Positions 1 through 64,000 of a stretch of DNA of 64,000 bases are shown piece after piece. The notes below the pieces were generated by a model. The model made no database searches. It was not told the DNA's origin and saw only the letters and a program-made list of their open reading frames with translations. Within the stretch, counting starts at the first letter, position 1. Each line of letters begins with the position of its first letter. Location: the NCBI GenBank assembly GCA_026004675.1, contig BPJP01000001.1:1-64000 (forward strand), written 5' to 3'. The position numbers and the translations under genes were made by a program. The stretch is from Gemmatales bacterium. GTDB taxonomy: Bacteria; Planctomycetota; Planctomycetia; Gemmatales; Gemmataceae.

Positions 1-966
1 CAGGAAAGATACTCTGGCGAAAAGATGTCCCTCCGCGACTCCCAGAGTCCGCTTATCGAGGCGGTAATAGCAGCCGACATGGCTATGCTTCCAGCACACC
101 GACATCAGACGGCGAACGCCTCTTTGTCTTCTTCGGCAAGTCTGGCGTGTTCTGCTTCGATCTCGAAGGCAAACAGCATTGGCACAAACTGGTCGGCGAT
201 GGAACGCATGGATGGGGTTCGGCGGCGTCGCCGGTTCTGTACAAGGACTTGCTGATCGTCAATGCCAGTGTGGAAAGCGGTACTCTCTATGCCCTCAACA
301 AGAATACTGGCGAGGAGGTTTGGAAACTGGCAGGCATCCGGGGCGTCTGGAATACCCCTGTGCTCGTGAACGCAGGAGACAAACAGGAGCTTGTGCTCAG
401 CCTGCCGCAAAGAATGCTCGGCATCGACCCGGAAACCGGGAAACAATTATGGACGTGCGCGGGCATTCGTGACAGCGGCTACGTTTGTCCCAGTGCTGTC
501 GCCCACGACGGCATCGTTTACGCGATTGGTGGCCGACGAAATACGGCACTTGCCGTCCGCGCCGGCGGTCGAGGCGATGTCACGAAAACACACTTGCTCT
601 GGATGGTTGATAAAGGGTCCAATGTCTCATCGCCTGTATACTACGACGGCTACCTCTACTGGTTTCACGAAAGCCGGGGCATCGCCTATTGCCTCGACGC
701 GAAGACAGGAAAAACCGTATATGAGGAAAGGCTGAACCCGCGGCCCCGGCTGATGTACGCATCCGTTCTTCTTGCCGACGGGAAACTCTATTGCGTTTCC
801 CAGGATCGCGGGGTTTATGTCCTTGCGGCCGGCCCAAAGTTTCAGCTATTAAGCCACAACACTTTTGCCGACGATTCGAGCAGAACCAACGCTTGCCCAA
901 TCGCGAGTGACGGCCAGCTCCTCCTGCGGAGCCGACCAATACATCTACTGCATCGGCAAGAAGTAA
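1..966 (+). CDS. PQQ-binding-like beta-propeller repeat protein, 5'-truncated and frameshifted
   Basis: The reading frame is open from base 3, so the gene starts outside the window. It shows repeated propeller blades of the outer-membrane BamB/PQQ type (LYALNKNTGEEVWKL, AYCLDAKTGKTVYEER, LYCVSQDRGVYVLAAG). Planctomycetes carry many such exported propellers of unknown ligand. At about 931-933 the frame shifts by one extra base. The frame then read would run on to 1181 with unlike sequence. Removing one C gives the expected last blade (SDQYIYCIGKK) and a stop at 964-966. I take 966 as the true end, which also removes the overlap with the convergent MoxR gene. This is either a sequencing error or a very recent lesion. 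Confidence 0.8.
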
Positions 967-1080
967 TGGTGAGTCGCAAGCCGGTTTTCTCCCGTGACCG
1001 TCATGAAATGTCGGCGATAAGAAGTCAGCGATTGCAGCGCCATGAAGGCCGATTTCTTCGAGCCAAGGAAGCCTTGCCGA

Positions 1081-2100
1081 TTAATGTATCCCCAGCAAAA
1101 CCGGCACCTTCTCTCGCAATAGCGCCATTTCCTGCTGCGTCTCTCCCAAATAAGCCAGCAGACGCAGATCGTCGCGCGTGACCGTACCACCGCTGAATAG
1201 CCACGAGCGAATCCGGAACAGCTTGTACAACTTCACCAGTTTCCGATCGCTGATAAAGATGCGATCCTCACGCACGAGCGTCTTGACCAGCCGTTGAAAC
1301 TCGCGAAATACGTCGGCGGGGAAAAACACCTGCCGATCGTTCTGTTCCTCGCCATCGTTGCCCGGATGTTTTTGCGCGAACAACTGCGTCAAGTAGAGGT
1401 TCGCCTTGATGAGATCGTCGAGCGTGCAATGCCCTTCGCACCACGGCTTCTGATTCAGCGAGCGATATACTTCCGATTGCAGGCCCAAATCGATCAAGGC
1501 TTCGAAGTGATCGTCCTGCACCGATCGGCTATCGACCTTGAGCACAAAACGGTCCTTGAGTGCCGCCAGTTCTCCCTGTTCGGGAATTTCGTTGGTGGCA
1601 GCGAACAACACCCGCAGGTTGACCGGCTGCGGCACCCCGTCCTGGTAGAATTTGCGCTCGTTGATGATCGTTAGCAGAATGTTCAAAATGGCCGAATTGG
1701 ATTTGAAAATCTCGTCGAGAAAGGCCAGGCGGGCGGTCGGCAGCTTCCCCTGTTCGCGGCGGACGTAACGACCTTCGCGAAGCAAGTTGATATCGATTGG
1801 CCCGATGATCTCCGACGGCTCGGTGAAGCGAGTGAGCATGTATTCGAAATAGTCCTCGTCGCGAAGGCCGAGTGCGTCTTTGAACTTGAGAACCAGGTCC
1901 GATTTGGCCGTGCCTGGAGGACCGACCAATAGCAGCGGCTCCTGAGCCACCGCTGCCGTCACCATCAGGTCGATGATCTCCTGCTTGGCGACAAAAAACC
2001 GCCCCAGCGAGGCGCGGAAATGATTAATGCGTTTCCGCAGCGATTCCGCTTCCTGTTGAAGTTCCTTGAACGTCCACTCTTCGGTCGCTGCAATCATCAT
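1081..2100 (-). CDS. MoxR-family AAA+ ATPase (RavA-like)
   Basis: This 339-residue AAA+ ATPase has Walker A GPPGTAKS at about residues 60-67, Walker B RLAFLDEIFK at about 124-133, and a sensor-1-like segment FAATNEIPE. An AAA_lid-type C-terminal region follows. MoxR/RavA ATPases act as chaperones that help assemble metalloenzymes or enzyme complexes, usually with a von Willebrand A partner encoded next door. No VWA gene follows here: the next gene is the convergent propeller gene. The ATG at 2100 is preceded by an ATG-rich start (MMIAA), and either Met could be used. An extended -10 promoter lies about 90 bases upstream. The family is certain; the client is unknown. Confidence 0.9.
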   Translation of the reverse strand: MMIAATEEWTFKELQQEAESLRKRINHFRASLGRFFVAKQEIIDLMVTAAVAQEPLLLVGPPGTAKSDLVLKFKDALGLRDEDYFEYMLTRFTEPSEIIGPIDINLLREGRYVRREQGKLPTARLAFLDEIFKSNSAILNILLTIINERKFYQDGVPQPVNLRVLFAATNEIPEQGELAALKDRFVLKVDSRSVQDDHFEALIDLGLQSEVYRSLNQKPWCEGHCTLDDLIKANLYLTQLFAQKHPGNDGEEQNDRQVFFPADVFREFQRLVKTLVREDRIFISDRKLVKLYKLFRIRSWLFSGGTVTRDDLRLLAYLGETQQEMALLREKVPVLLGIH

Positions 2101-2190
2101 CCCGTCGTCTGAAAAGGGAATTCGGAGTTACCACGATCCTGCTGGCCAGAATGCTCGCGCCGGCACATCCCGCCGGGGAATTGTTGTTGC

Positions 2191-2199
2191 ATTATAGCA
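2191..2199 (-). promoter_or_regulatory. Extended -10 promoter element for the MoxR gene
   Basis: On the minus strand the sequence reads TGCTATAAT, a perfect extended -10 (TGn-TATAAT). The -35 region is poor, as is usual for extended -10 promoters. Transcription would start near 2184 and leave a leader of about 85 bases before the ATG at 2100. Inferred from sequence only. Confidence 0.45.
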
Positions 2200-2342
2200 A
2201 GCGGCAAACGAGTCGGGACATACCGATGCGATACCGGTTTCGACGCACAGTGGCTCCCGCGGCTGAATGAATCGTCACGACCGCCGTTCGATTTTCGTCA
2301 CTATAGATCGTAGCTCTTTCCGACAAACCGAAAACGACGAGG

Positions 2343-2621
2343 TCAGTTGGCGGGACGGATACGAAACTCGCTGACTAGAATCTGCTTGCTTTTGCAGTCC
2401 AGTTTTTTGATTTCTGCCTCCCGGCGAAAAGCGCTGCTGCGATTCGGGTGTTTTTCATAGTAAACGAGTTGCACGGGCAGGCGTCCGCGTGTGTAACGCG
2501 ACGCCTGACCTGCGAGATGTTCGCACAAACGCCGTGTCAAATCAGTCGTCGCACCGGTGTACAGGCTGCCGTCAGCGCATTTCAGGATGTAAACATACCA
2601 TGACGCGGATGTCGAATCCAT
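2343..2621 (-). CDS. GIY-YIG nuclease superfamily protein
   Basis: This protein of about 92 residues has the short single-domain GIY-YIG fold of the YhbQ/UPF0213 type. The motif appears as WYVYILKC followed by SLYTGATTD, with the conserved Arg in TRRLCEH and the downstream Glu in RREAEIKKL. Such stand-alone domains are thought to be DNA structure-specific nucleases, but most lack a known role. A TTG lies directly before the ATG at 2621; the ATG is preferred. It ends 242 bases upstream of the MoxR start and lies 34 bases downstream, in transcription order, of the YchF-like GTPase start region, so the two could be cotranscribed. Confidence 0.9.
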   Translation of the reverse strand: MDSTSASWYVYILKCADGSLYTGATTDLTRRLCEHLAGQASRYTRGRLPVQLVYYEKHPNRSSAFRREAEIKKLDCKSKQILVSEFRIRPAN

Positions 2622-2656
2622 CAAGCGACGATTCCAAATGGGTTCGAAAATAGTAG

Positions 2657-3685
2657 TTATAGAATATGCATTATATCGCCGTCTTGAACAAGGTAGGTTT
2701 TGCCTTCCAGCCGATAGACGCCGTGGTTTTTCGCCTCCTTCATGGATCCGACGCGCTGGAAGTCGTCGAAATGGACCACTTCGGCGCGGACGAAGTTCTT
2801 TTGCAGATCGGTATGGATTTTACCAGCGCCAGTGACAGCATCATCGCCAGCCTGTAGGCTCCAGGCGCGGACTTCGTCAGTGCCGACAGTGAAAAAGACG
2901 ATTTGCCCCATCTGCCTGTAGATGTCGCGCAAGATGTCGTCGCGAAACGAAGCGGTAACGCCATATTCCGCCATAAAGGCGGCACGGTCTTCTTCGCTTA
3001 ATTCGGCAAGTTCCAGTTCCAGTTTCGCTGGCGCTTGTCTGGCATCTGGCGCTTCGGCCAGCAGATCAGGCGGCGGCGACTGACTGGCACGTACGTCAGC
3101 ACAATTGAGCAGTACGAATTGCGGCTTCAGGGTTAGTAATTGGAAACTACGAAGAGCTTTTTCCTCTTCCGGTTTCAATCCCAGCGTCGAAGCTGGCTGG
3201 TTTTGTTCCAGCGCCTCCGCCACCCGCTTCAGCAGTTGCAATTCGGCTTGATCCGCTTCCCGTTCGCGTGGCTGTTTCGGTTTTTTTGTCTGGCTAGACA
3301 GTTTTTCAATCCGATTGGTGACAATTTCCAAGTCGGCGAACAGGAGTTCTTCCCGAAACCGGCGTAGTTCTTCCGCTGGTTTTGGATCCTGGAAACCGTT
3401 CAAGACAATGAGCAGTCCGCCTGAATCGCGTAGGATCGCCACTCGGCGAGAATTGTCCCGGCGTTCGCTCAGCGACAATCCGGGAGCATCCAAAAACTCA
3501 ATCGTCGCCGGCGTGGTTTTTTTTGGTTTGAAATGAGCCGAGAGCCAATCAAGGCGAGGGTCAGGAATCCTGGCCATCCCGATTTGGCCTCGCTGGCTGG
3601 CAGCCGGATCCGGCACGACACCAGTTAGCCAGTGGAAAACGGTACTTTTTCCCGAACCCGCGAATCCTGCGATACCGACTTTCAT
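2657..3685 (-). CDS. YchF/Obg-family GTPase-like protein with DUF933/TGS C-terminus
   Basis: P-loop NTPase of 342 residues. G1 is GFAGSGKS at residues 7-14 and G3 is FLDAPGLS. The G4 position reads LLNCAD rather than NKxD, as expected for the ATP-preferring YchF branch. A helical insert of coiled-coil character (about residues 130-190) is followed by a C-terminal TGS/DUF933-like domain (GDAVTGAGKIHTDLQKNF, then YRLEGKTYLVQDGDIM). YchF proteins bind ribosomes and respond to redox stress. This copy is somewhat divergent, so I do not assign the symbol. A TTG two codons earlier (3691) could also start it; the ATG at 3685 matches the usual MKVGI start. Confidence 0.88.
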   Translation of the reverse strand: MKVGIAGFAGSGKSTVFHWLTGVVPDPAASQRGQIGMARIPDPRLDWLSAHFKPKKTTPATIEFLDAPGLSLSERRDNSRRVAILRDSGGLLIVLNGFQDPKPAEELRRFREELLFADLEIVTNRIEKLSSQTKKPKQPREREADQAELQLLKRVAEALEQNQPASTLGLKPEEEKALRSFQLLTLKPQFVLLNCADVRASQSPPPDLLAEAPDARQAPAKLELELAELSEEDRAAFMAEYGVTASFRDDILRDIYRQMGQIVFFTVGTDEVRAWSLQAGDDAVTGAGKIHTDLQKNFVRAEVVHFDDFQRVGSMKEAKNHGVYRLEGKTYLVQDGDIMHIL

Positions 3686-3761
3686 TTTCAAGTATCAAAA
3701 GGCAGCCCGACATGATGCCGAACTCGTCTTTGGTGGAAACTGCCGAGCTTTTCGCCGCGTT

Positions 3762-5210
3762 CTATTGGGGTGATTCGTCGTCGAACAATGCCGCCAGATC
3801 GATGTCGTCTTCGGCGACGCCGCCTGACGACGGGTCGACAGGTTCATCCTGGAAAAAAGCGGCAGCCTGATCTTCAATGCCGCCCGCTTGTTCCTCGGCA
3901 GGCTGTTCGCTGACCTCCTCGACGACTTCTTCGGTGCCGGTTTCACCAGCTTCTTCAGCAACTTCGGCTACCTGTTCGACTTCTTCGATGGCCTCGGTTG
4001 CATCATCTCCCAAAAATTCCGCTGCCTCCTCTTCGACACCGGCGACAAGGTTTTCCTCTGGTGGCACTTCGACTATTTCTTCGACTACTTCGGCGGCGAC
4101 TTCTTCAGCCGTGGCTTCCTCGATGAGTTCGCCGCTAACGGGTTCAGAAGTTGCCTCTTCGGGAGTTTCCGACACTTCCTCAGCGGCAACGATTGGTTCC
4201 TCTGATTCGCCAGTGGCGACCGGTTCTTCGACTGCAGCTGCTTGCTCATCGGCTGCTATTTCAGCAACGGCTGCTTCTGCGACTTCACCCGCCGCGCTGC
4301 TAGCCTCTGCCTCTTGTACCTCATCGGCGACTTCCGCCACCATGGCTTCCATGGGTTCGGTCGCTTCGTCCGCCACAGCCGCTTCCGCGACAGGCTCTTC
4401 GACGAGTTCGGCCACTCCTTCCATCGTCTCGCCTCCAGGACTCGCAACCTCCGGTTCCGCCAGAGCGGCCATGGCGGCATCTTCTTCGAACAATCCCGCT
4501 CCTTCCGACGCCACAGCAGCCATTGGAGGCGTCACAGGCGCGGGCTGCACCGGCGGAATGATGGGCACTTGTTCGGTTATGCCGACCAACCTCACCAAAT
4601 CATCGGCGACCCGCTGCCCGAAACCTTCGAAGCCGGTTAAACTCCCTTTTTCCGCATCCCATCGGCATGGATATTCTTTGGCAGGCAGCCGACGGTGGAC
4701 GATGGCCCGTTTCAATAATTCGAGCTTTTGAGCCGCCGCGGGATTATCCGCCTCATAAATAGCCCGCATGTAATCGGGAACCGTATGCAAAAAGCCTGGT
4801 TTACGGAAATAGAACAGCGGTCGACTGGCTTCCGGGTTTTGCAACACGCCGTGTAGGATTTCGAGATGGATGCGGGAACTCCGCACATAATGCCGAACCG
4901 ATTCCAATTGCCTGGCCAGGTTGTCCGGAATCTCGACGATCATTTTGCCGTAATGTGCGCCCAAGATGGCCATGAAATAAGGCCGACACGCATCGATATC
5001 CGCCAGCGCCTGGGGCAAAGTCGCTACATCTTCCGCTTCGTCTTCCGACTGCGCGTTCCAACGTGGATCCACTACCTCGAAAGTGAAGCCATGTTTTTCG
5101 TACATCTGTTGAACTTGCGGAAAGACGACCTGGTGAAGGTATTCCCGTTCCGCTTGCATATCGCGATAGGTTGTACACAAAAACAGACGTACGTTTCGGT
5201 CGCTGGACAT
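3762..5210 (-). CDS. DUF4062 protein with long acidic Glu/Ala/Val-rich tail
   Basis: The N-terminal 110 or so residues match the DUF4062 fold (VRLFLCTTYRDMQAEREYL, then HGFTFEVVDPRW and an ILGAHYGK segment). DUF4062 is usually the N-terminal module of large STAND/NACHT NTPases or TEP1-like proteins. Here a conserved region continues to about residue 220, but no NTPase follows. Residues from about 225 to 482 are instead low complexity, made almost only of Glu, Ala, Val, Ser, Thr and Pro, and end in acidic stretches. The tail is strongly negatively charged and probably disordered. The start at the ATG at 5210 is supported by GGAGAGG just upstream (minus strand). The function is unknown. Confidence 0.85.
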   Translation of the reverse strand: MSSDRNVRLFLCTTYRDMQAEREYLHQVVFPQVQQMYEKHGFTFEVVDPRWNAQSEDEAEDVATLPQALADIDACRPYFMAILGAHYGKMIVEIPDNLARQLESVRHYVRSSRIHLEILHGVLQNPEASRPLFYFRKPGFLHTVPDYMRAIYEADNPAAAQKLELLKRAIVHRRLPAKEYPCRWDAEKGSLTGFEGFGQRVADDLVRLVGITEQVPIIPPVQPAPVTPPMAAVASEGAGLFEEDAAMAALAEPEVASPGGETMEGVAELVEEPVAEAAVADEATEPMEAMVAEVADEVQEAEASSAAGEVAEAAVAEIAADEQAAAVEEPVATGESEEPIVAAEEVSETPEEATSEPVSGELIEEATAEEVAAEVVEEIVEVPPEENLVAGVEEEAAEFLGDDATEAIEEVEQVAEVAEEAGETGTEEVVEEVSEQPAEEQAGGIEDQAAAFFQDEPVDPSSGGVAEDDIDLAALFDDESPQ

Positions 5211-5482
5211 CAATCCTCTCCTTCGCTGCGGCTATCGCGGGCGAGCGAATTCGTTGGTGCCGAGTCCCTTCCCTCACGTGTGGGTCTAACAAGCCTCACC
5301 AACAACACGGTCCCTCTACGGCATCGTACCGAAAGTCAATTCCGCAGGCAATCATCCATTTCGTTGAACGGCCGTCAATTTCTCGACTTTCAAGCTGGTG
5401 CAGGTGAGGGCGAGAAACCATGCCTCGTTCGCAGCATCTGCGACAATTCCGATCGTAGTGTTCGCGGCGCTTTGTTGCCCGA

Positions 5483-5488
5483 TATAAT
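5483..5488 (+). promoter_or_regulatory. Possible -10 box in the 5211-5531 divergent gap
   Basis: A perfect TATAAT stands 44 bases before the ATG of the TolB-like gene. No convincing -35 box is present at 16-18 bases. The rest of the 320-base divergent region between the DUF4062 gene and this gene shows no open frame or repeat that I can support. Confidence 0.35.
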
Positions 5489-5531
5489 GGAACTTGATGA
5501 TGTAAGCGCTCTACAACCCGAGGAGTCGATA

Positions 5532-6557
5532 ATGTCCCTTCTACTGGCCTGTTTGTTGCTCGGTGCGGACCCGGCGGATGTGAAAACGCAGGAAGGTCGT
5601 TATTTGAAGAATATCAAGCAGCTGACGTACGACTTCGCTCGTGCTGGCGAAGGTTATTTTTCCCCCGATATGAAAAAAATCATCTTTCAGGCGGAAGACA
5701 AAGATAGCGGCAATCCTTTTTATCAAATCTACGTGATGGAACTGGCGACGGGCAAATACCGCCGCGTTAGTCCCGGAATCGGCAAGACGACGTGTTCCTA
5801 TTTTTCGCCGGATGGGAAGACCATCATCTTTGCCAGCAGCCATCTCGATCCCGATGCGAAAGCCAAACAGGCGAAGGAGTACCAGCTTCGCGAGGAATTG
5901 AAAAAAGCCGGCAAACGTCGACGGTACGTCTGGGATTTCGATCCCTATATGGATATCTTTGCCGCCAACCCAGACGGTTCCCATTTGCGCCGTTTGACCA
6001 AAACGAAAGGCTATGATGCCGAGGGAAGTTTCTCCGCGGACGGCAAATATATCGTGTTTTGCTCGAATCGCAGCGGCCCGGAAAATCTCGAGCTTTACAT
6101 TATGGATGCGGACGGTCGAAACGTCCGCAAGCTGACCAATGCCCCCGGTTGCTACAATGGCGGCCCTTTCTTTTCGCCCGACGGCAAACGGGTCATCTTT
6201 CGCAGCGATCGCAAGAAAAAAGACCACTTGCAGCTCTATGTCATCAACGTTGACGGCACCGGCGAAAAAGCTCTGACGGACAATCTCGATTGGGTCTATT
6301 GGGCGCCGTATTGGTACCGAGACAGCCAACACATTGTTTTTACCGCAGCTGACCACAGCGATCCCACGAAACGTCCCAACTACGATTTGTACTGGATGAA
6401 TATCGAAACGGGCAAAACAGTCCGACTGACTTTCGATCCGGGGGCGGACGTGCTGCCAGTCTTCAGCCCGGACGGGAAGAAATTGATGTGGACGTCGACG
6501 CGCGGTCGGCAGCCGGCCCAGCTTTTTATAGCTGATTTCGTTCCTCCCAAGGAGTAG
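5532..6557 (+). CDS. TolB-like PD40/WD40 beta-propeller protein
   Basis: This 341-residue protein has a short hydrophobic N-terminus (MSLLLACLLLGADPAD), possibly a signal peptide. At least five PD40 blades follow (GEGYFSPDMKKIIFQ, CSYFSPDGKTIIFA, EGSFSADGKYIVFC, GPFFSPDGKRVIF, LPVFSPDGKKLMW). TolB-like propellers are envelope scaffolds or ligand-binding proteins. An upstream extension of the frame to 4866 is open but lacks homology-like content, so I chose the ATG at 5532, preceded by GAGGAG. AAGGAG at its 3' end serves as ribosome binding site for the next gene, five bases downstream, so the two are probably translationally coupled. Confidence 0.88.
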   Translation: MSLLLACLLLGADPADVKTQEGRYLKNIKQLTYDFARAGEGYFSPDMKKIIFQAEDKDSGNPFYQIYVMELATGKYRRVSPGIGKTTCSYFSPDGKTIIFASSHLDPDAKAKQAKEYQLREELKKAGKRRRYVWDFDPYMDIFAANPDGSHLRRLTKTKGYDAEGSFSADGKYIVFCSNRSGPENLELYIMDADGRNVRKLTNAPGCYNGGPFFSPDGKRVIFRSDRKKKDHLQLYVINVDGTGEKALTDNLDWVYWAPYWYRDSQHIVFTAADHSDPTKRPNYDLYWMNIETGKTVRLTFDPGADVLPVFSPDGKKLMWTSTRGRQPAQLFIADFVPPKE

Positions 6558-6562
6558 TCCCT

Positions 6563-7291
6563 TTGCTGCCTGCGCCGTTTTTCTTTCGCATCGCTTATCC
6601 GTGTCCCTATGTCGCCAGGATGCCGCGCGACCGGGAAGAATTCCTTTTGGATCTGCCAGAATTCTGCCGGGTTCACGACTTAGCCGACCGCCAAACCAGC
6701 AAACGTTTTGCTGATCTTCGCCTGGCATGGAACGAGTTCGGCATGGGCGTGCGGCTGGAGGTTCGGGGCAAAGAGGAATTGCCCAAGGCGGTTGCTGGTC
6801 GCCCGCAAAGCTCGGACGGCTTGACCCTCTGGCTCGACACGCGCGACGCCCGTACCAGCCATCGCGCGAGCCGCTATTGCCATCAGTTTCTCTTTTTACC
6901 CGTCGGCGGTGGACCGGACGGAGATCAGCCTTACTTCGCTCAGCTCAAGATCAACCGTGCCTTACAGGATGCACCCATCTGTTCGCCCGAAGCCATCCAC
7001 CAGCGCTGCCATCTCTTTCAGACCGGTTATGTCCTTGAAGCGTTTTTGCCAGCGGACGTTTTGAATGGCTTCGATCCTGAACTCAATCGGCGATTGGGCT
7101 TCTACTATATGGTCCGCGACGCCGAACTCGGGGAAGAGTACCTGAGTGTCGGACCGGAGTTTCCCTTTGCGGATGATCCCAGTCTGTGGAGCGTTTTGGA
7201 ACTGCAAACTCCGACGGCAGCGGCACCAAAACCAGCGAAACGAAAACGCCAGCAAAAGAAACGCAGAGGCGACAGCGGAGTTTTCAGGTGA
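6563..7291 (+). CDS. Probable carbohydrate-binding (CBM9/DOMON-like) hypothetical protein
   Basis: This 242-residue protein has no clear signal peptide. The core (residues about 40-210) resembles the CBM9/DOMON beta-sandwich: LADRQTSKRFADLRLAWNEF, then GLTLWLDTRDAR, GYVLEAFLPADVL and a final GPEFPFADDPSLWSVLEL. The tail is very basic (KPAKRKRQQKKRR). The start is TTG at 6563, supported by AAGGAG overlapping the stop of the preceding propeller gene. In planctomycetes such domains are often linked to polysaccharide use; here the partner is a TolB-like protein. The family call is tentative; the gene is well supported. Confidence 0.72.
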   Translation: MLPAPFFFRIAYPCPYVARMPRDREEFLLDLPEFCRVHDLADRQTSKRFADLRLAWNEFGMGVRLEVRGKEELPKAVAGRPQSSDGLTLWLDTRDARTSHRASRYCHQFLFLPVGGGPDGDQPYFAQLKINRALQDAPICSPEAIHQRCHLFQTGYVLEAFLPADVLNGFDPELNRRLGFYYMVRDAELGEEYLSVGPEFPFADDPSLWSVLELQTPTAAAPKPAKRKRQQKKRRGDSGVFR

Positions 7292-7466
7292 TTCGCTCGT
7301 TTTCCCCCACCGTTAACCTTTGCTTCATCGGTACGCTGCACTATCAGACAGGGAAGAGCAGTCTGGACGGCAAAGCCCCATTCTTGGGTGTTTTCCTTCG
7401 CCTTTTTGAGTAACATAGTTGAAAAGTTCAGACGAAGTCTACGCCTTGATTCGTCGAGGGGAACGA

Positions 7467-9218
7467 ATGACCAGGCAGTTGGTTTTGGTTAGCCTCGTTT
7501 TGGCTTGTTGTTTCGATCTGCGCTACGCTTACGCAGACAAGGGCATCGACTTCTTCGAAAAAAAGATACGCCCGGTCCTGGTGCAAGAGTGCTACCGCTG
7601 CCATTCATCGGCGAAACGACAGCGCGGCGGTTTGGTTCTCGATACCCGTGCCGGCATTCGCAAGGGTGGGGATACGGGACCGGCAGTGGTTCCTGGCAAA
7701 CCGGAAAAAAGCCTGCTCTTGACCGCGCTACGCTACAAAGGCGATTTGCAGATGCCTCCGCGAGGCAAGCTCCCCGACGAGGTCATTGCCGACTTCGAAA
7801 AATGGATCGCTCAGGGCGCCCCCGATCCACGCGACGGCAAGACGGTGGCAAAACACGGAATCGATATGGAGGCTGGACGAAAATTCTGGGCGTTCCAGCC
7901 TTTCAAAAAGTCCCCATTGCCCGAAGTCAGCGATGTCGCCTGGCCGTTCAATGACATCGATCGGTTTATTCTTGCCAGGCTAGAAGCTGGCAAAATCAAG
8001 CCGGGAAGCGATGCGGATCGCGTCACATTGATACGACGTGCTTATTTCGACCTGATCGGCTTGCCGCCGCCTCTGGAAAAGATCGACGCCTTTGTCAACG
8101 ATACGTCGCCCAAGGCATTTGAAAAAGTCGTGGATGAACTATTGGCCTCTCCCCATTTCGGCGAGCGCTGGGGCAGACATTGGCTCGATGTGGCACGCTT
8201 TGCCGAATCCACTGGTGGCGGACGTTCTTTGCTTCTCAAAGAAGCGTGGCGTTATCGCGATTATGTCATCGAATCCTTCAATGCCGACAAACCGTACAAT
8301 CGCTTTGTGGCCGAGCAGATCGCTGGTGATTTGCTGCCGGCTTCTTCTCCCAACGAACGGGCACAGAACCTGATCGCCACGGCTTTCCTGGCGCTTGGGC
8401 CAACCAACTACGAACTCCAGGACAAGCAAGTGCTCGAAGTCGACGTGATCGATGAACAGCTCGATACGATAGGGCGTGCCTTTCTCGGTTTGACGATTGG
8501 TTGCGCCCGCTGCCACGATCACAAATTCGATCCCATTCCGACGAGAGACTATTACGCGTTGGCCGGCATTTTCAAAAGCACGCAGACGCTGATCCACGAC
8601 AACGTGTCGCGATGGGTGGAGCAGCCGTTGCCCCTGACCGACAAGGAAGAAGCCGCCTGGAAAGCCTACCTTTCGGCAGAGGCGAAGTTGAAGGCCCGCA
8701 TCGCGGCGGCGAAGCGAGCCAAGCCATCCCTCAAGGGGCCGATCGCTGTCGCCCACCTGGCTGGTCTGGTTTACGACGACATCAGCGCGAAACAAGTCGG
8801 CGTCTGGAAAAAGTCGCAGTACTACCGCAGTTATGTCGGCACCGGATACCTTCACGATGACAACGCTGACAAAGGCCAAAAAACGGTAACCTTCGTGCCA
8901 GCATTCAAAAAGGCTGGCCGATATGAGGTGCGATTGGCGTACACGCCCGGTGCCAATCGCGCCACCAATGTTCCGGTGACGATTTTACACCGGGACGGGG
9001 AGACCAATCGCAAGGTGAATCAGCGCCACGTGCCGCCTATCGACGGCAGGTTCGTCTCGCTTGGCACCTACCATTTCGATGAAAACGATCAATGGTATGT
9101 CCTGATTTCGAACGAAGGAACCGACGGCTACGTTATCGTCGATGCAGTGCAGTTCTTGCCCGAAGGGCGCCGAACAGGAGAAGGCGAAACCAGCCACCGA
9201 GCCTTTGTTGACCGATGA
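7467..9218 (+). CDS. Planctomycete cytochrome c / DUF1549 protein, 5' part of a frameshifted DUF1553 gene
   Basis: A signal peptide (MTRQLVLVSLVLACC...) is followed by a PSCyt1 heme-binding motif CYRCH and DUF1549 with GLTIGCARCHDHKFDP. Next comes a golvesin/xanthan-lyase-like beta-sandwich (KAGRYEVRLAYTPGANRA ... VIVDAVQFLPEG). These large secreted or periplasmic proteins are expanded in planctomycetes and are probably redox or polysaccharide-related; their role is not established. After LPEG at about 9165 the frame is lost: an extra G in GGG (9165-9167) sends translation into unlike sequence up to 9218. The DUF1553 half continues in the next frame. The ATG at 7467 is preferred over a TTG at 7419 because it begins the signal peptide and follows GAGGGG. 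Confidence 0.85.
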   Translation: MTRQLVLVSLVLACCFDLRYAYADKGIDFFEKKIRPVLVQECYRCHSSAKRQRGGLVLDTRAGIRKGGDTGPAVVPGKPEKSLLLTALRYKGDLQMPPRGKLPDEVIADFEKWIAQGAPDPRDGKTVAKHGIDMEAGRKFWAFQPFKKSPLPEVSDVAWPFNDIDRFILARLEAGKIKPGSDADRVTLIRRAYFDLIGLPPPLEKIDAFVNDTSPKAFEKVVDELLASPHFGERWGRHWLDVARFAESTGGGRSLLLKEAWRYRDYVIESFNADKPYNRFVAEQIAGDLLPASSPNERAQNLIATAFLALGPTNYELQDKQVLEVDVIDEQLDTIGRAFLGLTIGCARCHDHKFDPIPTRDYYALAGIFKSTQTLIHDNVSRWVEQPLPLTDKEEAAWKAYLSAEAKLKARIAAAKRAKPSLKGPIAVAHLAGLVYDDISAKQVGVWKKSQYYRSYVGTGYLHDDNADKGQKTVTFVPAFKKAGRYEVRLAYTPGANRATNVPVTILHRDGETNRKVNQRHVPPIDGRFVSLGTYHFDENDQWYVLISNEGTDGYVIVDAVQFLPEGRRTGEGETSHRAFVDR

Positions 9219-10248
9219 CGTTAAAAAACTCGAAGACGAACTGAAACGCTTGCAGAAAACGAAACCGTCTCGGCCCATGGCCATTTCGGTGCGCGAGGCG
9301 AAGGACATCGGCGACTTCTACATCTGCATTCGTGGGGTCGTTCACAATCGCGGCGAAGTCGTGCCACGAGGCTTTCTGCAGGTGGCCAGCAGCGAGCCGG
9401 TCCGGATTCCCACCGGTGAATCAGGAAGACGACAACTGGCCGACTGGCTCGCGTCCGCGAAGAACCCGCTCACCGCACGCGTTATGGTAAATCGCATTTG
9501 GCATCATTTATTCGGCACCGGGATCGTCCGGAGTGTTGACAATTTCGGTCGCACAGGGGAACGGCCATCCCATCCCGAACTTCTCGACTACTTGGCTACA
9601 CGCTTTGTCGAGGAGGGCTGGTCCATCAAAAAAATGATTCGCATGATGATGTTGTCCCGCACGTATCAGCTGTCAAGCCGGGCCAATCCGAAGGCGGCGG
9701 CAGCGGATCCGGAGAATCGCCTCTTGGCACGAATGAACCGTCGCCGACTCGAAGCGGAAGCCATCCACGATGCCATCCTTTACGTCAGTGGTCAGCTTGA
9801 CCTGACGATGGGCGGCCCCACCATCAAGAAAGGGACGGCGATCGAATATGGCTACCGGTTTGACGGCACGAGACGTGCTGTCTATACACCGGTCTTCCGC
9901 AACACGTTGCCTGAATTGTTTGCCGCTTTCGATTTTGCTGATCCCAATCTCGTCACGGGACGACGCTCGGTGAGTACCGTGGCTCCCCAAGCCCTGTTTT
10001 TGATGAACAACCCCTTTGTGATCGAACAGGCACAACATTTTGCTTCGCGAATCCTGGCAAAAAACAATCTGACCGACGCTCAGAGGGTGGAATTGGCCTA
10101 CCGCATGGCGTTGGGACGGCTTCCGTCGGAAAACGAACGGCGGTTGGCGATGGCGTTTTTGACGCGCAAGTCGGCGAACCCCGTCGACGAGTGGACGAGT
10201 TTCTGTCAGACACTATTTGCCTGCATCGATTTTCGCTATGTAAATTAA
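9142..10248 (+). CDS. DUF1553 domain, 3' part of the frameshifted cytochrome gene
   Basis: The sequence from about 9168 continues the preceding protein in the +1 frame (AEQEKAKPATEPLL). It carries a short coiled coil (DDVKKLEDELKRLQK) and then a full DUF1553/PSD1 domain: RRQLADWLASAKNPLTARV, VNRIWHHLFGTGIVRSVDNFG, PSHPELLDYLA and, near the end, SVSTVAPQALFLMNNPF. The start given is only the first in-frame codon; I do not think this is an independent gene. Joined with the 5' part it would make a protein of about 926 residues, the usual length of the PSCyt1-DUF1549-DUF1553 family. Confidence 0.8.
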   Translation: MQCSSCPKGAEQEKAKPATEPLLTDDVKKLEDELKRLQKTKPSRPMAISVREAKDIGDFYICIRGVVHNRGEVVPRGFLQVASSEPVRIPTGESGRRQLADWLASAKNPLTARVMVNRIWHHLFGTGIVRSVDNFGRTGERPSHPELLDYLATRFVEEGWSIKKMIRMMMLSRTYQLSSRANPKAAAADPENRLLARMNRRRLEAEAIHDAILYVSGQLDLTMGGPTIKKGTAIEYGYRFDGTRRAVYTPVFRNTLPELFAAFDFADPNLVTGRRSVSTVAPQALFLMNNPFVIEQAQHFASRILAKNNLTDAQRVELAYRMALGRLPSENERRLAMAFLTRKSANPVDEWTSFCQTLFACIDFRYVN

Positions 10249-10357
10249 ACTCTGGGGTCGTTGTTTGCCCGGGAAAGTCTGTCATCGTCTGGGCACGGAT
10301 TAGGTGCGATCAACGCCATAAGACTCGTGGTTGTGAGACAACGAATCGGTGATCGCG

Positions 10358-10786
10358 ATGACTCAACGTGGAGTGCGCGGCGCGATCACAGCCGCCGCCA
10401 ATACGGAAGCCGAGATTCTCAAAGTCACCCGGCAGCTGCTGGCCTTGATGATCCGGCAAAACGGAATTCGTTCCGAAGACGTTGCCAGTGCCTTCTTCAC
10501 GACGACGCGCGACCTGGATGCCGTCTTCCCCGCATTGGCCGCCCGCCAACTCGGTTGGACGGATGTACCTCTTTTATGCACAAACGAAATCGATGTCCCT
10601 GGCTCGCTGCGCCGCTGTATCCGCATCCTCATCAACTGGAACACGGACAAACCACAGAACGAAATCATCCATGTCTATGTCGGCGAGGCAGTGAAGTTGA
10701 GGCCCGATTTGCAGACCTTGCCGGAAGTCGATTGGGAAGAGCTTGAGGAATGGATCGCCGAACAGCGCCGGCACTTCCAGTCATGA
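10358..10786 (+). CDS. aroH: Chorismate mutase, AroH type
   Basis: This is a monofunctional chorismate mutase of the Bacillus AroH class. It converts chorismate to prephenate in phenylalanine and tyrosine synthesis. Recognisable features are RGVRGAITA near the N-terminus (catalytic Arg), [17 protein letters not shown] (the Glu and Arg of the active site) and [14 protein letters not shown] (Tyr and Arg). Compared with Bacillus AroH the protein has a C-terminal extension of about 15 residues. The frame also offers a GTG at 10349; the ATG at 10358 matches the family start. No other aromatic amino acid gene is adjacent. Confidence 0.92.
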
Positions 10787-10861
10787 GGATCACAAGGTCG
10801 CCTTCGCCTGGGAGGAGCCGTTCCCAAGCGAAGGCGACATAAGTACGTTGAAGGGGGCCAT

Positions 10862-11800
10862 TTATTGCGGCTTCCTTTTTTGCTGTTCGATCAAGATACG
10901 CATGGCTTCCTTGAGTTCCCGCACTTCTTTTTCGAGTTGCTGAATGCGCAACTCCCGGCGATCGACCTGGTGAGCGACCGGTTGGATTACGGGGGGCTGT
11001 GCCGGTTGCCTTGCGATTTCTTGTCTGGGTGGAGTGCCATAGACGCTGCTGGCATGCACGGAAGCGGCCCATTGGGTTCGACCGCCGCTGTCCCGCAGGC
11101 CGACGGCATCGATTTCATTCCAGCCGGGAACGCGGCGCGAATCCAGCTCGATACGAACGCGATTGGTTTTGAAACTGCACTGAAACTTGATTTCGGAAAC
11201 ACCACTGTCTTTGTCGGCATCGGTCGGATCCTTGCCATGCCAGACTTCGACTTCGGAACCATCGAGTTTGAAGACGGTGACGCGAACGAGTGCTCCTGGC
11301 TTGAAATTCTCATAAACCAGGACAGCCTCCGGCACGACGGGGACTTCGTACTCCAGTAAGAGCCACTCGTCGTCTCCATCGGCAGTGCGTGAAGCCCAGG
11401 CTGTGGCGAGATCGCCAGCGCGGGGCGTATCCGGTGGACCAGCTGCCTGTTCGGCGCCGTATCGTCGTTTCGTGACTGGGGCGGCACTGAGGTCGCGCCA
11501 GATGTACCAGTAGGGATAGACGTAGACCCAATAGCCTCCGGGAAGATTGGTATGGCCGGCATACTCGGCGATCTCCTGCGCGCCAAGGTCGTGAAAATCG
11601 GCATACCGTTTCGCATCTTCAGGCACACGTAACTGAGACAGCAACATTTTGTATTTGCCGCCAACACTGGCTTTGCGCAACGCTTCCTGCAATGGCAACG
11701 CCTTGGGGGTTCCAAGAGCCGCAGACACTCGTTCTTCGGCGCTTGCTCGACCTGCCAGGACCGCCATGCCCAGGACGAGGGTAAGGATTCCTCGCAACAT
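10862..11800 (-). CDS. Secreted protein with galactose-binding-like domain and C-terminal coiled coil
   Basis: This 312-residue protein has a signal peptide (MLRGILTLVLGMAVLAGRASA). The middle (residues about 115-250) resembles an F5/8-type or pappalysin-like beta-sandwich: DEWLLLEYEVPVVPEAVLV, ENFKPGALVRVTVF, then RVRIELDSRRVPGWNEIDAVGL. The C-terminus from about residue 278 is a basic and acidic coiled coil (RRELRIQQLEKEVRELKEA). The role is unknown; similar planctomycete proteins are predicted to be exported and bind surface polymers. It is transcribed towards the convergent aroH gene and lies downstream of the WD40 gene on the same strand, 153 bases apart. Confidence 0.75.
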   Translation of the reverse strand: MLRGILTLVLGMAVLAGRASAEERVSAALGTPKALPLQEALRKASVGGKYKMLLSQLRVPEDAKRYADFHDLGAQEIAEYAGHTNLPGGYWVYVYPYWYIWRDLSAAPVTKRRYGAEQAAGPPDTPRAGDLATAWASRTADGDDEWLLLEYEVPVVPEAVLVYENFKPGALVRVTVFKLDGSEVEVWHGKDPTDADKDSGVSEIKFQCSFKTNRVRIELDSRRVPGWNEIDAVGLRDSGGRTQWAASVHASSVYGTPPRQEIARQPAQPPVIQPVAHQVDRRELRIQQLEKEVRELKEAMRILIEQQKRKPQ

Positions 11801-11953
11801 GATGGCCTCCTATCTGGGAGTAGACGGCACCAGGGAATGCCGTCGCAACCTGGGTTATGGGCTACGCATCCATGCGTTTTCACCTCGAATATGGTCGCCA
11901 ATGCCGTGCCGACCTGGCATCCAGCCTCGCTTGCGTTGTCAATCGTCGTAGGA

Positions 11954-14371
11954 TTACCGCTCGGAAAGACGTTTGAGGGAGGCCTTGGCTTCGTTCATCA
12001 GTGCGACTTCGGGAGCCCCCTTGGCCAATCGGTCTAATACCTGGCGTGCTTCCAATGTGCCAATCTTCTCTAGAACGTCGATCGCTCGCAACACGCGCAA
12101 GCGTTGTTGCGGCCACGTTATTTCCGGTGCTTTTTGCTTCTCCAGAATCCTCTCGATACGCCGTAATACTTCCAATGAGCGCGTCTTCGACAGTGTTTGC
12201 TGCAGTGCAGGACTCGCCAATTGACCCAACCGCTCCAATTCCTCCGACGCGCGTTCCCGAACCATAAAGTTGTCGTCATTTAATTTGTCGATCAAATCGG
12301 CAATACGCCCGGCATCGACCCCGATGTACATCTGCAAGTGTTCTCGCATGAACGGCACGCTTTCCTCTGGTCGTTTGACGAAGGACCACGCCGCACGATA
12401 AGCAGGCGCTCCATCCAGACTGGCAAGTTCTTTCCATAAGCCGTGCAGATCGATCGGCGCAGCTGCCGTCTCGCTCGTTTGCGTGATGTCCCAGGCAAGC
12501 ACGGTCGTGTCGTCACCACCGCTGTAGACGGTACGTCCTGACGGGGCAAAACCGACCCAGTTGACCGATCCCGTATGGCCTTTGAAACGCAACACTTCTC
12601 GTCCGGAAACTGTTTCCCATAGCCGGACGTAGCCATCCTGACCACCCGAAATCAGAGTCTTGCCGTTGGGAGAATAGGCCAACGACAAGACCGGCTGATC
12701 GTGCCCTTCGAGATATGCCAACACCTTTCCGTTTGCTACATCGTAAAGGGCGATTAGTCCGTCGCGACCGGCAGCCGCCAAGTGGTCCTGGTTGGGAGAG
12801 AAGGCAAGACAAGCAGGATCGCCGCATTCTCCAATCTGCTTGAGGAGTTTGCCCGTTTTGCAATCCCAGAGAAGGATGACTGAGTTGGCCGCCGCCGAAG
12901 CCAGCAACCGGCCATCGGTCGAATACGCCACTGCCGAGGCAGGCTGATTGTGGCCCTTGAGCACGTGCTGCAGCTTCCCGTCGATACCCCAGATTCTCAC
13001 GGATCGATCGGAGTAGGCGACCGTGAAAGACCTCCCGTCTGGTGCGAATGCAAATGCAATCGGGTTTGCATCCGTTTCGATGTCGAGCTTCGTTTCGGTT
13101 TCAGATTGCTCAAACCGATAGAGACGGATGTTATCGGAAAGGCACACCAGGCATGTGCCATCCGAAGACCAGGCGATGGAGCGAGCGGCTGTATCCAGAG
13201 ACTTCAACAGTTTTTCCGTTGCCGTGTCCCAGATATACAGGGTGCCATCTTTGTCGGCAGTTGCGAGGCGCGAACCATCCGGCTTCAGCGCGGCAGCACG
13301 AATGCCACTGTTATGACCGACGTGAATCTGCAATTCGTTACCTTTGCTGGCGTCGACGATGTGCAAAACCCCTTGACCAGCGGTGACCAGCGTTTTGCCA
13401 TCTGCCGAAAAGGCGGCGCGATTCCCGCCAAGCTTCTTGGCTGACAAAACCTGTATTGGTTTGCCGCTGGCGACATCCCAGATGTGGGTCGTTTGCCGAA
13501 CGGTGGAAGCGGCGAGTTTCTTGCCATCGCGCGACAGAGAGATGTCCACGACAACCGCAGGATGCTTTAATTGAATTGTCTGTCGACCGGTATCGAAATC
13601 GAAAAATCTTACCGTATTGTCGGCTTCCGCCGAGATGACGACCTTGCCATCCGCGCTGAAGGCGACGCAGGAGATATCGTTGGGACGGGCGACCCGCCGG
13701 ACTTCCGCCCCTGTTTCAATGTTCCAAATGCGAACCATGCGATCGGCGCCAGCGGAGACCAGGAATTTCTGATCTGGCGAGAAGCTGACAGACACAACAG
13801 CGCCTTCGTGACGAGCCAAAAGTGGCAATAGTTTGCCGGTCGCGGTTTCCCACATGCTCACCCGGTTGTCGGTACTGGCCGAGGCCAGAAGTCGCCCATC
13901 GGGTGAAAAGGCCACGGAATTGATCTTTCCACTGTGGCCGGCGAAAGTGCGAAGTTCTCTTCCCGTAGTCGCATCAAACAACCGAAGTCTGCCGATACCG
14001 CTTCCAGAAGCAAGGAACTTGCCGTCGGCACTCACAGCAACGCATTCAACCCAGTCCTCATGGATCGAAGCCGTCGGCATCCCGGTATTCCAGTTCCACA
14101 AGCGTATGGTATGCCCGCCAGCCGAGACAATGAACCGGTCGTCGCGTGCAACGCCCAAGCCAGTAATCTCGCTACCGTGACGGAGGCGCGTGGTGCCGAA
14201 CCGATGCACAGCACCCGGCGGCAACGGATCCCCGTGACGATCACTGCGCGCTATCACATTGACCGTCGCTACCGCAACCTGAGTCGCCGGTGGAGGATCC
14301 GCAAAAAGCGATAATCCCGACGGAAGCACCGAAACGGCGACCAACCAGACATGAGTTCGGAAAGGATACAT
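11954..14371 (-). CDS. Exported WD40-repeat protein with C-terminal HEAT-like segment
   Basis: This 805-residue protein starts at the ATG at 14371 with a signal-like segment (MYPFRTHVWLVAVSVLPSG). About 13-14 WD40 blades follow, many with the classical end (HTIRLWNW, NRVSMWET, RMVRIWNI, GYVRLWET, TTVLAWDI). The last 150 residues are helical (IADLIDKLNDDNFMVRERAS, SLEVLRRIERILEKQ) and resemble the HEAT-like tail seen after WD40 arrays in planctomycetes, where it follows a P-type domain. Such proteins probably form double propeller scaffolds; partners are unknown. A putative sigma70 promoter lies just upstream. Confidence 0.88.
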   Translation of the reverse strand: MYPFRTHVWLVAVSVLPSGLSLFADPPPATQVAVATVNVIARSDRHGDPLPPGAVHRFGTTRLRHGSEITGLGVARDDRFIVSAGGHTIRLWNWNTGMPTASIHEDWVECVAVSADGKFLASGSGIGRLRLFDATTGRELRTFAGHSGKINSVAFSPDGRLLASASTDNRVSMWETATGKLLPLLARHEGAVVSVSFSPDQKFLVSAGADRMVRIWNIETGAEVRRVARPNDISCVAFSADGKVVISAEADNTVRFFDFDTGRQTIQLKHPAVVVDISLSRDGKKLAASTVRQTTHIWDVASGKPIQVLSAKKLGGNRAAFSADGKTLVTAGQGVLHIVDASKGNELQIHVGHNSGIRAAALKPDGSRLATADKDGTLYIWDTATEKLLKSLDTAARSIAWSSDGTCLVCLSDNIRLYRFEQSETETKLDIETDANPIAFAFAPDGRSFTVAYSDRSVRIWGIDGKLQHVLKGHNQPASAVAYSTDGRLLASAAANSVILLWDCKTGKLLKQIGECGDPACLAFSPNQDHLAAAGRDGLIALYDVANGKVLAYLEGHDQPVLSLAYSPNGKTLISGGQDGYVRLWETVSGREVLRFKGHTGSVNWVGFAPSGRTVYSGGDDTTVLAWDITQTSETAAAPIDLHGLWKELASLDGAPAYRAAWSFVKRPEESVPFMREHLQMYIGVDAGRIADLIDKLNDDNFMVRERASEELERLGQLASPALQQTLSKTRSLEVLRRIERILEKQKAPEITWPQQRLRVLRAIDVLEKIGTLEARQVLDRLAKGAPEVALMNEAKASLKRLSER

Positions 14372-14778
14372 GTCTTCACAACTCCATGTTGAATGCCGCA
14401 TCCATTGCATCTCTATTATGCGTCAGAAATCCAAAATTCACAAGAGGATGTTACAACGTCGCAGGCGGATGGCGCGTTTTGCCAGGCTGCGCTGACTGTT
14501 GATGTTGGCGATCTGGGAGCGGTTAAGCAAAATCTGCGCCAGTGGAATTCTGGGAAGTTCTTTCAATCGGCTAACGATTTGGTAAGCTATGGTGTAAAAA
14601 GGGAGAAGAATTTTCCAAAATCGGTAGACGACAAACGTCCGGACAACGAAGTCCTGCTGAAGTTGTTGGCACCGATGCAACCAAATTCGGCGCAAGTTTG
14701 GCGACTGCTGAACTTTTCCCAATACGCAGGAGAAGGGCGAATCTTCCCGTACCTCCATCTGCAATACCCGAGAGCGCT
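14372..14778. other. 407-base divergent intergenic region
   Basis: This region separates the WD40 gene (minus) from the toroid gene (plus). It holds the putative minus-strand promoter at 14415-14443. A plus-strand frame (14393-14782) and minus-strand frames are open, but they show no domain, repeat or biased composition, so I do not call them genes. I see no promoter with good boxes for the plus-strand operon. Confidence 0.5.
14415..14443 (-). promoter_or_regulatory. Putative sigma70 promoter for the WD40 gene
   Basis: On the minus strand TTGTGA (4 of 6) and CATAAT (5 of 6) are separated by 17 bases. Transcription would start near 14408, giving a leader of about 37 bases before the ATG at 14371. 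Confidence 0.45.
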
Positions 14779-16437
14779 ATGATCGACCAGAAAGTCACAT
14801 GTCCAGAATGCCGCTTGAGTTTTAAGCCGAAATCATCCGATGCAGTGGTCGTTTGTCCAATTTGCGACACGCAAGTACCGGTTCCGGAAACCGCGGAGCG
14901 CCTGCAAAAAGCGCCGGTGATTTACCATCATTCGTCTGTCCAGCCGCCACCAAAGCGAGTGGTCACAAGCGACCAACTCGTCAACACAAACTCTTTCCAT
15001 CAGTCGGAAACGGCGAAAATACCGGCCGCAAACGATGGTAAACGCCGCAACGTGTTGTTGGCGGCAGTCGCTGCGGGCCTGGTTTTTCTGCTGTTGACTG
15101 GAGCGTCGCTCGGTGTCTTCGTGTGGTCCGCGATGAAGGAGGAGAAAAACGCAGACGAGACTTTGACTGGGATAACTCGGCGACCACCCGTCGAGAAAGG
15201 TCCCCGTTCCAACCGCGAACCCGGTAGTCAAACCGTTCCCTCCGAGAATCAGGACCACGGCTCATCGCAGACGAACCAAAGGGAGCCTGAGCCGCCGTCC
15301 CGCCGGCGGATTCCATCAGCGCTGGAAAACCAAGTTAACAAGGCGATCGACAAAGGGGTTCGTTACCTGAAGGGCAGGCTTGCGGACACCCTGGACGGCA
15401 CGCTGACTGCCAAGAGCTATCCGCTTGGTTTCAACGCTTTGCTCGCGTGGACTTTGCTCGAATGTGGCGTTTCGCCTGATGACCCGTTGATCCAAAAGAT
15501 TGCGGTTCAGCTGCGGTCGAATGTTGACGAAGTGAACAAAAACTATTGCGCGGCTCTCTTGATCCTATTTTTCGATCGCCTCCGTGAAGAGCGCGATCGA
15601 GGCCTGATTCGCACGTTGGCGCTTAGGCTCGCCGCCAGCCAACTTTCTTCCGGAGGCTGGTCGTATGAGTGTTCATCTCTTTCGAAGTCGGACGAAGATA
15701 TATTGATCGAATACCTGCGGTCGATAACGTACGTGGCGTCGGGAGATCGACCTCGCCGCGAAGTCCACCTACCGGATCATTTAAAACGGCTCGCGGTAGT
15801 TCGTGCCCGGGAGGACCGAAGGGTCCGCCTGTTCAATGATGATCGTTCAGACAATTCGAACACGCAGTTTGCTGTCCTGGCCTTATGGGTCGCCTATCGG
15901 CAAGGAATTCCGTTGCAGCCCTCGCTTGCTCTTCTGGGCAAGTACTTCCGCAAAAGCCAGAACCGAGACGGCAGTTGGGGTTATCGACCGGGTAGTAGTC
16001 AATGGCGCGATTCGATGACTTGTTCAGGTTTGCTTGGCCTGGCGGTGGACCAGTCGGTTCAAGCAGGGAAACAAGATAGGGGGCAGCAAAAGGACGAAGC
16101 TATCGAAAAGGCCTTTCAATTTGTTTCCGGAACCATCGGTCGAAAACCACCCACCGGCAAACTCGTTGGTGCCGATGCGCTCGGCGATCTCTACTACCTG
16201 TGGTCGCTCGAGCGGGTCGCCATGATCTATGATCTCGACACGATTCAAGGCAAGGACTGGTACAAATGGGGCGCCGAGATTCTGCTCAAGGCCCAAAAAG
16301 CGGACGGCAGCTGGAGTGAACGATTCCCGCCGGAAATCGACACCTGTTTCGCTCTGCTTGTGCTTAAACGCGTAAACGTGGTCAAGGATTTGACAGACAA
16401 CATCAAACAACTTGTGGACATCAAGAACGTCCGCTAG
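14779..16437 (+). CDS. Membrane-anchored alpha/alpha-toroid (terpene cyclase-like) protein with zinc ribbon
   Basis: This 552-residue protein begins with a zinc ribbon (CPEC at 8-11, CPIC at 26-29). A linker, one transmembrane helix (about 91-116), a low-complexity linker, and a toroid domain of about 370 residues follow. The toroid has repeated QW-like motifs (SGGWSYE, RDGSWGYRPG, ADGSWSERF) of the squalene-hopene cyclase/prenyltransferase fold. The DxDD catalytic motif of cyclases is not seen, so it is probably a binding or structural toroid like those common in planctomycetes. The N-terminal ribbon would face the cytoplasm. The kinase gene begins 45 bases downstream on the same strand, which suggests one operon. 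Confidence 0.85.
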   Translation: MIDQKVTCPECRLSFKPKSSDAVVVCPICDTQVPVPETAERLQKAPVIYHHSSVQPPPKRVVTSDQLVNTNSFHQSETAKIPAANDGKRRNVLLAAVAAGLVFLLLTGASLGVFVWSAMKEEKNADETLTGITRRPPVEKGPRSNREPGSQTVPSENQDHGSSQTNQREPEPPSRRRIPSALENQVNKAIDKGVRYLKGRLADTLDGTLTAKSYPLGFNALLAWTLLECGVSPDDPLIQKIAVQLRSNVDEVNKNYCAALLILFFDRLREERDRGLIRTLALRLAASQLSSGGWSYECSSLSKSDEDILIEYLRSITYVASGDRPRREVHLPDHLKRLAVVRAREDRRVRLFNDDRSDNSNTQFAVLALWVAYRQGIPLQPSLALLGKYFRKSQNRDGSWGYRPGSSQWRDSMTCSGLLGLAVDQSVQAGKQDRGQQKDEAIEKAFQFVSGTIGRKPPTGKLVGADALGDLYYLWSLERVAMIYDLDTIQGKDWYKWGAEILLKAQKADGSWSERFPPEIDTCFALLVLKRVNVVKDLTDNIKQLVDIKNVR

Positions 16438-16482
16438 GGGCCGTTGGCTGGTCTGCCAGGATTCGAGAGCAGAGGTTCCGCT

Positions 16483-18708
16483 ATGGAGGTTCAGCTGGAA
16501 GCTAGTTCCGTTAAGCTTTTGCTGGACCAGAAACTGGGAACCGGGGGCGAAGCGGAAATCTATGCCGTCGCCAATGAAGAACGCCTGGCAGCAAAAATTT
16601 ACCACAGGCCTAATGCCGATCGCGCCGACAAGCTGGCGGCTATGCTGGCCGATCCCCCTGATGATCCGATGGCGGCGGCCGGTCACGTCTCGATTGCCTG
16701 GCCAACGGCGCGTCTTCTTTCTGTTGAAACGTCCGAGGTGATCGGCTATCTCATGCCGCGGATCGACGAGGCTCGCTTGATTCACGAACTTTACAATCCG
16801 CGGTCTCGGCAAAGGATTTGCCCGCTTTTCCATTACGGGTATCTCTTGCGAACCGCCCGCAACCTGGCGGCCGCTGTCCGTGCCTTGCACGAACGCGGCT
16901 ATGTCATCGGCGACCTCAACGAATCCAACGTCCTGGTCACTACCCAAGCCCTGGTCACACTGGTCGATACGGATTCTTTTCAGGTTCGACGCAATGGACG
17001 GGTCCATCGATGTCCGGTCGGTAAAGCGGAATACACGCCTCCTGAATTGCAAGGTGCCAGGTTCGCGGACGTGGACCGAGGTCCCGAACACGATGTCTTT
17101 GCACTCGCCGTTTTGATCTTTCAGTTATTGATGCAGGGTACCCACCCTTTCGCCGGTGTCTTTTCGGGCCACGGCGAGCCGGCGCCGATTGGACGCCGAA
17201 TTCAAGCGGGGCATTGGCCATTCAGCCACAAGAAAAAAAGCCCTTATCACCCCAATCCGCATGCACCTGCGTGGGGTGTGTTGCCCGTCGCCGTCCAGGA
17301 GTTGATGTGGGCCTGCTTCGAAGAAGGGCACGTCGATCCCTCCCGCAGACCCAGTGCGGTCGCATGGCAACGGGCCTTGCAGGAATCCGAACAATCTTTG
17401 GTGAGTTGCCATGTCAATCCGCAGCACCTTTTTCATAAAGGGCTTGATGGCTGTCCGTGGTGCGACATCGCCAGAAGAACGGGACGCGATCCCTTTCCGA
17501 TCCCGGCGCGGTTGGTGAACACTCCTGCCCCGATTCCCGAAGACGCCACGGTCGTCTTCGACGTCAACCAGCAACTCGCCGACGTCCGAACCGAAGGATT
17601 GCCTCGCCGCCGGCGTAGCCGAAAAGAGAATTTGCCTGTCGCCCGCGCCGTGACGCTGCCGACACGAAGCCGACGGCGTCCCTTGATGCCTTTGCTGTCG
17701 GAGCACGAAATAGACGACGACGAACGGTCGGCTTTTTGGCGTTGGTTGTGGATCGGTCTTTTGTTGTTAGCTGCGACGCTTCTGGCAGCCGCCGCTTATT
17801 TCTGGTGGCAAACACGACGCCCGGCGGCTCTCGTCGATGAGCTGGCTCTGCTACCAGACGATTGCTTTATTGTGGTTTCCGCTCGACCAGCTGATATTCT
17901 CGCTAGCAACCTCTACGCACGCATTCAGGCCGATGATCCGCTGTACCGCTCACCGTTTGAGAGGATGATTCGTGAGGGAAGCGGTATTCCGGCAAAAGAC
18001 ATTTCCCAGCTGACGGTTGCTTTCTGCGCCGATCCCCTCCCTTTCTTCGTGGTGCGGACGCGTCGGGACATCAACGCGGAAACGATTCGGCTTTCGCTCG
18101 CCTCCGATCCGCCGGGGCCAGAGAACGCATACCATGCCATTTCTTTCGGCCGGTATGTCGTCTACGAACCGACAGGCGTCGACCCGCCAGCGCAACGCCC
18201 GGCTTTTTGTGTCGTGAACAACCAGTTTGTCGTCGTTGGCTCCAGCTCTGCAATCGAACGCGTGCTTCAACGCAACCGAAATGCCAGGTTGTCGGCAACG
18301 ATAAAGGCCGCCTGGGATTCCGCCGATTTCTCAAAAAGTCTTACTTTATTGATCGACGTCGCGGGGTTAATCAAAGGAACAACTCATTCTCAGACGATTC
18401 CGAACGTATCGACGTTTCAAGAGATCATGGGAGGGATCGACGCAGCCGTCGCCGACGTCGAGTTCGATTCGCAGCTTCGCGTGCAAGCACGGATTTTCTG
18501 CAACAATGAAGCACGAGCCAGCGACGTAGCAAAGCAGCTTCTTCGTGAATGGCCTTTGCTGCGTGAAGTTCTGCCGGAATGGGATGTGCCAGGGTCCGTC
18601 GTCGATTCGGTCGAATTCCAAGTCAGCCGACAAAAACAAACGGTGATGGTATCTTTTTCGCTAGCAACCGAAACATTGATAGAGTGGCTAAAACTTTCTT
18701 CGCAGTAA
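16483..18708 (+). CDS. Atypical YegI-like (COG4248-type) protein kinase with extracytoplasmic domain
   Basis: This 741-residue protein has an N-terminal kinase domain. The glycine loop is GTGGEAEIY (19-27), the Lys is in AAKIY (38), the catalytic loop reads GDLNESN (143-149) instead of HRDLKPEN, and the metal motif is DTDSFQV (162-168) instead of DFG. This combination is typical of the YegI/COG4248 branch. A Cys/His cluster (CHVNPQHLF then CPWC, 309-327) probably binds zinc. A basic linker, a transmembrane helix (about 421-442) and an extracytoplasmic domain of some 290 residues follow, the last similar in feel to DUF3352-like domains (FCVVNNQFVVVGSSSAI). AGAGG precedes the ATG at 16483. No PP2C phosphatase is adjacent. 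Confidence 0.85.
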   Translation: MEVQLEASSVKLLLDQKLGTGGEAEIYAVANEERLAAKIYHRPNADRADKLAAMLADPPDDPMAAAGHVSIAWPTARLLSVETSEVIGYLMPRIDEARLIHELYNPRSRQRICPLFHYGYLLRTARNLAAAVRALHERGYVIGDLNESNVLVTTQALVTLVDTDSFQVRRNGRVHRCPVGKAEYTPPELQGARFADVDRGPEHDVFALAVLIFQLLMQGTHPFAGVFSGHGEPAPIGRRIQAGHWPFSHKKKSPYHPNPHAPAWGVLPVAVQELMWACFEEGHVDPSRRPSAVAWQRALQESEQSLVSCHVNPQHLFHKGLDGCPWCDIARRTGRDPFPIPARLVNTPAPIPEDATVVFDVNQQLADVRTEGLPRRRRSRKENLPVARAVTLPTRSRRRPLMPLLSEHEIDDDERSAFWRWLWIGLLLLAATLLAAAAYFWWQTRRPAALVDELALLPDDCFIVVSARPADILASNLYARIQADDPLYRSPFERMIREGSGIPAKDISQLTVAFCADPLPFFVVRTRRDINAETIRLSLASDPPGPENAYHAISFGRYVVYEPTGVDPPAQRPAFCVVNNQFVVVGSSSAIERVLQRNRNARLSATIKAAWDSADFSKSLTLLIDVAGLIKGTTHSQTIPNVSTFQEIMGGIDAAVADVEFDSQLRVQARIFCNNEARASDVAKQLLREWPLLREVLPEWDVPGSVVDSVEFQVSRQKQTVMVSFSLATETLIEWLKLSSQ

Positions 18709-18895
18709 GGCTTCTCTTTGCTGGTTGCGCGTGGTCATTCCACGATGCCTGCGACCACCGTTCGGATGTCCGTCGGATTCGGGATCGGGCCGAAGACAAA
18801 GTCTCCGGCTTTTCATGTTTTCCTCATCTGCCTCGCCAGTCGGTTCGTCGAGATGGCGTTGTTTTTTCGAGCAAAGCCCGCTATCACATCCATCC

Positions 18896-19258
18896 ATGGC
18901 GGATCGTCACACAAAGTCGGGAGATTGCTTCGTGGATGCGGAATTGCTGGTGAACCGCGTATTGGACGACGAACGCCTCACCGAGGGGCTGGACGAAGAA
19001 GAGGCGCAACGTCTGGTCAATTGGCTCGTGCAGGAAGCCGAGAACATTGCGGCCGAATGCAAAAGCCAAGAAGAAGGTTGGAAAAGGCTGGACGCCCGGT
19101 GCCGACAGGCTCGGGCCGTCAGCCGACTTGTCGAACTCTGGTGTTATCAACGCGACAAGGACGCAGCGGCGCGTCTTGCCAGCAAAGAACGGCTGCCTTG
19201 GCCCTTGCCCAACGATCCTTGCGAGGCTCTCAGTCGTCTGCTTGACCACATCCAATGA
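18896..19258 (+). CDS. Small conserved-type hypothetical protein
   Basis: This is a soluble, acidic and mainly helical protein of 120 residues (LLVNRVLDDERLTEGLDEEE, RLVNWLVQEAENIAAE, then RLVELWCYQRD). I do not recognise a family. The frame is open for 57 codons further upstream but the composition changes there; the ATG at 18896 is the most plausible start. It follows the kinase gene by 187 bases and may belong to the same unit. The helical, charged composition would fit a small adaptor, but that is inference. Confidence 0.6.
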   Translation: MADRHTKSGDCFVDAELLVNRVLDDERLTEGLDEEEAQRLVNWLVQEAENIAAECKSQEEGWKRLDARCRQARAVSRLVELWCYQRDKDAAARLASKERLPWPLPNDPCEALSRLLDHIQ

Positions 19259-19367
19259 TCAACCAGGTTCTCTCGATTAACTCTACCCAGCCCAACAAAC
19301 ACCTGTTCGACTCCTCCGCTGAGCGTTCGGTTGGCAACACTTAACTACGATATCAGGAGGTGCATGG

Positions 19368-20456
19368 ATGCGCAAATTCCTCTGGGCGTTTTTGATACTC
19401 CCGTTTATCGGCTGTGACGCCGCCGACATTGTCTCGCTCGATGACCAACCTTCTGCCCGAGCCAGCCATGACGGCCAATCCGGGCCGATTCGAGTCTACT
19501 TCACCCAACCGGATCGATCCGCGAAGGACGCTCCTATCATCGATGCTCTTGTTGGCTACATCGCCCAAGCCCAAACTTCGATCGACGTCTGCGCCTTTGA
19601 ACTCGATAACCAGCGGATTACCGAAGCGCTGCTGGCGGCAAAACAGCGCGGCGTAAAGGTCCGGCTGGTCACCGATACAGACTATCTGGAAGAAAGCGGC
19701 GTCACCCGATTGCGGCAAGCCGGTGTCCCAGTCGTCGATGACAGCCGGCCTGGTTCGCTTATGCACAACAAGTTCATGGTCTTCGACAATCGGTCCGTAT
19801 GGACAGGCTCGATGAACTTCACCGAGAACGGCGCCTACAAGAACAACAACCATGGCGTTTTCATTGATGATGCCCGGATTGCCGCCAACTACGCGACCAA
19901 ATTCAGATGGATGTTCGAACAACGCAAGTTCGGCGGTGCGCCATCGCGATCAGCAAAAATTCCTCATCCCGTTGTGACACTTTCTGATGGAACGAAGATC
20001 GAGAACTATTTCTCCACCCACGACCATATCGCCGATCGGCTGATTGCCAAGATTCGCCAGGCGCGAAAATCCATCCATTTCCTGGCATTCAGTTTCACCC
20101 ACGATGGGATCGGCAAAGCGATGCTCGAACGTGCGAAGGCCGGCGTCGAAGTCAAAGGGGTCTTTGAAAAAACGCAGACTGGCGGCCGATACACAGAATT
20201 TCATCGAATGAAAAAGGCGGGGCTTCCCGTTTTTGTCGACGCCAATCGCCGCAACATGCACCACAAGGTCATCATAATTGACGGCCAAATCACCGTTGCT
20301 GGTTCGTACAACTTCAGCGCCAGTGCGGACAAATCCAATGACGAAAATGTCGTGATCATCCACAGCCCGCGAATTGCCGCCCTTTTCGAGGCAGAGTTTC
20401 AGCGCGTTTATGGTGCCGCCGAACGTGCCGCCTCGACAACGGCTCTGGCGCGCTGA
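19368..20456 (+). CDS. Phospholipase D-like lipoprotein
   Basis: This 362-residue protein has a lipoprotein signal (MRKFLWAFLILPFIGC, lipobox IGC). It has two PLD phosphodiesterase repeats, each with a complete HxKxxxxD motif: MHNKFMVFDNRSVWTGSMNF in the first half and MHHKVIIIDGQITVAGSYNF in the second. The family covers phospholipases, nucleases of the Nuc type and cardiolipin synthases. The size and export signal fit a secreted Nuc-like or phospholipase enzyme. The first repeat is preceded by SIDVCAFELDNQRI, the usual family start. AGGAGGTG sits just before the ATG, a strong ribosome binding site. Confidence 0.9.
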   Translation: MRKFLWAFLILPFIGCDAADIVSLDDQPSARASHDGQSGPIRVYFTQPDRSAKDAPIIDALVGYIAQAQTSIDVCAFELDNQRITEALLAAKQRGVKVRLVTDTDYLEESGVTRLRQAGVPVVDDSRPGSLMHNKFMVFDNRSVWTGSMNFTENGAYKNNNHGVFIDDARIAANYATKFRWMFEQRKFGGAPSRSAKIPHPVVTLSDGTKIENYFSTHDHIADRLIAKIRQARKSIHFLAFSFTHDGIGKAMLERAKAGVEVKGVFEKTQTGGRYTEFHRMKKAGLPVFVDANRRNMHHKVIIIDGQITVAGSYNFSASADKSNDENVVIIHSPRIAALFEAEFQRVYGAAERAASTTALAR

Positions 20457-20515
20457 AACCCCTGCTGGCAAGGTACTTTCTTCACGCAAGGCACGCGGTC
20501 GAAACACATGGGACC

Positions 20516-22030
20516 ATGTGCGACGATTCCGAAGACAGGATACAAGATCGACATTATTGCCACCGAGGCCGCGCAAGCAAGTTCTTGCTATGCGCGGTCT
20601 ATTTCGCTATTGGCGTTGGCCTGGCTGCACGGTTGAAGCAGTATATTGGCACCCCTTCTTATTGGTACGACGAAGCATACTTGCTCGTCAGCATCTCGAC
20701 CAAATCATACGGGGAATTGCTCGGACCGCTGCGCGGTTTTCAAGCCTCTCCGCCTCTGTTTTCATGGGCGTTACGCGCCTTGTACGAACTCGCCGGTGCG
20801 TCGGAATGGGCCATGCGATTGCCTGCCTTTTTGGCTTCGATGGCAACCGTCGTGCTGATAATCCCTCTGGCACGGCGGACACTCAGTGGTTCGGGCTGGT
20901 GTTGGGCCGCTGTCTTTTGCGCGCTCTCCCGACATGCCATCGTCCATTCGTATGAAGCAAAGGTTTACAGCGTCGATGTTTTTGCCACTGTTGTCACGTT
21001 CTTGAGTGGGGCGATCTGTCTGAAAGGCTATTCTCATCGCGAGCGGACCTTTGGTTGGGGAATGGTCTTCGTGTTGGCCTCGATTGCCCCGTGGCTTTCT
21101 TATCCGAGCGTCTTCGTTTTAGGAGGCGTCAGCGCCTCCTTGTTCGTCGACGGTTTCCGACACCGTTCCCCGAATCGACTCGTCGCCTGGTTCGCCATGT
21201 CGAGCCTTTTGGTCTTGTCGTTTGCCAGTGTCTATATCTTCGCGATCCGAATTCAGACCTCCGACTACATGACATCCTACTGGCAGCCTTTCTTTCCGAA
21301 TCTGACGTCAGCTGTCGATTCCCTTCGATGGTTTATCGAGACGCTTGTTCATATCGGTACCTACGGAACGACAGGAATGGGCTGGCCCTTGTTGGGCTTC
21401 GCGGTCTTGGGATTCGCTCGATTGGTCCAAAGAGACGTAGCGACAGCGGTCATGTTGGCTGGTACGCTCATCCTGGCGTTTGCCGCGGCGATCTTTCGTT
21501 TGTATCCGCTTCACGATCGCCTGGCGTTCTTTGCCGTCCCCTGCATCTGGCTGGGAGCGGCTGCCGGCATCGATTGCCTTTTGTCCTCCGTTTCGGCTCG
21601 GTGGCGCTTTGTCCTTCTTACGGTCGTACTGGCCATCCCGGCAAACGACCTGATACTTGCGTTACAATATGTCGCCGTCGTGAAACCTCGTGTCGATTTC
21701 AGGTCCGCCTTTGATTTTGTTCATGCCCGCCGAAGATCGGGAGATCGGCTCTGGCTCCCGTTTACCGAGGTTTATGAGGTGTACCACGGCATCGACAGCC
21801 ACCTTCTTCCTTCGCATCCTAGTCCCGATCAAATTGAGCAGGTCGTTCGGTCACAACGTTTGTGGTTGATAGTGGCACCGAATGCGCCGCAAACTTATCC
21901 CACGATATTTTCCCGGCTGAAAAGACTTGCTGGAACTCCACATTTGCATCATACGGTCCGGGGACTGGAAATCATGCTTTTCCAGACTCGGCCGGAAGCG
22001 AAACCAGGAAATCGCCAGAATCCGCCCTAG
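20516..22030 (+). CDS. GT39/ArnT-like polytopic membrane glycosyltransferase
   Basis: This 504-residue protein has about ten hydrophobic segments. The first periplasmic loop carries the acidic motif WYDEAYLLVS, where the DE-type motif is diagnostic of GT-C enzymes (GT39, ArnT, PMT). FQASPPLFSWALRALYELAG follows, a typical next element. Such enzymes transfer sugars from polyprenyl-phosphate carriers to lipids or proteins on the outer face of the cytoplasmic membrane. The C-terminal 100 residues are soluble. The start at 20516 has no strong ribosome binding site. It lies 60 bases after the phospholipase D gene. Confidence 0.85.
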   Translation: MCDDSEDRIQDRHYCHRGRASKFLLCAVYFAIGVGLAARLKQYIGTPSYWYDEAYLLVSISTKSYGELLGPLRGFQASPPLFSWALRALYELAGASEWAMRLPAFLASMATVVLIIPLARRTLSGSGWCWAAVFCALSRHAIVHSYEAKVYSVDVFATVVTFLSGAICLKGYSHRERTFGWGMVFVLASIAPWLSYPSVFVLGGVSASLFVDGFRHRSPNRLVAWFAMSSLLVLSFASVYIFAIRIQTSDYMTSYWQPFFPNLTSAVDSLRWFIETLVHIGTYGTTGMGWPLLGFAVLGFARLVQRDVATAVMLAGTLILAFAAAIFRLYPLHDRLAFFAVPCIWLGAAAGIDCLLSSVSARWRFVLLTVVLAIPANDLILALQYVAVVKPRVDFRSAFDFVHARRRSGDRLWLPFTEVYEVYHGIDSHLLPSHPSPDQIEQVVRSQRLWLIVAPNAPQTYPTIFSRLKRLAGTPHLHHTVRGLEIMLFQTRPEAKPGNRQNPP

Positions 22031-22127
22031 CTGTCGTACTTTCTGGCGGTATCTTAACGTCTAGTTTCGGCTGGTTGGCCGCGATCCGGCATTGCCGTTC
22101 CAGAATAGGTTTCGTGGAGATTTCGAT

Positions 22128-23321
22128 ATGCCTCGCTGGACGTTGACAGATGCTGCCTCGAATGTTTGGCTCGAAGAGTTCACGGCCAATCATCACCATA
22201 CTCCATTGCCAGCAAAGTACCAGTGGCACATTCGCAAGCGCAGCTTGCACGGCGGGCTGAGCGACGGCATAGATGTCGTCGAGATCGATAACGGGCCGCT
22301 GTCGTTCGCGGTGCTGCCGACTCGTGGAATGGGGATTTGGCGCGGCAACTACCGGGGTATCCCTTTAGGTTGGCAGGCTCCTATACGTGGTCCGGTTCAC
22401 CCCAAGTTCGTCCATGAAAGCGATTTCGGGGGGCTCGGCTGGTTGACCGGTTTCGACGAATGGCTGTGCCGATGCGGTCTGGCTTCGAACGGCCCGCCCG
22501 GCGAAGACGTATTCACCGATGAAAACGGACAAACCCATAAAACGAACTTGACCCTGCACGGACGAATCGCCAATCGCCCAGCGGATCGAGTAGAAGTTCT
22601 TGTTGAGGAAGAACCGCCCTACTACCTGCGTGTGCGCGGACAAGTGGAAGAGTCCGGCTTGTTTCTGCCTCGACTTCGCTTGACTACTGAATACACGACG
22701 GCGCTGGGTTCGAATTACATTGAAATCCATGACGTCGTCGAGAATCTGAAATCCTCGCCGGCGGAGATGCAGCTTTTGTACCACTGCAATGTGGGATCAC
22801 CGCTGTTGGAACCAGGTAGCCGGGTCGTGGCCCCCGTCAAGGAGATGTCTCCCTTGACGACGAGAGCAGCTGAAGGAATCGACCAGTGGCAAGTCTATGG
22901 TCCGCCAACCAGTGGTTTCAGCGAACAAGTGTATGTGTTTGAACTATTGGCGAACACCCAGGGACAAACCGTGGCCATGCTGCATAACTCAAATTCAGAA
23001 ATCGGCATGGCCGTTCGCTTTCGGCCCGAGGAGCTTCCCTGCTTTACCGTTTGGAAAAACACCGGTGCCCTGGCAGACGGGTATGTGACGGGACTGGAAC
23101 CGGCGACGAACTATCCCAACTTCAAGACGTTCGAACGCAAACAGGGCAGGGTGGTTCGACTCGCGCCCGGGGGCCGCTGGGAAGCACGCTGGCGAATTGA
23201 AGTTCACGACTCACGTGAAGCTGTCGCCAACGTCCTGGCTGAAATTTCGGATTTGCAGAACCAACAGACCGCCAAGATACATAAAGAGCCGCACGTGAAA
23301 TTTTCCGCCCAGGCAAAATGA
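22128..23321 (+). CDS. DUF4432 / aldose 1-epimerase-like protein
   Basis: This 397-residue protein is of the DUF4432 group in the galactose mutarotase-like superfamily. Conserved elements are VLPTRGMGIWRGNYRGIPLG, GFDEWLCRCGL, LTLHGRIANRPA, LLYHCNVGSPLLE and, late in the chain, CFTVWKNTGALADGYVTGLE. The His in LHGRIAN and the Glu in GLEPATNYPN lie where mutarotases keep catalytic residues. The substrate is unknown. The ATG at 22128 is preceded by a GGAGA-type site; an upstream ATG at 22092 is possible but less likely. It converges with hemE, 39 bases apart. Confidence 0.85.
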   Translation: MPRWTLTDAASNVWLEEFTANHHHTPLPAKYQWHIRKRSLHGGLSDGIDVVEIDNGPLSFAVLPTRGMGIWRGNYRGIPLGWQAPIRGPVHPKFVHESDFGGLGWLTGFDEWLCRCGLASNGPPGEDVFTDENGQTHKTNLTLHGRIANRPADRVEVLVEEEPPYYLRVRGQVEESGLFLPRLRLTTEYTTALGSNYIEIHDVVENLKSSPAEMQLLYHCNVGSPLLEPGSRVVAPVKEMSPLTTRAAEGIDQWQVYGPPTSGFSEQVYVFELLANTQGQTVAMLHNSNSEIGMAVRFRPEELPCFTVWKNTGALADGYVTGLEPATNYPNFKTFERKQGRVVRLAPGGRWEARWRIEVHDSREAVANVLAEISDLQNQQTAKIHKEPHVKFSAQAK

Positions 23322-23329
23322 TCGCGCTA

Positions 23330-23355
23330 CTCTGCAAAACCGCCAAGATGCAGAG
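23330..23355. terminator. Possible bidirectional hairpin between convergent genes
   Basis: CTCTGCA and TGCAGAG form a perfect 7-base-pair stem with a 12-base loop in the 39-base gap between the DUF4432 gene and hemE. There is no T-run on either side, so termination by this hairpin is uncertain. Confidence 0.35.
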
Positions 23356-23360
23356 AATAT

Positions 23361-24398
23361 CTAAGGACGAAGACCTTGCTTCGCCGCCTCGATGTAGGCT
23401 TCGAAATTTTCTACGGGTGCGTCGCGATTCATGCCGTGGCTCAAATTGACAATGTGGCGCTGACCGCCACCGGCCATTATGCAACGTCGCGTTGCATCGG
23501 CGACTTGCTCTGGCGTGCCGGTACGCATCACTTTTTCGTCTACGTTTCCCTGAAAGACCAATTGCGGGTACCGCGACCGCAGCGCTGCCAGATCGTGCGT
23601 CACGCCCAGACTGACAACATCCGCGCCGCATGTGGCAGCCAACTCCAGAAACGGGCACTCTTTGACGAACAAGACTCTTGGGACCTCGGTGACAGAGGAA
23701 AAAATTTGCCGATGGTACCGATGTGCCCATTGTTGGTATTCGGCATTTTCCAGACCGCCGGCCCAGGAATCGAAAAGCTGGTAGACGTCCGCTCCTTCAT
23801 TGACAAGAGTTCCAAGAAAATGGACTGTGGCTTCTGCTACTCGATCGAGAAGCGACTCCCAGACGGCCTCGTTTTCCTGGGCGAAACGGCGGGTGGCCAC
23901 GAGGTTTTTTCCCGTACCGATGCAATAAGTTGCGAGTGTAAACGGGGCACCGGCAAAAACGATAACCGGCAATTCGCCTTTCAATTCACGCTTCACTCTT
24001 GTCAGCAAATCGACAATGTGCCTGAACCGTTCCGGATTGGGGCGCGGATCGAGCCTGGCGACATCCGCTGCCGTGCGAATCGGTTTGTCGGGCACCGGGC
24101 CGATTTTCGGTGCAAGGGTGAATGGCAACCCCATAGCCACGGTCAAGGTGGTGATGTCGTAGAAAAGAATGATCGCGTCGACGCCAAAACGCCTGGGCAA
24201 AAGAGATGCCTGGGCAGCGAGATCGACGTTTTCGGAAAATTCGTAAAATGAATGTCCCTCGCGCAGCCGGTTGAATTCGGGGTCCCATCGACCGGCTTGG
24301 CGCATGGCCCAAACCGGAGGTCGTTCGACCCTTTCGCCGCGTGCGGCCCGAACAAGAAGATGTTCCGCGGCTGTTTTGGCTGGTGAAGCGCTCATCAT
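23361..24398 (-). CDS. hemE: Uroporphyrinogen decarboxylase
   Basis: This 345-residue enzyme converts uroporphyrinogen III to coproporphyrinogen III in heme synthesis. Signature residues are present: PVWAMRQAGRWDPEF (the two substrate-binding Arg), the essential Asp in LFYDITTL, GAPFTLATYCIG, LFDSWAGGL and NLSHGMNRDAPVENF (the late His). The motif FSDI of most HemE proteins is FYDI here. Two ATG codons (24398 and 24395) follow a GTG at 24407; I chose the first ATG. It lies 140 bases downstream of the tricorn protease gene and is transcribed in the same direction. No other heme gene is nearby. Confidence 0.94.
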   Translation of the reverse strand: MMSASPAKTAAEHLLVRAARGERVERPPVWAMRQAGRWDPEFNRLREGHSFYEFSENVDLAAQASLLPRRFGVDAIILFYDITTLTVAMGLPFTLAPKIGPVPDKPIRTAADVARLDPRPNPERFRHIVDLLTRVKRELKGELPVIVFAGAPFTLATYCIGTGKNLVATRRFAQENEAVWESLLDRVAEATVHFLGTLVNEGADVYQLFDSWAGGLENAEYQQWAHRYHRQIFSSVTEVPRVLFVKECPFLELAATCGADVVSLGVTHDLAALRSRYPQLVFQGNVDEKVMRTGTPEQVADATRRCIMAGGGQRHIVNLSHGMNRDAPVENFEAYIEAAKQGLRP

Positions 24399-24537
24399 CG
24401 AAACCACGCCCGCTTTGACTCAGACGCTATCGCACAAATTCAGCGTCCCAGCTAGCATATCGAATTCAGCGGGACCAACAAATGCCGCCGGCAGCAATTC
24501 GTCGATGATGTCGCTCTCTCGATTGCTGCCAGTGAAG

Positions 24538-27500
24538 CTATTTCCTGGGAAAAGGAGGAATGGGCGGCAACTTGGGCGGGTTCTTTTTCAATTCTTTGAG
24601 GATCTCCTCGATCGCCCGGTTAAGCTGCTGGTCTTCACCGGCGAACTCCTTGGCTGGATCGTTGTCGACGACAATATCGGGATCGACGCCGTGCCCTTCG
24701 ATGATCCAGCGTTTGCCATCGAGCGAATAGGGCGCGAATTCGGGTTTGCGAAGTTCGCCACCGTCGAGGAAGGGAAGCGAACCACGGATACCCACGACGC
24801 CGCCCCAACTGCGTTTGCCTATGAGTTTGCCGAGTTTGTAGTGTTTGAAACGATAAGGGAAGAGATCGCCATCGGACGCTGAGAATTCATTCATCAGGCA
24901 AACCATCGGCCCTTGCATGAGGTCAAAGGGATCGGGGCGTGGAGCGGTATCGCGCGACATGTCGATCATCGCCACTTCACGGCGCAGTCTTTCGATAATC
25001 ATCGGGGAAACGTTGCCGCCACCGTTGCCTCTTACGTCGATAATCAAACCTCGTTTGCGCAATTGCGGATAGAAGTGTTTGGCAAATTCGTTGAGGCCCC
25101 GAGGCATCATATCGGGAATATGAATATAGCCGACCTGGCCATTGGTGGCTTTATTAACTTTTTCAATATTATCCTGGACCATATTGTAGTAGTAGAGACC
25201 GTGTTCGTCCGCGATCGGGCGGATCACGACGTCGCGTCTTCCTTTTCGAGTGGGCCTGGAGTTGACGGTCAAACGTACCTGTTTGTCGGCTTTGTCGACC
25301 AGTGCCTCGAAGATATTGGTCATTTCATTGGTGGGTTTGCCATCGACCGCGAGGATGTAGTCGCCGACTTTGACGTTGACGCCGATTTCCGCAAGAGGAG
25401 ATCGCAATGACTTGTCCCAGTTCGAACCTTTGAGAATGCGGGTAATCTGGTAATAACCGGTTTTTTCGTCGCGCCGAAGCTGGGCTCCCAGCAGGCCAGT
25501 GCGAATGCGTTTCGGCTGCGATCGGTCGCCGCCGCTGACATAACAGTGGCCGGCATTCAGTTCGCCGATCATTTCTCCAATGATATACGTCAGATCATTG
25601 CGGTGGTTGACGTGTTTGAGCAAGGGTTCATATTGCTTGCGCACGGCTTTCCAATCGACCCCATGCATGTTGGGCGCATAGAAGAAGTCGCGCATTTGCC
25701 GCCACGATTCATCGAAGATTTGCTGCCATTCGGCGCGCCGGTCGATGCGGGCATTCATGTCGGATAGATCGAGACGATCCTTGACGGAAATCGGGCCGGC
25801 GGGCAGGTCGATAATGGCATAGCCGGCTTGCTGGTTGATCAGCATTTTTTTGCCGTCGGCACTGATTTCATAGCCAGTGACCGCACCCAAAGACGTTTCT
25901 TTTTGCTTGCCGAGATCGTAGCGCAGCAGGGTGCGTTGCGGGTCGCGCCGCGAGGTGCGCAAGTAGAAAACGCTGTCACCGACCGAAGCAAGCGCGGTGT
26001 AATTTGCGGGTGTAATCGGCAGCCGCAGTACCCGTTCCTGGATGCCTTCGAGATCGATCCGAATCGGCTCGCCTGGTTTAAGGGCTGGCTTCGGGGCAGG
26101 CGTTTCCGTCCCGACTTTCACTTCGTCGCTTTTCGGCTGAAACGGCGATGGTGTCTCAGCCGACAGTGTGACGAAATAAATACGAGACATATCGACATAG
26201 GCATGATTCCACTCCGTTCGGCTATAGATGGGGTTGAAATCCCTGTCGGACACGAAGAACAAATACTTGCCGTCGCCGCTGAAGATCGGTTCGTAGGACT
26301 CGTAAAAGCCCTTGGTGACGGGAAACGATTTGTGCTGTTCCAGCGAATACAAGAAAACCTGCTGCAAACGGTCTGTTTGGTGTTGCGAGTAGGCGACCCA
26401 CCGGCTGTCGGGTGACCATGCATAATCGCGAATCTCCCATGCTTTCGCCTGTGCGATCAGCGTCACTTTCTTGGTCGTGATATCGACATAGTGGAGCCTC
26501 AGAAGTTTGTCCGCCCACAGGATTTTCTTGCTGTCGGGAGACCAGTATAGTGTGTATTTGTAGGGTGGTCCGTTATGGGTCAGCTGCACAGGAGCCCGAT
26601 CCTGTCTGGGGTCCACGATGTAGATTTCATCCTCACCGCTGGCGTCGGAAATGTAGGCGATATACCTGCCGTCGGGCGACCACTTGGCGTCGCGCTCGTG
26701 GACTCCGGGGGTTTGTGTCAAGTTGCGAGTCGGGCCATCTTTGGCCGGCACGGTGAAAATATCGCCCCGAGCCACGAACAAAGCCCGGGCGCCATCGGGC
26801 GAAATCTCGTAACGCGTGATGAATTCCTTGACGTTTTTCCATTCGGGGCGGCTGCCGGTTTCGTCTTCCAAAATGCGCACAGGAACTTTGACGGCTTTTT
26901 CTTCCTTGAGATCAAAACGATAGATGTAGCCCCCTTTTTCAAAAACGATGGCTTCTTTGCCGAGCGAGGGAAACTTGATATCGAAGTCGGAAAAGTTGGT
27001 CAGCCGTCGCGTCTTTTTCGTTTCCAAGTCGTAAACGTAGAGGTTGAAGCGCTTCTTGTTGTCGCGATCGGACAGAAAATAGATGCGTTGTCCCCACCAC
27101 ATGGGAATAATATCCTGGGCGGGATGATTGGTGATATTGGTGGTTTTTCGGGTTTGGAAATCATGAATCCAGATATCATCAGCCATGCCGCCGCGGTAGC
27201 GTTTCCATGTGCGAAATTCACGGAAGATGCGGTTGTAGGCCAGTTGTTTGCCGTCGGGAGAATACGAACAAAAGCCGCCCCGCGGCAAAGGGACCTGCTC
27301 GTGGAGACCGCCTCTGGCGGGCACGAGAAAGAGTTGCCCATTGAACGAATTCGGCTCGATCATCCGGGAGCGAAAAACGACATGGCTATTACCTTTCCAG
27401 CCCATGACGATGTTGTTTGGTCCCATGCGGTCGGCGACATCGTCGCGTGCCAGTGTCGCCGTGAAGGTCAAACGTTTGGGGGAGCCGCCCTCGGCCGGCA

Positions 27501-27768
27501 TCAGATACACTTCGGTGTTGCCGTCGTATTGGCCCGTGAAAGCAATGTGTTTGCCATCCGGTGAAAAGCGGGCGAACATTTCGAAACCGTCGTGATTCGT
27601 CAGACGCCGGGCAATGCCCCCTTTCGCCGACACTGTGTATAAATTGCCAGCGTAGGTGAACACGATTTTATCCTGGTGAATAGCCGGAAAACGCAGCAGG
27701 CGAGCTTCTTGAGCCGGTAACGGTACCGTGACGAAGAAAAGCACGGCAAAGGCAAGAATCCTGCGCAT
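24538..27768 (-). CDS. Tricorn protease homologue, exported
   Basis: This 1,076-residue protein has a signal peptide (MRRILAFAVLFFVTVPLPA). It has a long PD40/tricorn propeller region to about residue 660, a C1-like helical domain, a PDZ domain (GVNVKVGDYILAVDGKP) and an S41-type catalytic domain. Counting from this start, the catalytic residues fall almost on the archaeal tricorn numbers: His741 in NAGHCY, Ser965 and Asp966 in SASDGD, and Glu1024 in IIEGHG (Thermoplasma: His746, Ser965, Asp966, Glu1023). The first Ser of the archaeal tetrad (745) is Gly here. Tricorn degrades oligopeptides; this exported form probably works in the periplasm. The ATG at 27768 begins the signal peptide. Confidence 0.93.
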   Translation of the reverse strand: MRRILAFAVLFFVTVPLPAQEARLLRFPAIHQDKIVFTYAGNLYTVSAKGGIARRLTNHDGFEMFARFSPDGKHIAFTGQYDGNTEVYLMPAEGGSPKRLTFTATLARDDVADRMGPNNIVMGWKGNSHVVFRSRMIEPNSFNGQLFLVPARGGLHEQVPLPRGGFCSYSPDGKQLAYNRIFREFRTWKRYRGGMADDIWIHDFQTRKTTNITNHPAQDIIPMWWGQRIYFLSDRDNKKRFNLYVYDLETKKTRRLTNFSDFDIKFPSLGKEAIVFEKGGYIYRFDLKEEKAVKVPVRILEDETGSRPEWKNVKEFITRYEISPDGARALFVARGDIFTVPAKDGPTRNLTQTPGVHERDAKWSPDGRYIAYISDASGEDEIYIVDPRQDRAPVQLTHNGPPYKYTLYWSPDSKKILWADKLLRLHYVDITTKKVTLIAQAKAWEIRDYAWSPDSRWVAYSQHQTDRLQQVFLYSLEQHKSFPVTKGFYESYEPIFSGDGKYLFFVSDRDFNPIYSRTEWNHAYVDMSRIYFVTLSAETPSPFQPKSDEVKVGTETPAPKPALKPGEPIRIDLEGIQERVLRLPITPANYTALASVGDSVFYLRTSRRDPQRTLLRYDLGKQKETSLGAVTGYEISADGKKMLINQQAGYAIIDLPAGPISVKDRLDLSDMNARIDRRAEWQQIFDESWRQMRDFFYAPNMHGVDWKAVRKQYEPLLKHVNHRNDLTYIIGEMIGELNAGHCYVSGGDRSQPKRIRTGLLGAQLRRDEKTGYYQITRILKGSNWDKSLRSPLAEIGVNVKVGDYILAVDGKPTNEMTNIFEALVDKADKQVRLTVNSRPTRKGRRDVVIRPIADEHGLYYYNMVQDNIEKVNKATNGQVGYIHIPDMMPRGLNEFAKHFYPQLRKRGLIIDVRGNGGGNVSPMIIERLRREVAMIDMSRDTAPRPDPFDLMQGPMVCLMNEFSASDGDLFPYRFKHYKLGKLIGKRSWGGVVGIRGSLPFLDGGELRKPEFAPYSLDGKRWIIEGHGVDPDIVVDNDPAKEFAGEDQQLNRAIEEILKELKKNPPKLPPIPPFPRK

Positions 27769-27896
27769 GAAAACCTCCGGTTGGCGAAACTGGCATGATG
27801 ACAATGGAGTGTCATTTTCGCAAAGTCGACCGCGGGAAACAACCCCCGCCGTATGATTTCGTTTACGTCCCCCGATCGAATTGGTTCGGCATGCTC

Positions 27897-28673
27897 TCAA
27901 GAAAACGATTCTGCCAGCAGCCCCTCTACCAGGTTCTTGCTGGCAGCCAAGGCTGAGACGGGATCAGGGTGAACAGGATTGAATTCGAGCGCCACCACCC
28001 CTCGGTAGTGCACCGTGCCAAGCGCTTGAAACGCCGATTGCAACTGCTTCCGGGTCAGGCGGCCGGTCAAGAGAGGCCAATGCAGGTCTTCTTCGCCGTC
28101 GTTGTCATCGAGGTGGACATAGCCGAGCCGATTTCCCGCCCACTCGATCATCTCCGCCGGCTCCTCGTTGCAGATCAAACAATGCCCGATGTCAAGCAAG
28201 AGATAGAGATTCTCAACTTTTTCCATAAATTCGATCGTCTTTCGGACGCTGTCCAGGGCTTTCCCCGGAAAATGCTCCAGACACAGGCGAATCATACGGC
28301 CAGTGGCGTCATCCACCAACTCTTTGCAACTGTCGGCAAAGCGTTTTAATCCCTGTGGGCTTTCGTCCCTGCCGGGAAGGATATAGGCGCAGGTCGCTCC
28401 CAGCCTGGCCGCGTCAGCAAGCTGTTCTTTCATCATCTTCACCGCCTTCTGCCGAGCTTCGCCGATGCCGTCCACGCTGCATCCTTCGGGAAGGTGTCGA
28501 CCAATAGCAGCGCACGAGACGATCAGTCCGCTGTCGGCCAGCGCCTCCCGATCCGCGTCCTTGCGATCGACTTCGCCAACGATATCCACGTAGGCAAACC
28601 CTAATGCCGCCAACTGTCGAACCGCGTCGGCAAACCCCATCGGCAACGAAGTTGACATCGCAGAAATGTCCAT
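27897..28673 (-). CDS. Sugar phosphate isomerase/epimerase (AP endonuclease 2-like TIM barrel)
   Basis: This 258-residue TIM barrel is of the xylose isomerase-like superfamily. Recognisable strand ends are DISAMSTSLP, YVDIVGEVDRKD, RLCLEHFPG (metal-binding Glu), LLLDIGHCLICNE (Asp and His), YVHLDDNDGE and GVVALEFNPVHPDP (terminal Glu). The set of Glu, Asp, His and Glu fits divalent metal binding. The substrate is unknown, as usual for this family. The ATG at 28673 is preceded by GAAAGG on the minus strand; 26 codons of open frame upstream look unrelated. It lies upstream of the tricorn gene on the same strand and diverges from pyk. Confidence 0.85.
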   Translation of the reverse strand: MDISAMSTSLPMGFADAVRQLAALGFAYVDIVGEVDRKDADREALADSGLIVSCAAIGRHLPEGCSVDGIGEARQKAVKMMKEQLADAARLGATCAYILPGRDESPQGLKRFADSCKELVDDATGRMIRLCLEHFPGKALDSVRKTIEFMEKVENLYLLLDIGHCLICNEEPAEMIEWAGNRLGYVHLDDNDGEEDLHWPLLTGRLTRKQLQSAFQALGTVHYRGVVALEFNPVHPDPVSALAASKNLVEGLLAESFS

Positions 28674-28967
28674 CTTTTCGCGCCTTTCTAATCGGCGGTG
28701 TGGCGTGCGTGACGCCAGGTATCCGCTGCGTCTGTGCCTCTGCAAATCCAAGATTGGCCGGTCATCCCCCCATTGCCGGCCCTATGGTGATCGTGTCGGC
28801 AGCGAGCGTCAAGCGGCTGCTGTACTCCTTTGCGATTGGTTTCCGTTTTCGGGCGTCGTTGGGTGGTCTGCTGTTGTCGATTTTGGCCGGGCAGGCGAGC
28901 GGCTCAAGTCGTAAACTTGATAGGGGAACCAACTGCTGTCGGCAACCATGATAACAAGGAGGCGTTT

Positions 28968-30389
28968 TTGCATCGCCGAACGCGAATTGTGGCCACTCTG
29001 GGACCGGCGACCGATCGCCCCGGCGTATTGGAAGCGATGCTGGTAGCGGGATTGGATGTAGCCCGCATCAATTTTTCGCACGGGGAAGCAGATGAACATC
29101 TCCGCCGCGTCGCCAGGTTACGGGAATTGTCAGGTGATCGGTCGCGAACCCTCGCCGTCCTGGCCGATTTGCCGGGACCGAAATTGCGTGCTTTGGTTTG
29201 CAAACCGATCGAGCTAGAGCGCGGCCAAGTCGTCGCCGTCGCCTGTTCGAAGCGGGCAAAAGCGCAAATCGACGTGACTGAACCAGAGTTGATTGCTGAG
29301 GTCCGTCCTGGTCAGCGGCTTTTGCTTGACGACGGCAGGCTGGTGCTCCGCGCGGAGAAAGCCGATGGAGATCGCTTGCTCGCGAGGGTCGAAACGGGCG
29401 GAATCCTGTTGCCCAACAAGGGCATCAATGTGCCCGATTCCGCGCTGGCCATTCCCGCTTTGACCGACCGAGATCGACAGGCGCTGGCGGTCGCAGCCCA
29501 GGCGCGGGTCGACTGGGTGGCTCTTTCTTTTGTCCGCAACGCCTCGGCGGCAGACGAGCTGCGACGCGAGCTGGAACGACACAATTTGCGTGTCCCGATC
29601 CTTGCCAAGATCGAAAAACCGGAGGCTTTAGCCAATGCTGCTGGCATTATCGAATCGTTTGACGGCATCATGGTGGCGCGTGGTGATCTCGGTGTCGAAA
29701 TCTCTGTCGAGCGTGTCCCGCAAATCCAAAAGAAGCTGATCCGTCTGGCACGCAGCGCCGGCAAGCCAGTGATCACAGCAACAGACATGCTCGACTCCAT
29801 GCGAACCAACCCCCGACCGACTCGCGCCGAGGCCAGCGACGTGGCCAATGCGATCTATGACGGTACCGATGCCGTGATGCTGTCCGGCGAAACCGCTGTC
29901 GGAGCCTATCCAGTCCAAGCAGTCGCTTATATGGAACGGATTGCCCGGACAGTGGATGTAGACTTGATGGAAGAACCTCGAGAGTTAGAGGCCGTCTCGA
30001 ATCAAGTCGACGACGAGATGGCTTATGCGGCCTGCAAGTTGGCGCGGGAGCTCAAAGCGCATACGATTGTGGCGCCGACCTATTCGGGCCGCACGGCACG
30101 GCTGGTCGCCCGGCAGCGACCGCCTGCAAGCATCATCGCACCAGCAAGCGACGAGGCGGTCGTCAGGCAACTGGCCCTTACCTGGGGCGTGACGCCGGTC
30201 TATTTCGATCCGCTTACCGTCGGTGACGATCGGCTCGAAGCCGCCATGCGGGCAGCTTTTCAAGCCGGTGCTTTGATCCCGGGGCAACTTGCCGTCGTCC
30301 TTGCAGGCCATCCCATCGAAGGGGGACAGCGCGTGCCAACGATCCGCGTCGTCCGGATCGGCGACAACGGGCAGTCCTGGGCACCTTGA
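28968..30389 (+). CDS. pyk: Pyruvate kinase
   Basis: This 473-residue enzyme catalyses phosphoenolpyruvate plus ADP to pyruvate plus ATP. The conserved landmarks are [43 protein letters not shown] (catalytic Lys/Glu), [13 protein letters not shown] and [22 protein letters not shown]-terminal allosteric-type domain ([16 protein letters not shown]) is present. The start is an unusual TTG at 28968, placed by AAGGAGG six bases upstream and by the fit to the family N-terminus; the frame has an ATG much further upstream but no fit to the family there. It overlaps an operon with hisF (10-base gap) and pilT. Confidence 0.93.
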
Positions 30390-30399
30390 CCGAACTATT

Positions 30400-31170
30400 A
30401 TGTTGACCAAACGCATCATTCCTTGTTTGGACGTCAAAGCAGGCCGAGTCGTCAAAGGGGTCAACTTCGTCAATTTGCGCGATGCCGGCGACCCGGTCGA
30501 AGTTGCCAAGCGCTACGAAGAAGATGGCGCCGACGAACTGGTTTTCCTGGACATCACCGCCAGCCACGAGGGACGACAAATCATGCTCGAGGTCGTTCGC
30601 CGGGTTTCCGAGGAGATCTTCATGCCGTTTACTGTGGGCGGAGGCATCCGCACGCTTGAAGATGCCACACGGTTGATCCAAGCCGGCGCGGAGAAAGTCA
30701 GCATCAACTCGGCTGCGGTCAAGACCCCGGAACTGATCACTCGAGTTGCGGAAAAGTTCGGCCGCTGTGCCACTGTGGTCAACATCGATCCGCGCCGCGT
30801 CCAGCGTGACGGCAAGGAGATCTGGGAAGTCCATATCAACGGTGGACGTGTCCCAACCGGGCTGGAAGCCGTCGCGTGGGCCAGACAAGTCGAGCAATTA
30901 GGAGCTGGAGAAATCGTGCTTACCTCGATGGACGCCGATGGCACCAAGACTGGCTACGACCTGCCAATGACTCGTGCAGTTTCGGAAGCCGTCCACATTC
31001 CCGTTGTCGCCAGTGGCGGTGCTGGTTCTCCCGAACATCTGTACGACGCCTTGACAACTGGCAAAGCGGATGCTGCCCTTGCTGCCAGTATTTTCCATTA
31101 CAATGAATATGGTATCCGCGCGACGAAATCGTACTTGTTTCAGCGCGGCGTGCCGGTACGATTGACGTAA
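30400..31170 (+). CDS. hisF: Imidazole glycerol phosphate synthase subunit HisF
   Basis: This 256-residue cyclase subunit works with HisH to make imidazole glycerol phosphate and AICAR. It is a half-barrel duplicate fold with the two catalytic Asp: CLDV (Asp11) and [13 protein letters not shown] (about 130). The phosphate-binding ends read VGGGIRT and [10 protein letters not shown]. The length fits the family. It starts 10 bases after pyk, and pilT begins 34 bases later. No other his gene is in the window. Confidence 0.95.
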
Positions 31171-31204
31171 CGAACGGCCGAGCCTTTCTGGTTGGGAGTA
31201 ACTG

Positions 31205-32356
31205 ATGAGCGAAGCACCAAAACCTCAGCAGGTTCCTGCTACACCGCAGCGACCGCCGCTCCGTGAACCCGAGGTCAACAAACTCTTTCGCATGGTGATG
31301 AAGCATCAAGGCTCCGACTTGCACCTGAAAGTCGGCCAGCCTCCTATGATGCGCCTCAACAATCGCATCCGCCGAACGGAAGCGAAACCGCTCACCCAGG
31401 AAGACATGGAAAAACTGCTCCTGCCCACCTTGAAAGAAGACCAGCTGAAAACCCTTAAAGAAACCGGCGGTGTGGATTATTCATATGTCGTCGGTCAGGA
31501 AGAAGCTCGCTTCCGCGTCAACCTTTTCTACCAGCGGGGCAAACTCAGCCTGGTGGCCCGACGCGTCACTAGCGACATTCCTACCTTTGAGAGCCTGCAT
31601 CTGCCGCCAACGATCGAAAAACTCTGTCATTTCGATCAGGGACTCATTATTCTTGCGGGCGTTACAGGCAGCGGCAAAAGCACTACCATCGCCGCCATGC
31701 TCGAATACATCAATGCTCGCGAGTCGTATCATATTCTGACCCTCGAAGACCCGATCGAATATACTTTCACCGACCGCAAATCGATCATCAATCAGCGCGA
31801 AATCGGCCTCGACGTCTCCGATTGGCATACCGCCTTGAAACACGCTGTCCGCCAAGACCCGGACATCATTCTCGTGGGCGAATTGCGCGACCGCGATACG
31901 TTCGAAGCCGGTATCCACGCCGCCGAAACCGGCCACCTGGTGTTTGGTACGATCCACGCCTCCACAGCGCCCAGTACGATCGGTCGTATCCTCGACCTCT
32001 TCCCCGCTGACATGCACAGTGCTTTACGGCAGGCATTGGCTTTCAACCTCAAAGCGATCATTTGCCAGAAACTGCTCCCCAGTATCAAGCCCGGCGTCGG
32101 CCGTGTTCCAACCAACGAAATCATGATCGTCAATCCCACGATTCGGGAACTCATTATCAAAGGAGAAGACAAAAAGCTGGCCGACGCCATCCGCATCGGT
32201 TTCCAAGAAGGTATGCTGGACTTTACCGAAAGCCTGACCCAGTTGGTGCTTCGCGGCGATGTCGACAAGTCGGTCGCCTTGGAGGTTGCCCCCAACCCCG
32301 ACGCTTTGAAAATGGCCATCAAAGGAATCAAAGTCGCGCAGCCTGGCATCCTGTAG
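31205..32356 (+). CDS. pilT: Type IV pilus retraction ATPase PilT
   Basis: This 383-residue secretion ATPase is of the PilT/PilU family. The N-terminal PAS-like domain begins after a proline-rich leader. Walker A is GVTGSGKST, the Asp box region is LTLEDPIEYTF, Walker B is ILVGELRD, and the His box is FGTIHAST. A C-terminal TIM-like helical domain closes the chain. PilT hexamers depolymerise type IV pili and drive twitching. No other pilus gene is adjacent; pilT often stands apart from the pil operon. The ATG at 31205 follows GGGAG. Confidence 0.94.
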   Translation: MSEAPKPQQVPATPQRPPLREPEVNKLFRMVMKHQGSDLHLKVGQPPMMRLNNRIRRTEAKPLTQEDMEKLLLPTLKEDQLKTLKETGGVDYSYVVGQEEARFRVNLFYQRGKLSLVARRVTSDIPTFESLHLPPTIEKLCHFDQGLIILAGVTGSGKSTTIAAMLEYINARESYHILTLEDPIEYTFTDRKSIINQREIGLDVSDWHTALKHAVRQDPDIILVGELRDRDTFEAGIHAAETGHLVFGTIHASTAPSTIGRILDLFPADMHSALRQALAFNLKAIICQKLLPSIKPGVGRVPTNEIMIVNPTIRELIIKGEDKKLADAIRIGFQEGMLDFTESLTQLVLRGDVDKSVALEVAPNPDALKMAIKGIKVAQPGIL

Positions 32357-32540
32357 CATCGACGGCCTTCACCTCGCCACGTCGCAGGATCGGTTCTTTC
32401 GGGCTCGACAACACGGGGACCACTATGAATGCTGATCCATACGGCATGCCAGCACTTGCTGTCTATCCGGTAATTTCGATCTCCATTGTGCGGCGGCGCG
32501 GTTATCATGAAGGAACCGGTCTCTTCTCAGGTGGATGCTT

Positions 32541-33746
32541 ATGCCTTTGGCCGACGACACCGTTGCCGAGCAAACCAACCAGGCGATGGTCGATCGCATG
32601 ATCGCGGAAGGCGCATTGTACAGCGATGCCGTCATCAAGGCGTTTCGCGCCACGCCTCGTCACCGCTTCATCGACCGCATCTTTCAGTTCGATCGGCAAA
32701 AAGGACAATGGCAGGAGCGTATTGCCGACACGACCAGCCTCCAATGGCTGTCGTTGGTCTATTCCGATCGGGCATTGACGACGGCAATCGGCGGCAACAC
32801 GAGCGACGCGCTGCCCGTCAGCTCGTCGAGCCAGCCGTCGCTTATGGGCCAGATGTTGCAGGACATGAGGTTGAGTCCCGGCCACCGCGTCCTGGAGATC
32901 GGCGCCGGCACCGGCTACAACGCCGCCTTGTTGGCTCACATTGTCGCACCGGGTGAAGTGATCTCCATCGATGTCGATCCCGACGTGTTGTCTCGAGCCT
33001 GGGCCAATCTTCGGGCGTTTCCTGAACGACGTATTCGACTTCATCCCGCCGACGGCCGAGCCGGATTTCCCGCCGAGGCACCTTTCGATTGCATTATCGT
33101 CACAGCGGCAACGAACGATTTGGAACCTGCCTGGTTGCAGCAGGTCAAGGATGGCGGCGTCCTCCTCGTGCCCTTGGTCATTTCTCCAGGCTTGGAATAC
33201 ATCGTGTGCGGCCGGGTCGAAGGAGGCATTTTCCATGGCCGCATCACACGGGCCGCCTACTTCATGCCGTTGCGCGGGGCAGGGGAGGGGAGGCGGCGCG
33301 ACGATTCCACCACCTTCGCCAGACAATGCCAACAAACGACAACCGCACCGTGGGCCAATTGGTTCCAACGCCGCATCACTCGGCTTGGTTGGCTAGGTTT
33401 CATCCAATCGCTGGCTTTGTTCTCCTGGCTTCATGGCTGCAACATTTATTACGATGCTCAGGAGGAAGGCGTGGGCGAGTACATCATCGAGGACAGCCCA
33501 TCCGGCGAATGGTGTCGCTTCTCCAAGGAAAAGTGGCAAACATCAGGGCAGGGGGGAGCCGCTCTGGCACAACGCCTGTGGCGTGCTTTCCTCGATGTCG
33601 GTGGACCCTGGCCGACTGAATACGACATCCAAGCGGCGCCGAAACTTCCTCTTCCCACTGAAGCGAATGTGTTTTTCCAGTGCGGACCACGCTGCCATAG
33701 GACTTGGCGTATCCGCGACCAGCGAAACCGGCCAGGCTGGTTGTGA
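32541..33746 (+). CDS. Protein-L-isoaspartate O-methyltransferase with C-terminal extension
   Basis: The first 220 residues are a PIMT-type SAM methyltransferase. RHRFIDRIF, DTTSLQW, SSSSQPSLMGQML, the SAM site LEIGAGTGYNAALLA, acidic DVDPDVL and the late VPL element match the Pcm family. Unlike standard Pcm (about 210 residues), a further 180 residues follow, with an aromatic-rich segment (GWLGFIQSLALFSWLHGCNI) and a Trp-rich end. Two in-frame ATG codons exist; 32541 has better spacing from AGGTGG than 32535. The extension has no family that I recognise. The role, repair of isoaspartate damage, is inferred for the N-terminal part only. Confidence 0.8.
   Translation: MPLADDTVAEQTNQAMVDRMIAEGALYSDAVIKAFRATPRHRFIDRIFQFDRQKGQWQERIADTTSLQWLSLVYSDRALTTAIGGNTSDALPVSSSSQPSLMGQMLQDMRLSPGHRVLEIGAGTGYNAALLAHIVAPGEVISIDVDPDVLSRAWANLRAFPERRIRLHPADGRAGFPAEAPFDCIIVTAATNDLEPAWLQQVKDGGVLLVPLVISPGLEYIVCGRVEGGIFHGRITRAAYFMPLRGAGEGRRRDDSTTFARQCQQTTTAPWANWFQRRITRLGWLGFIQSLALFSWLHGCNIYYDAQEEGVGEYIIEDSPSGEWCRFSKEKWQTSGQGGAALAQRLWRAFLDVGGPWPTEYDIQAAPKLPLPTEANVFFQCGPRCHRTWRIRDQRNRPGWL
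33544..33554. repeat. Dispersed 11-mer, copy inside the isoaspartate methyltransferase gene
   Basis: Exact copy of CAGGGCAGGGG. It is the only one of the eight exact copies well inside a coding region in this window (33541-33560). See the finding on the dispersed motif. Confidence 0.6.
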
Positions 33747-34016
33747 GAATCCTGCCAGGCTTTCGGGCGGTGCACTCGCAAATGTGCCGAACCGGCTCCT
33801 TACGATTCGCATCGCCGGACCAATCGGCAACGGCCATCTGCCTGACCATACCGGAATAAACCTACCTCACTTTCCATTTTTCTCAGAAATCGCAAGCAGT
33901 TTTTCTTCACTCGTCTCGCCAGTTTGCGCATAGTTGTGAGAAGTCACATCGAATCCGCTGCCGCCCGGAGAGGCGACCGGGACGGACGGGATCAACAGTC
34001 AACGGAAGGAGAAGGC

Positions 34017-34832
34017 ATGTTCTGGCGCACGTCGATTGTTCTCTTGGCGGGGCTTGTCCTGACCGCCAGCGTTGCACCGCTTCGCGGCGACGACGCAACC
34101 TGTACGATTTCCTGTGTGGAGTGGGTACCGGAAAAGTACAAATGCAAACGGACCGTCTATAAGACGGTGTACAAGAAGGAAAAGTATACCGCCTACCGCT
34201 GCGAGTTTGTCCCTGAAACACGCACTTGCACGCACACCACCTACAAACTGGTCAAGGAAATGCGGACCGTCACGCGCAACGTATGCTGCTACGTTCCGGT
34301 TTGCGAAGAACGGACGATCATGCAGCCTTGCGTCACTTGCAAGCCGGTCACCGTCATGGTCAAGAAGTGGGTCGACAAGGGCCACTACGAATGTCGGCTG
34401 GTCGAGTGCCGCAAGACGCTCATCGAGCGACTGGTGAAATGGTGCCGCGACCGCAAGAGCTGCTGCCCCGAACCCGATTGCCCCAAATACAAGGTGAAAA
34501 AGGTTTGGGTGCCGTGCAAAGTTTGCGTCTGCGTTCCAAAAACCTGCTGGAAGCGGGTTTGCGAATACCGTCCCGTCAAGGTCAAGGTGACGACCTGCAA
34601 GAAGGTGATGAAACAAGAGCAGGTCCAGGTCTGCTGCTACAAATGCGTGCCGGTCGAGGAGACCCATACCTACAAAGTGATGTGCCTGAAGAAGGTTCCG
34701 TATGAAGCGGAACGCACGGTTGCGGTCTGCGTCCCCCACGAGGAAGAAGTGGAGATGACCCGCCTGGTGCCGCGCTGCGTGCAGAAGAAGGTTCCTTGCT
34801 GCACACCGTGCTGCAAGCCCTGCTGCCATTGA
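34017..34832 (+). CDS. Cysteine-rich YTV-like planctomycete envelope protein
   Basis: This 271-residue secreted protein has a signal peptide (MFWRTSIVLLAGLVLTASVAP). After it comes a basic, cysteine-rich region in which Cys, Val, Lys, Arg and Tyr dominate. Repeated short patterns such as VCVCVPKTCWKR, VKVKVTTCKK, YKCKRTVYKTVYKKEKY and the CC doublets near the end (CCTPCCKPCCH) resemble the YTV-repeat proteins reported from planctomycete cell walls. Such proteins are probably crosslinked by disulfides. A strong GGAAGGAGAAGG site precedes the ATG at 34017. A clear intrinsic terminator follows at 34860. The family call is by composition and pattern, not alignment. Confidence 0.8.
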   Translation: MFWRTSIVLLAGLVLTASVAPLRGDDATCTISCVEWVPEKYKCKRTVYKTVYKKEKYTAYRCEFVPETRTCTHTTYKLVKEMRTVTRNVCCYVPVCEERTIMQPCVTCKPVTVMVKKWVDKGHYECRLVECRKTLIERLVKWCRDRKSCCPEPDCPKYKVKKVWVPCKVCVCVPKTCWKRVCEYRPVKVKVTTCKKVMKQEQVQVCCYKCVPVEETHTYKVMCLKKVPYEAERTVAVCVPHEEEVEMTRLVPRCVQKKVPCCTPCCKPCCH

Positions 34833-34859
34833 GATTTCAGGGACGCTCATCCTCCTTAC

Positions 34860-34896
34860 GGCTCCGTTGTGCTTCGGTGCAGCGGAGTCTTTTTTT
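34860..34896 (+). terminator. Rho-independent terminator after the cysteine-rich gene
   Basis: A stem GGCTCCGTTGTGC pairs with GTGCAGCGGAGTC (with G-U pairs) around a TTCG loop. It is followed directly by a run of seven T. It starts 28 bases after the stop codon. This is the clearest intrinsic terminator in the window. Confidence 0.9.
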
Positions 34897-34962
34897 ACGG
34901 GGTAATTGGCAAATTTGCCGCCCCCACCTTTTCCCATCGAAAACCTCGCGACGCGCCGCAAT

Positions 34963-35084
34963 CACCGTTTGGTGACGGTGCCTTCCCATCTAAACCACCG
35001 TTAGTTGACGGTTGATTAGGCAGCGCTAAATATTCGTTCCCGGCTCCGTCCCGTCTCCTCCAAAACGCCGTCGGTTGACGGTTG
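34963..35084 (+). repeat. Three imperfect palindromic repeats, ACCGT-N6-ACGGT type
   Basis: Copies lie at 34963-34980 (CACCGTTTGGTGACGGTG), 34996-35014 (CACCGTTAGTTGACGGTTG) and 35066-35084 (CGCCGTCGGTTGACGGTTG). Each is a short inverted repeat, CCGT and ACGG around a conserved centre. They are 33 and 70 bases apart. They may be protein-binding sites in front of the glycosyltransferase gene at 35418, or small hairpins. Confidence 0.7.
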
Positions 35085-35417
35085 CTCTCTGATAGTATTC
35101 ATATATTCACATTCGGACTCCACCAGAACCCGTCCTGACCTTAGTTCTGACTGCAAGTGGCACCCCAGAAAGAAGATAGGGAACAAGGAGGTTCTTGCGG
35201 TCATTGATGAGAACAACGGGGAATGAATAGATTGAGGCGAACTCAGCATGGGATCGGCAGGATCCTCAAGGGATAAGGAGGACGGCACGTCCACGAGAAC
35301 GCACAGCCTCACGGTTGGGCGCTTATCGTCGCCTTGTTCCGATTGGAATACGCCGGTAAATTTCAACTTGGCGCGGCTGAGGGCGTCCGCCCGTTTGCAG
35401 CACATGGATGTGAGCTT

Positions 35418-36737
35418 ATGAGTCAACTCCTATCGATCGGCCAGCGTTTTGAGAAGGAGGACCGCTGGCTCATTTTTGCCGTCACCTTCGTCTTTGCCGT
35501 TCTCGGTCTGCAATATGGATTCAAGGCCAGCGAGGACCGGTCGGCGATCGTTCGCTGGAGAGTTCCGCTGCAAGAAATAGGGCAGGGGGTCAATATTTAT
35601 GAACGGCATCTGCATCCGAACACGCCCACAATGGCTTTGCTGCTACGTCCGTTGGCTTTGATGCCGGCTCTGCCGTCGGCTTTGATCTGGTTTTCGGCGA
35701 AAGCCGTCTTCGCCATTCTTGCCATCTATTGGACGTTCCAAATGATCGAAGGTGCCGGTGACCATTTCCCGTGCTGGGCCAGGCTCTTGGCGATTGCGCT
35801 CAGTATTCGGCCGATCGCTGGTGATTTGTCGCACGGCAACGTCAATCTGCTGATTCTTTTCCTCGTTGTGGGCGGGCTGTATGCCTTCACGTTGAAGAGG
35901 GATTTCATTGCCGGTCTCCTTCTCGCCCTGGCGATCGCCTGCAAAGTAACCCCTGCATTATTCATTCCCTATTTCGTGTGGAAGCGTTGTTGGAAGGTTC
36001 TCGCAGGCTGTGCAGTCGGCCTGCTGGTTTTTGTCGTCGCGTTTCCCGCGATCGTTTGCGGTTGGGATTTCGGCATGGAACTTCTGCTGAGTTGGTTTCG
36101 CCAGATGGCCGAGCCGTATCTGCTCGAAGGCAGGGTTTTCTATAGCGAACACAACAACCAGTCGTTGCCTGGATTACTGGTTCGTTTGCTGACACATAGT
36201 CCGTCCTTCTCGAAGTACATAGGATCCGAGTATCGGCCGCTGGAATACCACAACGTTTTGTCTCTCGAGCCGACGATGGTGGGCTGGATCAGCAAAGCAT
36301 TCATGGCCATCTTTGCCGGTTTGGTGATCTGGGTTTGCCGAACTCCGAACGAACCGCGTCGTCATTGCTCTTGGGTTGCCGAGTTCAGCCTGGTGGTGCT
36401 CGGCATGCTCCTTTTCAGCGAGCGGACCTGGAAGCATCACTGTGTTACTTTGCTCTTGCCTTTCTCAGTTCTGGCCCATGGGCTTTGTCACTACTGGTTC
36501 GACCGCAACTTGCGCCGGTTGTTGCTAGGCTGTCTCATTCTGTCCACCGCCTTGATCGCGTCGACGAGCACGTCTTTGATGGGACATGCAGTTGGCAAGT
36601 TGAGCCAGGTTTACGGTGCTTACGTATGGGCATTTGTCGTCTTGATCGCGGGGCTTTACGTGTTGCTAAAAGCAGGGCAGGGCAGGGGGCATGTCGCCGT
36701 CGGATTGATGCAAGAGACTAACGAAGCTCCTCGTTGA
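35418..36737 (+). CDS. GT87-like (DUF2029) polytopic membrane glycosyltransferase
   Basis: This 439-residue protein has about ten hydrophobic segments. The early loop reads GQGVNIYERHLHPNTPTMALL, and HGNVNLLILFLVVGGLYAF with IACKVTPALF follows. These match the DUF2029/GT87 family, polyprenyl-phosphate mannosyltransferases of the GT-C superfamily. The HxNxxLL element in the fourth segment is typical. A late ERTWKHHCVTLLLPF segment is also family-like. The start at the ATG at 35418 is preferred over an upstream frame start at 35334, as MSQLL opens the first amphipathic segment. The last codons overlap one copy of the dispersed CAGGG motif. Confidence 0.85.
   Translation: MSQLLSIGQRFEKEDRWLIFAVTFVFAVLGLQYGFKASEDRSAIVRWRVPLQEIGQGVNIYERHLHPNTPTMALLLRPLALMPALPSALIWFSAKAVFAILAIYWTFQMIEGAGDHFPCWARLLAIALSIRPIAGDLSHGNVNLLILFLVVGGLYAFTLKRDFIAGLLLALAIACKVTPALFIPYFVWKRCWKVLAGCAVGLLVFVVAFPAIVCGWDFGMELLLSWFRQMAEPYLLEGRVFYSEHNNQSLPGLLVRLLTHSPSFSKYIGSEYRPLEYHNVLSLEPTMVGWISKAFMAIFAGLVIWVCRTPNEPRRHCSWVAEFSLVVLGMLLFSERTWKHHCVTLLLPFSVLAHGLCHYWFDRNLRRLLLGCLILSTALIASTSTSLMGHAVGKLSQVYGAYVWAFVVLIAGLYVLLKAGQGRGHVAVGLMQETNEAPR
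36673..36688. repeat. Dispersed CAGGG motif, extended copy
   Basis: CAGGGCAGGGCAGGGG, with the exact 11-mer at 36678-36688, in the last 22 codons of the GT87 gene, 49 bases before its stop. Confidence 0.65.
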
Positions 36738-36901
36738 TGATCCCCTGTGCGAATGGCAGCGCTCTGTTGTAATGAGGCTTTTGGGCATCATTTTGCCAAC
36801 CCGGTTGATCCCGGAATTCTTGTTCGAGTAAACGTAAACTGAAGCCAATAGCTCAAAACGCCGATGGATGATTTGTCCGCCTGGTTTCGAGGGAGGCAAT
36901 C

Positions 36902-37249
36902 ATGTACCGGCGTTGGATTTGTGTTTTCGTGTTGCTTGTCGGCAGCGGAAGCTTTATCTCTTTGGCGCAGCCTGCCCGGATCGCGAATTTCGACTCCCGC
37001 CCTCTTCCTGCCTCGTCTCCGAATCATCCCGAATATCGCCATTTTCGCATTGTCGAGCCGCATTGGTTTGAAACCGAATCAGCGCTGCAGGTAACCACCG
37101 TCGAACAACAGCCTGCCGTCGCTGAAGCGCCGCCTCGCACCGATGATCATGCCGGCGTAACCGCGTTGTGGCTCATCCTCCTGGCTGGTCTCTGTCAGGG
37201 AGCCGCCTTCTTTGCCGGACGGTTGCAGCGCCACTCCGTTCGTTCCTAA
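36902..37249 (+). CDS. Small exported or membrane hypothetical protein
   Basis: This 115-residue protein starts with a signal peptide or signal anchor (MYRRWICVFVLLVGSGSFIS) and ends in a second hydrophobic helix (ALWLILLAGLCQGAAFFAG) followed by basic residues. The region between is polar (FDSRPLPASSPNHPEYRHF). The ATG at 36902 is preceded by GGGAGG. I recognise no family. The layout, two helices with a short loop in between, would fit a small membrane protein. Confidence 0.6.
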   Translation: MYRRWICVFVLLVGSGSFISLAQPARIANFDSRPLPASSPNHPEYRHFRIVEPHWFETESALQVTTVEQQPAVAEAPPRTDDHAGVTALWLILLAGLCQGAAFFAGRLQRHSVRS

Positions 37250-37418
37250 CCAACAAACAAGGGGCGCTTCAATTGCACTCCTGCTGTCTTCCGCGTTCCC
37301 AGAGAAGTGCGGCTTCAATAAATTGCTCGGAATCTGGCTGGCGACTTGACACTTTGCTGGTGTCGTGTTACGCCAATGCTGAAAGTCCGCACCAAGAAAA
37401 CCAGAGGAGACACCATTG

Positions 37419-38285
37419 ATGAATGCATGGTACGACAGGACGCTAAGCCGACGTGAAATGCTGGCAGCGAGTTCGGCGGCGCTTTTTAGCCTGACAAACT
37501 CTTTACGCACTTGGGCGGCGGACGACTATGGCGGTTTCACCGTCGGAGTGCAGAGCTATTGCTTTCGCAATTTCGACCTCGAGCCGGCGTTGAAGCGCAC
37601 CAAAGACCTTGGCTTGCGCTATATCGAGTTCTCTCGAATTCACGCTCCGCCCCAGAGCAGCCCCAAGCAGATCAAGGCGATATTAAATCTATGCAAAGAG
37701 TACGATATCAAGCCGGTAGCGTCTGGCGTGCAACGTTTCACCAAGAACCACGACGCCAACAAACGCATCTACGAGTTCGGCAAAGCACTCGGCGTTCAGG
37801 CTTTTAGCGCCGACCCCGATCCGGACAGCTTCGATAGTCTCGATAAGCTGTGCGACGAATACAAGATCGCCGTCGCCATCCACCCTCACGGACCAAGCGG
37901 CGGCAAACGACTGCATCGCTGGTATTCCGCCGAGGTCATTCTCGCCGCGGTCAAAGACCATCACCCGCTGATCGGCAGTTGCCTTGACACCGGCCACCTC
38001 ATTCGTGCCGCCCAACTCGGCAAGAAGCTCGACCCCGCCCAGCAGGTGCGCGTCATGGGCAAACGCAACTTCGGCATGCACCTCAAGGATCACGACAACC
38101 AAAAACGTCGAGACGTGATCTATGGTCAAGGCGCACTGAACGTCCTGGAAGTCCTCAAGGCATTGCGCGACGTCGAATTCAAGGGCTTTATCAGCGTGGA
38201 ATACGAAGCCAATCCCGCCAACCCATCGCCGGACATGAAGCAATGTCTCGAAGTGTTGCGCGATGCGGTGAAAAAGTTGGGCTAG
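37419..38285 (+). CDS. Secreted sugar phosphate isomerase/epimerase-like TIM barrel, copy 1
   Basis: This 288-residue protein has a Tat-like leader (TLSRREMLAASSAALFSL) and a TIM barrel of the xylose isomerase-like family. The barrel shows VGVQSYCFRNFDLEPALKRT, YIEFSRIHAPPQ, KPVASGVQRFTKN, IAVAIHPHGP (metal-binding region), IGSCLDTGHLIRAAQLG (Asp and His), FGMHLKDHDNQ and ISVEYEANPANP (terminal Glu). Family enzymes act on sugars or inositol; the substrate is unknown. A TTG at 37416 directly precedes the ATG. It differs from copy 2 by only a few residues, mainly near residues 55-100 (SRIHAPP, ILNLC and VASG against YQKHAPP, LLNLC and VAFG). Confidence 0.88.
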   Translation: MNAWYDRTLSRREMLAASSAALFSLTNSLRTWAADDYGGFTVGVQSYCFRNFDLEPALKRTKDLGLRYIEFSRIHAPPQSSPKQIKAILNLCKEYDIKPVASGVQRFTKNHDANKRIYEFGKALGVQAFSADPDPDSFDSLDKLCDEYKIAVAIHPHGPSGGKRLHRWYSAEVILAAVKDHHPLIGSCLDTGHLIRAAQLGKKLDPAQQVRVMGKRNFGMHLKDHDNQKRRDVIYGQGALNVLEVLKALRDVEFKGFISVEYEANPANPSPDMKQCLEVLRDAVKKLG

Positions 38286-38342
38286 TCGAGCCGAGGCATT
38301 TTTGGACAGCCTGTCGAGATTCTTCGCGAAGCGCGTTGACGG

Positions 38343-38353
38343 CAGGGCAGGGG
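38343..38353. repeat. Dispersed CAGGG motif in duplication copy 1
   Basis: Exact CAGGGCAGGGG, 58 bases after the epimerase stop. The same copy recurs at 39566-39576 because it lies within the tandem duplication. Confidence 0.65.
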
Positions 38354-38376
38354 AGAGGCGCTCATCCAAGACGCAC

Positions 38377-38437
38377 GCCTGCATCGTCCCGGTGCAAGAA
38401 TCCGACAAGCCGTTAGCCCCAGTCCGACGCCGAGATC
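38377..38437 (+). pseudogene. Fossil fragment of the ferredoxin-NADP reductase-like gene
   Basis: Between the two tandem repeats, 38383-38421 reads IVPVQESDKPLAP in one frame, against IVLVRESDKPQAP at 39998-40036 of the intact gene (10 of 13 residues). With one base removed, the match continues as CCGACGCCGAGAT against CTGACGCCAAGAC. The fragment begins 1,615 bases before the intact match, 392 more than the duplication offset, which fits a deletion of about 392 bases after duplication of a larger epimerase-reductase unit. Confidence 0.5.
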
Positions 38438-38519
38438 GGCCCCACGTTGCGCTGTTCTTCGGAGCGATTGGGAGAATACCAGTCGCACAACGTGAGCGTG
38501 CTCTCTCAAAGAACCGGCG

Positions 38520-39594
38520 TCCCAGAGAAGTGCGGCTTCAATAAATTGCTCGGAATCTGGCTGGCGACTTGACACTTTGCTGGTGTCGTGTTACGCCAAT
38601 ACTCAAAGTCCGTATCAAGAAAATTAGAGGAGACACCATTGATGAATGCATGGTACGACAGGACGCTAAGCCGACGTGAAATGCTGGCAGCGAGTTCGGC
38701 GGCGCTTTTTAGCCTGACAAACTCTTTGCGCACTTGGGCGGCGGACGACTATGGCGGTTTCACCGTCGGAGTGCAGAGCTATTGCTTTCGCAATTTCGAC
38801 CTCGAGCCGGCGTTGAAGCGCACCAAAGAGCTTGGCTTGCACTATATCGAGTTCTATCAAAAGCACGCTCCGCCCCAGAGCAGCCCCAAGCAGATCAAAG
38901 CGCTATTAAATTTATGCAAAGAGTACGATATCAAGCCGGTAGCGTTCGGCGTGCAACGTTTCACCAAGAACCACGACGCCAACAAACGCATCTACGAGTT
39001 CGGCAAAGCACTCGGCGTTCAGGCTTTTAGCGCCGACCCCGATCCGGACAGCTTCGATAGTCTCGATAAGCTGTGCGACGAATACAAGATCGCCATCGCC
39101 ATCCACCCTCACGGGCCAAGCGGCGGCAAACGACTGCATCGCTGGTATTCCGCCGAGGTCATTCTCGCCGCGGTCAAAGACCATCACCCGCTGATCGGCA
39201 GTTGCCTTGACACCGGCCACCTCATTCGTGCCGCCCAACTCGGCAAGAAGCTCGACCCCGCCCAGCAGGTGCGCGTCATGGGCAAACGCAACTTCGGCAT
39301 GCACCTCAAGGATCACGACAACCAAAAACGTCGAGACGTGATCTATGGTCAAGGCGCACTCAACGTCCTGGAAGTCCTCAAGGCATTGCGCGACGTCGAA
39401 TTCAAGGGCTTTATCAGCGTGGAATACGAAGCCAATCCCGCCAACCCATCGCCGGACATGAAGCAATGCCTCGAAGTGTTGCGCGATGCGGTGAAAAAGT
39501 TGGGCTAGTCGAGCCGAGGCATTCTTGGACAGCCTGTCGAGATTCTTCGCGAAGCGCGTTGACGGCAGGGCAGGGGAGAGGCGCTCATCCAAGA
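38520..39594 (+). repeat. Tandem duplication, copy 2 (1,075 bp)
   Basis: Second copy of the repeat described at 37297-38371. The 148-base spacer between copies (38372-38519) is not part of the repeat and contains the reductase fossil. Confidence 0.95.
38642..39508 (+). CDS. Secreted sugar phosphate isomerase/epimerase-like TIM barrel, copy 2
   Basis: The product is 288 residues, the same length as copy 1 and nearly identical. The metal-site elements (IAIAIHPHGP, GSCLDTGHL, GMHLKDHDN, SVEYEAN) are unchanged. The differences cluster in the loop after the third strand (HYIEFYQKHAPP instead of RYIEFSRIHAPP) and in VAFG instead of VASG. These lie near the barrel mouth, so substrate range could differ. 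AGAGGAGA precedes the start. Three substitutions also fall in the 30 bases upstream of the start. It is followed by the reductase gene. Confidence 0.88.
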   Translation: MNAWYDRTLSRREMLAASSAALFSLTNSLRTWAADDYGGFTVGVQSYCFRNFDLEPALKRTKELGLHYIEFYQKHAPPQSSPKQIKALLNLCKEYDIKPVAFGVQRFTKNHDANKRIYEFGKALGVQAFSADPDPDSFDSLDKLCDEYKIAIAIHPHGPSGGKRLHRWYSAEVILAAVKDHHPLIGSCLDTGHLIRAAQLGKKLDPAQQVRVMGKRNFGMHLKDHDNQKRRDVIYGQGALNVLEVLKALRDVEFKGFISVEYEANPANPSPDMKQCLEVLRDAVKKLG

Positions 39595-39685
39595 TGGACG
39601 TTCCACCCGGTCGAACTCCGTTTCGCCATTCCACTTCACCGCTTCGCGAACTAAAATGGAGCCGAATCGTACTTCAGAGGGCGCT

Positions 39686-40612
39686 ATGGATTCCCAACAG
39701 CTCGAAGAACTTCGTAAAAAGCATTACAACGCCAGCGTTGTCTATTTGAACAAGGTCCATTCCGATCTCCTCATCATGCGCGTGAAACCCGATTTTCCCA
39801 AGCCTGCGCATGTGCCGGGGCAATACACCACGCTGGGACTGGGCTATTGGGAACCACGCTGCCCAGGCTGTCAGGAGGAGCAAATCAAACCCGAAGACGC
39901 TACCAGACTCGTCCGCCGGGCCTACTCGATCGGCTGCCCCATCCTGGACGGCGACCGACTTGTCGATATGGACAAAGCGGACTGGTTCGAATTCTACATC
40001 GTCCTGGTGCGGGAATCCGACAAGCCGCAAGCTCCCGCGCTGACGCCAAGACTGTTCTTGCTCGAACAAGGGTCGAGGCTTTTCATGGGAGAGAGGATCA
40101 CAGGACACTATACCCTCGATCCGGTTCAGGACGGCAACACCGTCCTCTTCCTTTCGACGGGAACCGGTGAAGCGCCGCACAATTACATGCTCTGGGAACT
40201 CTTGCGCCGCGGACATAAAGGGCGCATTCTCGCTGCCTGCTGCGTTCGCTACCGACGCGACCTGGCCTATTTCGACGTCCACCAGCAACTGATGAAGCGG
40301 TTCCCCAATTACACCTATATCGCGTTGACCACACGCGAAGCCGACACCATTCACAACAAAGTCTATATCCAGGACCTCATCACCAGTGGTAGACTCGAAG
40401 AAGAGCTGGGCATGCCCCTCGACCCGAAGAACACGCACGTGTTCTTGTGCGGCAACCCGAAAATGATCGGCGTCATGGAAAAGGACCCGAAGACAGGCGA
40501 ACGGGTCTACCCGAAAACGCTTGGCGTCATCGAGATACTCGAAAAACGTGGCTTCAAAGCGGATCAGGGGAGCAAGGAACGCGGCAACATCCATTTCGAG
40601 GAATACTGGTAG
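39686..40612 (+). CDS. Ferredoxin-NADP reductase-like flavoprotein
   Basis: This 308-residue protein has a flavin-binding domain with RAYSIGCPI (the RxYS FAD motif) after PGQYTTLGLGY. A nucleotide-binding domain follows with VLFLSTGTGEAPHNYM (GTGxxP), VFLCGNPKMI and a C-terminal aromatic end (EEYW), as in bacterial ferredoxin/flavodoxin-NADP reductases. An insertion of about 30 residues with CPGC (residues 52-55) separates the flavin-domain strands; it could bind a metal. The ATG at 39686 has GAGGG upstream; an earlier ATG at 39656 lacks one. The kinase gene starts 12 bases downstream. Whether the two work together is unknown. Confidence 0.88.
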   Translation: MDSQQLEELRKKHYNASVVYLNKVHSDLLIMRVKPDFPKPAHVPGQYTTLGLGYWEPRCPGCQEEQIKPEDATRLVRRAYSIGCPILDGDRLVDMDKADWFEFYIVLVRESDKPQAPALTPRLFLLEQGSRLFMGERITGHYTLDPVQDGNTVLFLSTGTGEAPHNYMLWELLRRGHKGRILAACCVRYRRDLAYFDVHQQLMKRFPNYTYIALTTREADTIHNKVYIQDLITSGRLEEELGMPLDPKNTHVFLCGNPKMIGVMEKDPKTGERVYPKTLGVIEILEKRGFKADQGSKERGNIHFEEYW

Positions 40613-40624
40613 ACTGGCGATCTC

Positions 40625-41749
40625 ATGTACCAACGCATTTGTACCGCACTTCGCTGGCTCGCTCTGCTGCTGCTTGCTGTGACGTTCAGCTGGGCAAGCC
40701 AACAATCGCTTTGCGCCCAAACAGGTCCTCCCAACCTGCCACCCGCCACTCCGCCACCGTCCTCTTCTGCGCCGCAACAGGAGGGGGCTTCCATCTGGAT
40801 CTACGTCGGCGCGGTCGTCGCCCTGGGGGTGATTGGCGCCATTATCGCTCTTGTTGTTTTGCAACCGAATAAGTCCAAGAAAGAGCCCACCCTCAGCTAT
40901 TCCTCGGAGCGCTTGGGAGATTACCGGTTGCTGAACCTGCTCATGACGGGGCAGACGAGCCAGGTATGGGAGGTGGCCGAGATTTCAAGCGGCCGGCATT
41001 TCGCCATCAAAATGCTTCTGCCCGAATGCGCCAAGGTCGCTGAGCACCGCCGCTTTTTGTTCCACGAGGCGGAAGTCGGCCAACAACTCGCCCATCCCAA
41101 TATCATTCGCGTCGTCCGCATCGTTCGGGATCCCAACGTGCCGCACTTCGTCATGGACTTCTTTCCCGGTGGCAACCTCAAACTCCGCATCTTGCGGAAA
41201 GAATGGGACTTTATCAAGGAACATGCCCAGGAGATTCTTAAACAGGCAGCTACGGCGCTGGCTTTCATCAATGCCAAAGGCTGGGTCCACCGCGATGTCA
41301 AACCCGACAATCTCCTCGTCAGTTCTTCGGGGGAAACCCGCGTCATCGACCTGGCCATAGCCCAGCGAATTCCTACCGGCCTGGCAAAAATCTTTCGCAA
41401 GAAAGGCAAAATCCAGGGGACGCGCAGCTACATGTCTCCCGAGCAGATTCGCAATGAACCACTCGATGGGCGTGCGGATATCTACAGCTTCGGTGCCACG
41501 TGCTACGAAATCGTTACGGGCCGTCCGCCGTTTCGGGGAACGTCGGCTCAAGACCTTTTGAACAAGCACCTGACGGAAAAACCGATCTCGCCGCGGGTGC
41601 ACAATCCCGAAGTGACCGAGGAATTCGCCCAACTCGTTCTGCAGATGCTCGCCAAGAACAAAGAACATCGTCCCCAGAGTTTCCACGAAGTGCTGATGGC
41701 GTTGCGAAAAATTCGCGTCTTCAGCGCGGTCAAGAAGTCCAAAACGTAA
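40625..41749 (+). CDS. Membrane-anchored Ser/Thr protein kinase with DLA in place of DFG
   Basis: This 374-residue protein has a signal-like N-terminus, a Pro/Ser linker, a transmembrane helix (about 57-79) and a kinase domain (about 100-365). The Lys is in FAIKML (129) and the catalytic loop HRDVKPDN (222-229) is intact. The metal-binding motif is IDLAIA, so Asp is kept but Phe-Gly is replaced by Leu-Ala. The glycine-rich loop is also weak (LLMTGQTSQVWEV). GTRSYMSPEQI and DIYSFGATCYEIVTGRPPF are normal. It is probably an active Hanks-type kinase with an unusual loop. No PASTA or other sensor domain is present outside the membrane. Confidence 0.87.
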   Translation: MYQRICTALRWLALLLLAVTFSWASQQSLCAQTGPPNLPPATPPPSSSAPQQEGASIWIYVGAVVALGVIGAIIALVVLQPNKSKKEPTLSYSSERLGDYRLLNLLMTGQTSQVWEVAEISSGRHFAIKMLLPECAKVAEHRRFLFHEAEVGQQLAHPNIIRVVRIVRDPNVPHFVMDFFPGGNLKLRILRKEWDFIKEHAQEILKQAATALAFINAKGWVHRDVKPDNLLVSSSGETRVIDLAIAQRIPTGLAKIFRKKGKIQGTRSYMSPEQIRNEPLDGRADIYSFGATCYEIVTGRPPFRGTSAQDLLNKHLTEKPISPRVHNPEVTEEFAQLVLQMLAKNKEHRPQSFHEVLMALRKIRVFSAVKKSKT

Positions 41750-41850
41750 CCGCTTCCAATCCTGCTAGGGCAGTTGCTCTTGCCCCTTCGCCCTCGTCTT
41801 TGCATATAAGGAGATGAATCGAAGGTCCCACTCGTTTTCCTGGAGCACAC

Positions 41851-42828
41851 ATGGTGCAGCACCGCCTCCCTTTCGAAAAAGAAATCTACGACATGGAAGA
41901 GTTGTTGGCCCGGCTCGAATCCAGCGGCGATGGCCAACTTGGCCGAAGCGATGAGATTCGCCGCATCCGACGAGACCTGGCCAACCTCAAACGCATGATC
42001 TATAGCAACCTCAGTCCCTGGGATACCGTCCTTGTCGCCCGCCACCCTGATCGGCCCCAAACCGTCGATTACATCAACTTGATCTTTGAAGAGTTCGTCG
42101 AACTGCATGGCGATCGGGCCATCGGAGACGACCGCGCCATCCGCACTGGCTTCGCTCGGCTCGGTGATTTTCGCGTCATGCTGGTCGGACACCAGAAAGG
42201 ACACGATTGGAAGGAACGGAGCGAGTGTCTATTTGGCTGTGCCCACCCCGAAGGGTACCGCAAGGCTCTCAACAAGATGCGCCTGGCGGCCAAGTTCCGC
42301 CTCCCGATCATCTGTCTGATCGACACTCCCGGTGCTTATCCCGGCATCGGCGCCGAAGAGCGCGGCCAGGCTCAGCTCATCGCCACCAATCTTCTGGAAA
42401 TGTCGCAACTCCCCACCCCCATCATCTGCGTGGTCATCGGGGAAGGAGGGTCGGGGGGCGCTTTGGGCATCGGCATCGGCGACCGCGTCAGCATGCTCGA
42501 GCACGCCTATTACTCCGTCATCAGCCCCGAAGGTTGCGCTGGCATCTTGTGGCGCGTCGCCAATGATGAAACCAAAGCACGCGCCGCCGCCGCACTCAAG
42601 ATGACCGCCAAGGACCTCGCCCGTCTCGGCGTCATCGACGACATCATACCCGAACCGCTCGGTGGCGCTCATCGCGATCATGCCGAGATGGCCAATACCC
42701 TCAAGACCTACTTGATGAGGTATCTGCGCGAACTTCGCGGCTTGCCCGTCGACGAGTTGTTGGAACAACGCTACCAGAAATTCCGCCGAATGGGCGTTTT
42801 CGTCGAAGAACCAGCATCGGCGACCTAG
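41851..42828 (+). CDS. accA: Acetyl-CoA carboxylase carboxyltransferase alpha subunit
   Basis: This 325-residue subunit forms malonyl-CoA together with AccD. The signature elements are LPFEKEIYDMEELL at the start, VARHPDRPQTVDYI, ELHGDRAIGDDRAI, CLIDTPGAYPGIGAEERGQA, VVIGEGGSGGALGI and VISPEGCAGILWR. The length and the N-terminal coiled-coil region fit the family. The ATG at 41851 follows GGAG at some distance. Fatty acid genes are not adjacent; accD is elsewhere. Confidence 0.95.
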   Translation: MVQHRLPFEKEIYDMEELLARLESSGDGQLGRSDEIRRIRRDLANLKRMIYSNLSPWDTVLVARHPDRPQTVDYINLIFEEFVELHGDRAIGDDRAIRTGFARLGDFRVMLVGHQKGHDWKERSECLFGCAHPEGYRKALNKMRLAAKFRLPIICLIDTPGAYPGIGAEERGQAQLIATNLLEMSQLPTPIICVVIGEGGSGGALGIGIGDRVSMLEHAYYSVISPEGCAGILWRVANDETKARAAAALKMTAKDLARLGVIDDIIPEPLGGAHRDHAEMANTLKTYLMRYLRELRGLPVDELLEQRYQKFRRMGVFVEEPASAT

Positions 42829-42858
42829 CTGGCTGGATGCGTCTGGACGCCTGATGAT

Positions 42859-42986
42859 AATTAAACATAACAGCTATTATCGGACGTTGGCGGCCTGGCC
42901 CGAATTTGCTACCGGCCAGGTTCGGATTTTCCAACGCCCAGCCGGGCTTGCGCAACAACGTCCGATAATGCCTCTTATGTTTAATT
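42859..42986. repeat. 128-bp inverted-repeat element (MITE-like or structured RNA)
   Basis: The outer arms read AATTAAACATAA then TTATCGGACGTTG on the left (42859-42889) and their reverse complement on the right (42956-42986), with a 6-base mismatched step at the same place in both arms; 28 of 31 positions pair. Inside are two further hairpins: CCTGGCC/GGCCAGG (42894-42920) and GCCC/GGGC (42936-42947). It lies between accA and the Gfo/Idh gene. No transposase and no clear target duplication are seen. It could be a non-autonomous transposon relic or a folded RNA. Confidence 0.8.
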
Positions 42987-43101
42987 CACGATCGCCGAAA
43001 ATGGCTTGAAATAGCTGGTTTGCTGACACACGCGCCGACGCCTCCAATCGCGGCGTCAGTGGCTCGGTTGTCGCCGTCTGCGTTTCTTTTATGATGTCTA
43101 C

Positions 43102-44391
43102 ATGACTACAGCGAATCTGAGCCAGCATCGGTTGAAGGCCGGCATGGTCGGCCTGGGCATGATCTTCGACGACACGTACCGGCCGCTTTTCGAGAAGCTG
43201 CACAAAGACGGCATGTATCGCCGGGACTTCGGGTTTGTCGATGTGGAATTGACCGCCGTCGCCAGCCGAACCGGCAAGCGAGCAGAGAAGTACAAGAAAG
43301 AATCGCATGGGCGCATTGCCGACTTCAAGAGCTTCGCGGGCGGAGACGCGGTGCGGCAACTCATCGACTGTGGGGTGGACGTGGTCTGCATCGCCACACC
43401 GGATGATCGCCATTTCGAACCGGCCCGCCTCGCCCTTTCCTCGGGCAAACACGTTCTCATCGAAAAGCCTTCCGTTCTGAGTTTGCAGCAGCTCGACGAA
43501 CTGACCGAGCTGGCCAGGCAAAAGGGTGTGCTTGCCAAAATCGTCTACCACAAACTGCTCGACCCCGATCATAAGAAACTGCGCACGCACGTCGTCGAGG
43601 GAGTGTTGCAGCATGTCAACAACGGCTACTGCACGCTCCTTGAACCGAAACAGATCAGCGGCGAGCAATTCGCCGAGTGGATCACCGGTCGCAACCCTGG
43701 GACTTACGTCGCCTGCCATTACATCAAGCTCATCGACTACACGTTCGGCCCGAACTGGAAGTTGTCACGGATCACTGCCACCGGTCAGCGAGGCATCGTC
43801 GGCAAGGCGGACGGCCCGACCTGGGATTCCACCCAATTGCAGATGGTCTACACCTACGACGATGGCAGGGAAGCAGCGTTCGACATCCATACCAGCTGGG
43901 TCACGCCCAACAACTTCCCAGGCTACGTCGAGCAGGAAGTGCAGTTCCGCTTCGACAATGGCGTGTGGTCGGCACAGCAACGGAAGCGCGGCGTCGAAAT
44001 GACGGTCGAAGGACGTTCCCCTGGCGAATTCAAGATCACTCCCAACCACCATTACAACGCTTCGTTCATCGAACCGTGGAACGAACGCTCGACGCGCGGC
44101 TACGGCATCGAAACGATTGCCCGGTTTTTCGAAGAAGTGGCCTACGTTGAATTCGGGGGACCTGCCGACGAACGCGAGAAACGGCTCGAAGAGATGCGCG
44201 GTCTGGCGTACAACGACGTAACGAGCGACCGCAATTGTGTCGCCACCGTCCAGGCATTGGAGGCCATTCTGGCCCACCACGCCAAAGGACAGCCGGCATG
44301 CGTCGTCGAAGTCAACGGCGAGGAAGGCGGACTTGTATTACGCGCACCAGGCAAAGCCGAACCTGTCGTACTCTACGAAGGCAAGGTCTAG
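43102..44391 (+). CDS. Gfo/Idh/MocA family oxidoreductase
   Basis: This 429-residue protein has an N-terminal Rossmann fold (AGMVGLGMIFDDTYRPL), a VVCIATPDDRHF strand and the GKHVLIEKPSVLS element, whose EKP motif carries the catalytic Lys. The C-terminal alpha/beta domain holds the substrate pocket (VACHYIKLIDYTFGP, EPWNERSTRGYGI). Members reduce or oxidise sugars and inositols with NAD(P). The size is larger than average; the N-terminal glycine motif is GLG rather than GxGxxG, with MIFDD after it. It sits after the inverted repeat and is followed by a class III aminotransferase gene, which may suggest amino sugar or cyclitol metabolism. The substrate is unknown. Confidence 0.88.
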   Translation: MTTANLSQHRLKAGMVGLGMIFDDTYRPLFEKLHKDGMYRRDFGFVDVELTAVASRTGKRAEKYKKESHGRIADFKSFAGGDAVRQLIDCGVDVVCIATPDDRHFEPARLALSSGKHVLIEKPSVLSLQQLDELTELARQKGVLAKIVYHKLLDPDHKKLRTHVVEGVLQHVNNGYCTLLEPKQISGEQFAEWITGRNPGTYVACHYIKLIDYTFGPNWKLSRITATGQRGIVGKADGPTWDSTQLQMVYTYDDGREAAFDIHTSWVTPNNFPGYVEQEVQFRFDNGVWSAQQRKRGVEMTVEGRSPGEFKITPNHHYNASFIEPWNERSTRGYGIETIARFFEEVAYVEFGGPADEREKRLEEMRGLAYNDVTSDRNCVATVQALEAILAHHAKGQPACVVEVNGEEGGLVLRAPGKAEPVVLYEGKV

Positions 44392-44576
44392 TGCTTTGCC
44401 GGGTCCAAAAAACGGCCGTCTCTCCATTACGGCACCGGGAGAGTGAATGTCGTGCCCCTTCTGTGGGCGTCTGACTGGTCGATGGGAGCCCGCCCCTATA
44501 TCTCGACACGAAGCGAACGCGTTTTTCGTTCTTCTCCGCTACTGTGGAATTTTCATAGAACAAAAAGATAGCAGAC

Positions 44577-44611
44577 CGTCTGCCCTGCTGGTGTGACAAA
44601 CCAGGCAGACG
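44577..44611 (+). promoter_or_regulatory. Hairpin upstream of the aminotransferase gene
   Basis: CGTCTGCC and CTGGT pair with GGCAGACG and ACCAG around a 7-base loop, with a 3-base bulge. There is no T-run. It lies 46 bases before the ATG at 44658 and could be a terminator of the preceding unit or a leader structure. Confidence 0.4.
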
Positions 44612-44657
44612 AGCGCTGTGCCGCGATCTCGTGAAGCTGTTTTGCCGGAGACCTTCC

Positions 44658-46058
44658 ATGACCAAAGCGATCCAACATCCAAACGAAACCAGATCGAACG
44701 CCATTCGCGAGGTCATCGCCAAAGCCGAACCGCGCTGCCTGCGGACCTACACGCCGACGTTGGCGGTGATTGAAAAAAGTTCCGGCGTCTTTCTCTGGAC
44801 CCCCGAAGGGAGGCGGCTTTACGATTACAGCTCCGGCGTATTGGTCGTCAATTTAGGACACCATCCGGCATCCTGGATGAAACGCTTTGTCAACTATATG
44901 GGTTGGCAGTCTAATCCGTGGCAAGAAGCCGAAACGACTTATTTTTCGGCGCCAACGTTGACCGCGTACAATGCTATCACCCCAGTGGAAGCGGAAGCGA
45001 GCAGGCGGCTGGTCGAAACGATGCGACAATGCCCCGGCGGTCAGCGATTGGACCAGGTATTATGGGCGGCATCCGGGTCGGAGGCGATCCAAAAGGCCCT
45101 CTGGGCGGCTTTGGCGCGGGATCGCCAACGCGACATCATCATCGCGACTCGTTACGGTTTTCACGGCAAAAAAGGTCTGGCAGGCGCGACGACCGGGAGC
45201 GAAGCCGACCGGGAACGCGATCCGCGCGTCCGTTTCATCAGTTTTCCAATGGCCGAATGTGCCGATGTCAGCCAACGTGACGATCCGTTCGACGCTTCGA
45301 AATACGAGCAAGAGCTTAAAGCACTCAAAGATGAATTCGGCAAGCGACTGAATGCTCTGATCACGGAGCCGTACTTGGGAGGTGGTGGCTCCTATCATCC
45401 GCCCAAGGCGTACCTGCAACTGCTGCAAAAATTTTGCCGGGACAACGATATTGTCTTCATCCTGGATGAGGTTCAGTCCAACTTTGGCCGAACCGGTGAT
45501 CTGTTCGCGTTCGTCACTTATGGCATCGAACCGGACATCGTTGTGCTGGGCAAAGGATTGGGGAACGGCGTCCCGGTGGCGGCCGCCGTCGGCCGAAGCG
45601 ACCTGTTCGCCCATCTCGAATATGGAGAGGGTTCGGATACCTGGAGCGCCAATCCGATGTGCTGTGCTGCCGTCCTTGCCACTCTCGACGAGTACGCCGC
45701 CAACGACGTTTTATCGCATTGCCGCCGAAGTTCCCGAATCATCGAAGAAGGTCTGGTGCGACTGAAAGAGCTGCCGTTTGTCGCTCGCGTCCGAGGCGAA
45801 AAAGGGGGAATGGTTTGGGGGGTCGAGATGACCGACCATGATCGCCGATCGGCAGCCGACTGGGCCAACGACTTCGTCTTGGCCTGCTATCAGGGAACAC
45901 CCGGTGGTGACGGCATTCATCTCCTCGGTCCGCTCGCCAAGAAAGTGGTCCGTATAGCTCCGCCGCTGACGATCAGCGAACAAGAGGCGAAGGACTCGGT
46001 CCGAGTGATGTTCGATTGCGCAGCGCGATTAGTCGAAGCTGTGGCAGCCAAGGGCTGA
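44658..46058 (+). CDS. Class III pyridoxal phosphate aminotransferase
   Basis: This 466-residue enzyme is of the ornithine/acetylornithine/GABA aminotransferase fold type I group. LYDYSSGVLVVNLGHHP, GSEAIQKALWAA, RYGFHGKKG, the PLP Asp in ILDEVQSNFGRTG and the Schiff-base Lys in VLGKGLGNGVP are in place. The C-terminal domain contains IAPPLTISEQEA. The donor and acceptor are not evident. An ATG at 44658 after GGAGACC is preferred; an upstream frame start at 44631 is less likely. The stop is followed within three bases by a copy of the dispersed motif. Confidence 0.9.
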   Translation: MTKAIQHPNETRSNAIREVIAKAEPRCLRTYTPTLAVIEKSSGVFLWTPEGRRLYDYSSGVLVVNLGHHPASWMKRFVNYMGWQSNPWQEAETTYFSAPTLTAYNAITPVEAEASRRLVETMRQCPGGQRLDQVLWAASGSEAIQKALWAALARDRQRDIIIATRYGFHGKKGLAGATTGSEADRERDPRVRFISFPMAECADVSQRDDPFDASKYEQELKALKDEFGKRLNALITEPYLGGGGSYHPPKAYLQLLQKFCRDNDIVFILDEVQSNFGRTGDLFAFVTYGIEPDIVVLGKGLGNGVPVAAAVGRSDLFAHLEYGEGSDTWSANPMCCAAVLATLDEYAANDVLSHCRRSSRIIEEGLVRLKELPFVARVRGEKGGMVWGVEMTDHDRRSAADWANDFVLACYQGTPGGDGIHLLGPLAKKVVRIAPPLTISEQEAKDSVRVMFDCAARLVEAVAAKG

Positions 46059-46060
46059 CC

Positions 46061-46071
46061 CCCCTGCCCTG
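46061..46071. repeat. Dispersed motif copy, CCCCTGCCCTG
   Basis: Exact reverse-complement copy of the 11-mer, three bases after the aminotransferase stop. It is extended to six C by the preceding bases. Confidence 0.65.
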
Positions 46072-46144
46072 CTCCGCTTTGACAGGTCGAGCAGAGCTTA
46101 GAAATACTTGCATCGATTGGTTTCGTTGCCTCGCAGGAGGTGAA

Positions 46145-47098
46145 ATGGCCAGTATCGACAAGTGGTTGGATGCCGTTGTTTTTCACCTGGCAAGACTAGC
46201 GCCGCAGGATACGTACCTTAGTTTTGAGACTAATATCCGCGGCCTGTTGGCTGTGATCCTCGTTTGCCTGATCTGCGGCGCCGTCGGCTCCATGGTAGTG
46301 GGCAACCGCATGGCGTTTTTCAGCGACGCCCTCGCCCATTGTGCCTTTGCCGGGGTTGGTCTCGGTTTGATCAGTGGGCTTTTGATGCAGTTGGGCAAAG
46401 ACTCCGGGTATTACACTTGGGGAGTGCCGGCCATTATGGTCGTATTCGGCGTCGTCATCGGTCTCGGCATCGCCTGGGTCCGCGAAAACACATCGCTAGC
46501 CAGCGATACGGTGATTGGCGTTTTTTTCGCCTTTTCCGTGGGATTCGGCGCCATGATCTTCAAGGCCATCAGCGCTCGGGCTTATCTTTCCCCAGAGAAC
46601 TTCCTTTTTGGCGACCCCACATGGGTCACCAGCGCCGATTTGGTCGTGTTGATCGCATTGCTGGCAGTCACCATGGTCGTGCTGGCCTGGATCTACAACG
46701 GGTTGGTCTTCAGCAGCTTTAATCTAAGTCTGGCTCGCTCGCGAAAAATCGCCCATCGCCTGTACAACTACGCCTTTATCATCCTTTTGGCGATGATCGT
46801 GAATCTCTGCCTGAAGACCGTCGGGGCGTTGTTGATCCACGGGCTGTTGATCGTACCGGCGGCAGCGGCCGCGAACATCAGCCGAAATATGAGGCAGATG
46901 TTCCTTTTCAGCGTGGCGATCAGTGTTTTTGTCGGTGTCGGCGGCGCTTGGGCAGCGATGGAAATAGGCATCCGCGACCCAGCAACGGGACAAACGATCC
47001 ACTTCGGCTGGAGTGGCACCATTGTTGTTGTGGCAGTGGCGCTGTTTTTCGCGACGATGTTGCTGCGCCGTCTGCGCGGCGAGACAGTTGCTGCCTGA
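46145..47098 (+). CDS. Zinc/manganese ABC transporter permease (ZnuB/TroC-like)
   Basis: This 317-residue protein has about eight transmembrane segments of the ABC-3 family. Recognisable parts are NIRGLLAVILVCLICGAVGS, GNRMAFFSDALAHCAFAGVG (the ISDALSHA-type element), FGDPTWVTSADL and KTVGALLIHGLLIVPAAAAA. The family imports Zn, Mn or Fe with an ATPase and a solute-binding protein; neither is adjacent. AGGAGGTGA immediately precedes the ATG at 46145, which fixes the start. It heads a group of three membrane genes with the DUF318 permease and the His-rich partner, which suggests metal transport. Confidence 0.9.
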   Translation: MASIDKWLDAVVFHLARLAPQDTYLSFETNIRGLLAVILVCLICGAVGSMVVGNRMAFFSDALAHCAFAGVGLGLISGLLMQLGKDSGYYTWGVPAIMVVFGVVIGLGIAWVRENTSLASDTVIGVFFAFSVGFGAMIFKAISARAYLSPENFLFGDPTWVTSADLVVLIALLAVTMVVLAWIYNGLVFSSFNLSLARSRKIAHRLYNYAFIILLAMIVNLCLKTVGALLIHGLLIVPAAAAANISRNMRQMFLFSVAISVFVGVGGAWAAMEIGIRDPATGQTIHFGWSGTIVVVAVALFFATMLLRRLRGETVAA

Positions 47099-47281
47099 TG
47101 CCAACCAAGACCACAGGAAACGAAGACTGGTACGACCATCGCGATGATGGCCTTTTGCTGGCTCTTGCAAGCAGCAGCCATGTGCTCGACAATCGGACGA
47201 AACGAGTGAGGTGAGGATTATTTGCCGCCCAGCGTCGCGGCATGATTGGACCTGCCAACCCTCAGTGCATAAGAAGTTGCC

Positions 47282-48262
47282 GTGGAATACGTCATCACGG
47301 ATTTCATCTTTCTGTTTTGCAGCATCCTCTACGAGGCGCTTCCGTTTATCATCCTCGGAGCCGCCATCGCGGGGTTTCTGGAAGAGTTCGTTCCGCAACA
47401 ATGGCTTGTTCGCATCATTCCAAAGAACGCCGTCTTGGCGGTAGGAATCAGCGGCGGACTGGGCCTTTTGTTTCCCATGTGCGAATGCGGCATCATCGTC
47501 GTCATGCGCCGCTTGCTCCGCAAAGGGTTGCCGCTTAGTTGCTGCGTCGCCTACATGCTTGCCGGTCCGATTATCAACGTTATTGTAATTCTGAGCACCT
47601 ATGTCGCGTTTGCTCCCTATGAGCCGGCGCAAATGGGCGGTTTCTTCATGGTCGGATTTCGCGTTGCCTTCGGCTATGTCGTCGCCTGCCTCACCGCACT
47701 TATCGTCGAATGGCAATATCGCAAATATGGCAATAACCTTTTGTCACCGTCCGTGACCGCTGGCCTGGACGACGCAGACCACGAGCCGGACGTTGGGGTT
47801 CCCAAGCCTCCCTTCTGGCAACGGCTCGGCAACGTCTCCGAAACCGCCCTCCATGACTTCGTCGATATTACAGTGTTCTTGATCCTCGGTGCGCTGCTGG
47901 CTTCCTTTACACGCCAGACGATGATCTACAATCCTGGTGTTCAGGAATTCATCCAGGGGAAGCCCGTTCTTTCCCACGGACTGATGATGGTGCTGGCAGT
48001 CCTGCTCAATCTTTGCAGTGAAGCCGATGCCTTTGTCGCAGCCAATCTCGGCGGCACCGCCATTCCGCCGACCGCCAAACTCGCCTTTCTCGTCCTTGGT
48101 CCCATGATCGACATCAAGCTATACTTCATGTATACGCGCGTTTTTCGCCAACGCTTGATTTGGATTATCTTCAGCACCGTGGCGATCCAGGTTTTTATCT
48201 ATTCGTTACTTTTTTATTTCTACTGGCAGTACCGTTGGGTCACCCCGACCGGAACCGGTTGA
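47282..48262 (+). CDS. DUF318 (YcgR/ArsP-superfamily) permease
   Basis: This 326-residue membrane protein has about eight to ten helices. The family's Cys motif occurs twice over in one segment: LFPMCECGIIVVMRRLL (CxC). GLPLSCCVAYMLAGPIINVIV and, in the second half, NLCSEADAFVAANL follow, as in PF03773 permeases such as ArsP and Bacillus YcgR. The start is GTG at 47282. The next gene encodes a TIGR03943/DUF1980 protein, the standard partner of the YcgR branch. The context and the neighbouring ABC permease favour a divalent metal as substrate, although members of the superfamily can export organoarsenicals. Confidence 0.87.
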   Translation: MEYVITDFIFLFCSILYEALPFIILGAAIAGFLEEFVPQQWLVRIIPKNAVLAVGISGGLGLLFPMCECGIIVVMRRLLRKGLPLSCCVAYMLAGPIINVIVILSTYVAFAPYEPAQMGGFFMVGFRVAFGYVVACLTALIVEWQYRKYGNNLLSPSVTAGLDDADHEPDVGVPKPPFWQRLGNVSETALHDFVDITVFLILGALLASFTRQTMIYNPGVQEFIQGKPVLSHGLMMVLAVLLNLCSEADAFVAANLGGTAIPPTAKLAFLVLGPMIDIKLYFMYTRVFRQRLIWIIFSTVAIQVFIYSLLFYFYWQYRWVTPTGTG

Positions 48263-48264
48263 CC

Positions 48265-48275
48265 CCCCTGCCCTG
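48265..48275. repeat. Dispersed motif copy, CCCCTGCCCTG
   Basis: Exact copy directly after the stop codon (48260-48262) of the DUF318 permease and 18 bases before the next start. Confidence 0.65.
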
Positions 48276-48292
48276 CCCCGTGGAGAAGAAGC

Positions 48293-49522
48293 ATGGACCA
48301 GCATCATCACGTAGATGCCAACACCTATTTCATGGACCAACTGTTCGCCATCGGACTCGGCGGCGCCATTGGCGCCATCTGCATCGTCCACTATCTCAAA
48401 CAATCGCTCTTTTATTTAGCGCCCCAATTCCAGTTGCCGGTGCTTCTCGGTGGTATCGTCCTGCTCGCCTTTGTTGCCATCCGCTCCTGGGTGCTTTGGC
48501 GCGAAACCGGAGAGGCTCGTTCGGCCGTTGTCCCGTGCAATCATGATCATCATCACCATCAGCACGACTCCTCTCATCAGCATGATGCTGGCGACAGCCA
48601 TCACCACGAAAACGATTGCGATGCCCATCATCACCATCATGAACATCATCCTCATCAACATCATCCTCATCACCACCATGCCGGTCACGACCATGGCCAC
48701 GATCACGGCTGGAACCCATGGCGCTATGCTGTGCTGGCGTTGCCGGTGTTTCTGTTTTTGATGAATTTGCCGAACAAAGGCCTGAGCAATTTCGCCATCT
48801 CGAAGATGGGAGCGAATGTCGAGGGGCTGGATCTCGATAGGGATGCCAATTTCAGCGCTGCAATCGGCGTGCAACTTGCCAAATCGGGAAAATGGCCGAT
48901 CATCGGTAGCGTGAACAGCAACACGCCCGCTGAGAAAGCGGGCCTGAAAATGGGCGATGCGATCGTCAAAATCAAATTGATCCAGGATGCCAAGGGGCAG
49001 CCATTGAAACACCCCAGGGAAATCGAAACGAAGGACCTTGGCCTGAAGGAAGTGCTCGCTCACTTGAGAGGCGAACCGGGAAGCAAAGTTGTCCTGATCA
49101 TCCAGCGAGAAGGTGAACCAGAACCGATCGAGGTTACCGTAACGCGGAATGAAGTGATTTCACTTCAATTCAAGGATCTGGAGCGAGCACGTTTTTCCGC
49201 ATTGAGCAGGAATTTTTACACCGGTCGCATGGGACGCCTGCGCGGCCAGTTTTCGCCATCGGGGAACGATCGGGTCTTCAGCCTCATGCGCTTGCGCATG
49301 ACCTGCTGCGGCGCCGATGTCACACCGTTGAACGTCGTCATCATTGCGCCAGAGAGCCTGGCCAATCTCGATCTGAAAGCCGGAGACTGGGTCGAAGTCG
49401 AAGGGCAGATCGATTTTCGCCTCGATCAGCGCAAACAAGTCTATCAGGCGGTCATTACCGTGCCTTCTCTGGATATGATCCGAAAGATTCCTCCCGAACC
49501 CGATATCTTTGTGCGGTTTTGA
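48293..49522 (+). CDS. TIGR03943/DUF1980-type permease partner with His-rich loop and PDZ domain
   Basis: This 409-residue protein has two N-terminal transmembrane helices. A loop of about 57 residues with 29 His follows (residues about 84-140, including runs such as HHHHHEHH), then a third helix (AVLALPVFLFLMNLP). A PDZ domain (SVNSNTPAEKAGLKMGDAIV ... VVLIIQREGEPEPIEVTVTR) comes next, then the DUF1980 domain (LMRLRMTCCGADVTPLNVVI). In Bacillus YcgQ-type proteins the DUF1980 protein accompanies the DUF318 permease. The PDZ domain and the polyhistidine loop are not part of the normal architecture. The loop would bind Zn, Ni or Co. It starts 30 bases after the permease stop. Confidence 0.88.
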   Translation: MDQHHHVDANTYFMDQLFAIGLGGAIGAICIVHYLKQSLFYLAPQFQLPVLLGGIVLLAFVAIRSWVLWRETGEARSAVVPCNHDHHHHQHDSSHQHDAGDSHHHENDCDAHHHHHEHHPHQHHPHHHHAGHDHGHDHGWNPWRYAVLALPVFLFLMNLPNKGLSNFAISKMGANVEGLDLDRDANFSAAIGVQLAKSGKWPIIGSVNSNTPAEKAGLKMGDAIVKIKLIQDAKGQPLKHPREIETKDLGLKEVLAHLRGEPGSKVVLIIQREGEPEPIEVTVTRNEVISLQFKDLERARFSALSRNFYTGRMGRLRGQFSPSGNDRVFSLMRLRMTCCGADVTPLNVVIIAPESLANLDLKAGDWVEVEGQIDFRLDQRKQVYQAVITVPSLDMIRKIPPEPDIFVRF

Positions 49523-49534
49523 TGCTGTGAGTGT

Positions 49535-49545
49535 CCCCTGCCCTG
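49535..49545. repeat. Dispersed motif copy, CCCCTGCCCTG
   Basis: Exact copy 12 bases after the stop of the His-rich gene, followed by a further CCCTG unit to 49550. Confidence 0.65.
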
Positions 49546-49637
49546 CCCTGATCGTTCGTGGCGTTGACATGCCTCGCGAACGGATTTAACTTGAGGGTCA
49601 ACCTTGTGAATGGTGATTAAACGATTGGATCAAGCCC

Positions 49638-50366
49638 ATGCGTAACCTGCTGTGTCTTTGCCTTTTCTTGGTTCCTGCCGTCGACGCTGCCGCTGATAGC
49701 GACTGGGTACAGTTGTCCGACAGTTTCGATCATTGGCAAAAACCTCTTGGCGACTGGATCGAAGTAAAGTCAGTTCGTCTGGATGCCGACAATCCCCGCC
49801 GCTTCGTTTTCGAGAAAGGAAAAGGAATCTGGTTGAACGGTCCAAATGGGCGAACGCGCAACCTGGTGACGAAACAAAACCACGCCGACGTCGAGGTGCA
49901 ATTCGATTTCAATATTCCCAAGCGGTCCAATTCGGGGGTCAAGTTCATGGGGGTGTACGAGATTCAGATTCTCGACAGTTTCGGGAAGAAAGAGTTGACC
50001 GGATCGGACTGCGGTGGCGTCTATCCGCGTGCGGAGATGAAGCCGCGCTATCACACGATCGACAAGGGGGTGCCCCCACGCGTCAATGCGTGCAAAGCTC
50101 CTGGTGAATGGCAGACACTGCACGTGGTTTTTCGAGCGCCACGTTTCGACGAGAACGGCAAAAAGATTGCCAACGCTCGCTTTGATAAAGTGGTGCTCAA
50201 CGGAGTCGTGATTCACGAGAATGTGGAAGTACCATATCCTACGGGCCATATCTGGAACAAAGTCAAGGAGAAGGCGACAGGACCACTGCTGTTACAGGCC
50301 GACCATGGCCCGGTCGCGTTTCGAAACATCCGCTGGCGACAATTGTCCACGGAGGGAAAGAAATGA
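49638..50366 (+). CDS. DUF1080 (3-keto-disaccharide hydrolase-like) exported protein
   Basis: This 242-residue protein has a signal peptide (MRNLLCLCLFLVPAVDAAAD) and a concanavalin-like beta-sandwich of the DUF1080 family. Elements are DSFDHWQKPLGDWIEV, KQNHADVEVQFDFNIPK, GVYEIQILDSFGK, GGVYPRAEMKPRYHTI, PGEWQTLHVVFRAPRF and GPLLLQADHGPVAFRNIRWR. Some members hydrolyse 3-keto-glycosides produced by sugar oxidases; planctomycetes have very many. The stop overlaps the start of the methyltransferase gene by four bases (ATGA), so the two are coupled in translation. Confidence 0.9.
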   Translation: MRNLLCLCLFLVPAVDAAADSDWVQLSDSFDHWQKPLGDWIEVKSVRLDADNPRRFVFEKGKGIWLNGPNGRTRNLVTKQNHADVEVQFDFNIPKRSNSGVKFMGVYEIQILDSFGKKELTGSDCGGVYPRAEMKPRYHTIDKGVPPRVNACKAPGEWQTLHVVFRAPRFDENGKKIANARFDKVVLNGVVIHENVEVPYPTGHIWNKVKEKATGPLLLQADHGPVAFRNIRWRQLSTEGKK

Positions 50367-51331
50367 ACGATTACTTGCAGACGGTTGAGGCGGTCTATGC
50401 CGAGGCAGCCAAAACTCCTGATGCCGAACTCTGCTGCACACAATCGCCGGTCTGGCGCTTGCCGGATTTGAAAATACCCGAGCGCATGTTGGCGATGAAT
50501 TACGGCTGCGGCTCGACAGTCCATCCCCGCGACATTCACGAAGGGGCGACCGTCTTGTATGTCGGCGTCGGCGGGGGGCTGGAGGCACTGCAATTCGCCT
50601 ATTTGACAAGGCGCCCGGGGTCCGTCCTCGCTGTCGATCCAGTGGCCGAAATGCGAGAACAAGCCCGCATCAATCTGGAAGAAGCAGCTCGGCTGAATTC
50701 CTGGTTTCAAACCGATTTTGTCCGTCTGCTCGATGGCGACGCGTTTCATTTGCCTGCGGAAAACAACAGTGTCTCGGTGGTGGCACAGAATTGCCTGTTC
50801 AACATTTTTACGACGGGTGATTTGCAGCGTGCTTTGGGGGAAGTTTTTCGCGTTTTGAGAATAGGCGGCTTGTTCAGCACCTGCGATCCGGTAACGCCCG
50901 TTCCCTTGCCGGAATCTCTCGCCGACGACGAACGCCTGCGTGCTCGATGTATTTCTGGTTGCCTTACGATCGACGCTTATCTTGGCGCCTTGACCGACGC
51001 AGGTTTTGGCCGGATCGAGGTCCGCAGCCGCAGCCCCTATCGCTACCTGCATCCGCGCGAATATCCGCTGCTGAAGGAACCGATTTTGCTTGAAAGTATC
51101 GAGGCAGCTGCTTATAAAGTTCCGGACGGTTTCGACGGCCCGGAAATTCTCACCGGGCGGACCGCCATTTATTTCGGTGACCAGCCGTCGTTTACCGATC
51201 AAAGTGGCACGGTATTGCGGCGGGGAATCCCTCAGGAAGTATCCGATGCCGCTGCTGCCCGTTTGCAAAAACACCCCGACATATTTCTGACACCGTCCAC
51301 CTGGCACAGCAAAGGTACCGCCTGTTGCTGA
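50363..51331 (+). CDS. ArsM-like arsenite methyltransferase (arsenosugar-type)
   Basis: This 322-residue SAM methyltransferase begins with ELCCTQSPVW and continues with NYGCGSTVHPRDI, then a modified SAM site LYVGVGGGLEALQFA. VAQNCLFNIFTTGDLQRALG follows, and CISGCLTIDAYLGALTDAGF. The Cys residues in YGCGS, QNCLFN and ISGCLT fall where ArsM enzymes bind As(III). The C-terminus ends in GTACC. ArsM methylates arsenite; the planctomycete branch is often part of an arsenosugar pathway with a radical SAM partner (ArsS), not seen next to it. The SAM site lacks the usual DLGCGTG, so activity is likely but not certain. Confidence 0.78.
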   Translation: MNDYLQTVEAVYAEAAKTPDAELCCTQSPVWRLPDLKIPERMLAMNYGCGSTVHPRDIHEGATVLYVGVGGGLEALQFAYLTRRPGSVLAVDPVAEMREQARINLEEAARLNSWFQTDFVRLLDGDAFHLPAENNSVSVVAQNCLFNIFTTGDLQRALGEVFRVLRIGGLFSTCDPVTPVPLPESLADDERLRARCISGCLTIDAYLGALTDAGFGRIEVRSRSPYRYLHPREYPLLKEPILLESIEAAAYKVPDGFDGPEILTGRTAIYFGDQPSFTDQSGTVLRRGIPQEVSDAAAARLQKHPDIFLTPSTWHSKGTACC

Positions 51332-51477
51332 CCGCGAGGGATTTCACTGACCATCGAACCGGTCAGCGGAATGGTTGTGCTCGGCGCGTTCGCATGTGAG
51401 ACCTGGCAACGGTGGGCAGCCAGGCGCCGTTGGTCGCTGTCCCCGCATTCGGTTCGTCCCATAAAGGAGTGGCTAAC

Positions 51478-52605
51478 ATGGCGAGAAAGCAGCCTTCGAA
51501 AACGGTTGAAGGCGTTCTTGAACTGCATATGAAGGGATATGGTTTTTTGCGACAACCGGCGCGATCGTACGCCTCCCAGTCCGGCGATGCTTTTGTGCCG
51601 GCACATTTGATCCAGAAATTCAACCTGCGCGAAGGCTGGTTTCTTTCCGGATCAGCGGTGAATGGCCGGCGCGGTGTCGGTCCGCGTTTGGGAAGCATTT
51701 TGCGTATCGAAGGCGAGGAGCCGCAAAAAGTCCCACGCCGGCTTTTTGACGAATTGACGGCGATCGACCCGTGCGAACGAATTCAGCTCGAAACAGGACC
51801 TCAGCCGTTGACAACCCGCGTCATGGACCTCTTGACGCCCATCGGCAAGGGGCAACGTGGCCTGATCGTCGCTCCGCCAAGAACCGGAAAGACCGTCCTG
51901 CTCCAACACATTGCTCAGGCAGTTGCCCGGAACCATCCGGACATGAAGATCATGATGCTTCTGGTGGATGAACGACCAGAAGAAGTGACGGAAATGAAGC
52001 GTTCCGTCGCAGGAGAGGTGATTGCCAGCAGTTCCGACCGGGATTCCACAAGCCATGTGCGCACGGCACAACTTGTCGTCGAAAGAGCCAAGCGATTGGC
52101 GGAAAAAGGGGAACACGTTTTCGTTCTTCTCGACAGTCTGACTCGTTTGGCACGGGCTTATAACAAGAACGTCGGCACCAGCGGACGCACCCTGTCCGGC
52201 GGCGTCGACATCCGCGCTTTGGAGATTCCCAAAAAACTTTTCGGAACCGCCCGCGTTTTCGAAGAAGGAGGCTCGATCACCGTCCTCGGCACGGCGCTGA
52301 TCGACACCGGTTCGCGGATGGACGAAGTGATATTTCAAGAATTCAAGGGCACCGGCAACATGGAGCTGGTACTCGATCGCCGACTTGCCGATCGTCGAAT
52401 CTTCCCTGCCATCGACATTTGCCAGTCGGGCACGCGGAAAGAAGAACGGCTGTTGCCCGAGGACGTTTTGCGGGGCACGACTCTGCTGCGACGCAGCCTT
52501 TCGTCGTTGAATCCCGTTGCCGCCATGGAATCGCTGGTAACCAAGCTCGCTGAATTTCCATCCAACGCCGAATTTCTCGACAAAATCAGCACGTTCTTGA
52601 AGTAG
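51478..52605 (+). CDS. rho: Transcription termination factor Rho, short form
   Basis: This 375-residue ATP-dependent helicase ends transcription. It has the cold-shock-like RNA-binding domain (VEGVLELHMKGYGFLRQPA, FVPAHLIQKFNLREG), Walker A PPRTGKT, the Walker B region VFVLLDSLTRLARAYN and the C-terminal R and Q loops (TGSRMDEVIFQEFKGTGNME, DRRLADRRIFPAIDI). It lacks the N-terminal helix bundle and long insert of many Rho proteins, as the CSD begins at residue 8. AAAGGAG precedes the ATG at 51478; a frame start at 51412 is not supported by it. It converges with the PilZ gene. Confidence 0.94.
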   Translation: MARKQPSKTVEGVLELHMKGYGFLRQPARSYASQSGDAFVPAHLIQKFNLREGWFLSGSAVNGRRGVGPRLGSILRIEGEEPQKVPRRLFDELTAIDPCERIQLETGPQPLTTRVMDLLTPIGKGQRGLIVAPPRTGKTVLLQHIAQAVARNHPDMKIMMLLVDERPEEVTEMKRSVAGEVIASSSDRDSTSHVRTAQLVVERAKRLAEKGEHVFVLLDSLTRLARAYNKNVGTSGRTLSGGVDIRALEIPKKLFGTARVFEEGGSITVLGTALIDTGSRMDEVIFQEFKGTGNMELVLDRRLADRRIFPAIDICQSGTRKEERLLPEDVLRGTTLLRRSLSSLNPVAAMESLVTKLAEFPSNAEFLDKISTFLK

Positions 52606-52625
52606 AAGCGCATGGCTCTTTGTTT

Positions 52626-52994
52626 TCACTTTGCCGTGCTTTCCGTTTCTTGCGTCGCGGAACGAGGCGTCAAGAGTGCCTGTAGTTCTTTTTCTGATAA
52701 CTCTTTCGCCAGTCGGCAGCCTAACGCCCAGCGATTGCCAGCGACGGTGACGTGAACAACATACGCCAGCATGCTCGCCGGGGCGTCCTCCGAGGCGCAT
52801 TCCGGTTCGACCTTGAGAATGGTGCGCGGTTCGAAGCGGCGTTCAACGATTAAGCGAATGCCGCCACGAGAAATGTCGGCGATCCGAGCCACCCAGCGCA
52901 TGTCGTCGGATCCAATGGTCGGCTGGCAGAAGGAATCCAAATCGCAGGGATACCGAACCCAGGCTCGCCTTTCGGGATGGTGTGTCGCTTGCAT
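52626..52994 (-). CDS. PilZ domain protein (c-di-GMP receptor-like)
   Basis: This 122-residue single-domain PilZ protein has the RxxxR motif as RRAWVRY near residue 10, and the DxSxxG motif as DISRGGIRL near residue 46. Both bind c-di-GMP in canonical PilZ receptors. The barrel continues with GNRWALGCRLAKEL. The ATG at 52994 (MQATHHPERRAW) has GGAG eight bases upstream; an in-frame start six codons earlier lacks one. Target processes could include pili or polysaccharide export, but none is linked here. It converges with rho, with a 20-base gap. Confidence 0.87.
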   Translation of the reverse strand: MQATHHPERRAWVRYPCDLDSFCQPTIGSDDMRWVARIADISRGGIRLIVERRFEPRTILKVEPECASEDAPASMLAYVVHVTVAGNRWALGCRLAKELSEKELQALLTPRSATQETESTAK

Positions 52995-53107
52995 GGGAAC
53001 GCTCCTTTTCAAAGAGGCGCGCCATCCGATCCTGCCACTTGAAAGGTAGCTTATATTTCTTTGGCAAGCGAACCGTTATGAAAGTTTTTCGCGAATTCGG
53101 GGGCTGG

Positions 53108-54190
53108 TCATTCGAAGCCTTTTTCAGCCAACCAGCGTTCGGCATCGAGAGCGGCCATGCAGCCCGATCCGGCGGCGGTCACGGCCTGGCGGTAATAGTT
53201 GTCTGCCACGTCGCCCGCGGCGAAGACCCCTTCAACGCTGGTGTGTGTTCGATGCGGTTTTTTCCGGATAATGTAGCCCTTGTCGTCGCATTCGATTTGG
53301 CCTTGCAGAAAATCGGTGTTGGGCGTGTGCCCGATGGCGAGGAATACGCCGGCGCAGCTCAATTCTTCTGTCGCTTCGTCAGTCGTGCTCCGCAGACGAA
53401 CGCCAGTAACGCCCTCGTCGTCGTTGCCGAGCACTTCGTCGAGTACGCGATTCCATTTGATTTCGATTTTGGCATTTGCAAAAGCTCGTTGCTGCATGAT
53501 CTTGGAGGCACGAAGCTGATCCCGGCGATGAACGAGGTAAACAACGCTGGCGAACTTGGTCAAATACGTGGCCTCTTCGACAGCGGAATCGCCGCCGCCA
53601 ACCACTACGATCGGTTTGTTGCGGAACCGAGGCAAGGCGCCGTCGCAGACGGCACACGCCGAGACGCCGTTGTTCTTGAAACGTTCTTCCGAAGGCAAAC
53701 CAAGATAATTGGCGCGTGCGCCGGTGGCGATGATCACCGCCAAAGCATCCACCGTTTTGCCGCCGAGACTGTGTAACGCGAAAGGGTGCTTGGAGAAATC
53801 GACTTTCACAATATCATCCGTGATGATCCGTGTTCCGAAGTTGACGGCTTGTTGCCGCATGTACTCCATTTGTTCCGGCCCATAGGCGGCACGCTTCCCT
53901 TTGTGGGCGTTTTTGCCTTCGTAAAAACCGACCAGGTTGTTGTACCGCTCCTCTGGCAGGGCCGACTTGGAAAACTGCTGCAAGACGGAGGCGTCTACAT
54001 AAGGCCAGGTGGGAAAATTCTCCACTTCCGTCGTGAGATTCAATTGGCCAAGCGGCAAGGTTCCCTTGGCGCTGTTTTCCTGCGTGATGGCGCCTTCGAA
54101 CACGAGCGGTTCAAGATTCGCGCGAGCGGCATAGATCGCTGCCGTCCATCCTGCCGGTCCCGAACCGATGATGACAACTTTTTCGGCCAT
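53108..54190 (-). CDS. trxB: Thioredoxin reductase
   Basis: This 360-residue flavoprotein passes electrons from NADPH to thioredoxin. The FAD site is [16 protein letters not shown], the redox centre CAVCDG (CxxC), the NADPH site [16 protein letters not shown] and the late FAD motif [10 protein letters not shown]. An insertion of about 40 residues ([19 protein letters not shown] region) makes it longer than E. coli TrxB (about 320). AGGAGG at an appropriate distance precedes the ATG at 54190. The gene diverges from the inositol monophosphatase gene. Confidence 0.93.
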
Positions 54191-54407
54191 CGACAGTCCT
54201 CCTGGTCGGTTTTCTTCCTGGCGTAATGGGTCCAACTGCAGGCCGCGACCTCAAGCGGCCAGCGTCGCGGTCTGGAAAAAAGTCTACCATCTTTGGCGGC
54301 CTCAGCATCGTGCTCTGCTGCCAGACGGTATACGATGAGTAATCTACAAATCGACAAAGCTATGGAAACGCCATGTCCACCATTTGGGAAACTGGTAACT
54401 TAATAGC

Positions 54408-55226
54408 ATGCAAGAAGAATTCAACCAATATCTGGAATCAGCCCAGGAAGCGGCGCTGCGTGGCGCAGCCGTCTTGCAAGAATGGCGACAAAAGTTTCGC
54501 GTCCGGGAAAAAGGGCGATTCGATCTCGTCACCGACGCGGATCTGGCATCACAGAGAACGATCCGGCAATACTTGCAAGAGCGTTTTCCCGAGCACCAGT
54601 TTCTCGGTGAAGAAGAAGGTGCCGATACGCTTCGGCCTCGAGCCGACAGCCCGCCGACTTGGATCTGTGATCCGCTCGATGGCACGACCAATTACGTGCA
54701 CGACTGCCCCTTGTTCGCGGTTTCGCTTGGATTGCTCGTCGCGGGCGAACTTGTGGTCGGAGTCGTCTATGATCCCTCTCGGCAGGAAATGTTTTCGGCC
54801 GCCAAGGGAATGGGAGCCTGGCTGAACGGTGAACGCATTCAAACAAGCAGCACTTCGAGGCTTGAAGAAGCATTGCTGGCGACGGGATTTCCACATGATT
54901 TGCGAGGCCACGAAGACACTTTAGATTGGTGGTGCCATTTCTCTCTCCGCGCTCGCTCGCTTCGGCGAACCGGTTCCACCGCGATTAACCTCGCCTATGT
55001 GGCCGCGGGCAGGTTCGATGCCTATTGGGGATTCGATGCCCATGTTTGGGACGTTAGCGGGGGCGTCGTCCTGGTCCGCGAAGCCGGCGGCGTGGTTACC
55101 AACTGCGACGGCAGTTCCTACGACCCGTTCACGCCCGACGGTCTGGCCACGAACGGACCTTTGCATCCACTGATGTTGGCGGAGCTGAAATCCGGTCCGA
55201 AGAAAAGTGCCCCCCTGCCCTGTTGA
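54408..55226 (+). CDS. Inositol monophosphatase family protein
   Basis: This 272-residue phosphatase has the conserved metal-binding motifs FDLVTDADLASQ, FLGEEEG (Glu cluster), ICDPLDGTTNYVHDCP (DPxDGT) and HVWDVSGGVVLVREAGG (WDxxGG). The family cleaves phosphate from inositol phosphates, histidinol phosphate or fructose bisphosphate; the substrate is unknown. The stop lies within the dispersed motif, so the C-terminus ends in APLPC, encoded by the repeat itself. This suggests that the motif invaded or extended the original 3' end. The divergent neighbour is trxB. Confidence 0.9.
   Translation: MQEEFNQYLESAQEAALRGAAVLQEWRQKFRVREKGRFDLVTDADLASQRTIRQYLQERFPEHQFLGEEEGADTLRPRADSPPTWICDPLDGTTNYVHDCPLFAVSLGLLVAGELVVGVVYDPSRQEMFSAAKGMGAWLNGERIQTSSTSRLEEALLATGFPHDLRGHEDTLDWWCHFSLRARSLRRTGSTAINLAYVAAGRFDAYWGFDAHVWDVSGGVVLVREAGGVVTNCDGSSYDPFTPDGLATNGPLHPLMLAELKSGPKKSAPLPC
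55212..55222. repeat. Dispersed motif copy at the inositol monophosphatase stop codon
   Basis: Exact CCCCTGCCCTG, in frame and directly before the TGA (55224-55226). A degenerate second copy (CCCCCTGCCCC) follows at 55230-55240. Confidence 0.65.
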
Positions 55227-55272
55227 CATCCCCCTGCCCCATGCGAGCTGTCCCATACCTCTTCTTTTTTTC

Positions 55273-56760
55273 ATGGCGAAACGCGCCTGCTTGCGCTACG
55301 CTATCGACAAAAGAAGTGGTTGCAACGAGATTTCTGCTGGAGTCCTGGCCGTGTACAGACTATTGCAAGTCCTTTGCTTCGGTTTGATGTTCGCGAGCGG
55401 CGCTGTCGTTCGGGCAAACAACGACCAACCGCTGCCAAATTTCATCGTCATTTTTTGCGACGATTTGGGGTATGCCGACATCGGTCCGTTCGGCGCCGAA
55501 GGCTACCAGACTCCCAACCTGGACCGCATGGCGAAGGAAGGGATGAAGTTCACGGATTTTTACGTCGGTCGGTCGTTTTGTACCCCATCGCGAGCCGCCC
55601 TGTTAACAGGCTGTATCCCGACGCGGGTTGGTATCGGAGGCAATTTTGGGCCTCGTTCCACGACCGGTCTGAACCCGGACGAAATGACGATAGCGGAAGT
55701 GCTCAAACAGAAGAATTACGCGACAGCCATTTTCGGCAAATGGCATCTTGGGCATCTCCCAAAGTTCCTGCCGACGAACCAGGGATTCGACGAATTCTTC
55801 GGACTCCCTTATTCAAATGACATGTGGCCGTTTCATCCCGAACAACAACGCGTTCATTTTCCAGATTTGCCGTTATACGAAGGCGATAAGATCATCAACC
55901 CCAAGGTGACGCCGGAAATCCAAAAAACGCTGACCCGCCGCTTGACGGAACGTGCTGTCGAGTTCATCGACAAGAACAAGGAGAAGCCTTTCTTTCTTTA
56001 CTTGCCCCACCCGCAGCCGCACGTGCCGTTGTTCGCCTCCGAAAAATTCCTGAAGAAAACCAAACGCGGCCTGTTTGGCGACGTCTTGACGGAAATCGAC
56101 TGGAGCGTGGGTGAGATTCTGGGCGCCCTCAAAAGAAACAAGATCGACGAGCGCACTTGTGTGGTGTTTACCTCGGATAATGGCCCGTGGTTGCTATATG
56201 GCAATCATGCCGGCTCGGCAAAGCCGTTACGGGAAGGCAAAGGGACGAATTTCGAGGGAGGGTTCCGCGTCCCCTGCTTGATGCGTTGGCCCGGTCGCAT
56301 TCCGGCCGGTACCGTATGCCGGGAAGTTTGCAGCACGATCGACTTGTTGCCCACTTTCGCCAGGTTGGCCGGCGCTCCCTTGCCGAAAAACAAAATCGAC
56401 GGCAAAGACATCGCGCCGTTGATGTTCCAGCATCCCGGCGCCAAATCGCCTCATCCTGTCTTTTATCACTACGACGGAAGAAATCGGCTGGTGGCTCTGC
56501 GCAGCGGAAAGTGGAAGTTGATGTTTCCGCAAAGTTACGGTTCGCCGATTCCCGGCAAAGATGGGCGGCCTGGCAAACGCGTCTCCAAAACGATCCCCTT
56601 GTCGCTTTTCGATCTGGAGAAGGATATCGGCGAGACGACCAACGTCGCCGAGAAGTATCCCGAGGTTGTGCAACGGTTGATGGCTGCTGCCGACGCCATG
56701 CGCAAGGATCTGGGAGATGGACCTAAAGCGGGACCCGGTCGGCGACCGATCGGCAGATAG
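55273..56760 (+). CDS. Sulfatase (arylsulfatase family)
   Basis: This is an alkaline phosphatase-superfamily sulfatase of about 495 residues. The N-terminal metal-binding FIVIFCDDLGYADIG is followed by the active-site CTPSR, the Cys-type motif in which Cys is oxidised to formylglycine (FCTPSRAALLTGCIPTR). GKWHLGH, SDNGPWLLYGNHAG and the C-terminal IPLSLFDLEKDIGETTN are in place. A signal peptide is read best if the start is the GTG at 55351 (MYRLLQVLCFGLMF); the ATG at 55273 would add 26 residues before it. The enzyme is probably exported and removes sulfate from polysaccharides, as in many planctomycetes. Confidence 0.9.
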   Translation: MAKRACLRYAIDKRSGCNEISAGVLAVYRLLQVLCFGLMFASGAVVRANNDQPLPNFIVIFCDDLGYADIGPFGAEGYQTPNLDRMAKEGMKFTDFYVGRSFCTPSRAALLTGCIPTRVGIGGNFGPRSTTGLNPDEMTIAEVLKQKNYATAIFGKWHLGHLPKFLPTNQGFDEFFGLPYSNDMWPFHPEQQRVHFPDLPLYEGDKIINPKVTPEIQKTLTRRLTERAVEFIDKNKEKPFFLYLPHPQPHVPLFASEKFLKKTKRGLFGDVLTEIDWSVGEILGALKRNKIDERTCVVFTSDNGPWLLYGNHAGSAKPLREGKGTNFEGGFRVPCLMRWPGRIPAGTVCREVCSTIDLLPTFARLAGAPLPKNKIDGKDIAPLMFQHPGAKSPHPVFYHYDGRNRLVALRSGKWKLMFPQSYGSPIPGKDGRPGKRVSKTIPLSLFDLEKDIGETTNVAEKYPEVVQRLMAAADAMRKDLGDGPKAGPGRRPIGR

Positions 56761-56770
56761 CCCTTTACGA

Positions 56771-57721
56771 TCAAACCTGATTGTCGGAGGATTGCAGTTC
56801 CTGTTTCGCCTCTGGCAGAGGTCGGGAATAAGGAAAGGCAAACTGGAAGGTTTCGCGGTCTTCGAAGCGACACGTTTGCGGGTTGAACGTTCGCTGCAAA
56901 GCGACCGCATGACCATCATCGAACGTGTATTCGAAATAACTCCAGAGATTGGTTTGTGTGGCGGTTCCCGCACAGATGACCGGGAATGGCGCGGCAGTGC
57001 CTTGGAGCAGACGATAAGGTCTGTGGCGGTGGCCATGCAACCAGAGTTGCACGCCTCCTCCCGCTGCGACTTCCACCACTTCGTGCAAGTTGCGCAGACC
57101 ATGTGTCGAGCGTTCCGGATTGCCGTTGGCCAAAGCGACAGGGAAATGGGTCACCAAAACACGCGGCCCCGGCTCGAGTCGGTCGAGCAGCCGGGCAAGT
57201 CGGCCTAGTTGGGCCTCGTCGACCAGTCCGCAAGCTTCCCACGCCCAGCGATTACCGACGGCAGAGTTCACTCCAATCAGCCAGATGTTGCCCACTCGTT
57301 GGGCGAAGGGGTAAGTCTCATTATCGACACGAACACCAGTCTGCCAGTGTGCGAAATATCGCTCGAAGTGCCCTTCCGCAGCAGAATGCTGCGTATAGTA
57401 ATCATGGTTGCCGGGCACAGCCAGACCAGGAGGCATATCTTGATGCTTCAGATCGAGCAGCTTCGCAGCAGCGGCGAATTCAGCTTCGAAACCCATCGCG
57501 GTCGCGTCGCCGGAAAACACCACATGCTGCAGCGGACGCGACTTCAAATCAGCCGATAGAGCCGCAAGCACTTCATTGGCTCGGCGAAATCGCCAGCGCC
57601 TTCCCAAAAACTGGAAATTAAGCCAACCTGGAAATCGCTTGTTGAACCAGTCACGTAGACGCCAACCCAGCGGATGAGCCGTGATATGAACGTCGCTCAC
57701 GTGTGCAATGGTGATCGCCAT
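56771..57721 (-). CDS. Calcineurin-like metallophosphoesterase
   Basis: This 316-residue phosphoesterase shows all five metal-site motifs: ISDVHI-type AHVSDVH at the start, VVFSGDAT, VPGNHDYYT, LVTHFPV and LHGHRHRPYR. It belongs to the large group of calcineurin-like enzymes with two metal ions; the substrate could be a nucleotide, phospholipid or phosphoprotein. No signal peptide is visible. The start at the ATG at 57721 (MAITIAHVSDVH) is canonical. It converges with the sulfatase gene (10-base gap) and diverges from the ferredoxin gene. Confidence 0.9.
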   Translation of the reverse strand: MAITIAHVSDVHITAHPLGWRLRDWFNKRFPGWLNFQFLGRRWRFRRANEVLAALSADLKSRPLQHVVFSGDATAMGFEAEFAAAAKLLDLKHQDMPPGLAVPGNHDYYTQHSAAEGHFERYFAHWQTGVRVDNETYPFAQRVGNIWLIGVNSAVGNRWAWEACGLVDEAQLGRLARLLDRLEPGPRVLVTHFPVALANGNPERSTHGLRNLHEVVEVAAGGGVQLWLHGHRHRPYRLLQGTAAPFPVICAGTATQTNLWSYFEYTFDDGHAVALQRTFNPQTCRFEDRETFQFAFPYSRPLPEAKQELQSSDNQV

Positions 57722-57908
57722 ACCTGAACTTCTCGTTGCCGCAGCAGCTTCGACACCAGTCGTCCTGTCTGTAAAGCGTGGAGGAAACTTGGCCGCTCAG
57801 CAGGCAAGGTACTTGGCCCCTGCTATTAGATTTGTACAATTTCTCCGGTCCGATCGCTAATTTGAGTTTATCACTGTCGCAGGCCGATTCCAGAAAACGG
57901 ATGCAATT

Positions 57909-58274
57909 ATGCCGAAAGTAATCGTCAAAAACGAGAAAAAAGAGATCGAAGTTCCGACGGGCAGTAATCTCCGATTTGAGTTGCGCAAACAGGGGTGCGA
58001 AATCTATCGGGGATTGAATCGATTTGCTAATTGCCGAGGTCAAGGATTGTGCGGCACATGTGCGATTCTCGTCAAAGAAGGAATGGAGAACCTCAGCCCG
58101 AAAACGTTCATCGAGAAAGCCAAGCTCAAATTGATGTTGTCGGCAATTGGACACGAAGACGAAATCCGGCTCGCGTGCCAGGTTCAGGTTCATGGCGATT
58201 GCACCATCGAAACCCGCCCGGAGCCGAACATCAGCGGCGAAAACTTCTGGCAAAAACCTTATCCGAATAAATAG
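57909..58274 (+). CDS. 2Fe-2S ferredoxin, plant type
   Basis: This 121-residue ferredoxin has the beta-grasp fold and the four ligand Cys at the usual spacing: NCRGQGLCGTCAILV (C-x5-C-x2-C) and, about 45 residues later, LACQVQV. The N-terminal strand is PKVIVKNEKKEIEVP, as in 2Fe-2S proteins linked to reductases or oxygenases. The acidic/basic C-terminus (GENFWQKPYPNK) is longer than in plant ferredoxins. The ferredoxin-NADP reductase-like gene is 17 kb away. The start is the ATG at 57909 with little ribosome-binding signal. Confidence 0.9.
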   Translation: MPKVIVKNEKKEIEVPTGSNLRFELRKQGCEIYRGLNRFANCRGQGLCGTCAILVKEGMENLSPKTFIEKAKLKLMLSAIGHEDEIRLACQVQVHGDCTIETRPEPNISGENFWQKPYPNK

Positions 58275-58295
58275 GCCTTTTCTCGATCAACCTCG

Positions 58296-59222
58296 TCACG
58301 ACCGGCCGCCAAGAACGCTGCTGATATACTCGCGAGCAGCCTGCATCTCGACGTCGACCACCAGCTCGACATTCGGAGCCTCTTTCTTTCCCCGGTGAGG
58401 ATCGATCACGCTCATCCCTCGTGTCAATTCGCCGCGTGTTTCCACATCGATGACCATTGGTTTGCTGGACAGGATTTCCGGTTTGCTGGCTGCCAGAATG
58501 CCCATCACATCGTTCAAATGAAGTCCTTCGATGCCTAATGCACTCGACGTGGCGCCGATTCCCGGAGGAATGATCTTTTGCAAAAATTGCGAGCGGCGCG
58601 ATCCGGGGCCAGGCAACGAATGCAAATCGGTCGGCGAAAACAAAAGGTTCCGGCTGGCATCCAGGGGTATCATCGTAATCGGCATGCCAGCCTTCAAGAC
58701 TTGTCTTGCCGCTAACGGATCGCAGTAGAAATGGAACTCTGCCACCGCGCTGGCATCGCCCGGAACGCGCCATGCTCCGCCCATGCAGATCAGCTGTTGC
58801 ACCTGGAATGGCAATTCCGGATCTCTCTCCAGTGCGGATGCCACCGCCGTCAATGGACCTAAACAGACGATCGTTACTTCTTTGGGATAAAGCTGAATCA
58901 GGTCGATCAGCAGGCGGTCGCTTGTGATCTGGTTCAGGAGATTGGCGCAGGGAAATTCGACACCTCCCAGACCTCCGGGCCCATGCAAATAGGTGGCGTC
59001 GATGTCGTAATCGATGGGAAGCGCGGCTCCCAGTCTCGGCCAGCGCGGCGGGTCGATCTGCTCGACGACGATTTGCACGTTCCTGGTCGCCTGCTCATAG
59101 CCGATATTTCCCGCAGTGGCTCCGATTCCCAAAACCTCCAACTCCGGATCGAACAACGCCAGCGTCAAGGCGAAGGCCGTGTCGATTCCTGGATCGGCAA
59201 TGATGGCGATTTTTCGTGGCAT
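58296..59222 (-). CDS. Inosine/uridine-preferring nucleoside hydrolase
   Basis: This 308-residue protein belongs to the IUNH superfamily. The N-terminal calcium motif is ADPGIDTAFAL instead of DxDPGxDDA, so the first and last Asp of the DTDPGIDD pattern are replaced by Ala and Thr. Other elements are normal: VLGIGATAGNI, YLHGPGGLGG (the GxxG substrate loop), VCLGPLTAVASAL, ICMGGAW and EFHFYCDPLAARQVL, while the C-terminal Asp region reads LNDVMGILAASKP. The loss of an Asp could weaken calcium binding or activity. The ATG at 59222 (MPRKIAIIADPG) is the best start. It converges with the ferredoxin gene. Confidence 0.88.
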   Translation of the reverse strand: MPRKIAIIADPGIDTAFALTLALFDPELEVLGIGATAGNIGYEQATRNVQIVVEQIDPPRWPRLGAALPIDYDIDATYLHGPGGLGGVEFPCANLLNQITSDRLLIDLIQLYPKEVTIVCLGPLTAVASALERDPELPFQVQQLICMGGAWRVPGDASAVAEFHFYCDPLAARQVLKAGMPITMIPLDASRNLLFSPTDLHSLPGPGSRRSQFLQKIIPPGIGATSSALGIEGLHLNDVMGILAASKPEILSSKPMVIDVETRGELTRGMSVIDPHRGKKEAPNVELVVDVEMQAAREYISSVLGGRS

Positions 59223-59394
59223 ATCGTGTGGGAAAATCCCTCTCCTGGAATGGTCACATTGGCGCAAAGCACTAAATGCCGATGGAGATGATTTATTCTC
59301 CAAAACAGGCGGCTGGCGTCAACGCAATTCGACAGAATGGCAGAACGGTTTTGGCTCTTTGCTCCTTCAAAGTTTCCAGAACTCAATCGCCATG

Positions 59395-60123
59395 TTATTC
59401 CTCGGCGTGGAATTCGAAGACGTCGTCATGCATGTACCAGGTCATCGTGCCACAGACCAGGTCCAAATGCACTTTATACAAGCGGGCAGTCTTTTCGACG
59501 CCGTGCCGGGCATAGTGGACCTGTAATCCTTCGAGATCGATTCGAAAAGGAGATCCCTCCGGCGATGCCGTGACACGCTGCCTGGCCATCTGTTTTTCGT
59601 CAAGCAACAAGTAAAGTTCGAGTGGAGCAGGACTCGTGCCGACGACTTCGCCGCGAACATGGAAATTCAAGAGAGGCCCCTTTCCCGAGCAGTCAAGATC
59701 GATGTTGCGCAAAAAGGCGGGACAACGGATTTCCAAGGCGACTTCGCCGTATAAGCCGCCATCGCGGTCCGATTCCACCTCGACGATGACTTCATTGCGT
59801 TCTTTGAGGATTGATGTGACCTCGAACTCGAAGGCTCCGTCGCCTTCGTGACCACCAAGGTAGTGGCCGTTGAGCCAAACGTCGGCTTTGCGATCGGCGC
59901 CGCCAAATGTCAGCCAGAGGTGTTCGTGGGAATCAAGATTTCGCGGCAAGCCGAAGCGGCGGCGAAACCGCACCTTGCCAGAAAAATCCTTCAGCCCTCC
60001 ATCCTGCCAGCGACACGGCAGAGCCATCTGCGTCGGCTCAGGCAACGGTTCGGAACCACTTCCGTCCCGCTCCAGCGGCTCGCATGTCCACGGACCCCGC
60101 AAACGAATTCGGTGAGGATACAT
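59395..60123 (-). CDS. GH2-like sugar-binding domain protein without a catalytic domain
   Basis: This 242-residue protein resembles the N-terminal jelly-roll of glycoside hydrolase family 2. WLTFGGADRKADVWLNGHYL and GGHEGDGAFEFEVTSILKERN are the typical GGADxxAxVxLNG and strand elements, followed by YGEVALEIRCPAFLRNIDLDC. The TIM-barrel catalytic domain is missing, and there is no signal peptide. It may be an orphan carbohydrate-binding domain. It lies upstream of the nucleoside hydrolase gene on the same strand, 172 bases apart. The beta-sandwich call rests on motif match. Confidence 0.75.
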   Translation of the reverse strand: MYPHRIRLRGPWTCEPLERDGSGSEPLPEPTQMALPCRWQDGGLKDFSGKVRFRRRFGLPRNLDSHEHLWLTFGGADRKADVWLNGHYLGGHEGDGAFEFEVTSILKERNEVIVEVESDRDGGLYGEVALEIRCPAFLRNIDLDCSGKGPLLNFHVRGEVVGTSPAPLELYLLLDEKQMARQRVTASPEGSPFRIDLEGLQVHYARHGVEKTARLYKVHLDLVCGTMTWYMHDDVFEFHAEE

Positions 60124-60306
60124 CGGAAACCAGATGTTTCTAGCACAAGGTAATGTGTTCCAAGTTTAGCTTACAGAACGAGGTTTTGTTCTTCGGAATC
60201 CTCCAAGTGGAACAAAAGATTGGCCGGCAAGCTACGAATAAGACAATAGTGATGGTCCGTTTTCGCCATCCGGCCGCATGTGCGTCTTCGGCGCCCGGTG
60301 GGGTTT

Positions 60307-60335
60307 TTGACTCCGAATTTGGCGGCATCTATAAT
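60307..60335 (+). promoter_or_regulatory. Near-consensus sigma70 promoter of the nfeD-floA operon
   Basis: TTGACT and a perfect TATAAT are separated by exactly 17 bases. Transcription would begin near 60342 and leave a leader of about 130 bases before the ATG at 60471. The leader is GC-rich and could fold, but I identify no riboswitch. The rest of the gap (60124-60306) has no gene that I can support. Confidence 0.85.
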
Positions 60336-60470
60336 TAGTTGCAGGAACCTGTCTCGCAAGGACCCTGGCCCGGTTCACGGTCACAGCTCGGGTCTGGGAG
60401 CGCATCACTACCTCACCCAAGGGTGCGGCCGACTCGGCGACCGGGCTCCTGACGGCGAGGTATCTCTCTC

Positions 60471-62714
60471 ATGAACAGGTTTGTTTTCACTGGCATTTCT
60501 CATCGCCATCCGTCGTCGACCCATGATGGCTTTTTTATTCGGTGGCCAGCCTGTCTGTCGCTCATCGTCACCTTTTTGTTCACTCTACCTGCTTGGGGCG
60601 AGGATCGCGTCGACGGGCTGTTCATTACGGTTCAAGACCCCATCACCAGCGATGTTGTCAAACGCATTGATACACGAATCAAACGTTTTCTCGATCAAGC
60701 AAGCGGCGAAAATGTCAAGATCGTCTTTGACTTCAACCCCGATCGCCAGCCGAGCAGCACGCCCGATTATGGACCGTGCCGAAGTTTGGCCCAGTTGATT
60801 CTTGGCCTGCAAGACGTAACCACGATCGCTTATGTTCATAACGAAGTCACCGGCCATAGCGTTCTGCCCGTCTTGGCCTGCCACGATCTGGTAATGTCCA
60901 AAGGGGGCAAACCGATCAAGGAACGGCTGCTATCCGCGGAGGGCAAGCTGGGGGATATTTTGCGAGGTCAGGATCGCCCGTTGCAGGAAGACCAACAAAT
61001 CTACTACATGTACGTTGCCAGGCGTCGCGGACATGCACCAGCGGTGGTGCTCAAAATGGCCGATGCCGGCGTCGAATTGATCAAAGGAACCCGCGCCGGC
61101 GGCGTCACCTACATCGACGGACGCCAGCTGGATCAGGAGCGAAAAAAGGGATTCGTTCCGGTGGGGGAGAATCCGGTCATGCCGGCCGGCCGGCGGGCCG
61201 TGTATTCCGCCCAACAGGCGTTCGATTTCGGCCTGTGCCAGGTCTTCGCCGAGACCCGACAACAGCTCGCTGAAGTCTATCAGCTCCCCGCCCATGCCCA
61301 GCGAGAAGACCCACTGGAAGGCCGGTCGCCAGTCGCCTGCCTCGTCGAAGTGCGCGGGCAGGTCGATGGTCGGCTCAAGGAGACGCTGACGCGGCGGATG
61401 CGCCGGGCCATTGGTACACAAGGCGTGAACCTTTTTGTTCTGCAGCTCGAATGCGGCGGCGGCGATACGCAAGTGGCCCGCGAACTGGCCGATTTCTTCC
61501 GCAACCTCAAAGACAATCATGGCGAATATCGTGTCATGACGCTGGCTTATGTGACGGAACGGGCCCGAGATACAGCCACCTTCCTGGCTCTTGGGTGTTC
61601 GGAAATCGTCATGCACGAAAATGCTCACCTGGGTGGTTTTGAAGACATCGTTCGCGAACGGCCCGATTATCGTGAAGCCATCCTGGCTTCCCTCAAGGGA
61701 CTGGCGATCGACCAGCAATACCCTCCCCTTTTGGCTGAGGGAATGCTCGATCCGGATATTGCGATCCATCGTGTGCGCAGCCGAACGGGACCGCTTCAAC
61801 GGCGCTTGATCACCGGTCGCGAATTGCTTCTCGATCAGAACAACGAGCGCATCTGGATCGACGAAGGCCAAATCAAGGCTCGGGGTACTTGGTTCCGCAT
61901 CGACGCCCAACTGGCTCGCGAGTTGGGGTTGATTCGGTGCATCGTTCGGGGGCAAGCCAGGCAAGCTCTGAAACAAGTTTATGCCGAGTACGGACTGACC
62001 AATGTCAAAGAGGCTCGGTTAGATTGGCTCGACGAATTGGCCGCTTTTTTGCGACTCGGCTGGGTCGGCGTTCTGCTGGTCATGATCGGTATCACGGGAT
62101 TGATCCTCGAATTGAAACTGCCCGGGTTTGGCGTGCCGGGAGTGACCGCGGCGATCGCCTTCGTCCTCTACTTCTGGGCTCATTCGCAATTGGCCGGACA
62201 ATGGACGATGCTTGCTATCTTGCTTTTTCTGCTTGGTCTGATTCTGGTGGCCGTCGAGATTTTCCTTATTCCAGGGTTCGGCTTTACGGGAATTAGTGGT
62301 ATTTTTCTCGTCATCATCAGTTTGGCCCTGGTTACTCTGGTCAAGAAACCAGAAACCACCAGTGAATGGATCGGCTTTTCCTCGACGCTGGGACAGTTCG
62401 CTCTGGCCATTCTTCTCGCTATCGCGATCGCTTTTCCGATCGCTTCGTACCTGGCGAACTGGCTGGTATTGAAGCCACCGGATGCCGCAGCCGAAGGAGA
62501 AGCAGAGGTGCCGACTTCCGCAACCGCCTATGAAATCGATCCTTCGCTTCTTGGAGCGATTGGCGAGGCAGCCACCACACTACGGCCAGCCGGCAAAGCT
62601 CGTTTCGGCGATGACTTCATTGACGTCATTGCCGAGGGAAGTTACGTTCAACCTGGGGCGCGTGTGCAGATCATCGAAATCGAAGGCAACCGCATCGTCG
62701 TGAAGCAGGTTTGA
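60471..62714 (+). CDS. NfeD-family ClpP-class membrane protein with degenerate protease site
   Basis: This 747-residue protein has a signal peptide or anchor (about residues 26-43) and two ClpP-like crotonase-fold regions. About five transmembrane helices follow (from residue 530: LGWVGVLLVMIGITGLILEL), and the C-terminal OB-fold domain (NfeDC). The usual catalytic Ser motif, as in PH1510, is not kept: the position reads TERARDTATFLALGCSEIVM, with Asp-Thr-Ala instead of Ala-Ser-Ala. It may lack protease activity. With the next two genes it forms the conserved nfeD-floA unit for membrane-domain organisation. The start at 60471 follows GAGG at a long distance. Confidence 0.85.
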   Translation: MNRFVFTGISHRHPSSTHDGFFIRWPACLSLIVTFLFTLPAWGEDRVDGLFITVQDPITSDVVKRIDTRIKRFLDQASGENVKIVFDFNPDRQPSSTPDYGPCRSLAQLILGLQDVTTIAYVHNEVTGHSVLPVLACHDLVMSKGGKPIKERLLSAEGKLGDILRGQDRPLQEDQQIYYMYVARRRGHAPAVVLKMADAGVELIKGTRAGGVTYIDGRQLDQERKKGFVPVGENPVMPAGRRAVYSAQQAFDFGLCQVFAETRQQLAEVYQLPAHAQREDPLEGRSPVACLVEVRGQVDGRLKETLTRRMRRAIGTQGVNLFVLQLECGGGDTQVARELADFFRNLKDNHGEYRVMTLAYVTERARDTATFLALGCSEIVMHENAHLGGFEDIVRERPDYREAILASLKGLAIDQQYPPLLAEGMLDPDIAIHRVRSRTGPLQRRLITGRELLLDQNNERIWIDEGQIKARGTWFRIDAQLARELGLIRCIVRGQARQALKQVYAEYGLTNVKEARLDWLDELAAFLRLGWVGVLLVMIGITGLILELKLPGFGVPGVTAAIAFVLYFWAHSQLAGQWTMLAILLFLLGLILVAVEIFLIPGFGFTGISGIFLVIISLALVTLVKKPETTSEWIGFSSTLGQFALAILLAIAIAFPIASYLANWLVLKPPDAAAEGEAEVPTSATAYEIDPSLLGAIGEAATTLRPAGKARFGDDFIDVIAEGSYVQPGARVQIIEIEGNRIVVKQV

Positions 62715-62785
62715 ACTGGAGAACAACCTGACAACGAGATGGCACACGGGCGTGCGGTAGGAACGACCTCCGGCGAGAAGACGCC

Positions 62786-63316
62786 ATGGAACCGTTATAT
62801 CTGGCATACGTTTTGATTGCGGCTGGGCTTTTGCTTTTAGCCGCGGAGTTTTTCATCCCTTCGGGTGGAATCCTTTTCGTCTTGGCCATTTGCGGATTGG
62901 TTGGCGGCGTTGTCATGGTTTTCATGTACAGCAGCCCCGCCACCGGCTGGCTGACACTTATCGTCTTGATTGTATTTGTCCCAGTATTTACGGGGGTCCT
63001 GTTCAACTTGTGGAAACGGTCGCCCATCGGTAAACGCATCATTTTGAGTTCGCCCGACGAAGACACGACGTTTTCTTCCCTCCCTGTGATCCAGGAGTTG
63101 GAACAGCTTCGCGGTCATTTCGGCAAGGCGATTTCCTCACTCCGCCCGTCTGGCGTTGTCGAGTTCGACGGCCGACGCGTTGACTGCATCAGCGAAGGGA
63201 TGATGATCGAAGCGGGCGAATGGGTGCGTTGCATTGATGTTCGCGCCGGCCGGGTTGTGGTCCGAAAAGTAGACAAGCCCGACGTCAGCAAATTGGAAAC
63301 CGAAGATTTCGCCTAA
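62786..63316 (+). CDS. NfeD-family membrane protein, short form
   Basis: This 176-residue protein has two to three transmembrane helices (LAYVLIAAGLLLLAAEFFIPSG, FVLAICGLVGGVVMVF, LTLIVLIVFVPVF). The NfeDC OB-fold domain follows (LRGHFGKAISSLRPSGVVEF, then RVDCISEGMMIEAGEWVRCIDV). It lacks any protease domain, like Bacillus YqeZ-type short NfeD partners. It is 71 bases downstream of the long NfeD gene and 56 bases upstream of floA. NfeD proteins stabilise flotillin assemblies in the membrane. Confidence 0.88.
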   Translation: MEPLYLAYVLIAAGLLLLAAEFFIPSGGILFVLAICGLVGGVVMVFMYSSPATGWLTLIVLIVFVPVFTGVLFNLWKRSPIGKRIILSSPDEDTTFSSLPVIQELEQLRGHFGKAISSLRPSGVVEFDGRRVDCISEGMMIEAGEWVRCIDVRAGRVVVRKVDKPDVSKLETEDFA

Positions 63317-63372
63317 GAGAAACTCGTCCGATACGAATTGCCTGAAAACGGGAATCCTTAAAGGAGCGCATC

Positions 63373-64000
63373 ATGATCTCCCGCAACCCGCTCGCCTTCG
63401 TGGCACTTTTCGCCCAAGACGAAATCTCCCCCGGAACCTTGATTTCCCTGGTGGCGGTGGGAATCATTCTGATCCTGCTGATCATCTTTCTGGTCGTTTT
63501 CTTCAGCTTCATCCGACTGTGGGTGCAATGTTTGCTCACAGGGGCGCAGATCAGCATCCTCGACCTGATCGGCATGAAACTGCGCAACGTCGACTATGCG
63601 ATGATCGTGCGGCACAAGATCGCCTTGGTTCAAGCGAACGTCAAGGTGACGACGAAGGAGTTGGAAGCACATTATTTGTCGCGTGGGAACGTGCCGAAGA
63701 CAGCCGCCGCCGTTATCGCCGCGCACAAGGCAGGTCTGGACCTTCCGTGGAGGACAGCAGCCGCGATCGATCTGGCTGGCCGCGATGTCTTTGAAGCGGT
63801 TCGCACCAGCGTCTATCCCAAAGTGATTGATTGCCCCGATCCGAGTAAAGGCCGACCTACACTCGATGGCGTCTGCAAAAACGGCATCCAACTGAAGGCC
63901 AGGGCACGCGTCACCGTGCGTACCAAACTCGAACGCCTGGTCGGTGGTGCCACCGAAGAAACCATTATTGCCCGCGTCGGCGAGGGGATCGTCAAAGCGA
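63373..64000 (+). CDS. floA: Flotillin-like protein FloA, truncated by the window end
   Basis: The ATG at 63373 follows AAAGGAG. The visible 209 codons begin with a hydrophobic segment ([20 protein letters not shown]). They then read like FloA (YqfA): [90 protein letters not shown] and [20 protein letters not shown]. FloA forms lipid-raft-like membrane domains in bacteria. The gene is complete on its 5' side and continues past base 64000. Confidence 0.9.

Follow-up and report, generated by a model that had tools for sequence, protein, structure and literature searches.

A candidate membrane half of a genome-split zinc-acquisition system in a Gemmatales bacterium

We analysed a cluster of membrane genes in a window of 64,000 nucleotides (the whole stretch of DNA examined, positions 1 to 64,000 of contig BPJP01000001.1) from a Gemmatales bacterium of the family Gemmataceae. 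On balance, we lean toward reading these genes as the membrane half of a zinc-acquisition system divided between two places in the genome, in which an ABC-3 permease stands beside a paired ArsP-DUF1980 transporter with a cytoplasmic His loop and periplasmic PDZ and OB domains. The ABC-3 permease would act as a ZnuB-type channel, with its ZnuA-type binding protein (SBP) and ZnuC-type ATPase encoded together at another locus. The ArsP_1 permease, with the DUF1980 protein as its partner, would move the same metal as a second transporter made of two paired subunits. Zinc would be held beside the permease mouth, in the cytoplasm, by the partner's His loop and N-terminal tail, and the OB domain, with its invariant CCxxD site, would lie in the periplasm next to the permease termini. 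In the window organism only, a PDZ domain of the type found in secreted S41 proteases has been inserted between TM helix 3 and the OB domain. The original prediction, made from this DNA, was right about the gene identities, about the link to metals and about how unusual the PDZ domain is, while the His loop, which it regarded as acquired here, proved to be a trait of the family.

The conserved cluster and its membrane genes

The ABC permease, DUF318 permease and DUF1980 partner foreseen as three successive membrane genes are all confirmed (Table 1), and the cluster has a conserved order of Gfo/Idh, aminotransferase III, ABC-3, ArsP and DUF1980. In most loci of the family the Gfo/Idh/MocA oxidoreductase gene precedes that of the aminotransferase, the ABC-3 permease adjoins the ArsP-DUF1980 pair in 65 of 80 loci, and the DUF1980 gene adjoins an ArsP_1 permease in the window and nearly all relatives. 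The start of the aminotransferase was chosen from its relatives, and the gene may begin further 5', at a GTG at 44631. As had been noticed earlier, no ATPase or solute-binding protein adjoins the window genes, and neither was matched beside the ABC-3 permease in any of the 37 labelled loci of the same family or the same order. Zur boxes, which had been suggested as a feature to look for upstream, were not found near the cluster, either as a palindrome or as a consensus site, and the planctomycete Zur motif may differ from the consensus used. A CbiM-like gene, judged by eye, adjoins the cluster in one relative (G008, L039:7795-8394) and might hint at nickel or cobalt.

Table 1 Features of the cluster in the window and of the ZnuA-ZnuC pair elsewhere in the genome
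Feature	Position	Strand	Basis or remark
Gfo/Idh/MocA oxidoreductase, first in conserved cluster	43102..44391	+	PF01408 70.5 bits
Class-III aminotransferase, kept as upstream neighbour	44658..46058	+	PF00202 237 bits; conserved order
ABC-3 (ZnuB-like) permease	46145..47098	+	PF00950 151.5 bits (gathering cut-off 20.1)
Presumed ATPase-coupling segment FNLSLARSRK of ABC-3 permease	46718..46747	+	No acidic residue at F+1 to F+4
ArsP_1/DUF318 (YcgR-like) permease	47282..48262	+	PF03773 156.3 bits (gathering cut-off 32.3)
C-E-C motif of ArsP_1 permease	47480..47488	+	Invariant columns of alignments A2 and A4
CSEADAF motif, second half of ArsP_1 permease	48014..48034	+	Invariant or nearly invariant columns of A2 and A4
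DUF1980-type partner, 409 aa: 3 TM, His loop, PDZ, OB domain	48293..49522	+
TM helices 1 and 2 of partner, residues 9-78	48317..48526	+	AlphaFold2 model m9eb0023489a8
His-rich loop of partner, residues 82-139, probably cytoplasmic	48536..48709	+	29 His
TM helix 3 of partner	48719..48772	+	AlphaFold2 model m9eb0023489a8
Inserted PDZ domain, S41/CtpA-like, putatively periplasmic	48860..49156	+	PF13180 38.5 bits (gathering cut-off 27)
DUF1980_C domain, predicted OB fold	49160..49507	+	AlphaFold2 pLDDT 85-96 per 10-residue block
CCxxD motif of OB domain (C338, C339, D342)	49304..49318	+	Invariant in 73 sequences of alignment A1
ZnuA-type SBP	C3:420671-421633		Paired with ZnuC-type ATPase
ZnuC-type ATPase	C3:421633-422373		Paired with ZnuA-type SBP

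The ABC-3 permease is homologous to the solved ZnuB (9oko) and Mn permease (7kyp), and it scores 85.3 bits against the ZnuB equivalog NF007089, below the NCBIfam cut-off of 284. The ArsP_1 permease is 42-58% identical to its relatives in A4. A Foldseek search with the permease fold gave no match at E<=0.001; for the ion-transporter-superfamily fold expected of the large subunit of a TRAP-like transporter, 4f35 and 8w6n were matched only weakly (E 0.09-0.21, TMq 0.26-0.28). Profile searches retrieved no solved ArsP or DUF1980 structure, and a literature search under COG0701/COG3689 found no function papers.

The DUF1980-type partner and its topology

All 73 aligned partners match DUF1980 (PF09323 and PF21537) at E<=0.01. 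The window partner scores 24.8 bits against DUF1980_C (PF21537), just below the gathering cut-off of 25.9, and its DUF1980_C domain finds SSB/OB folds with Foldseek. The pairs YcgR-YcgQ, ScfA-ScfB and SMU.746-747 resemble the window pair in that the permease lies directly beside the partner, and in those pairs too the substrate is unproven; ScfA and ScfB have 8 and 2 predicted TM helices, respectively (PMC5584981). Unlike them, the window partner has an expanded His loop and, in the model, a third TM helix, it falls below the TIGR03943 cut-off (55.2 bits vs 88.8 in NCBIfam), and its locus adds the PDZ insert and the ABC-3 neighbour.

The 29 histidines previously counted in the loop, over about 57 residues, are indeed present, in a stretch of 59 residues. 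The usual partner, however, is not devoid of such a loop as had been supposed, since every one of the 73 aligned partners (A1, window included) has at least five histidines there (5-36 each, mean 17.4). A His-rich loop occurs in all 72 planctomycete relatives compared, and its local acquisition was therefore rejected. Most partners from Bacilli and Desulfobacterota carry shorter His clusters.

Of the two features expected to be missing from the usual partner, the PDZ domain is the one that stands. The PDZ_2 profile matches residues 190-283 of the window partner, the only one of the 73 with a PDZ domain by Pfam, and a narrower profile found none in 80 further loci; a PDZ domain as a general feature of the partner was thus rejected, and the insert is so far unique to the window organism among the genomes examined. 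Its nearest relatives in its own genome are regions of the S41 peptidases (37-38% identity), but in contrast to S41/CtpA proteins it sits in a transporter partner without a protease domain.

In two other lineages, a whole ArsP permease has been inserted at the same junction of the partner that holds the PDZ domain here, and a single origin of these fusions was rejected (AU p=3.6e-6). This independent nesting suggests that the two subunits lie side by side and constrains the topology, as the nested fusions put the ArsP termini, the exit of TM3 and the OB domain on one side. Lysine and arginine together average 14.4 in the ArsP loops assigned to the cytoplasm vs 2.9 in the periplasmic ones. With the partner oriented in this way, the PDZ and OB domains would face the periplasm, and the His loop probably lies in the cytoplasm. 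The loop and the PDZ domain would then lie across the membrane from each other, and the scheme proposed earlier, in which the loop loads metal and the PDZ domain recruits a protease or peptide, would need cross-membrane action. From its place after TM helix 3 and before the OB domain, the PDZ domain would tether or sense the C-terminus of a periplasmic protein. Candidate fusions in L066, L120, L125, L138, L144, L148 and L153 (frames of 640-780 codons) were rejected, with ArsP in another frame.

The ABC-3 permease and the ZnuA-ZnuC pair

The ABC-3 permease is unlikely to be a real orphan. A ZnuA-ZnuC pair conserved in Gemmatales probably provides its ATPase and SBP in trans, because the order has ZnuA-ZnuC loci that lack a permease and three relatives have no other ABC-3 permease. 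The window genome carries such a pair at C3:420671-422373, and of 30 family loci, 28 have both SBP and ATPase and none has an ABC-3 gene. In G001 (one contig), G027 and G032, there is exactly one ABC-3 permease, that of the cluster, with ZnuA-ZnuC elsewhere in each genome. The cluster permease would pair physically with the products of the C3 genes. Further support comes from family f5, where the nearest ABC-3 permease lies directly 3' of a related ATPase (41-43% identity) and ZnuA has no adjoining ATPase; the same holds for ZnuA in G043, in which no cluster was found. There are counter-cases: G009 has the cluster but a ZnuA gene without an adjoining ATPase, and in genus g18 the only ABC-3 gene lies apart from ArsP. 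The upstream regions of ZnuA genes (31 regions) contain neither a shared dyad nor a Zur box.

ZnuABC, AdcABC and AztABC have a homologous permease, and ZnuA and ZnuC homologues are present in the window genome; in contrast to the Znu/Adc-type importers, in which one operon also holds the cognate SBP and ATPase, the permease locus is separate from the SBP and ATPase locus throughout Gemmatales. The cluster permease has also lost the acidic coupling residues: none of the 66 Gemmatales permeases has D/E at F+1 to F+4 of the presumed coupling segment, whereas all 7 ATPase-linked ones do. The ATPase of the candidate split importer carries a derived CGHDH motif. Since the acidic residues are gone in all 66 sequences, the permease could have ceased to be driven by ATP and could now play a structural or regulatory part in a complex with ArsP and DUF1980, in keeping with its tight linkage to the pair and the lack of an adjoining ATPase. 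We consider this quite improbable, as the three genomes with ZnuA-ZnuC and no ABC-3 permease besides that of the cluster argue against it, and the f5 ATPase directly 5' of a related permease looks like a pre-split state.

Outside Planctomycetes, the ArsP-DUF1980 pair occurs with ZnuA-ZnuC-ABC3 at about ten loci, several of which also carry a FUR-family gene; about twelve further loci have ZnuA-ArsP-DUF1980 without ABC genes; these ZnuA-linked loci come from Bacilli, Desulfobacterota and Chitinivibrionales. DUF318-DUF1980 pairs are widespread, with many in the Bacilli and Desulfobacterota of the data examined, and in Streptococcus they affect GAS fitness and S. mutans acid tolerance. The literature found establishes no substrate for them.

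Direction, metal and implications

In our preferred reading the substrate would be zinc and the link would be to uptake. The opposite direction, with ArsP-DUF1980 as a zinc or copper exporter kept near uptake genes as a safety valve, seems unlikely to us, although it has a coherent route, in which cytoplasmic His loops gather excess metal and pass it through Cys motifs to the periplasmic OB domain; the position of the His loops fits such loading. SO_0444, a distant ArsP_1 member from a family annotated as exporter, is needed for growth under ZnSO4 or CuCl2 stress (PMC3219624), Cd and Cu induce a relative (PMC10092412), and the Zur boxes of B. anthracis BAS1632 (ArsP_1, similar to SMU_747c) are positioned as for activation (PMC6336718). 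However, the window permease shares with SO_0444 the Pfam family and differs in operon context, leaving no basis for inheriting its transport direction, and it scores 71.7 bits against the SO_0444 Cu/Zn efflux family NF033936, where the NCBIfam cut-off is 300. The pair is also a recurrent immediate neighbour of ZnuA-type SBPs, which serve uptake and for which an exporter would have no use.

As to the metal, both C3 proteins score below the NCBIfam zinc cut-offs, and the SBP matches Mn-binding models too. The cluster might serve Mn, Co or Ni, or a metal complex that the aminotransferase and oxidoreductase, both conserved neighbours, produce. Such a role appears rather improbable: the SBP and ATPase of the C3 pair have the AztC, ZnuC and AztA zinc models among their best matches, the window genome has a separate cluster with a Mn/Fe-type ATPase, and none of the genes was recognised as belonging to a known metallophore pathway.

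A bolder extension of the zinc-uptake reading, which we offer as speculation with a low likelihood, is that ArsP-DUF1980 is an ATP-independent, ZnuA-dependent zinc importer of a TRAP-like tripartite kind, physically joined in Gemmatales to a split ZnuABC through the ABC-3 channel of the latter, with the PDZ domain of the window organism as a periplasmic control. The recurring ZnuA-ArsP-DUF1980 gene sets give the DUF318-DUF1980 pairs a directly testable function, and an order-wide zinc ABC importer encoded at two loci, with a CGHDH ATPase and a permease that has lost its acidic patch, would be a useful case of transporter co-evolution.

Gene content and surroundings of the cluster

All three membrane genes of the original prediction were found again at the positions claimed. 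The window's DUF1980-type partner matches DUF1980_C slightly under the Pfam cut-off and TIGR03943 far under the NCBIfam cut-off; DUF1980_C was matched in 73/73 aligned partners, the window's included, and an invariant H, CC, D, two G and F are common to them. In the relatives, the genes follow the order Gfo/Idh oxidoreductase, class-III aminotransferase, ABC-3 permease, ArsP and DUF1980 partner, and the ABC-3 permease adjoins the ArsP-DUF1980 pair in 65 of the 80 parsed loci, several of the remaining ones being cut by contig borders. The sole ABC-3 gene of genus g18 is located away from the pair, and in family f5 the ABC-3 permease adjoins an ATPase instead.

We noticed that an arsenosugar-type arsenite methyltransferase gene, ArsM (NF038099, 435.7 bits vs. 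a cut-off of 400), occupies the place 3' of the window cluster, where relatives have secreted CPFC-type proteins. A 44-nt inverted repeat (80% complementary, 40-nt spacer) lies 5' of the Gfo/Idh gene and is possibly a hairpin or the relic of a small mobile element. In one compared genome, G003, the partner gene is present as a tandem duplicate with a short His loop in the first copy.

Features of the window, the window genome (G000, contigs C1 and C3) and the compared loci (L numbers; g, genera)
Feature	Locus	Coordinates	Remark
ABC-3 permease	window	46145-47098	as first given
ArsP_1/DUF318 permease	window	47282-48262	as first given
DUF1980-type partner	window	48293-49522	as first given
ArsM	window	50363-51331	
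Inverted repeat	window	42859-42902, 42943-42986	
ZnuA-like and ATPase genes	G000	C3:420671-422373	split pair
CGHDH-bearing ATPase of split pair	L265	5634-6374 = C3:421633-422373	motif kept in Gemmatales
Third ZnuA-like frame	L266	4889-5629 (C1:135669-136469)	
Tandem partner genes	L047	6607-7470, 7483-8520	G003
Nested ArsP	L049	6489-8648	g14
Nested ArsP	L117, L126, L129, L133		g14
Nested ArsP	L052	6898-8997	g28
Nested ArsP	L055	3574-5724	g12
Nested ArsP	L186		eighth locus
ZnuA-ZnuC-ABC3 with ArsP-DUF1980	L192, L201, L215, L216, L219, L253, L257, L258, L259, L261		L216 and L257 probably one genome
ZnuA alone with ArsP-DUF1980	L195, L196, L198, L202, L213, L214, L222, L223, L224, L227, L254, L255		

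A probable split importer and its linkage to zinc uptake

On contig C3 of the window genome, a ZnuA-like binding-protein gene and an ABC ATPase gene are directly adjacent, with no permease beside them. The two genes are adjacent in 28/30 loci of the family, an ABC-3 gene is present in 0/30, and of the two exceptions the one in G021 is cut by a contig border while that in G009 is genuine. In G001 (a single contig), G027 and G032, the cluster's permease is the sole ABC-3 permease and the ZnuA-ZnuC pair is located elsewhere. The window genome encodes additional ABC-3 permeases, both on C7 and on C1, where a complete binding protein-ATPase cluster lies alongside, and therefore the pairing of its C3 genes with the cluster's permease rests on the relatives. 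Three f5 genomes encode the closest permease immediately 3' of a related ATPase, and their ZnuA stands alone. These arrangements fit a past rearrangement that would have brought the ATPase next to ZnuA and placed the permease with ArsP-DUF1980.

Both components carry derived marks. At four positions of the permease segment equivalent to FDEEFA, which we take to be the ATPase-coupling helix, D/E occurs in 0/66 Gemmatales permeases vs. 7/7 ATPase-linked permeases; an acidic residue is likewise retained in this segment of the three permeases from f5. The CGHDH motif (C65, H67, H69), which is similar to the His-loop repeats, was found in 31-32 of 33 split-type ATPase rows (the window genome's ATPase is counted three times, giving ~31 distinct) vs. 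0/14 permease-linked ATPases. A third ZnuA-like frame, on C1 near an ABC gene pair, contains two TGA codons and is probably a decayed gene.

In Desulfobacterota and others, ArsP-DUF1980 is accompanied by ZnuA, ZnuC and ABC-3 genes, with a FUR-family gene in several loci. In another set, the gene directly 5' of ArsP-DUF1980 encodes ZnuA, and neither an ABC-3 permease nor a ZnuC-type ATPase is encoded next to it; here an ABC transporter may act in trans. ZnuA was confirmed by Pfam in L196, L198, L201 and L202, and FUR in L201; the other loci were called by BLAST to these.

The His-rich loop and insertions in the partner

The original prediction held that the window partner had acquired its His-rich loop and that the usual partner lacks it, which is refuted by the 5 to 36 His per aligned loop (mean 17.4) in the 73 partners; the window's loop has 29 His within 59 residues. 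In non-Planctomycetes partners, the region before the OB domain (the DUF1980_C domain, a predicted OB fold) contains between 2 and 20 His per 60 residues (mostly 3-11 in Bacilli, 2-9 in Desulfobacterota), counted in frames from stop to stop, some of which include residues upstream of the true start. Hence the loop belongs to the family as a whole and is enlarged in Gemmatales. Four more distant relatives (L074, L075, L077, L078) carry a His-rich insert within the middle loop of the ArsP permease itself.

The PDZ domain (residues 190-283), predicted to be unusual in such partners, proved so: Pfam PDZ was matched in 1/73, the window's own, which is closest to regions of S41 peptidases of the same genome. 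Among 95 same-family genomes searched, no other combination of PDZ and DUF1980_C scored like a real PDZ-OB protein. The partial overlaps in G007, G016, G062, G063 and G102 lie in linkers 65-70 residues long; the scanned partners among these genomes gave no match to any Pfam PDZ model, and the G007 and G016 linkers, when read, are unlike PDZ. A narrower custom profile detected no PDZ in 80 loci of the genome collection, a weaker result as the profile was built from few sequences. No other examined genome has such an insert.

In eight loci, the entire ArsP sequence is embedded in the partner, after TM3 and ahead of the OB domain, in a single frame of 690-743 codons (L160, L167 and L180 are extra records of some of these). 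The seven nested loci analysed form two groups in the ArsP tree, with 2 changes, and a single clade was rejected (AU p=3.6e-6), which gives this arrangement at least two independent origins. The nested ArsP and the window's PDZ occupy one and the same junction. Other relatives have linkers of 16 to 72 residues at this junction; therefore, the junction tolerates insertion, and the shared place is not surprising in itself.

AlphaFold2 predicted a confident OB-like C-terminal domain in the partner, with modest confidence in the PDZ part of the window's model. The ArsP helices were read from the AlphaFold2 model of the nested protein (pTM 0.78) as two inverted repeats, each of three crossings plus a hairpin, and both ArsP termini are predicted to be periplasmic. 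Since the nested proteins run from TM3 through ArsP to the OB domain, the TM3 exit, the OB domain and the PDZ would likewise be periplasmic; the His loop is predicted to be cytoplasmic. Loops assigned to the cytoplasm have a mean K+R of 14.4 vs. 2.9 for periplasmic ones (48 rows), a contrast not independent of the assignment, for which the charges were already known.

Metal context of the family

SO_0444 is needed under Zn/Cu stress (PMC3219624), the ArsP_1 gene BAS1632 has an upstream region bound by BaZur (PMC6336718), and the homologous pairs ScfAB/SMU.746-747 have no proven substrate (PMC5584981); these studies show a metal context, but no transport direction for the ArsP-DUF1980 family. 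The window locus is a genuine, partly unusual representative of a conserved metal-transport module, and the larger outcome, beyond the His loop and the PDZ, lies in the probable division of the importer over two loci and in ArsP-DUF1980 being linked to ZnuA.
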